DNA of 20,879 nt from Chloroflexota bacterium (GTDB lineage: Bacteria; Chloroflexota; Dormibacteria; CF-121): assembly GCA_005889285.1 (NCBI GenBank), contig VBFF01000088.1, forward strand, positions 652-21,530, written 5' to 3'. The stretch's first letter is position 1; every line of letters starts with the position of its first letter. The notes below the pieces were generated by a model. It made no database searches, was not told where the DNA came from, and saw only the letters and a list, made by a program, of their open reading frames with translations. Position numbers and translations under genes: made by a program. Below, piece after piece: positions 1 to 20,879 of the stretch.

Positions 1-4
1 CCGC

Positions 5-439
5 TCATGTGATGGCAACCTCCGCTTCGCCGACGGTGACCCGTTCGGCTCGTTGATTCTCCGCCCACACCTCGAGGTGAAGTCGCCTCCCGGCATCGTT
101 CGTGGTTCGCTCCTTTACGCGGGCGCGGCAGGTCAGCGTGTCACCGGGCCGGACCATCTCAACGAAGCGGACCGAGAGCCGTCGCACCGATTCGGGCCCG
201 GCCAGCCAGCAGAGATACTCGCCGAGGAACGCCATGCTCAGCATGCCGTGCGCGATGACGCCTTCGAGCCCGACCGCTCGCGCAGTCTCGTCGTCGGTAT
301 GAATGAGGTTGTAGTCGCCGGAGGCGCCGGCATATTTGACCAGCTGCAACTTGGTGATCGGCGGCTTTCGAAGTTCCGGCAGGACCGCGCCGCTGTTGAG
401 GTCCTGGTCCGGCCGCGCGGCGAGCAGCGGACCGGTCAT
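5..439 (-). CDS. MaoC-family (R)-specific enoyl-CoA hydratase/dehydratase, catalytic subunit
   Basis: A 144-residue single hot-dog-fold protein that probably hydrates a 2-enoyl-CoA to a 3-hydroxyacyl-CoA. The hydratase-2 catalytic signature is visible at residues 39-47 (ASGDYNLIH), giving Asp42 and His47, followed by the usual HGM at 64-66. The length is normal for a one-domain MaoC protein. Its ATG overlaps the stop of the preceding MaoC-N gene in an ATGA (436-439), so the two are probably translationally coupled and form a heterodimer, as HadA/HadB-type pairs do. It is the last gene visible in the minus-strand acyl-CoA operon, which may continue past the left edge. Family assignment is firm; the substrate is unknown. 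Confidence 0.85.
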   Translation of the reverse strand: MTGPLLAARPDQDLNSGAVLPELRKPPITKLQLVKYAGASGDYNLIHTDDETARAVGLEGVIAHGMLSMAFLGEYLCWLAGPESVRRLSVRFVEMVRPGDTLTCRARVKERTTNDAGRRLHLEVWAENQRAERVTVGEAEVAIT

Positions 440-843
440 CGGAGAATGGCGGTGGTCGTTCCGCTGAAGATTGGATTTCCCGAGTCGTCCGAGCCATCCA
501 TCACCAGGATCAGAAAGGTCATCTCGCCAAGCCGGCCCTTTCGCTGATAAACGTCGGCGACACGGACCCGGCAGTGCACGCGGTCGCCCGCCCGGAGCGG
601 CCGTTCATATCGGTACTCCTGGCTGCCGTGCAGCACGCGAGCCAGGTCGAACGTCAGTCCGGGAATCGTCATCCGAAAGGTGGTCGGGAAGGTGGGTGGC
701 GCAAGATCGCCGCGAACGCACGCCGGGGTCTGATCCTGCACGGCGTCGGCGAATTTTTGGATGGCGCCCCGCTCCACCTCGAAGAGAACCGTCTCGGACT
801 CGCGTCCGATGAGGTCGCTGCTCAGGCCCGCTGGGTGACCCAT
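436..843 (-). CDS. MaoC N-terminal-type (FAS1/HadA-like) dehydratase subunit
   Basis: A 135-residue hot-dog protein of the MaoC_dehydrat_N type. The family pattern is visible in the central APPTFPTTF segment (about residues 48-56) and in the C-terminal strands carrying GDRVHCRVRV and GEMTFLILV. It lacks the Asp-x4-His catalytic pair that the following gene carries, so it is most likely the non-catalytic, substrate-shaping partner of that MaoC protein. The stop overlaps the next start by 4 bp (ATGA), and its own start lies 22 bp inside the end of the upstream FMN oxidase gene. Two-subunit MaoC enzymes of this kind act on bulky or branched enoyl-CoAs in actinobacteria and related phyla. The exact substrate is not evident. 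Confidence 0.8.
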   Translation of the reverse strand: MGHPAGLSSDLIGRESETVLFEVERGAIQKFADAVQDQTPACVRGDLAPPTFPTTFRMTIPGLTFDLARVLHGSQEYRYERPLRAGDRVHCRVRVADVYQRKGRLGEMTFLILVMDGSDDSGNPIFSGTTTAILR

Positions 844-1988
844 GATCGGTCCAATGCTTTTACGTCACGCCCACCGGCAAGCGCGAGCGTCAGGTCGATC
901 TCAGCCGTCAGATTGCGCACGACGCGCTCCACGCCGGCCTGTCCTGCGACGGCGAGCGCGTACACGTAAGGCCGGCCTAACAGGACGGCGTTCGCGCCCA
1001 GGGCGAGCGCCTTGATGACGTCGGCGCCGCGCCGGATGCCGCTGTCCATCAGCACTACAGCGTCGGCTCCGAGCGCGTCCCGCACCTCCACGAGCGCGTC
1101 GAGCGCCGCGATCGCCCCATCCACCTGGCGGCCCCCGTGATTCGAAACGATGACGCCCTGAAAGCCGGCATCGAGCACCCGCCGGGCATCGTCGCCTCGC
1201 AGGACACCCTTGGCCAGCAGCGGCAGACGGGTCCGTTCCCGTAGCCACGAGAGGTCGTCCCAGCGCAGCCCGAGATTGGAGAACATCGCGACCATGGCCG
1301 CTCCGGCGCCCCGTGGATCCTCTTCCGGCGGGACCGAAAGTCGCGAGCGGAACACCGGGTCACTGGTGAACTGGCCGATCCCCTCGCCGAGGATGAATGG
1401 CAGGTATCGGTTCCGTAGATCGCGAACGCGCCAGCCCAGTTGTAGCGTGTCCAGGGTCAGGACGATGGCCGCATACCCGGCCGCCTCCGCCCGCTGCACC
1501 AGGCTCGTCACCACCTCCCGGTCGTTGACCCAGTAGAGCTGATACCAGCGCGGCGCGGCACCCATCGCGTCGGCGATCGTCTCCATGGGTGTCGAGGCGG
1601 CGGTGCTCACCACCCACGGGACACCCGCGACCGCGGCGGCCCGGGCGACCGAGAGGTCGCCGTCCGGACGGGCGGCGGAGAGCACGCCAACCGGCGCCAG
1701 AAAGTACGGTGCCGGCGACGATGTGCCCAGCACGCTGACATGGAGATCTCGCTGCTGGTTACCGGCGAGCATCGCGGGGCGCAAACGCCAGCGCGTAAAG
1801 GCGTCCCGGTTGGCTTGCATCGTCGACTCGCCGCCGGCACCACCGGCGATGTAGTCGAAGGGACCCGGCTCGAGGACCGCTTTCGCGCGGGATTCCCATT
1901 CGTCCGGGTCGAGGGCGAGGTCATCCGCGCTGCCAACGTAGATCTCGCCCTGCGCCGCCGGCCCAAACGGCGGGGACATCTCGGGCAT
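822..1988 (-). CDS. FMN-dependent 2-hydroxy-acid oxidase/dehydrogenase (lactate 2-monooxygenase-like)
   Basis: A 388-residue (beta/alpha)8 FMN enzyme that oxidises an L-2-hydroxy acid to the 2-oxo acid (lactate dehydrogenase, glycolate oxidase, lactate 2-monooxygenase family). Visible signatures are FDYIAGGAGGE (44-54), the FMN-binding WYQLYW (138-143), the strand lysine in LLAKG (K260), and the active-site SNHGGRQVDGA with His284 and Arg287. MDSGIRRG (314-321) and GRP (338-340) are the phosphate-binding segments. The length and the WYQLYW motif fit the lactate 2-monooxygenase branch best, but sequence alone does not fix substrate or electron acceptor. It starts 3 bp after the thioesterase stop and its end overlaps the MaoC-N gene by 22 bp, so it belongs to the operon despite being unusual in a beta-oxidation cluster. 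Confidence 0.88.
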   Translation of the reverse strand: MPEMSPPFGPAAQGEIYVGSADDLALDPDEWESRAKAVLEPGPFDYIAGGAGGESTMQANRDAFTRWRLRPAMLAGNQQRDLHVSVLGTSSPAPYFLAPVGVLSAARPDGDLSVARAAAVAGVPWVVSTAASTPMETIADAMGAAPRWYQLYWVNDREVVTSLVQRAEAAGYAAIVLTLDTLQLGWRVRDLRNRYLPFILGEGIGQFTSDPVFRSRLSVPPEEDPRGAGAAMVAMFSNLGLRWDDLSWLRERTRLPLLAKGVLRGDDARRVLDAGFQGVIVSNHGGRQVDGAIAALDALVEVRDALGADAVVLMDSGIRRGADVIKALALGANAVLLGRPYVYALAVAGQAGVERVVRNLTAEIDLTLALAGGRDVKALDRSWVTQRA

Positions 1989-1991
1989 CGA

Positions 1992-2498
1992 TCAGTCGGA
2001 GACCGGCTTGGCCGGACCGCGACGCTCGCGCTGAGGCTCGTCCCGCAGATCGATCGTGATGTTCGTTGCGCGACAGCTGGCCAGCAGCGTGCCTTCCTCG
2101 TCATGGAGCTCCGAGGCGGCAAAGGTCACCCGCCGTGTCTTCCGCACGACCCAACCAGTCGCGCGAATGCGCCCCAGGCGAGTCGGCCGATAGAACTCCG
2201 TCCTCAGGTCGGCGGTGAGGTAGACCTCGTCGCGGTCGAGAAGACTCCAGGTCGCGCTGCCCATTGCGCTGTCGAGGATGGCGGTCACCATGCCGCCATG
2301 GACGATCCAGCTGTCGCCGGCGGGAAACGCGTGATCGGTGTTCGCTTCCCATTCGAGTACGGCGCGCCCGGCCTCGAGCTCCGCCCGCCGCCAGCCAAGC
2401 GCATTCCAGATGCCCGGCTCGCCCGGAGCCGGTTGTTGCCACGAGTCCATCTGGGCGAAGCGCTCGCCAGCGCGAAAGCCGGTGCGGGCAGGTGTCAT
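1992..2498 (-). CDS. PaaI-type hot-dog acyl-CoA thioesterase
   Basis: A 168-residue single hot-dog domain protein, probably hydrolysing an acyl-CoA to the free acid and CoA. The PaaI/4HBT-type helix signature HGGMVTAILDSAMG lies at about residues 67-80, followed by the strand segment LTADLRTEFYRPTRLGRIRATG. The reading frame stays open further upstream inside the ligase gene, but the ATG at 2498 is preferred: it forms TGATG with the ligase stop (1-bp overlap) and gives a normal family length. Pairing a CoA ligase directly with a thioesterase suggests CoA-pool rescue or trimming of stalled intermediates. Only 3 bp separate it from the FMN oxidase start. Confidence 0.82.
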   Translation of the reverse strand: MTPARTGFRAGERFAQMDSWQQPAPGEPGIWNALGWRRAELEAGRAVLEWEANTDHAFPAGDSWIVHGGMVTAILDSAMGSATWSLLDRDEVYLTADLRTEFYRPTRLGRIRATGWVVRKTRRVTFAASELHDEEGTLLASCRATNITIDLRDEPQRERRGPAKPVSD

Positions 2499-4063
2499 CA
2501 CCCGGTCCGTGTCCGTTCCTGTTCCACCAGGACCCGCCGCAGGATCTTCCCCGACGGGCTCTTTGGGATCTGCGTTACCACGTCGAGCTGCCGGATCTTC
2601 TTGTAGGGGGCCACCTGCTGGTTCACAAACGCCATCAACTCGTCTGGCGTGGCGGCGCCCTTGAGCACGACCAGCGCTTTCGGTACCTCGCCCGCCTCGG
2701 GATCGGGGCAGGGGATCACGGCGGCGTCCGCCACGGCCGGGTGGGTGAGGAGGAGGCCTTCGAGCTCGGCGGGGGCGACCTGGTACCCCTTGTATTTGAT
2801 CAGCTCCTTGAGTCGGTCCACGACACGCAGGTAGCCATCGACATCGACCGATCCGATGTCGCCGGTGCGAAGCCAGCCGTCCGCGTCGAGCATGGCCGCG
2901 GTCGCCTCCGGCTGCTTGAGGTAGCCCGTCATCACCTGCGGTCCGCGGATCCACACTTCACCGAGCTCTCCCGGTCCCAGCTCGGCGCCGCTAGCCGGAT
3001 CTATCACTTTGCATTCCGTGTTGGGGATGAGGAGGCCGGCCGATCCGCCGCGCCGCCTGGCGGGGTCGACGGGTGTGGTCGAAACCACCGGGCTCGTCTC
3101 GGTGAGCCCGTATCCCTGGGCAACGAAGCACTTCAACCGGTCGCCGCAGGCCTGTTCAACGCTGGCGTCGAGCGGCGCGGCTCCCGAGTTGATCGACTGC
3201 AAGGCGTGCAGGTCATAGCGAGCGACCAGGGGGTGCTTGGCCAGCGCCAGGACGATGGGGGGGACGACGTTGGCGCGCGTGATTCCGTAGTCCTGCAACA
3301 GCCTGAGGAAGAGTTCGAGATCGAAGCGGGGCATGGTGACGATGGTGACGCCCTGGTAGAGGCTGATGTTCAGCAGCACGGTGAAGCCATAGATGTGGTA
3401 GAAGGGCAGGACCGCGATCGACCGTTCCCCCTCGGGGGCCTGGATGACAGCGGAGGTTTGCACAATGTTGGCGACCAGGTTTCGGTGGGTGAGCATGACG
3501 CCCTTCGGCAGGCCGGTCGTGCCGCTCGAGTAGGGCAGCGCCACCAGGTCGTTCCGCGGATCGATCGTTACGGCCGGAACGTCATCGTCCCCTTCCATTA
3601 GGGCCGCGAAGGGAGAGGCCCCGGCCGCCTCGCCAAAGACGAAAACCTCCCTCATCGGTGCCTGGCGTGTCGCCTCGAGCGCGTGGTCGAGGAGTTGAGG
3701 GACCGTGACCAGGTACTTCGCCCGAGCGTCGCTGAGCTGCAGCGCGAGCTCCCGAGGCGTCGACAGCGGATTGGCGGTGGTAGCGATCCCGCCGAGGGTG
3801 GCGACCGCGTGCAGGGCCACCGCGTATTCGAGCACGTTCGGGCTGTAGATGGCGAAAACGTCGCCTTTTTGGAAGCCGCGGCGCGCGAGGCTGGTGGCCA
3901 CCTGGCGGACCGACCTGGCGAGATCGGCGTAGGTGAGGGTGCGCCCGGTCGGCCCATCGATCAGGGCGGGCTTGTTTCCGAGGCCGTCCGCCCCGGCAAG
4001 CACGAAGGTCGGTAGTGAGATATCCGGGATGTCGACGTCCGGGTACGAGCTGCGGAAGATCAC
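2498..4063 (-). CDS. 4-coumarate--CoA-ligase-type acyl-CoA synthetase (AMP-forming)
   Basis: A 521-residue ANL-superfamily adenylating enzyme that activates a carboxylic acid to its CoA thioester in two ATP-dependent steps. The P-loop SSGTTGLPKG is at 179-188, the aromatic-acid-binding FYHIYGF region at 221-227, the A5 motif YGLTETS at 318-324, the GEVWIRG box at 368-374, the hinge GWLRTGD at 396-402, and the catalytic lysine in PKSPSGKILRR (Lys506). Length and both boxes match the 4CL branch, so aryl-propenoic, aryl or medium-chain acids are the likely substrates, but this cannot be settled here. The start is GTG, 13 bp after the acyl-CoA dehydrogenase stop, with only a weak Shine-Dalgarno sequence. 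Confidence 0.9.
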   Translation of the reverse strand: MIFRSSYPDVDIPDISLPTFVLAGADGLGNKPALIDGPTGRTLTYADLARSVRQVATSLARRGFQKGDVFAIYSPNVLEYAVALHAVATLGGIATTANPLSTPRELALQLSDARAKYLVTVPQLLDHALEATRQAPMREVFVFGEAAGASPFAALMEGDDDVPAVTIDPRNDLVALPYSSGTTGLPKGVMLTHRNLVANIVQTSAVIQAPEGERSIAVLPFYHIYGFTVLLNISLYQGVTIVTMPRFDLELFLRLLQDYGITRANVVPPIVLALAKHPLVARYDLHALQSINSGAAPLDASVEQACGDRLKCFVAQGYGLTETSPVVSTTPVDPARRRGGSAGLLIPNTECKVIDPASGAELGPGELGEVWIRGPQVMTGYLKQPEATAAMLDADGWLRTGDIGSVDVDGYLRVVDRLKELIKYKGYQVAPAELEGLLLTHPAVADAAVIPCPDPEAGEVPKALVVLKGAATPDELMAFVNQQVAPYKKIRQLDVVTQIPKSPSGKILRRVLVEQERTRTG

Positions 4064-4076
4064 GTGCGCACCAGCG

Positions 4077-5243
4077 TCAGCTCCACGCGCGCAGCGTCGC
4101 GTGCCCCTTCAGCAGGTTGCGCGCAATCGAACGGCGCTGGATTTCGTCCGTTCCCTCGTAGATCCGGTAGACACGAACGTCGCGCATCACGCGCTCGATG
4201 GGCATCTCTTTGGTGTAGCCCATGCCGCCGTGAATCTGCATCACCCGGTCGACGACCCGCCAGATCATGCCGGCACCCGCCAGCTTCGCGATCGACGCCT
4301 CGTGCCGAGCGTCGCCGCCCTGGTCCGCCTTCCAGGCGGCGTTGAGCACGAGCCACTTCACCTGCTCGATCTCGACGGCACTGTCGGCCAGCATCCACTG
4401 GATCGCCTGGTACTCGGCGATCGGGCGGCCAAAGGCGATGCGCTGGCGCGAGTAATCGAGCGCCATCTCGAGCAGTCGTTGCGCCTGGCCGACGGCCCGG
4501 GCGGGGATGATGATCCGTCCCTGGCCGATCCAGGCCATGGCAAGTTGGAAACCTTGTCCGACTTCGCCGAGGATGTTGTCGTCCGGGACGCGGACGCCGT
4601 CGAAGGTGATCTCCGCCGGCCGCCAGGCGCCCATCGTCTGGATGGGCTGGCTGCTCCATCCCATCGCCCGATCGACGAGGAACGCCGTGACGCCACCCTG
4701 GTGGCCCTTGCTTTTGTCGGTGACGGCAAAGGCGATCGCGAAGTCCGCTTCGAGACCGTTCGTGATGAAGACCTTGCGGCCGTTGAGGACCCAGTCGGCG
4801 CCGTCCCGAACGGCCGGCATCTGGATGTTGGTCGCGTCCGAGCCTGTGTCGGGCTCCGTCAACGCAAAGCAGCTGGTTCGATCGCCTTCGATGGTGGGGC
4901 AGAGGTACCGCTGTTTCTGCTCGGCGTTGCACGAGTACAGGATGTTGTCCGCGTGTCCGCCGTAGGAGAAGGGGATCAGCGCTTTCGACGTCTCCATGCT
5001 GATCAGCGAGGTCATCAACATGCCGAGGTTGGCGCCCCCGTATTCTTCGGGCGTCAGCAGGCCCCAGAGCCCAGCCGTTTTTGCCCTCTGCTGCAGCCGG
5101 CGGATGTCATCGGGTCCCGGGAAGGACCGGCCGTCGAGTTCGGCGCGCTGCGCCTCCGCCTCCAGCGGCAACAGCTCCCTGGCCACGAACTCGCGGACCG
5201 TTCCCAGGATCATGCGCTGTTCGTCGGTCAGCCCGAAGTCCAT
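4077..5243 (-). CDS. Acyl-CoA dehydrogenase (FAD)
   Basis: A 388-residue flavoenzyme introducing an alpha,beta double bond into an acyl-CoA and passing electrons to ETF. Signature 1 is visible as CFALTEPDTGSD (125-136), and the FAD/dimer segment as QIHGGMGY (336-343). The C-terminal RIYEGTDEIQ (360-369) places the catalytic base at Glu363, as in MCAD/SCAD-type enzymes. The length is typical. It is the promoter-proximal gene of the six-gene operon. The start at 5243 has a purine-rich AAAGGGAA stretch upstream and follows a leader of about 70 bp. A TTGACA promoter and a probable TetR operator lie upstream, so its expression is expected to respond to an acyl-CoA or related ligand. Confidence 0.92.
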   Translation of the reverse strand: MDFGLTDEQRMILGTVREFVARELLPLEAEAQRAELDGRSFPGPDDIRRLQQRAKTAGLWGLLTPEEYGGANLGMLMTSLISMETSKALIPFSYGGHADNILYSCNAEQKQRYLCPTIEGDRTSCFALTEPDTGSDATNIQMPAVRDGADWVLNGRKVFITNGLEADFAIAFAVTDKSKGHQGGVTAFLVDRAMGWSSQPIQTMGAWRPAEITFDGVRVPDDNILGEVGQGFQLAMAWIGQGRIIIPARAVGQAQRLLEMALDYSRQRIAFGRPIAEYQAIQWMLADSAVEIEQVKWLVLNAAWKADQGGDARHEASIAKLAGAGMIWRVVDRVMQIHGGMGYTKEMPIERVMRDVRVYRIYEGTDEIQRRSIARNLLKGHATLRAWS

Positions 5244-5297
5244 TGTCGGTTCCCTTTACTTTGTCCCCGCTTTTTCACGTCGGAGCGGGGCCCCCTT

Positions 5298-5317
5298 TCC
5301 CTAACGATCGTTCGATC
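5298..5317 (-). promoter_or_regulatory. Putative TetR operator, copy 1
   Basis: On the minus strand this reads GATCGAACGATCGTTAGGGA. It matches the site at 6024-6043 in 19 of 20 bases and contains the 10-bp perfect palindrome AACGATCGTT. It sits immediately downstream of the -10 of the acyl-CoA operon, over the expected transcription start, and about 46 bp upstream of the tetR start codon. It could therefore repress both directions. That the neighbouring TetR protein binds it is inference from position and duplication. Confidence 0.65.
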
Positions 5318-5320
5318 GAC

Positions 5321-5350
5321 AATATGAACTGGCCGGTATGATGCTGTCAA
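5321..5350 (-). promoter_or_regulatory. Promoter of the acyl-CoA operon
   Basis: Read on the minus strand, a perfect -35 TTGACA (5350 to 5345) is followed after 18 bp by CATATT (5326 to 5321). The alternative -10 TATTGT (5324 to 5319) has a 20-bp spacer. The start codon of the acyl-CoA dehydrogenase is about 77 bp downstream. The putative operator begins one or a few bases after the -10. Confidence 0.65.
5337..5342 (+). promoter_or_regulatory. Possible -10 element of the tetR gene
   Basis: TATGAT lies 20 bp before the tetR start codon. No good -35 is seen; the expected -35 zone falls on the end of operator copy 1 (bases 5313-5319), which would allow autorepression. Confidence 0.4.
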
Positions 5351-5362
5351 GGGAAGGGCGCG

Positions 5363-5980
5363 ATGAGGAACGTCGACCGAGCAACGCTGGGTGGCAATCT
5401 ACGGATCGACCAGGTCCTCGAATCCGCCACGCGCCTATTCACGCAGAAGGGCTACGAGGCCGCCAGCGTGCGGGATCTCGCGGCCGAGTTAGAGATCCGG
5501 CCATCTTCTCTCTACCATCACTTCCCCGGCAAGCAGCACATCCTTTTCGCGATCTGCATGCGGATGCAGACGGACTTCAACGCCGAGGTGATCCCTGAGT
5601 TGCTCGCCAGTCGGCCACCCGACGAGGCGATCGCATCCGCGGTTCGCCGTCATGTCCTCTTCGGGCAGCGGAGGAAAGGCGAGGTCGTGGTCAACATCCG
5701 CGAGCGCCGCAGCCTGCCGGCGGAGCAGCTGGCCCAGGTCAATGGCCTGCGGCGCGAATACCGGGATACGATGGCCCGGGTGATCGAGGCGGGATGCCGG
5801 CAGGGGTCGTTTGCGGTGGGAGATCCCAAGCTCGCCGCGATGGCGATCGTCGACATGATCAACGGCCTGCCCCATTGGTTCAAACCGCGCGACGAGCAGG
5901 ATCTCGAGCGGGTGGCTGACCTCTACGCGCGCGCCGCGCTGGCCTTGCTCCGAGGCTGGGAGACCGATCCCGTGAGCTGA
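5363..5980 (+). CDS. TetR/AcrR-family transcriptional regulator
   Basis: A 205-residue one-component repressor. The N-terminal TetR DNA-binding domain is clear, with the helix-turn-helix at about residues 35-54 (ASVRDLAAELEI, then SSLYHHF) ahead of the usual GKQHIL. The remainder is a helical ligand-binding domain with a MINGLPHWF segment (about 171-179) seen in FadR/PsrA-like and AcrR-like regulators of fatty-acid or acyl-CoA genes. ATG 5363 follows GGGAAGGG and places the HTH at the normal distance from the N-terminus. It sits between the divergent acyl-CoA operon and the liv importer operon, and both promoters carry the same 20-bp site, so it is the obvious candidate regulator of both. The ligand is unknown. 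Confidence 0.9.
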   Translation: MRNVDRATLGGNLRIDQVLESATRLFTQKGYEAASVRDLAAELEIRPSSLYHHFPGKQHILFAICMRMQTDFNAEVIPELLASRPPDEAIASAVRRHVLFGQRRKGEVVVNIRERRSLPAEQLAQVNGLRREYRDTMARVIEAGCRQGSFAVGDPKLAAMAIVDMINGLPHWFKPRDEQDLERVADLYARAALALLRGWETDPVS

Positions 5981-5991
5981 GCGGCGGCGGC

Positions 5992-6021
5992 TTGACTTGC
6001 CCCAGCGTCAGCGGATAGTGT
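5992..6021 (+). promoter_or_regulatory. Promoter of the liv operon
   Basis: A -35 TTGACT (5992-5997) is followed by GATAGTGT, giving either GATAGT (6014-6019, 16-bp spacer) or TAGTGT (6016-6021, 18-bp spacer) as -10. Operator copy 2 starts 2 bp after TAGTGT. The layout mirrors that of the acyl-CoA operon promoter. Confidence 0.6.
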
Positions 6022-6023
6022 CT

Positions 6024-6043
6024 GATCGAACGTTCGTTAGGGA
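6024..6043 (+). promoter_or_regulatory. Putative TetR operator, copy 2
   Basis: GATCGAACGTTCGTTAGGGA differs from copy 1 at a single base. It contains the perfect palindrome CGAACGTTCG. It lies directly after the liv -10 and just before the Shine-Dalgarno region of livG, a position suited to blocking transcription initiation. Confidence 0.65.
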
Positions 6044-6053
6044 GAAGGAAAGG

Positions 6054-6848
6054 GTGGGAGAGCTTTCGCGGCCGACCCTCGAGGTTGTCGACCTCACCGT
6101 CCGCTTCGGGGGGATCCTGGCGCTGGATCAGGTTTCCCTTCGTATCGAGGCGGGTGAGGTCGTCGCCATCATCGGACCGAACGGCGCCGGCAAGACGACG
6201 CTCTTCAACGCGGTCTGCGGATTCGTTCGTCCTGATTCCGGCCGGATCGACTACCGTGGGGCGCCGTTGCTGGGCACGGCACCCCATCGCCTGGCCCGGT
6301 TAGGCATTGCCCGCACGCTTCAGGGCCTCGGGCTCTGGCCCGGGCTTTCGGTTCAGGAAAATGTCGTGGCCGGGTCGAATCGACGTCCGGGCCTCCTTTC
6401 GTCGCTGCTCGCCCTGCCGAGCTCGGATCGGATCGAGTCCGAGCTCGCCTCGAAGGCCCACGATATCCTCGAGCGGCTCGGCATCGCCGGCTACGCGAGC
6501 GCCTACCCCTTAACGCTGCCATACGGGGTGCAGAAACGGGTCATCATCGCTCGCGCCCTCATGGCGGAGCCCGCGCTTCTGCTGTTGGACGAGCCCGTCA
6601 GCGGCCTTTCCGCTGAAGACATCGACGAGCTTGCCGGCCTGATCACGCAGCTCCGCACTCGGATGTGCGTCGCCGTCGTCGAGCACCACCTCGATTTCGT
6701 GATGCGCATTTCTGACCGCATCATCGTGCTCAACGTGGGGCGTGTGATCGCGGCAGGAACACCGAAGGAGATCCGGGACGATCCCCAGGTGGCGACGGCC
6801 TATCTCGGCGAGGATGCCCCCACGCCGGAGGCGTCTTCCGATGCTTGA
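6054..6848 (+). CDS. livG: Branched-chain amino acid-type ABC transporter ATP-binding protein LivG
   Basis: A 264-residue ATPase subunit powering a LIV/HAAT-type importer on the cytoplasmic face. Counting from the GTG at 6054, Walker A is GPNGAGKTT (41-49). The family signature appears as LPYGVQKR (154-161) in place of a canonical LSGGQ. Walker B is LLLLDEP (175-181) and the H-loop is VVEHH (His211). The frame remains open to 5997, but that start would lie inside the promoter and operator. GTG 6054, behind GGAGAAGGAAAG, gives the normal N-terminus and is preferred. Its end overlaps livF by 8 bp. Expression is probably under the TetR site immediately upstream. The substrate need not be leucine, because LivFGHMK-type systems also import aromatic and other acids. 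Confidence 0.9.
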   Translation: MGELSRPTLEVVDLTVRFGGILALDQVSLRIEAGEVVAIIGPNGAGKTTLFNAVCGFVRPDSGRIDYRGAPLLGTAPHRLARLGIARTLQGLGLWPGLSVQENVVAGSNRRPGLLSSLLALPSSDRIESELASKAHDILERLGIAGYASAYPLTLPYGVQKRVIIARALMAEPALLLLDEPVSGLSAEDIDELAGLITQLRTRMCVAVVEHHLDFVMRISDRIIVLNVGRVIAAGTPKEIRDDPQVATAYLGEDAPTPEASSDA

Positions 6849-7548
6849 GGTCAACGACCTCACCGTGGCCTACGGTCCCGTTGTCGCGCTGCATGGCGTT
6901 TCCCTCACGGTGGCCGACGGGTCGATGACGGCTGTCCTCGGGGCCAACGGAGCCGGCAAGACGACCCTGGTTCGGACGATCTCGGGTCTGACGCGGCCGC
7001 GTGGAGGATCGGTCCGCCTCGACGGTCGCGACATCACGCGCCTGGCTCCCGATGAGATCGCCCGGCTCGGGGTCGCCCATGTGCCGCAGGGCCAAGGCGT
7101 GCTCGCCGAGCTCACGGTGGACGAAAACCTCCGTCTGGGCGGTCTGTGGCGCAGGGATCCGAAAGGCCAGCGCAGCGCGCTGGCGGAGGCCTACGATCTC
7201 TTTCCGCCGCTGGCCAACCGTCGGCATGTGGCGGCCTTCAGCCTTTCGGGGGGCGAACGGCAGATGCTGTCCGTGGGGCGCGCTCTGGTGGCGCGGGCTC
7301 GCGTGCTCCTCCTCGACGAACCGTCGCTCGGGCTCGCCCGACTCGTGCTCGTCCAGATCATGGCTCGCATCAGGGCGCTGGTCACTGAGCGCGGACTGAC
7401 GGTGCTGCTGATCGAACAGAACGCGAAGAGTGCCCTGTCAGTGGCCGACGAAGGCATCGTGCTCCACCTGGGGAAGGTGGTGGCACGGGGCCGAGCCCAG
7501 CACCTCTTGAGCGAGGAGCGACTTCGACATGCCTACCTGGGTTTTTGA
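6841..7548 (+). CDS. livF: Branched-chain amino acid-type ABC transporter ATP-binding protein LivF
   Basis: A 235-residue second ATPase of the importer, expected to pair with LivG. From the ATG at 6841, Walker A is GANGAGKT (34-41), the ABC signature is LSGGE (135-139), and Walker B is VLLLDEP (155-161). The LivF-typical LIEQNA (191-195) stands where other ABC proteins have the H-loop histidine. Upstream in-frame codons exist from 6814, but the ATG at 6841 gives the standard family N-terminus and an 8-bp overlap with livG, so it is preferred. One oddity is Arg167 in SLGLARL, where the family normally has proline (SLGLAP). livH starts 3 bp after the stop. Confidence 0.9.
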   Translation: MLEVNDLTVAYGPVVALHGVSLTVADGSMTAVLGANGAGKTTLVRTISGLTRPRGGSVRLDGRDITRLAPDEIARLGVAHVPQGQGVLAELTVDENLRLGGLWRRDPKGQRSALAEAYDLFPPLANRRHVAAFSLSGGERQMLSVGRALVARARVLLLDEPSLGLARLVLVQIMARIRALVTERGLTVLLIEQNAKSALSVADEGIVLHLGKVVARGRAQHLLSEERLRHAYLGF

Positions 7549-7551
7549 GCC

Positions 7552-8430
7552 ATGAGCCGTTTTTTCGTCCTGACCCTGTCCGGCCTGACTCAGGGCGCGA
7601 TCTACGCCGCGATGGCGCTTGCGCTGGTAATGATCTGGCGCGCCACGAAGGTCATCAACTTCGCCCAGGGAGCGATGGCGATGTTCACCACCTACCTCGC
7701 GCTGTTCGCCATCGATCACGGTGCCCCCTACTGGGTGGCCTTCGCGGTTGCCATCACGAGCGGTCTGCTCCTCGGCGCGATCATCGAACGCGTCCTCGTT
7801 CGCCCCGTCGAGTCGGCGCCTCCCCTCAACGTGGTCATCCTCACGTTAGGGCTGCTTCTCTTCCTCGAGGCGCTTGCTCCGATGGCCTTCGGTGGCCAGA
7901 TCAGGTCCTTCCCTCCGGCCTTCTCGATCGTCGGCCTGCATTTGGGCAACTCCCAGGTCGCCTTCTCTCCCTTCGATGCCTTCACGCTGGGCGCCGTCCT
8001 GGCCGTCATGGTCCTTCTCATGCTGCTCTTCCAAAAAACCAACCTGGGCCTGCGGATGCGCGCCTCGGCCTTCAACCCCGAAGTCTCAGGACTGCTCGGG
8101 ATCCGGGTCGGACGAATGCTCACCCTGGGATGGGCGTTGGCGTCGCTGGTCGGGGCGCTCGCCGGCGTGTTGATTGCGCCCTCCTTGCTGCTCTATCCCA
8201 CGTTCATGGATGACGTGCTGGTCTTCGGTTTCACCGGGGCTGTCATCGGGGGACTCGACAGCGCCGTGGGCGCCGTCGTCGGTGGGCTTCTCATGGGATT
8301 CGCCCTCAGTTACGTCGGTGGCTATTTTGGCTCGGACCTGGAAACCGTTGGGGCCCTGGTCATCCTCATCGCGGTGCTGATGGTGAGGCCGCGAGGCCTC
8401 TTCTCATTGCAACGGCTCCGGCAGGTCTGA
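7552..8430 (+). CDS. livH: Branched-chain amino acid-type ABC transporter permease LivH
   Basis: A 292-residue inner-membrane permease. Hydrophobic segments run along the whole chain, about eight in number. The N-terminal LivH signature is visible: GLTQGAIYAAMALALVMIW followed by KVINFAQGAMAM. The cytoplasmic EAA-type coupling region includes LGLRMRASAFNPEVSGLLGI (about 163-182), and the C-terminal MVRPRGLF is family-typical. The gene lies 3 bp after livF and 1 bp before livM, so all are one transcript. Together with LivM it forms the translocation pore. Confidence 0.9.
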   Translation: MSRFFVLTLSGLTQGAIYAAMALALVMIWRATKVINFAQGAMAMFTTYLALFAIDHGAPYWVAFAVAITSGLLLGAIIERVLVRPVESAPPLNVVILTLGLLLFLEALAPMAFGGQIRSFPPAFSIVGLHLGNSQVAFSPFDAFTLGAVLAVMVLLMLLFQKTNLGLRMRASAFNPEVSGLLGIRVGRMLTLGWALASLVGALAGVLIAPSLLLYPTFMDDVLVFGFTGAVIGGLDSAVGAVVGGLLMGFALSYVGGYFGSDLETVGALVILIAVLMVRPRGLFSLQRLRQV

Positions 8431-8431
8431 G

Positions 8432-9520
8432 ATGGTGGCCGTCCGTTCGCGCGTCGATCGACTGGTCGCCCCCACGCTGCGTCGTCATCTGCTGATTGCG
8501 CTGGGAGCCGCCGCCGTGCTGCTGTTGCTCAGCGCCCAGATCGGGGCCTACGACGACTACAACCTGACCGCGGTCGCCATCTTCGCCGTCGCGGCTGCCG
8601 GGCTCACCCTGCTTACGGGGCTGAACGGGCAGCTGTCGCTGGGTCATGGCGCGTTGATGGCCATCGGTGCGTACACCGCCTCATTGCTGTTGAAGGATCA
8701 TCGTCAGCTGCCGGTCATCGTGGTCCTGCTGATCTCGGTGCTGAGTGCCGGGGTCATCGGCATCGCGTTCGGGTATGCCGCGGCCCGTCTGCGCGGTCCC
8801 TACCTTGCGGGTGCAACGCTTACCCTGGCGGTTGCGCTTCCGCAGGTGGCGACCCGCTACAAGAGCATCTTCGGCGGCGAGTCCGGGCTGACCGTGCCGC
8901 CATCCGCGCCCCCCGACTGGCTGGGAGCCGACTTTCCGCCGGAGCGCTGGCTGGCGTGGATCGCACTCGCCGCCGCCGTGGTGACGATGTTGCTGCTGGC
9001 CAACCTGCTGCGCAGTGCTCCCGGCCGCGCCTTCAAGGCCGTGCGCGACAATGAAGCGGCCGCCGCGCTCGCCGGAATCGATGTCGCTCGCACACAGGTG
9101 CTGGCCTTCGTGATCAGCGCGGCATGTGCGGGCCTGGCCGGTGCGCTTTTCGCCTACTGGTCGGGCATCACGTCGCCAGCGGGATTCAGCCTCGGCCTCT
9201 CGCTGCAATTGATCACCGCCATCGTCATCGGCGGGTTGGGCAGCCTGGCCGGCGCCGTGTGGGGCTCCATCGTGCTGGTCTTCGTCCCGTTGCTCACCAG
9301 TGGCATGGCGAGCACGGTGCACCTTCCGAGCGCTGTCGCCGACAATCTGCCGCTCGCGATTTATGGCGGCATCCTTGTGATCGCCATGCTCGTGGCGCCG
9401 CACGGCATCCAGGGGGCATTACGGAGGATTCTCGCCATCGGCCGAGCTCGCTGGGAGTACCCCCCAAGGGGTGGGCAAAAGGGGGTGGTGGATTGGGACG
9501 ATCCCGCGCCAGGTACCTAG
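8432..9520 (+). CDS. livM: Branched-chain amino acid-type ABC transporter permease LivM
   Basis: A 362-residue inner-membrane permease, partner of LivH. The LivM signature GLNGQLSLGHGALMAIGAY is clear in the N-terminal third, with the coupling loop FKAVRDNEAAAALAGIDVARTQ further on. Many hydrophobic helices are present. The C-terminal tail after the last helix is basic and then acidic (ending VVDWDDPAPGT) and extends slightly beyond many homologues. It starts 1 bp after the livH stop (TGAGATG). A 41-bp gap with its own strong ribosome-binding site separates it from the binding-protein gene. Confidence 0.9.
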   Translation: MVAVRSRVDRLVAPTLRRHLLIALGAAAVLLLLSAQIGAYDDYNLTAVAIFAVAAAGLTLLTGLNGQLSLGHGALMAIGAYTASLLLKDHRQLPVIVVLLISVLSAGVIGIAFGYAAARLRGPYLAGATLTLAVALPQVATRYKSIFGGESGLTVPPSAPPDWLGADFPPERWLAWIALAAAVVTMLLLANLLRSAPGRAFKAVRDNEAAAALAGIDVARTQVLAFVISAACAGLAGALFAYWSGITSPAGFSLGLSLQLITAIVIGGLGSLAGAVWGSIVLVFVPLLTSGMASTVHLPSAVADNLPLAIYGGILVIAMLVAPHGIQGALRRILAIGRARWEYPPRGGQKGVVDWDDPAPGT

Positions 9521-9561
9521 TCGCCGGGGTAAAGGAACCCGCATAAAGGAAGGAGGTTCGA

Positions 9562-10884
9562 TTGAAAAGTGTGATGGGCGGCAACGCGCTGCGGATTAGA
9601 GGAATCGCGATCATTTGTGTCGCGGGGTTGCTCGCGGCCTGCGGCAATTCAACCAGCTCCACTGACTCCGGCACCAATACCGCGTCGGCGCCGGGCATCA
9701 CGGCGACCACGATCACGATTGGGAGCACGCAACCTTTGACCGGGCGGGCGGCGCCTGGCTATTCGGAGATCTCTGCAAGCTCGAACGCATACTTTAAGTA
9801 CGTGAACGCCCATGGTGGAATCTTCGGGCGCCAGATCACCTACACCTACTACGACGACACGTACAACCCGACCATGACCGCCAGCCTCACCCGCAAGCTG
9901 ATCCTTGACGACAAGGTCTTCGCCTTGTTCAGTGCGCTGGGAACGCCGACGCATCTGGCGGTCGTCGATTACATCAACTCCCAAAAAGTGCCTGATCTGT
10001 TCGTCTCCAGCGGCTGCAACTGCTGGAATGATGTCTCCAATCATCCCTACACGTTCGGCTGGCAGCCGGACTACACGATCGAGGGCAAGATCCTCGGCCA
10101 GTACATCAACCAGAATCTCGGCGGCAAGAAGGTCGGGTATTTCTTCCAGAACGATGAGTTCGGCCTCGACGGCGTCAAAGGCCTCGATGCGCAGCTGGGC
10201 GCGTCGACAGTCCCGGACGCGAGCCGGCAGAACTATGTCCCGACCAACACGAACGTCGGGCCGCAAATCGCCGCCCTGCAAGCGTCCGGCGCGCAGGTCG
10301 TCGTCTCCTTTTCGATTCCCGCGTTCACCGCGCTGGCGCTGCTAGGCGCGGCCAAGGTCGGCTATCACCCGATCTGGGTGGTGAGCAATGTTGGCTCGGA
10401 CGTCACCACCTTGACCGGCCTGCTAAAGAGCTTCTCGAAGGGTGCGGCCGGAGTCCAGTTGCTTGGCGGCATGGTCACCGACGCGTACCTCCCGCTGACC
10501 GGCGACAGCTCGAATAAGTGGATCAGCCTGTTCAAGGGGATTCACGACACGTACGTATCGACGCTCCCCTGGGATGGCAACGTCCTCTACGGTATGGCGC
10601 AGGCGTACACCCTGGTGCAGGCGATCAAGGCGGCGGGCCGCAATCCGACGCGAGCCAGCTTCGTGAAGGCGCTCGAGACCACCAAGCTGACCGGAGGGCC
10701 GGGGCTCGCGCCCTTCGGCTTCTCGTCCAGCAACCACCTCGGCTACCTCGGGGTGCAGGTGGTGACGATCGCGGCAGACGGGACGCAATCGACGGCGGGT
10801 TCCGTCTATACGTCCTCGGACTCAGGCCCGATCAGCCAGTACAGCGGCTCGGCATCGAGTCCTCCGGCAAACGGCATTCCGTAG
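9562..10884 (+). CDS. livK: ABC transporter substrate-binding lipoprotein, LivK-type
   Basis: A 440-residue extracytoplasmic binding protein of the periplasmic-binding-protein type 1 (Peripla_BP_6) family. It delivers the substrate to LivHM. The signal peptide ends in the lipobox LAAC (residues 24-27), so Cys27 should be lipidated. A Ser/Thr-rich linker follows, and then the ITIGSTQPLTGRA opening of the mature domain. The start is TTG at 9562, chosen because AGGAGG (9551-9556) sits 5 bp upstream; the ATG at 9574 would be too far from it. The strong SD suggests the binding protein is made in excess over the membrane subunits. The ligand cannot be read from sequence, though the surrounding acyl-CoA genes favour an organic acid. 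Confidence 0.9.
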   Translation: MKSVMGGNALRIRGIAIICVAGLLAACGNSTSSTDSGTNTASAPGITATTITIGSTQPLTGRAAPGYSEISASSNAYFKYVNAHGGIFGRQITYTYYDDTYNPTMTASLTRKLILDDKVFALFSALGTPTHLAVVDYINSQKVPDLFVSSGCNCWNDVSNHPYTFGWQPDYTIEGKILGQYINQNLGGKKVGYFFQNDEFGLDGVKGLDAQLGASTVPDASRQNYVPTNTNVGPQIAALQASGAQVVVSFSIPAFTALALLGAAKVGYHPIWVVSNVGSDVTTLTGLLKSFSKGAAGVQLLGGMVTDAYLPLTGDSSNKWISLFKGIHDTYVSTLPWDGNVLYGMAQAYTLVQAIKAAGRNPTRASFVKALETTKLTGGPGLAPFGFSSSNHLGYLGVQVVTIAADGTQSTAGSVYTSSDSGPISQYSGSASSPPANGIP

Positions 10885-10899
10885 ACGCAGGGTCGCAGA

Positions 10900-10929
10900 A
10901 AGGGCCGCCGGCGTGATCTGACGGCCCTT
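10900..10929. terminator. Convergent hairpin between livK and the SDR gene
   Basis: AAGGGCCG (10900-10907) and CGGCCCTT (10922-10929) form an 8-bp perfect stem around a 14-nt loop, located between two genes that end tail to tail. The right arm overlaps the stop codon of the minus-strand SDR. T-tracts are weak on both strands, so efficient intrinsic termination is uncertain. Confidence 0.5.
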
Positions 10930-11647
10930 ACCCCTCTTCGAGGATTCGACCGCGCAAGCGGCGCATGCCACGTAACCAGCGGTCGTAGTCGGAGGCTTTG
11001 CGCTGGAAGAACTCGCCCACGGCCGCGTGGGGCAGGATGAGAAACCGCTCGTCGTGCATGCCGTTGGCGACGGCCTCGGCAACCTGTTGGGGATCCAGCG
11101 CGCCGCGGGTCAGGAAGTTGCGCTTGCCCTCCTGGGCCAGCATCGCGGTCCGCACCCCCTGAGGGCAGACTACGGATACCCGGATTCCCTGGTCGTAGTA
11201 GGTAATCGCCATCCATTCGAAGAAGGAGAGTCCGGCCGCTTTCGTCACGGCGTAGGGCGCCGCGAGGATGTGGTTGAGCAGCGCAGCGGCCGAGATGGTG
11301 CCCACGAGATAGCCTTCGCCTCGCGCCAGCATCCCAGGGAGCAGGGCCCGCGCGGCGTAGACGTGGGCCATGACGTGCACGTCCCAGCTCTCGTTGGAAC
11401 AGTAGATGTCGATTCGGCCGTGGGCCTCCAGCGTCCCACGAACCAGACGAGCAACATCCGATTCGACCGTTACATCGGTGGCAACGGCCGTGCCGCCGAT
11501 CTCGGTAGCGACCGTCTCGGCTGCACGGGGGTCGATGTCGGAGACGACGACGTGCTTCGCGCCATCGGCCGCAAAGCGCCGGCACAGGGCGCCGCCGATG
11601 CCGCCGCCGCCTCCGGTCACGACCACGACGCGGTCCCGAATTTCCAC
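10928..11647 (-). CDS. Short-chain dehydrogenase/reductase with an apparent internal deletion
   Basis: A 239-residue Rossmann-fold SDR. The cofactor motif TGGGGGIGG lies near residues 11-19 and the catalytic YAVTK follows GTISAAALLNHILAAP. The region that should read NNAG and then the helix with the tetrad Asn is abnormal. CSN runs straight into ESWDVHVMAHVYAARALLPGM, whereas relatives (from memory) have roughly 15-20 residues between the two and Asn where this protein has His (VHVM). The protein is correspondingly short. The GTG start at 11647 lies 2 bp after the stop of the kinase gene, so it is the last gene of this operon. A position-equivalent SDR in the lva pathway reduces a 4-oxoacyl-CoA. 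Whether this copy is active is doubtful. Confidence 0.8.
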   Translation of the reverse strand: MEIRDRVVVVTGGGGGIGGALCRRFAADGAKHVVVSDIDPRAAETVATEIGGTAVATDVTVESDVARLVRGTLEAHGRIDIYCSNESWDVHVMAHVYAARALLPGMLARGEGYLVGTISAAALLNHILAAPYAVTKAAGLSFFEWMAITYYDQGIRVSVVCPQGVRTAMLAQEGKRNFLTRGALDPQQVAEAVANGMHDERFLILPHAAVGEFFQRKASDYDRWLRGMRRLRGRILEEG

Positions 11648-11649
11648 CG

Positions 11650-12549
11650 CTAGCCGAGGACGCGGACGCCCTGGTCGATGAATCCCAGAATGGTGTCCGT
11701 TCGTTGTTCGTAGCTGGGGTCGGGACGCTTGCCGCGTCGGTGCAGCATCAGGTTGTAGCCGAAGATCGCGGCGTACTTGTAATAGGTCAGTGCCCGGTAC
11801 CAGCGATAGTCGTCCGGGTCGGCGCCGTACATCTCCCGCACCGCCTCGGCCGAGACGTGCGAGAGGCTGATGCAGCACAGGTCGAGGAGCGGCTGGCCGA
11901 GCTGCGCAATCTCCCAGTCGACGACGGCCGCCACGCGTCCGCTGTCGAAGAGCATGTTGCCGAAGTGGTAGTCCCCGTGGACGAGAACCGGAGGCGTGGG
12001 GCCGGGTTGCCACTCGAGCAGACGCTGGGCGAGCCGCGGTGCCTGTCCGGTGAGCTCCGAGGGAGCGCGCTCCATGAGCCACGTCCAGCGCGAGACCTCG
12101 CCCTCGAGCGGCATCGGCTCTTCACTCCCGATGCCGGTGTCCGAGCACGGCACGGCCTGGAACCGGCGCAGCACATCCACCGCCGAGGAGGCAAGCTGGA
12201 GCGGATCGCTGCCAGCGTCGATCGCCTGCTCGACACGCTCCCCACGGATCGCTTCCATCAGGACGAAAGGCCTTCCGTCGACGACCGGGTCTTGCGAGGT
12301 CGCCACCACGGCGGGTACCGGCAAGCCCTGCTCGTACAGCGCGGCCATGATCCGGGCCTGACGCGGAATGTCCGCCGGCCCGGCGATGCGAGCGCCCGGC
12401 GGAGGAAGGCGCAGGACGCCGCGACGGCCCTCGAGCTCGACCCAGTAGGAGAAGCCCGAGTGGCCCTCGGGGATTGGGCGAAGGTCGCGGACTGGCTCCT
12501 TGATCTGGGCGGCAAGGTCGTTTCGAATGCGTTCTTCGGCTTCGGTCAT
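11650..12549 (-). CDS. APH-family phosphotransferase, ACAD10/11- and LvaA-like (putative hydroxyacyl-CoA kinase)
   Basis: A 299-residue protein-kinase-like phosphotransferase. The catalytic loop is HGDYHFGN (181-188, Asp183) and the metal-binding DFG-equivalent is VVDWE (199-203, Asp201). The N-lobe carries a GHSGFSY loop. This branch of the aminoglycoside-phosphotransferase superfamily occurs beside or fused to acyl-CoA dehydrogenases, where it phosphorylates 4-hydroxyacyl-CoA (bacterial LvaA; animal ACAD10/11 kinase domain). An ACAD of the matching type is encoded two genes upstream in the same operon. The start at 12549 overlaps the histidine-phosphatase stop as ATGA. Longer in-frame readings upstream lie inside that gene and are rejected. 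Antibiotic resistance is an unlikely role given this context. Confidence 0.85.
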   Translation of the reverse strand: MTEAEERIRNDLAAQIKEPVRDLRPIPEGHSGFSYWVELEGRRGVLRLPPPGARIAGPADIPRQARIMAALYEQGLPVPAVVATSQDPVVDGRPFVLMEAIRGERVEQAIDAGSDPLQLASSAVDVLRRFQAVPCSDTGIGSEEPMPLEGEVSRWTWLMERAPSELTGQAPRLAQRLLEWQPGPTPPVLVHGDYHFGNMLFDSGRVAAVVDWEIAQLGQPLLDLCCISLSHVSAEAVREMYGADPDDYRWYRALTYYKYAAIFGYNLMLHRRGKRPDPSYEQRTDTILGFIDQGVRVLG

Positions 12550-13103
12550 CGAACCGCTTCCAGGTGGGCGGTATCGCACAGCGAACCCGCCATGCGACGG
12601 TCGCCCTTGACACGCACTACGCTGATGCTCGTGAAATCGGGAAAGAGCCGCAACGTTCCCGGGGTGAGCCGAAGGATGTCGCAGAGGTAGGTCAGGATGG
12701 CGATCCCATGGGTGACCATCACGATGCGCCCCCCCGGATGCGCGGCCATCGCCGCGTCGACGGCGTCCTGCATCCGCTGGATCACAGCAGCGGGACTTTC
12801 CTGGAGTTCGACCTTGCCGGCCACATAGCCCGCGCGGGCCTCGGCCAACCTGGGATCGGTCTCGATCCGGTCGCTGAACGCTGCGGCGGTCTGCAGCGCG
12901 CGACGATGTGGACTGCAATAGACGGCGTCGATCTCAAGCGATTTCAGCCGGTGCGCCAACCGTTCCGCCTGCTGACGGCCCAGGGGGCTCAGCGGTGGAT
13001 CGGAAACCTCCTCGAAATCGTCGTAGACATCGGCGTGCCGAACGAGCCAGATCTCGGTGACGCCCTCCACGCCAATCAAGTACGCGTGTTGGAGCGACCG
13101 CAT
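12546..13103 (-). CDS. Histidine phosphatase (phosphoglycerate mutase-like) family protein
   Basis: A 185-residue branch-1 histidine-phosphatase protein. The RHG-type motif is LVRHAD, with catalytic His23 following Arg22. SPHRRALQTA supplies the second arginine and VTHG the second histidine. Such enzymes pass phosphate through a phospho-histidine and act on sugar phosphates, nucleotides or other small molecules. The frame is open upstream to 13253 inside the ACAD gene, but ATG 13103 (16 bp after the ACAD stop) puts the RHA motif at the usual distance from the N-terminus. It overlaps the kinase gene by 4 bp, an intimate kinase/phosphatase pairing. Its substrate could be the phosphorylated acyl-CoA or an adventitious product; that is inference. 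Confidence 0.82.
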   Translation of the reverse strand: MRSLQHAYLIGVEGVTEIWLVRHADVYDDFEEVSDPPLSPLGRQQAERLAHRLKSLEIDAVYCSPHRRALQTAAAFSDRIETDPRLAEARAGYVAGKVELQESPAAVIQRMQDAVDAAMAAHPGGRIVMVTHGIAILTYLCDILRLTPGTLRLFPDFTSISVVRVKGDRRMAGSLCDTAHLEAVR

Positions 13104-13119
13104 CGCCCCGACGATGTCG

Positions 13120-14322
13120 TCAGTACTTGCCAAGCTCGAGCCGACCGAGCTGGTTGAGATGGACTTCGTCGGGCCCATCGACGATCCTGACCGTGCGCGC
13201 GTAGGCATAGGCATGCGCGAGCGGAAAATCGTCAGAGACGCCCGCCGCGCCATGCGCCTGGATCGCCCAATCGAGAACGGTGCAGAGCATGTTCGGGGCC
13301 GCCACTTTGATCATGGCGATCTCGGACCGCGCCGCCTTGTTGCCGGCCGTATCCATCTTGTATGCCGCATTCAGGGTCAGCAGTCGAGCCTCGTCGATCA
13401 AGATGCGCGACTGCGCGATGCGTTCGAGCCAGACCGACTGCTGGGCGAGCGGCTTGCCAAAGGCCACCCGGCTCGAGACCCGTTTGCACATGAGCTCGAG
13501 GGCCACCTCCGCTACCCCGATGAGTCGCATGCAATGGTGAATTCGGCCGGGGCCCAGGCGAGCCTGGGCGATTTCGAAGCCGCGGCCTTCGCCGAGCAGG
13601 ATGTTGGAGGCCGGCACCCGGACGTTGGCAAAGTCAACCTCGGCGTGACCGTGGGGCGCGTCATCAAAGCCAAAAACGGGTAACGGCCGCACGATCTTGA
13701 CTCCAGGCGTGCCGCGGGGCACCAGAACCATCGACTGCTGACGATGACGATCGGAATTCTCTGGGTCCGTCTTGCCCATGAAGATGAGGAGCTGGCAGCG
13801 TGGGTCCATCGCCCCCGATGTCCACCACTTCCGGCCATTGATCACGAGATCGTCGCCCTCGCGAATGATGCGGCTCTTGATGTTGGTCGCGTCCGAGGAC
13901 GCGACATCAGGCTCGGTCATCGCGAAACCGGAGCGGATCTCGCCATTCAGAAGCGGACGCAGCCATCGATCTTTCTGCTCTGGCGTCCCGAAGCGGTCGA
14001 GGATCTCCATGTTCCCGGTGTCGGGGGCTGAGCAGTTGAAGACCTCCGGGGCCCATGGGACGCGGCCCATGATTTCGCAAAGCGGCGCGTACTCCAGGTT
14101 GGTGAGCCCGGCGCCCAGGTCGGACTCGGGAAGGAAGAGGTTCCACAGCCCTGCCGACCGGGCCTTCGACTTCAGTTCGTCGACGATCGGGGGCGGCCTC
14201 CAGCGGTCTTCGGTTGTCGTCTGGTGTCGATAGGTTGGCTCGTTCGGGTAGATGAATTCGGCCATGAAGTCGTCGAGTTTTTTCTGGAGCGCCTTCACCC
14301 TCGCCGAGTGATCGAAGTCCAT
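13120..14322 (-). CDS. ACAD10/11-like acyl-CoA dehydrogenase
   Basis: A 400-residue acyl-CoA dehydrogenase fold protein. [15 protein letters not shown] (133-147) is the FAD-binding signature and [16 protein letters not shown] (355-370) the later flavin segment. The C-terminal [11 protein letters not shown] (381-391) replaces the usual YEGTNEIQ, so the position of the MCAD catalytic glutamate is Asp382. [18 protein letters not shown] sequence ([12 protein letters not shown], 255-266) and DGPDEVH are typical of the ACAD10/11/LvaC branch, which handles phosphorylated 4-hydroxyacyl-CoA. ATG 14322 is chosen because it gives the standard MDF start. The frame continues upstream, but that would run through the divergent gene. 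TACTAT lies 8 bp ahead of this ATG, fitting leaderless transcription. Confidence 0.88.
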
Positions 14323-14330
14323 CTCAACGG

Positions 14331-14337
14331 ATAGTAT
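14331..14337. promoter_or_regulatory. Symmetric bidirectional -10 for two leaderless genes
   Basis: The 7-bp word ATAGTAT reads as TAGTAT on the plus strand (6 bp before the SDR ATG at 14344) and as TACTAT on the minus strand (8 bp before the ACAD ATG at 14322). Only 21 bp separate the start codons, leaving no room for Shine-Dalgarno sequences. No convincing -35 is visible on either strand. Confidence 0.55.
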
Positions 14338-14343
14338 CTGGCA

Positions 14344-15099
14344 ATGCCGGATTTCGACCTGACGGATCGCGTCGCGATCGTGACAGGCGGAAGCCGTGGC
14401 ATTGGCGAGGCGACCGCCGCTGCGCTGGCGGACCAGGGTGCCAGGGTCGTCATTTCCAGCAGGAAACCCGAGGGCCTCCAGGCGGCCGCGGATCGGATCA
14501 ATGCGCGCCATGCCGGCAGTGTCATGCCAATCGCCGCCCACGTGGGCAGGCCTGAGGATTCAGCGGGACTGGTCAAGCAGGTGATGGAGCGTTTCGGTCG
14601 CGTCGACATCCTGGTGAACAACGCCGGGACCAATCCGCACTTCGGCCCGATACTCGACGTCGAGCTCAGTGCCTGGGATAAGACGTTCGAGGTCAACCTG
14701 CGAGGGCCGTTGGTGCTGACCAAATTGGTCGTCGACGCCTGGATGCGGGCGCACGGAGGCGCCATCGTGAACGTGGCCAGCATCGCCGGACTGCGTCCGG
14801 AGTTTGGGCTGGGCCCCTACGGGGTGACCAAGGCTGGGCTCATCATGTTGAGCCGGCAGCTTGCCACCGAGCTCGGACCTGTCGGCATCCGAGTCAACGC
14901 CGTTGCCCCGAGCATCGTGAAGACGGAATTCGCAGCCGCGCTTTGGGGAAACGAGGAGATCGCTCGTCGTGCTCTCGAGCGCAATCCGTCCGGCCGTTTC
15001 GCGACCGCTGACGAGGTCGCGTCGGTCATCGCCTTCCTGGTCTCGGATGCGGCCTCGTACATCAACGGGGAAGTGCTTCCAATCGACGGCGGCGAATGA
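14344..15099 (+). CDS. Short-chain dehydrogenase/reductase (FabG/DHRS4-like)
   Basis: A complete 251-residue classical SDR. Visible motifs are the NAD(P)-binding TGGSRGIG (14-21 region), the structural NNAG followed by [10 protein letters not shown], the tetrad Asn in FEVNLRG, the catalytic Ser in NVASIAG, and YGVTK (Tyr and Lys). The C-terminal pattern [12 protein letters not shown] is standard for the FabG-like fold. The [11 protein letters not shown] segment is common in DHRS4-type carbonyl reductases. An arginine after the TGGSR motif and SSRKPEG at the end of beta-2 favour NADP(H). The gene diverges from the ACAD10/11-like operon across only 21 bp, so it may supply the intact oxo/hydroxyacyl reductase that the truncated SDR downstream in that operon cannot. 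Confidence 0.9.
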
Positions 15100-15109
15100 C
15101 GCGGCTGCA

Positions 15110-15127
15110 CGTTACCGAGCCGTAACG
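15110..15127. repeat. Short inverted repeat CGTTAC/GTAACG
   Basis: CGTTAC (15110-15115) and GTAACG (15122-15127) are separated by 6 bp, just after the SDR stop and before the NiCoT promoter. It is too short and lacks a T-tract for a confident terminator. The same GTAACG word recurs around 18172-18261. Confidence 0.3.
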
Positions 15128-15134
15128 CGTTCGC

Positions 15135-15155
15135 TATTGAGAACGATTCGCAATA
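15135..15155. promoter_or_regulatory. Fur-family-like inverted repeat upstream of the metal transporter
   Basis: A 21-bp dyad: TATTG, one base, GAA, the central CGA, TTC, one base, CAATA. All eight paired positions apart from the single spacer base match. The core TTGAGAACGATTCGCAA resembles the 7-1-7 boxes of Fur, Zur and Nur regulators. It covers the zone just upstream of, and touching, the -10 (15154-15159) of a NiCoT gene, as expected for metal-responsive repression. The regulator is not in the window. Confidence 0.55.
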
Positions 15156-15159
15156 AGAT
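15154..15159 (+). promoter_or_regulatory. -10 element for a leaderless NiCoT transcript
   Basis: TAAGAT ends 7 bp before the GTG at 15167, the spacing expected when transcription starts at the start codon. It partly overlaps the right arm of the Fur-like dyad. Confidence 0.5.
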
Positions 15160-15166
15160 AGAATCG

Positions 15167-16207
15167 GTGTTCGGATGGCGACGGCATTGGCGGCGGTGCG
15201 AAGCTGGCGGCAGTGTCGCCGCGCTGCATGTCATTGGCTGGGGGATGATGCTGCTGCTGGTCGCCCCGAGGTATCCGGTCATGCTCGGACTCGGCGGTCT
15301 CGCCTACGCGTTTGGCCTGCGGCATGCGTTCGACGCGGACCACATCTCGGCCATCGACAACACCACCCGCAAGCTGCTCCAGGAGGGGAAGAAGCCCCTG
15401 GGCGTTGGATTCTTCTTCTCGCTTGGCCATTCGACGGTCGTGTTCCTGATCGCGGTGGCGCTCGGCTTTGCCACCCAGTTCGTAGTCAGCAACGTGATCA
15501 GCGCCAACGGCCAGCTGAAGAGCGTGGGCGGACTGATCGGCACGGGCGTCTCCGGTGTCTTTCTGCTGTTGATCGGGATCGTGAACCTGATCATCCTGCT
15601 GGACATCCTCAAGCTGTTCCGCCGGATGAGAGCGGGCGAGTACGACCGGGATGCGCTCGAGCACGAACTCGTCGCCGGTGGCTTGCTGACTCGGCTCTTT
15701 GGCCGGCTGTTCCGGCTCATCACGCACAGCTGGCAGATGTACCTGGTGGGTTTCCTCTTCGGCCTGGGCTTCGATACGGCATCAGAGATCTCTTTCCTGG
15801 CCATCTCCGCCGGGGCCGCGGCTCAGCACATCCCCATCTACGCGCTGATCTCGCTGCCGCTGATCTTCGCCGCCGGTATGTCGTTGATGGACACTGCCGA
15901 CGGCGCCTTCATGTCGCAGGCGTATTCGTGGGCGTTCTCGAACCCGGTGCGGAAGGTTTTCTACAACCTGACGGTCACCGCGCTCTCGGTCTTTGTCGCG
16001 CTCTTCGTCGGCCTGTTCGAGTTGAGCCAGCTGCTCATCCAGCAGCTGCACCTTCGCGGAAGTGTGTGGGACGCGATCGGTGGGATGGACCTCGGCGTCA
16101 TGGGCTTTGTGATCGTGGGCGCCTTCATCGTGACGTGGGCCGGCGCACTTTTGATCTATCGAGGCCTGCACGTCGAGGAACGCTGGTCCTCGGCGCTTCG
16201 TCACTAG
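15167..16207 (+). CDS. NiCoT-family nickel/cobalt transporter (HoxN/NixA-type)
   Basis: A 346-residue, roughly eight-helix inner-membrane permease for Ni2+ and/or Co2+. All family signatures are present: RHAFDADHI (52-60) in helix II, FFFSLGHSTVV (82-92), LGFDTASE after the large cytoplasmic loop, and GMSLMDTADGAFM. The intracellular loop between helices is rich in charged residues. The frame is open from 14969, but that lies inside the SDR gene. The GTG at 15167 is chosen because it places helix I correctly and lies 7 bp after a -10. The Fur-like dyad upstream points to metal-responsive control. A DUF318 permease gene follows after 28 bp. Confidence 0.88.
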   Translation: MFGWRRHWRRCEAGGSVAALHVIGWGMMLLLVAPRYPVMLGLGGLAYAFGLRHAFDADHISAIDNTTRKLLQEGKKPLGVGFFFSLGHSTVVFLIAVALGFATQFVVSNVISANGQLKSVGGLIGTGVSGVFLLLIGIVNLIILLDILKLFRRMRAGEYDRDALEHELVAGGLLTRLFGRLFRLITHSWQMYLVGFLFGLGFDTASEISFLAISAGAAAQHIPIYALISLPLIFAAGMSLMDTADGAFMSQAYSWAFSNPVRKVFYNLTVTALSVFVALFVGLFELSQLLIQQLHLRGSVWDAIGGMDLGVMGFVIVGAFIVTWAGALLIYRGLHVEERWSSALRH

Positions 16208-16223
16208 GCGGAGCGCCACGCGG

Positions 16224-16229
16224 TAGGCT
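16224..16229 (+). promoter_or_regulatory. Possible -10 for a leaderless permease transcript
   Basis: TAGGCT ends 6 bp before the GTG start at 16236, and no Shine-Dalgarno sequence is visible in the 28-bp gap. The gene could alternatively be read through from the NiCoT promoter. Confidence 0.35.
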
Positions 16230-16235
16230 GCCATC

Positions 16236-17387
16236 GTGATCATCCAGGCCGTCGTTAACGCGCTGGCATCGGCCTTCGACATGCTCTGGGAGGTCCTCTG
16301 GCCGCTCGCGCTCGGGTTTCTCCTGTCTGCCATCGTGCAAACCCTGGCCTCGCGCAACGCCGTTGCCCGCACCCTCGGGTCCGACTCTCCGCGCAGCCTG
16401 GGAATCGCCACGCTCCTTGGGGCCGCGTCGTCATCCTGCTCGTATGCCGCCGTGGCGATCGCCCGCTCGCTCTTCCTCAAGGGCGCCAGCTTCCCCGCGG
16501 CCATGGTTTTCGAGTTCGCCTCGACCAACCTCGTTTTCGAGCTCGGACTGATCCTGCTGATCCTGCTGGGCTGGCCGTTCCTCGGGGCCGAGTTCGCGGG
16601 CGGCGTGCTGATGATCCTGATCCTGGCGCTGCTCTTTCGATGGACCCTGCGCCCGCAACACGTCGACGAGGCGCGGGACCATGCCGAGCGTGGCTTGCGG
16701 GGACGTATGGAAGGTCACGCCGCGATGGACATGGCGATCACCGAGGGGCCTTTTCTGCGCCGCCTCTTCAGCGGTCGCGCCTTCACCGCGATCAGCCACA
16801 ACTTCTGGTCGGACGTGACGTCGGTGTGGACCGATATCGGGCTGGGCCTGCTGATCGCGGGGGCGCTCGCGGTCTGGGTGCCGTCGTCCTTCTGGCAGGC
16901 ATTCTTTCTGACGAATCATCCCGTGCTCTCGGAGATCTGGGGACCGCTGATCGGTCCCTCGGTTGGTAACGTGCCCCTCGCCGCCGTGTTGTGGAATGGC
17001 GGCATCAGCTTCGGCGGCGTGATCGCCTTCATCTTCGCCGACCTGATCATCATTCCGATCCTGAACATCTATCGGAAGTACTACGGCCGTCGCGTGGCGC
17101 TCTATTTACTTGGTGTCTCGTACGCGGCGATGGCGCTCGCCGGCCTACTGATCGGCCTGCTCTTCAAGCTGCTCGGCATCGTTCCGGCGCACCATGCCGT
17201 GATCGCGCTGCAGACCGGTCCGACGCTGAACTACACGAGCGTGTTGAATGTGATCTTTCTGGGCGTGATGGCGTTGCTGGGCTGGCGATTTCTCCGAACC
17301 GGTGGGCTCGAGATGCTTCGCATGATGGAAGGGGCGTCAGTCAGCTCGGCGGATGATGCGGCGTCGCAGCATCACGAGCATCACTGA
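16236..17387 (+). CDS. ArsP_1/DUF318 (UPF0718) family permease
   Basis: A 383-residue inner-membrane protein with about eight hydrophobic segments arranged in two halves around a hydrophilic loop (about residues 140-180). The diagnostic stretch ASSSCSYAAVAIARSLFLKG followed by FEFASTNLV near residues 59-93 corresponds to the CSC...ATPATN region of the permease family that includes ArsP. The second half repeats the pattern at SVGNVPLAAVLWNGGISFGG. The C-terminus ends in a His-rich HHEHH tail, suggestive of metal handling. Related permeases export organoarsenicals or are linked to Cu/Zn/Ni. The 28-bp link to a NiCoT gene makes a transition metal the best guess for substrate. It overlaps the convergent receiver gene by 47 bp. 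Confidence 0.8.
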   Translation: MIIQAVVNALASAFDMLWEVLWPLALGFLLSAIVQTLASRNAVARTLGSDSPRSLGIATLLGAASSSCSYAAVAIARSLFLKGASFPAAMVFEFASTNLVFELGLILLILLGWPFLGAEFAGGVLMILILALLFRWTLRPQHVDEARDHAERGLRGRMEGHAAMDMAITEGPFLRRLFSGRAFTAISHNFWSDVTSVWTDIGLGLLIAGALAVWVPSSFWQAFFLTNHPVLSEIWGPLIGPSVGNVPLAAVLWNGGISFGGVIAFIFADLIIIPILNIYRKYYGRRVALYLLGVSYAAMALAGLLIGLLFKLLGIVPAHHAVIALQTGPTLNYTSVLNVIFLGVMALLGWRFLRTGGLEMLRMMEGASVSSADDAASQHHEHH

Positions 17388-17724
17388 CGCCGAGCGCTCG
17401 AGCGAGGACCCGGTCCATGCCGGAGTGCGTCGCCAGGATGACGCCGCGGGTCTTGAGCCGCTGACGAAGCTCGGTCTCCAGGTGCCCGGTGACCGCGATC
17501 ACGACCGGCGCGGCCTCGAGACCGCGCAGGTGATCGATCAGCTCGAGCTGCTGTTCTGGTCTCAGGGTGGCCTGCAGGACGACGACGTCGTCACGCTGCC
17601 ATGCATGGGTGCGGGCCTGCGTCGGGCTGAGCGCCTGGACCGGGACCTGCAGCCGGCCGGCGGCGGCGCGGAGGCGCTGCGCGAACAGCAGTTCGTCCTC
17701 GATGAGGAAGAGCGTCTGGGGCAT
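17341..17724 (-). CDS. Degenerate response-regulator receiver-like protein
   Basis: A 127-residue protein with a receiver-domain-like layout: TLFLIEDELLFAQRL at the N-terminus supplies an acidic cluster (Glu9, Asp10), VVVLQATL matches strand beta-3, and VVIAVTGH matches beta-4 with its Thr. The phosphoacceptor aspartate position, normally the end of beta-3, is Gln51, and no clear conserved lysine follows ATHSGM. It would therefore be a pseudo-receiver that cannot be phosphorylated in the usual way. No output domain is attached. TATTCT lies 7 bp before the ATG, consistent with leaderless expression. The 3' end overlaps the permease gene by 47 bp on the opposite strand. The gene is probably real but the assignment is tentative. 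Confidence 0.55.
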   Translation of the reverse strand: MPQTLFLIEDELLFAQRLRAAAGRLQVPVQALSPTQARTHAWQRDDVVVLQATLRPEQQLELIDHLRGLEAAPVVIAVTGHLETELRQRLKTRGVILATHSGMDRVLARALGVSDARDAATPHHPPS

Positions 17725-17731
17725 GGTTGGC

Positions 17732-17751
17732 AGAATACCGCCCGATCGGGC
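17732..17751 (-). promoter_or_regulatory. -10 and perfect palindrome ahead of the pseudo-receiver gene
   Basis: On the minus strand TATTCT (17737 to 17732) ends 7 bp before the ATG at 17724. Directly upstream of it lies the 12-bp perfect palindrome GCCCGATCGGGC (17740-17751), in the -10/-35 spacer, a typical repressor-binding position. Confidence 0.4.
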
Positions 17752-17776
17752 AGATCAGTCTTTAAGCCATCGCCAA

Positions 17777-17792
17777 AAGCGCCTTGGCGCTT
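17777..17792. promoter_or_regulatory. 16-bp palindrome upstream of the zinc-ribbon promoter
   Basis: AAGCGCCTTGGCGCTT has 7-bp perfect arms around TT. It ends 2 bp before a consensus -10, so it covers the spacer and -35 zone, and no recognisable -35 hexamer is present. An operator or activator site is more likely than a terminator. Confidence 0.4.
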
Positions 17793-17794
17793 GC

Positions 17795-17800
17795 TATAAT
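17795..17800 (+). promoter_or_regulatory. Consensus -10 (TATAAT) of the zinc-ribbon gene
   Basis: A perfect TATAAT in a GC-rich intergenic region, preceded by TTGC. Transcription would start near 17807, leaving a leader of about 78 nt before the GTG at 17885. Confidence 0.6.
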
Positions 17801-17806
17801 CGCGCC

Positions 17807-17884
17807 CGGGAAAGTTGGGTCGAAGGCTACGGATCGCTCCGGCGAAACCTCTGAGATCCAAAGACAAAACAAAGGAGATTCGCC
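17807..17884 (+). other. Leader (5' UTR) of the zinc-ribbon gene, possibly structured
   Basis: About 78 nt from the predicted start to the GTG. GGATC (17831-17835) can pair with GATCC (17855-17859) around a loop containing CGGCGAAACC. The last 25 nt are A-rich and unstructured and end in AAAGGAG, a good Shine-Dalgarno sequence 7 bp before the start. I do not recognise a known riboswitch. Confidence 0.3.
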
Positions 17885-18175
17885 GTGAGCTTCAGCGACA
17901 AGACTTTGACGTGCCGTGACTGTGGTCTCAACTTCGTCTTCACCGTCGGTGAGCAGCAGTTCTATGCCGCGAAGGGGTTCCAGCACGAGCCGTCCCGCTG
18001 TCCCGACTGCCGGTCGATCAACCGCAACGTGCGGGGCACCGGTCGCGCCAAGGAGCTCCACGAGGTCGTCTGCGCTGAATGCGGCAAGCCCGCCCAGGTC
18101 CCCTTCACGCCCACCATGGGCCGCCCCGTCTATTGCAGCGACTGCTTCGACAAGGTCCGCGCGACGAGGCGGTAA
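17885..18175 (+). CDS. Double zinc-ribbon (CxxC x4) small protein
   Basis: A 96-residue protein with four CxxC knuckles: Cys10/13, Cys39/42, Cys63/66 and Cys84/87. The first two enclose FVFTVGEQQFYAAKGF, as in the probable zinc-ribbon domain called zf-trcl. The last two are 17 residues apart (CAECGKPAQVPF...GRPVYCSDCF), as in the CxxC-x17-CxxC domain found in many Chloroflexota and Actinobacteriota. Each pair should bind one Zn2+. A basic linker (RNVRGTGRAK) and tail (VRATRR) suggest nucleic-acid or ribosome contact, which is inference. The GTG start has a strong SD sequence, and a TATAAT promoter suggests high expression. Confidence 0.85.
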   Translation: MSFSDKTLTCRDCGLNFVFTVGEQQFYAAKGFQHEPSRCPDCRSINRNVRGTGRAKELHEVVCAECGKPAQVPFTPTMGRPVYCSDCFDKVRATRR

Positions 18176-18261
18176 CGGCCGGCGCCTCCCCAGGTAACGA
18201 CGGCCGCCACCTGTAACGACGCACGTAACGTTACAAGCGCAGCATCGATTCGTGGGTAACG
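18172..18261 (+). repeat. Cluster of five GTAACG words
   Basis: GTAACG occurs at 18172, 18194, 18213, 18225 and 18256. The fourth copy is part of the perfect palindrome GTAACGTTAC (18225-18234). The cluster spans the stop of the zinc-ribbon gene, the 76-bp gap and the start of yjbQ. Spacing is irregular (22, 19, 12 and 31 bp). It may be a multi-site regulatory region for yjbQ or coincidental. Confidence 0.35.
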
Positions 18262-18779
18262 CCGCCAATCCCGCCTTCCGCCTGCTCGACGATCCCGAGG
18301 ATCACGCGGGCGCGCGAGTCCGACGCATCGGAGGTCTGACGATCTGGGCGGAGACGCTCGCCATTCGCACCACCGCGGCCCGCGAGTTCGTCGACGTGAC
18401 GGAGCAGGTCGCCGCTGTCGTGCAGCGTTCCCGGGTCTCGCAGGGATGGGTCTCGGTCTTCTCCAAGCACACGACGGCGGCCGTAGTTCTCAACGAAAAC
18501 GAGCCGCTGCTCCTCAAGGACATGGGGGCGCTGCTGGAGCGCCTCTCGGCCACGACCGGCACCTACGAACACAACGATCTCAGCCGGCGCACCGGGGAGA
18601 TGGACCCCGAAGAGTGCGCCAACGGCCATTCGCACTGCCAGCACCTGCTGATCGGCGCGAGCGAGAACATCCCGGTCGCCGACGGCCGTCCCGACCTGGG
18701 TCGCTGGCAGCGCATCTTCCTCCTGGAGCTGGACCGCCCGCGTGACCGCCAGCTGGTCGTCCAGGTCTTCGGCGCCTGA
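18252..18779 (+). CDS. yjbQ: YjbQ/UPF0047 family protein
   Basis: A 175-residue protein of the YjbQ (UPF0047) family, annotated elsewhere as secondary thiamine-phosphate synthase because family members show weak thiamine-phosphate synthase activity; the physiological role is unsettled. Family blocks are FVDVTEQV, SKHTTAAVVLNENE (71-84) and ANGHSHCQHLLIGASENIPV followed by DGR (about 123-146). RWQRIFLLELDRPRDRQ lies near the C-terminus. The conserved His residues (KHTT, NGHSH) form the presumed metal site. Homologues usually begin close to GLTIWAETLAI, so about 25 residues here are an extra N-terminal extension. GTG 18252 is the only early start in frame, and no clear Shine-Dalgarno sequence precedes it. 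Confidence 0.85.
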   Translation: MGNAANPAFRLLDDPEDHAGARVRRIGGLTIWAETLAIRTTAAREFVDVTEQVAAVVQRSRVSQGWVSVFSKHTTAAVVLNENEPLLLKDMGALLERLSATTGTYEHNDLSRRTGEMDPEECANGHSHCQHLLIGASENIPVADGRPDLGRWQRIFLLELDRPRDRQLVVQVFGA

Positions 18780-18834
18780 CGCGGTAACCTAGAAGCTCAG
18801 GCAGGCGTCCGCAGCTCCCTACTAGGAGGCATCC

Positions 18835-19497
18835 ATGCTCGAGAAGTTCACCTGGTACAAGCAATCCGCCTACAAGTGGAAGGGCGAGGGGATCACGGTG
18901 TACATCGACCCCTGGGGGCTGAGAGCCCAGGAGGAGCCCGCGGACGTGGTCTTCATCACGCACGCGCACGCCGATCACTTCGAACCCACGGATATCGAGA
19001 AGATTCGCAAGAAGACGACGCAGTTCGTGGCGCCTCGCGACGTCGCCGACAAGCTGACGGGCAACGTCAAGGCGATCAAGCCGGGCGAGTCGCTGGACGT
19101 CGCCGGGATCACGTTCCAGACGGTCCGCGCGTACAACACGGCTCCGCAGCGGCTCCAGGCCCATCCGAAGAGCAACAACTGGGTCGGCTACATCCTCAGC
19201 CTGGACGGCCATCGCTACTGGTTCTCAGGTGACGGGGATCCGAATCCCGACATCGAGCAGGTCAAGACGGACGTTGCGCTGATCTGCGTCGGGGGCGACC
19301 CCTACGTGATGAATGCCTCCGAGGCGGCCGGCGTGGTGAAAAAGATCAAGCCGCAGCTCGCCGTGCCCAACCATTACGGATTCGTCGTGGGCGTGGCGTC
19401 GGACGGAGAGACGTTTGCCAAGGAAGCGGCGCCGATCAAAGTCCAGATCATGAAGCCCGTCAACGCCTTCGAACGAACGGGGGCTGCCACGCACTAG
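18835..19497 (+). CDS. UlaG-like metallo-beta-lactamase-fold hydrolase
   Basis: A 220-residue MBL-fold protein. The metal motif is THAHADH (His43, His45, Asp47, His48). HPKSNNWVGYIL and YWFSGDGDPNPD carry the further metal ligands; the latter replaces the usual GDT with GDGD. CVGGDPYVMNASEAA and PNHYG complete the UlaG-like pattern. Related proteins are metal-dependent hydrolases of phosphodiester or ester substrates, and this member's substrate is unknown. The start is well fixed by AGGAGG 7 bp before ATG 18835. A possible -10 (TAACCT, 18785-18790) suggests its own promoter rather than co-transcription with yjbQ. Confidence 0.85.
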   Translation: MLEKFTWYKQSAYKWKGEGITVYIDPWGLRAQEEPADVVFITHAHADHFEPTDIEKIRKKTTQFVAPRDVADKLTGNVKAIKPGESLDVAGITFQTVRAYNTAPQRLQAHPKSNNWVGYILSLDGHRYWFSGDGDPNPDIEQVKTDVALICVGGDPYVMNASEAAGVVKKIKPQLAVPNHYGFVVGVASDGETFAKEAAPIKVQIMKPVNAFERTGAATH

Positions 19498-19568
19498 AAG
19501 CTCCGGGGAACTTTCCTGGGCCGTCGGCGTCTGAGTAATGACGCGTACGACGGAACAGGAGGTTCCTC

Positions 19569-20645
19569 ATGGTTAACAAGCTCGTCCCGGCGGCGGCGGC
19601 GACCCTGGCGGTCTTCCTCACACAGGCGCTCCCGGCGGCCGCCTGCGGTGGCCTGATCGCCCCCAACGGCGCGATCCGGCTCGAAAAGGCGACCACGCTG
19701 GTCGCCTGGCATGACGGCGTCGAGCGCTACCTGACCAGCTTTAGCTACAACGGCGAGGCGTCGAGCTTTGGCTGGATCGTTCCGCTGCCGGCCGTCCCCG
19801 ACAAAGTCGAAGAGGGTGGAGGGTGGACGCTCCAGCGCCTCTTCCGCGAAACGCATCCGCAGCCCCTGATCCTCGACCTCGCCTTCGCCGGGAGAGCGAC
19901 ACCAACGAGCTCGGCTGTCGTGCTGCAGCAGGTCCAGGTCCGCGCGCTGGACATCACCGTGCTGAGTGGCAGCGGCCAGGCCGTCCTCGACTGGGCCGCG
20001 GAAAATGGCTTCGCCATCGACGGCGAGACCCACAACCACATCGTCCAGTACGCCAAGGGCAGCCCGATCTTCATGGCGGCCAAGTACAACGCCGATCGCG
20101 CCGCCAAGCAGCGCCTGATCTTCGGCGACGGCGCGCCGGTGCTGATCACGATGAAGCTCCCGCACCCCTGGATCCCATTCGAAGTGCTCGCCGCCGGAGC
20201 CCAGGTGCAGGCCGACCTCTACTTGCTGTCGGACAAGCCGGTCAACACCAGCGAATGGCGCGCGTTGCTCGGGGTCTCCGGCGTGGGGAGCAGCGTACAG
20301 GGCGCCGAGGGTTTCAGCCTCGAGTTCCAGGAAAAGATGACAGATAGCCTGTACAAGGACCTGTCGAGCGACAAGAACATGAGCTGGGTCCGGCGCGACA
20401 GCTGGCTGACCTACCTGACGCTGAGTGCGCCCGACGACAAGGTGACGTACGACATGAGTGTGACGCCGATGGGCATCGTCAAGGTGGCGCCCTTTGGTAC
20501 CAAGCCGATGGCCATCGTCGACGGGACGCCGGCGAACCGTCCGCTCGACGCACCGACCGCCCCCATGGGCACCGCGATGACCTTACTGGTCCTCGGCATC
20601 GTGCTCGCCGCGGCGCTCTGGATCGGTAGGCCCCGCCGGGCGTAA
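19569..20645 (+). CDS. DUF2330-type secreted/membrane-anchored protein
   Basis: A 358-residue exported protein. The signal peptide runs to about residue 25 (hydrophobic stretch then ALPAAA) with Cys26 immediately after, followed by the GGLIAP opening that is typical of DUF2330 proteins. A hydrophobic helix near the C-terminus (about 330-352), followed by GRPRRA, should anchor it in the membrane with a short cytoplasmic tail. The body contains many aromatic and beta-rich segments (SFGWIVPLPAVP, HPWIPFEVLA). The function of the family is unknown. Whether Cys26 is lipidated is uncertain because the residue at -3 is Ala rather than Leu. AGGAGG (19557-19562) lies 6 bp before the ATG. Confidence 0.78.
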   Translation: MVNKLVPAAAATLAVFLTQALPAAACGGLIAPNGAIRLEKATTLVAWHDGVERYLTSFSYNGEASSFGWIVPLPAVPDKVEEGGGWTLQRLFRETHPQPLILDLAFAGRATPTSSAVVLQQVQVRALDITVLSGSGQAVLDWAAENGFAIDGETHNHIVQYAKGSPIFMAAKYNADRAAKQRLIFGDGAPVLITMKLPHPWIPFEVLAAGAQVQADLYLLSDKPVNTSEWRALLGVSGVGSSVQGAEGFSLEFQEKMTDSLYKDLSSDKNMSWVRRDSWLTYLTLSAPDDKVTYDMSVTPMGIVKVAPFGTKPMAIVDGTPANRPLDAPTAPMGTAMTLLVLGIVLAAALWIGRPRRA

Positions 20646-20661
20646 GACACCCCCACCCTGA

Positions 20662-20685
20662 CCCTCCCCCGCACGCGGGGGAGGG
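20662..20685. terminator. GC-rich hairpin between convergent genes
   Basis: CCCTCCCCCGC (20662-20672) and GCGGGGGAGGG (20675-20685) form an 11-bp perfect stem. It lies between the DUF2330 gene and the convergent SDR. The preceding CCCCACCCTGA resembles dispersed CCCTGACCCTCCCCC-type intergenic repeats of GC-rich genomes. No T-tract follows, so it may be a repeat-derived hairpin instead of a classic terminator. Confidence 0.5.
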
Positions 20686-20696
20686 AAGGGGCCGGC

Positions 20697-20879
20697 TTAG
20701 ATATTGCTGCGGGATTGGCCGCCGTCGACCGTCCAGCAGGCGCCGGTCACCAGGCTCGCCCGATCGGAGGCGAGGAACGCCACGACCGCTGCGACTTCTT
20801 CCGGGCTACCGAAGCGGCCAAGCGGCAGGTCGGACTTGACGAAGGTGGCAATGCCTTGCGGATCCGCCTGTTGCCGGCG
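20697..20879 (-). CDS. Short-chain dehydrogenase/reductase, C-terminal part (cut by window edge)
   Basis: Sixty codons plus TAA are open on the minus strand to the end of the window. The translation shows [20 protein letters not shown] and then [11 protein letters not shown], the standard C-terminal motifs of classical SDRs (the GRFGxPEE segment and the VDGG tail). The catalytic and cofactor regions lie beyond the right edge, so substrate and cofactor cannot be judged. It converges on the DUF2330 gene across the GC-rich hairpin. Confidence 0.8.

What the first reader, a model, noticed from the sequence alone, without database searches (positions are those of the whole stretch)
10928..14322. 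Split ACAD10/11-like module with an embedded histidine phosphatase
The operon order is acyl-CoA dehydrogenase (DGPDEVH type), histidine phosphatase, APH kinase, SDR. The kinase, ACAD and SDR types match LvaA, LvaC and LvaD of the levulinate (4-hydroxyacyl-CoA) pathway and the fused domains of animal ACAD10/11. A histidine phosphatase translationally coupled (ATGA) to the kinase is not part of those described systems. It could remove phosphate from dead-end phosphoacyl-CoA, act in the elimination step, or tune flux. This would be a new variant of phosphorylation-dependent hydroxy-acid catabolism.
Basis: partly seen in the sequence, partly recalled or inferred. Interest (0 to 1): 0.7.

Follow-up and report, generated by a model that had tools for sequence, protein, structure and literature searches.

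The report
Kinase–phosphatase pair for hydroxy-acid breakdown
A soil bacterium carries a gene set that appears to break down hydroxy-fatty-acids by phosphorylating them and then eliminating the phosphate, with an extra phosphatase gene tied to the kinase gene; a similar phosphatase was already reported in one Pseudomonas cluster, but here it is kept across much of a bacterial class, and its job is still untested.

Summary
The four coupled minus-strand genes are real: ACAD 13120-14322, histidine phosphatase (HP) 12546-13133, APH-type kinase 11650-12549, SDR 10928-11647. The ACAD has every residue that PMC12440821 links to 4-phosphoacyl-CoA elimination (R255, R260, H263, R266, D382), so the module should work like LvaA/LvaC and ACAD10/11. 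Its kinase is a divergent branch. HP is RosC-like with an intact active site.

Outside the class HP is often absent.

The novelty claim fails in part: Habe et al. 2019 (PMC6692424, passages) reported a histidine phosphatase between lvaA and lvaC homologues in Pseudomonas citronellolis and suggested that it removes phosphate; ACAD10 carries a phosphatase-like HAD domain (PMC11342911, passages).

Best reading: a new variant of a known kind, in which HP most likely hydrolyses stalled phospho-intermediates. That role is inferred, not shown.

The parts
13120..14322 (-). Acyl-CoA dehydrogenase of the ACAD10/11-LvaC type (400 aa), predicted to eliminate phosphate from a 4-phosphoacyl-CoA
   Evidence: Pfam ACAD domains; ACAD11 8v3u E 1e-139; R255, R260, H263, R266, D382 equal mouse ACAD11 R626, R631, H634, R637, D753
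12546..13133 (-). RosC-like histidine phosphatase (195 aa from TTG 13133; 185 aa from ATG 13103)
   Evidence: PF00300; RosC E 8e-27; model pLDDT 88.9, first eight Foldseek hits RosC; R32, H33, R78, E98, H142 invariant in the 37 sequences aligned, and the same motifs kept in 119-120 of the best 120 of 1518 homologues
12546..12549 (-). ATGA overlap of the HP stop and the kinase start (translational coupling)
11650..12549 (-). APH-family kinase (299 aa), predicted hydroxyacyl-CoA kinase; HGD/N/DWE present, alphaC Glu is Gln64, CoA-contact Arg kept (R63)
   Evidence: PF01636; 9o56, 3dxp and the ACAD11 kinase domain; motif alignment; residue roles from PMC12440821 passages
10928..11647 (-). SDR oxidoreductase (239 aa), 17 residues shorter than near relatives in the NAG region; role in interconverting the keto and hydroxy substrate inferred
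   Evidence: PF00106; start and alignment
14344..15099 (+). Divergent second SDR, 21 bp from the ACAD start, beside 4 of 5 same-order loci
5997..10884 (+). Liv/HAAT-type ABC transporter operon with substrate-binding protein (SBP), convergent with the module; SBP beside 5 of 5 same-order loci, possible importer of the substrate
   Evidence: SBP PF13458

Best explanation
This is a phosphorylation-dependent hydroxyacyl-CoA catabolic operon of the Lva/ACAD10-ACAD11 kind, split into separate genes. The kinase phosphorylates a hydroxyacyl-CoA (probably on C4). The ACAD with the HCMR site and Asp base eliminates the phosphate to give a 2-enoyl-CoA for beta-oxidation. The SDR interconverts the keto and hydroxy forms. 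The RosC-like histidine phosphatase is made with the kinase. It most likely hydrolyses phospho-intermediates that the ACAD fails to clear (wrong isomer or chain, or the free phospho-acid after CoA loss), returning them to the hydroxy form and keeping CoA and phosphate from being trapped. Shown here: gene order, coupling, active-site residues, conserved kinase-HP linkage. Inferred: every reaction, the C4 position, the substrate, and above all the role of HP.
For: ACAD: all five diagnostic residues, also in the 12 B-order ACADs and the other 7 A-order ACADs aligned, although A and B lie in two different clades. Kinase: HGDYHFGN and DWE present, R63 at the ACAD11 R86 position. HP: catalytic residues kept. 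HP and kinase behave as one unit: 37 of 42 kinase genes and 37 of 38 strong HP genes in the class are adjacent; genomes with both, kinase only, HP only, neither are 37/4/1/68. Six weaker HP paralogues are beside a kinase in 0 of 6 cases. HP and kinase trees both join A and B orders, while the ACADs separate. Other lineages repeat the linkage: 3 of 5 Deinococcus plasmid loci viewed and P. citronellolis. A reason to clear the intermediate is documented: cells fed 4-hydroxyhexanoate form 4-phosphohydroxyhexanoyl-CoA and the free phospho-acid through ACAD10, and mutating the HAD domain raises both (PMC11342911 passages).
Against: No activity was tested. The kinase is a divergent branch with alphaC Glu replaced by Gln, so its substrate may not be a 4-hydroxyacyl-CoA. 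HP is not universal: 31 of 48 phylum kinase genes lack it in the stretches fetched, and 5 of 42 class kinase genes have none beside them. Of the 13 plasmid ACAD neighbourhoods viewed first, only the D. radiodurans one had HP. The nearest solved relative, RosC, acts on a flavin phosphate, not on an acyl-CoA (passages). The HAD domain of ACAD10 restrains its kinase with negligible phosphatase activity. Two kinase-linked HPs of other lineages (L068, L094) lack the second catalytic His.
Confidence: 0.5

Rival explanations
1. HP is a structural or regulatory partner of the kinase that takes the place of LvaB, with no essential hydrolysis.
For: In P. citronellolis no lvaB was found in the region and HP is in the cluster instead. 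The HAD domain of ACAD10 restrains its kinase with negligible phosphatase activity. The best 120 of 771 homologues of the Deinococcus HP all have Ser in place of the second catalytic His. DUF6285 (recalled to be the LvaB family) was found in 4 of 201 genomes, each time near an APH-type gene, with no HP in those loci of about 3 kb.
Against: In the window family the catalytic residues are kept in 119-120 of the best 120 homologues, which a pure scaffold would not need. Mutual exclusion with DUF6285 rests on four loci and shows nothing by itself.
Confidence: 0.17
2. HP takes part in the main route by removing phosphate from the 4-phosphoacyl-CoA, as Habe et al. suggested, in place of ACAD elimination.
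For: Same gene neighbourhood and the published suggestion.
Against: Hydrolysis would give back the alcohol, a futile cycle. The ACADs of the 12 B-order and 8 A-order loci aligned have the complete phosphate-elimination site.
Confidence: 0.08
3. HP acts on another phosphate in the same metabolism, such as a flavin phosphate (RosC-like) or a different phosphorylated acid.
For: RosC is the closest solved relative; an annotated rosC is 38% identical by tblastn and groups with the kinase-linked HPs in the tree. Both have the N-terminal helix that forms the lid in RosC.
Against: RosC Trp181, which packs on the flavin, falls on Pro158 here (alignment, numbering by my count, position). A stretch of eight residues of RosC is missing in HP; whether it is one of the specificity inserts of the paper is not known. 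RosC sits on a long branch.
Confidence: 0.15
4. The adjacency is only shared ancestry or operon hitch-hiking without a functional link.
For: Most loci counted come from one class; related genomes repeat one event.
Against: The pair appears in several gene orders and lineages (HP before the kinase, after it, divergent) and stays together while the ACAD partner differs. Presence and absence agree in 105 of 110 genomes.
Confidence: 0.07

Closest known systems
Levulinate cluster of Pseudomonas citronellolis LA18T (Habe et al. 2019, PMC6692424)
   Same: Kinase, histidine phosphatase, ACAD and SDR genes together; phosphate-removal role proposed (passages)
   Different: There the kinase is 59% identical to LvaA and the order is kinase-HP-ACAD-SDR. 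Here the kinase is a divergent branch and the order is ACAD-HP-kinase-SDR.
lva operon of P. putida KT2440 (LvaA, LvaC, LvaD; seen only as cited in PMC6692424, PMC12440821 and PMC11342911)
   Same: Kinase plus HCMR/Asp ACAD plus SDR logic
   Different: Has LvaB and, in those passages, no histidine phosphatase; the window has HP, and G000 has no DUF6285 match
Animal ACAD10 and ACAD11
   Same: Same two activities predicted; ACAD11 match E 1e-139, same active-site residues. ACAD10 adds a phosphatase-fold HAD domain to the kinase.
   Different: Fused in animals, split here. HAD and histidine phosphatase are unrelated folds (general knowledge), and the HAD domain of ACAD10 showed negligible phosphatase activity.
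RosC phosphatase of roseoflavin biosynthesis
   Same: Closest solved structure to HP (first eight Foldseek rows), catalytic residues and N-terminal helix
   Different: RosC works on an aminoriboflavin phosphate (passages); Trp181 falls on Pro158 in HP and an eight-residue stretch is missing

Membership tests
ACAD10/11-LvaC type acyl-CoA dehydrogenase | Catalytic Asp in place of Glu (mouse ACAD11 D753) | tested here: met
   D382 in VDGPDEVH
ACAD10/11-LvaC type acyl-CoA dehydrogenase | Phosphate site R626, H634, R637 (HCMR) plus R631 | tested here: met
   R255, H263, R266, R260; the other window ACAD (4077-5243) fails three of the five residues
ACAD10/11-LvaC type acyl-CoA dehydrogenase | Converts 4-phosphoacyl-CoA to 2-enoyl-CoA | not testable with these tools
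   needs assay
LvaA / ACAD10-11 kinase | PKL catalytic Asp, following Asn and CoA-contact Arg (D220, N225, R86 of ACAD11) | tested here: met
   D193, N198, R63
LvaA / ACAD10-11 kinase | Canonical alphaC Glu | tested here: not met
   Gln64; Gln in the 16 A/B-type rows aligned and in Streptomyces L093
LvaA / ACAD10-11 kinase | Groups with the kinases of proteobacterial ACAD clusters in a tree | tested here: not met
   24 A/B kinases form their own clade 100/99, joined only by L093, in a tree of 56; LvaA itself was not in the tree
lva operon | LvaB-like gene (DUF6285, family assignment recalled) | tested here: not met
   no match in G000, an 82% complete genome
lva operon | LvaD-type SDR | not tested
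   an SDR is present but no LvaD sequence was compared
Histidine phosphatase branch 1 | Catalytic RH, second Arg, Glu, second His (motif roles recalled) | tested here: met
   R32 H33 R78 E98 H142
RosC flavin-phosphate phosphatase | Flavin-contact Trp181 | tested here: not met
   Pro158

The most novel reading that the evidence does not exclude
Hydroxyacyl-CoA kinases of this pathway need a built-in opponent. Bacteria of this class keep a kinase-phosphatase pair that proofreads or limits the phosphoacyl-CoA intermediate, and unrelated phosphatase folds were recruited for this more than once: histidine phosphatase here, in Deinococcus and in P. citronellolis; a HAD domain in ACAD10; a HAD gene in the Tsukamurella cluster.
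Probability: 0.3. Interest if true: 0.6.

Novelty: new variant of a known kind. Interest (0 to 1): 0.45.

Why it matters
Phosphorylating a hydroxyacyl-CoA before beta-oxidation is a recently defined route, also used by mammals (ACAD10/11; passages). The bacterial kinase-phosphatase pair gives a simple, separable system for asking why phosphatase-like partners accompany these kinases. That is an open point in the ACAD10 work (HAD domain) and in the P. citronellolis work. It also warns annotators: close relatives of this HP are named phosphoglycerate mutase or PhoE in many source records, which is probably wrong for the kinase-linked set.

Tried and rejected
Chance or artefact of adjacency: rejected. 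Ordinary ACAD: rejected by the active-site residues. HP as a flavin phosphatase: lowered by loss of Trp181. HP as a dead scaffold in this family: lowered by the kept catalytic residues, though L068 and the Deinococcus homologues have lost one. HP and DUF6285 as mutually exclusive kinase partners: only four DUF6285 loci, inconclusive. Plasmid neighbourhoods of similar ACADs: I viewed 13 of the 60 rows listed (200 records matched); HP in 1 of 13 (L090-L094, L119-L126). Then 2 of 3 further Deinococcus loci had it, and neither of two actinobacterial loci did. Two Rhodococcus HP hits lie near but not directly beside a kinase and without an ACAD match. Literature: ten searches used. bore on the novelty question; apart from Habe et al. 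no paper on a histidine phosphatase in this pathway was noticed in those listings. Subscription papers are mostly not held. Rand et al. 2017 and Joshi et al. 2024 were not read.

Rows left out before counts or trees. Duplicate loci of one place were dropped from the trees. The ACAD tree (54 rows) left out matches under 300 residues (L019, G032 and G097 among them) and, by my skip list, G172 (L065). The kinase tree (56 rows) used 3 of 6 order-C rows and 15 of the 28 HP-less kinases outside the A/B clade. The 20 comparison HPs were picked by me from the printed top, away from the kinase places; their wider neighbourhoods were not read. L068 and L094, which lack the second His, were not in the alignment.
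Full report
Observation. The window (contig C82 of G000, a 1.73 Mb, 82% complete genome) holds four minus-strand genes as described: ACAD 13120-14322, HP 12546-13133, kinase 11650-12549, SDR 10928-11647. HP and kinase share an ATGA; the kinase stop and the SDR start are 2 nt apart; the ACAD end overlaps the likely HP start (TTG 13133) by 14 nt. Domains are clear. Searched with the proteins, HP and kinase each have a single match in the held genome; the PF00300 profile finds three genes there. Related records are titled Chloroflexi or Candidatus Dormibacterota MAGs, so the organism is probably a Dormibacteria-like soil bacterium (inference).

What the ACAD is. Against solved structures it matches 4hr3 (E 1e-142) and ACAD11 (8v3u, E 1e-139; two more chains), and then falls to E 9e-39 for other ACADs. 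PMC12440821 (passages seen) names R626, H634, R637 and D753 of mouse ACAD11 as the residues for handling the phospho-substrate, with R631 shared by the family. The window has R255, H263, R266, D382 and R260. Of the 54 rows, 51 have all five. The exceptions are L093 (Tyr for His), L096 and the second window ACAD (4077-5243), which is an ordinary EGT type. This is strong evidence that the enzyme works like LvaC/ACAD11.

What the kinase is. It has the catalytic Asp193 and Asn198 and the Arg next to the alphaC position, but that Glu is Gln64. In a tree of 56 kinases the 24 A/B kinases form a clade (100/99) joined only by a Streptomyces plasmid kinase (L093), far from the kinases of proteobacterial clusters. 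LvaA itself was not available for the tree. So it is a member of the APH family that works like LvaA by context, but it is not shown to be an LvaA orthologue and its substrate could differ.

What the phosphatase is. Best solved relative: RosC. The PDB entries were identified as RosC by an annotated rosC protein and by entry titles. The AlphaFold2 model (34 sequences, pLDDT 88.9, pTM 0.86) has RosC chains as its first eight Foldseek hits and has an N-terminal helix (residues 4-17) like the one that forms a swapped lid in RosC (PMC12051542 passages). R32, H33, R78, E98 and H142 are invariant in the 37 sequences, and these motifs are kept in 119 or 120 of the best 120 homologues (1518 found). RosC Trp181 falls on Pro158 (alignment; RosC numbering by my count; position), so a flavin substrate is not favoured.

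Linkage. (1) search for related loci gave 14 HP loci; 13 of 14 have the kinase and an ACAD with all five residues adjacent. Five have the window order ACAD-HP-kinase-SDR (A) and eight have HP-kinase-ACAD (B). (2) In 201 genomes of the phylum, 46 genomes hold 48 kinase genes at E<=1e-15 (49 rows, two of them one gene). Seventeen have HP within about 1.5 kb (six of them in one family, f19); the other 31 have none within the stretches fetched, up to 6 kb each side where the contig allows. The expected number from PF00300 density is 0.24. (3) In 110 genomes of the class there are 44 HP places at E<=1e-15. Of the 38 strong ones (E<=1e-44), 37 lie beside kinase and ACAD (36, G095); the other (G087) sits at a contig end. 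Of the six weak ones, 0 lie beside a kinase. There are 42 kinase genes in 41 genomes (E<=1e-40) and 37 have HP beside them. G071, G111 and G175 were read and lack it; G285 and the second copy in G252 have no HP match at E<=1e-15 there. The genome table is 37 both, 4 kinase only, 1 HP only, 68 neither. Relatedness inflates the P value (1e-23), but the direction is not in doubt.

Partner exchange. In the HP tree (56 rows) A, B, L020 and RosC form a 100/99 group; C and D orders join with weak support (83/81), apart from 20 comparison HPs picked away from the kinase places (RosC, Deinococcus and L068 sit on long branches). In the kinase tree A and B are one clade. In the ACAD tree the A-type groups with plasmid and Deinococcus ACADs and three others of the phylum (98/92), and the B-type with its HP-less kin is separate (100/100). 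L020 goes with A in the HP and kinase trees (82/80, 92/80) but with B in the ACAD tree. The simplest reading is that kinase and HP stayed a pair and the ACAD partner was exchanged. HP-less kinases lie among the HP-linked ones in the kinase tree, so HP has also been lost or gained several times.

Beyond the phylum. D. radiodurans, D. wulumuqiensis and D. deserti plasmids have ACAD, SDR, kinase and HP in that order; in D. radiodurans the SDR between ACAD and kinase is not annotated and rests on an ORF match. D. psychrotolerans and D. aetherius lack HP in the stretch viewed. The best 120 homologues of the D. radiodurans HP all have Ser for the second catalytic His. Twelve of the first 13 plasmid ACAD neighbourhoods viewed lack HP. 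Tsukamurella has a HAD gene in the cluster.

Transport. A Liv-type transporter lies next to the module. Its binding-protein gene flanks 5 of 5 A-order loci, once in the other orientation. Branched-chain-type transporter genes also lie near the Haematobacter and R. koreensis clusters. This suggests uptake of a small organic acid; inferred.

Prior work. Habe et al. 2019 (passages) found a 218-aa histidine phosphatase between homologues of lvaA (59%) and lvaC (78%) in P. citronellolis LA18T, noted that no lvaB homologue was found there, and suggested that it may remove phosphate from 4-phosphovaleryl-CoA. They called for functional analysis. PMC11342911 (passages) showed that the ACAD10 HAD domain restrains the kinase with negligible phosphatase activity, and that the phospho-intermediate and the free phospho-acid form in fed cells. 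The finding's central novelty claim therefore fails. What is added here is the class-wide linkage, the RosC-type identity, the divergent kinase branch and the partner exchange.

Mechanism and verdict. Module as hydroxyacyl-CoA kinase plus phosphate-eliminating ACAD: likely (about 0.85). HP as an active clearing phosphatase for stalled phospho-intermediates: most likely single role, about 0.5. Kinase partner in place of LvaB: 0.17. Other phosphate substrate: 0.15. Main-route dephosphorylation: 0.08. No functional link: 0.07. None of these roles was assayed.

Noticed in passing
window 10928-11647: The SDR lacks 17 residues in frame (NAG to WRQ region) that relatives L017-L019 have; real deletion or assembly fault not decided.
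   Followed up: partly
L094 8313-9026 (also L190 8277-8975, L191 8933-9631): The best 120 homologues of the D. radiodurans kinase-linked histidine phosphatase all have Ser instead of the second catalytic His, which hints at a changed or lost activity.
   Followed up: partly
L125 2134-2739: The Tsukamurella plasmid kinase-ACAD cluster carries a HAD phosphatase-like gene whose best NCBIfam match is the HAD-1A3 family, below cut-off; a possible parallel to the ACAD10 HAD domain.
   Followed up: partly
L086 5986-6657: A Streptomyces camelliae gene annotated rosC lies among radical SAM, AMP-binding, acyl carrier protein and ketosynthase genes; no other roseoflavin gene is annotated in the 12.6 kb viewed.
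   Followed up: no
L095-L098: DUF6285 genes (4 of 201 genomes) each lie near an APH-type gene.
   Followed up: partly
window 2498-5243: A second, ordinary acyl-CoA dehydrogenase (EGT type) and an acyl-CoA ligase lie in the window with MaoC and thioesterase genes, a likely beta-oxidation neighbourhood.
   Followed up: no
L068 6822-7568: In genome G188 the phosphatase is divergent from the kinase and also lacks the second His.
   Followed up: no
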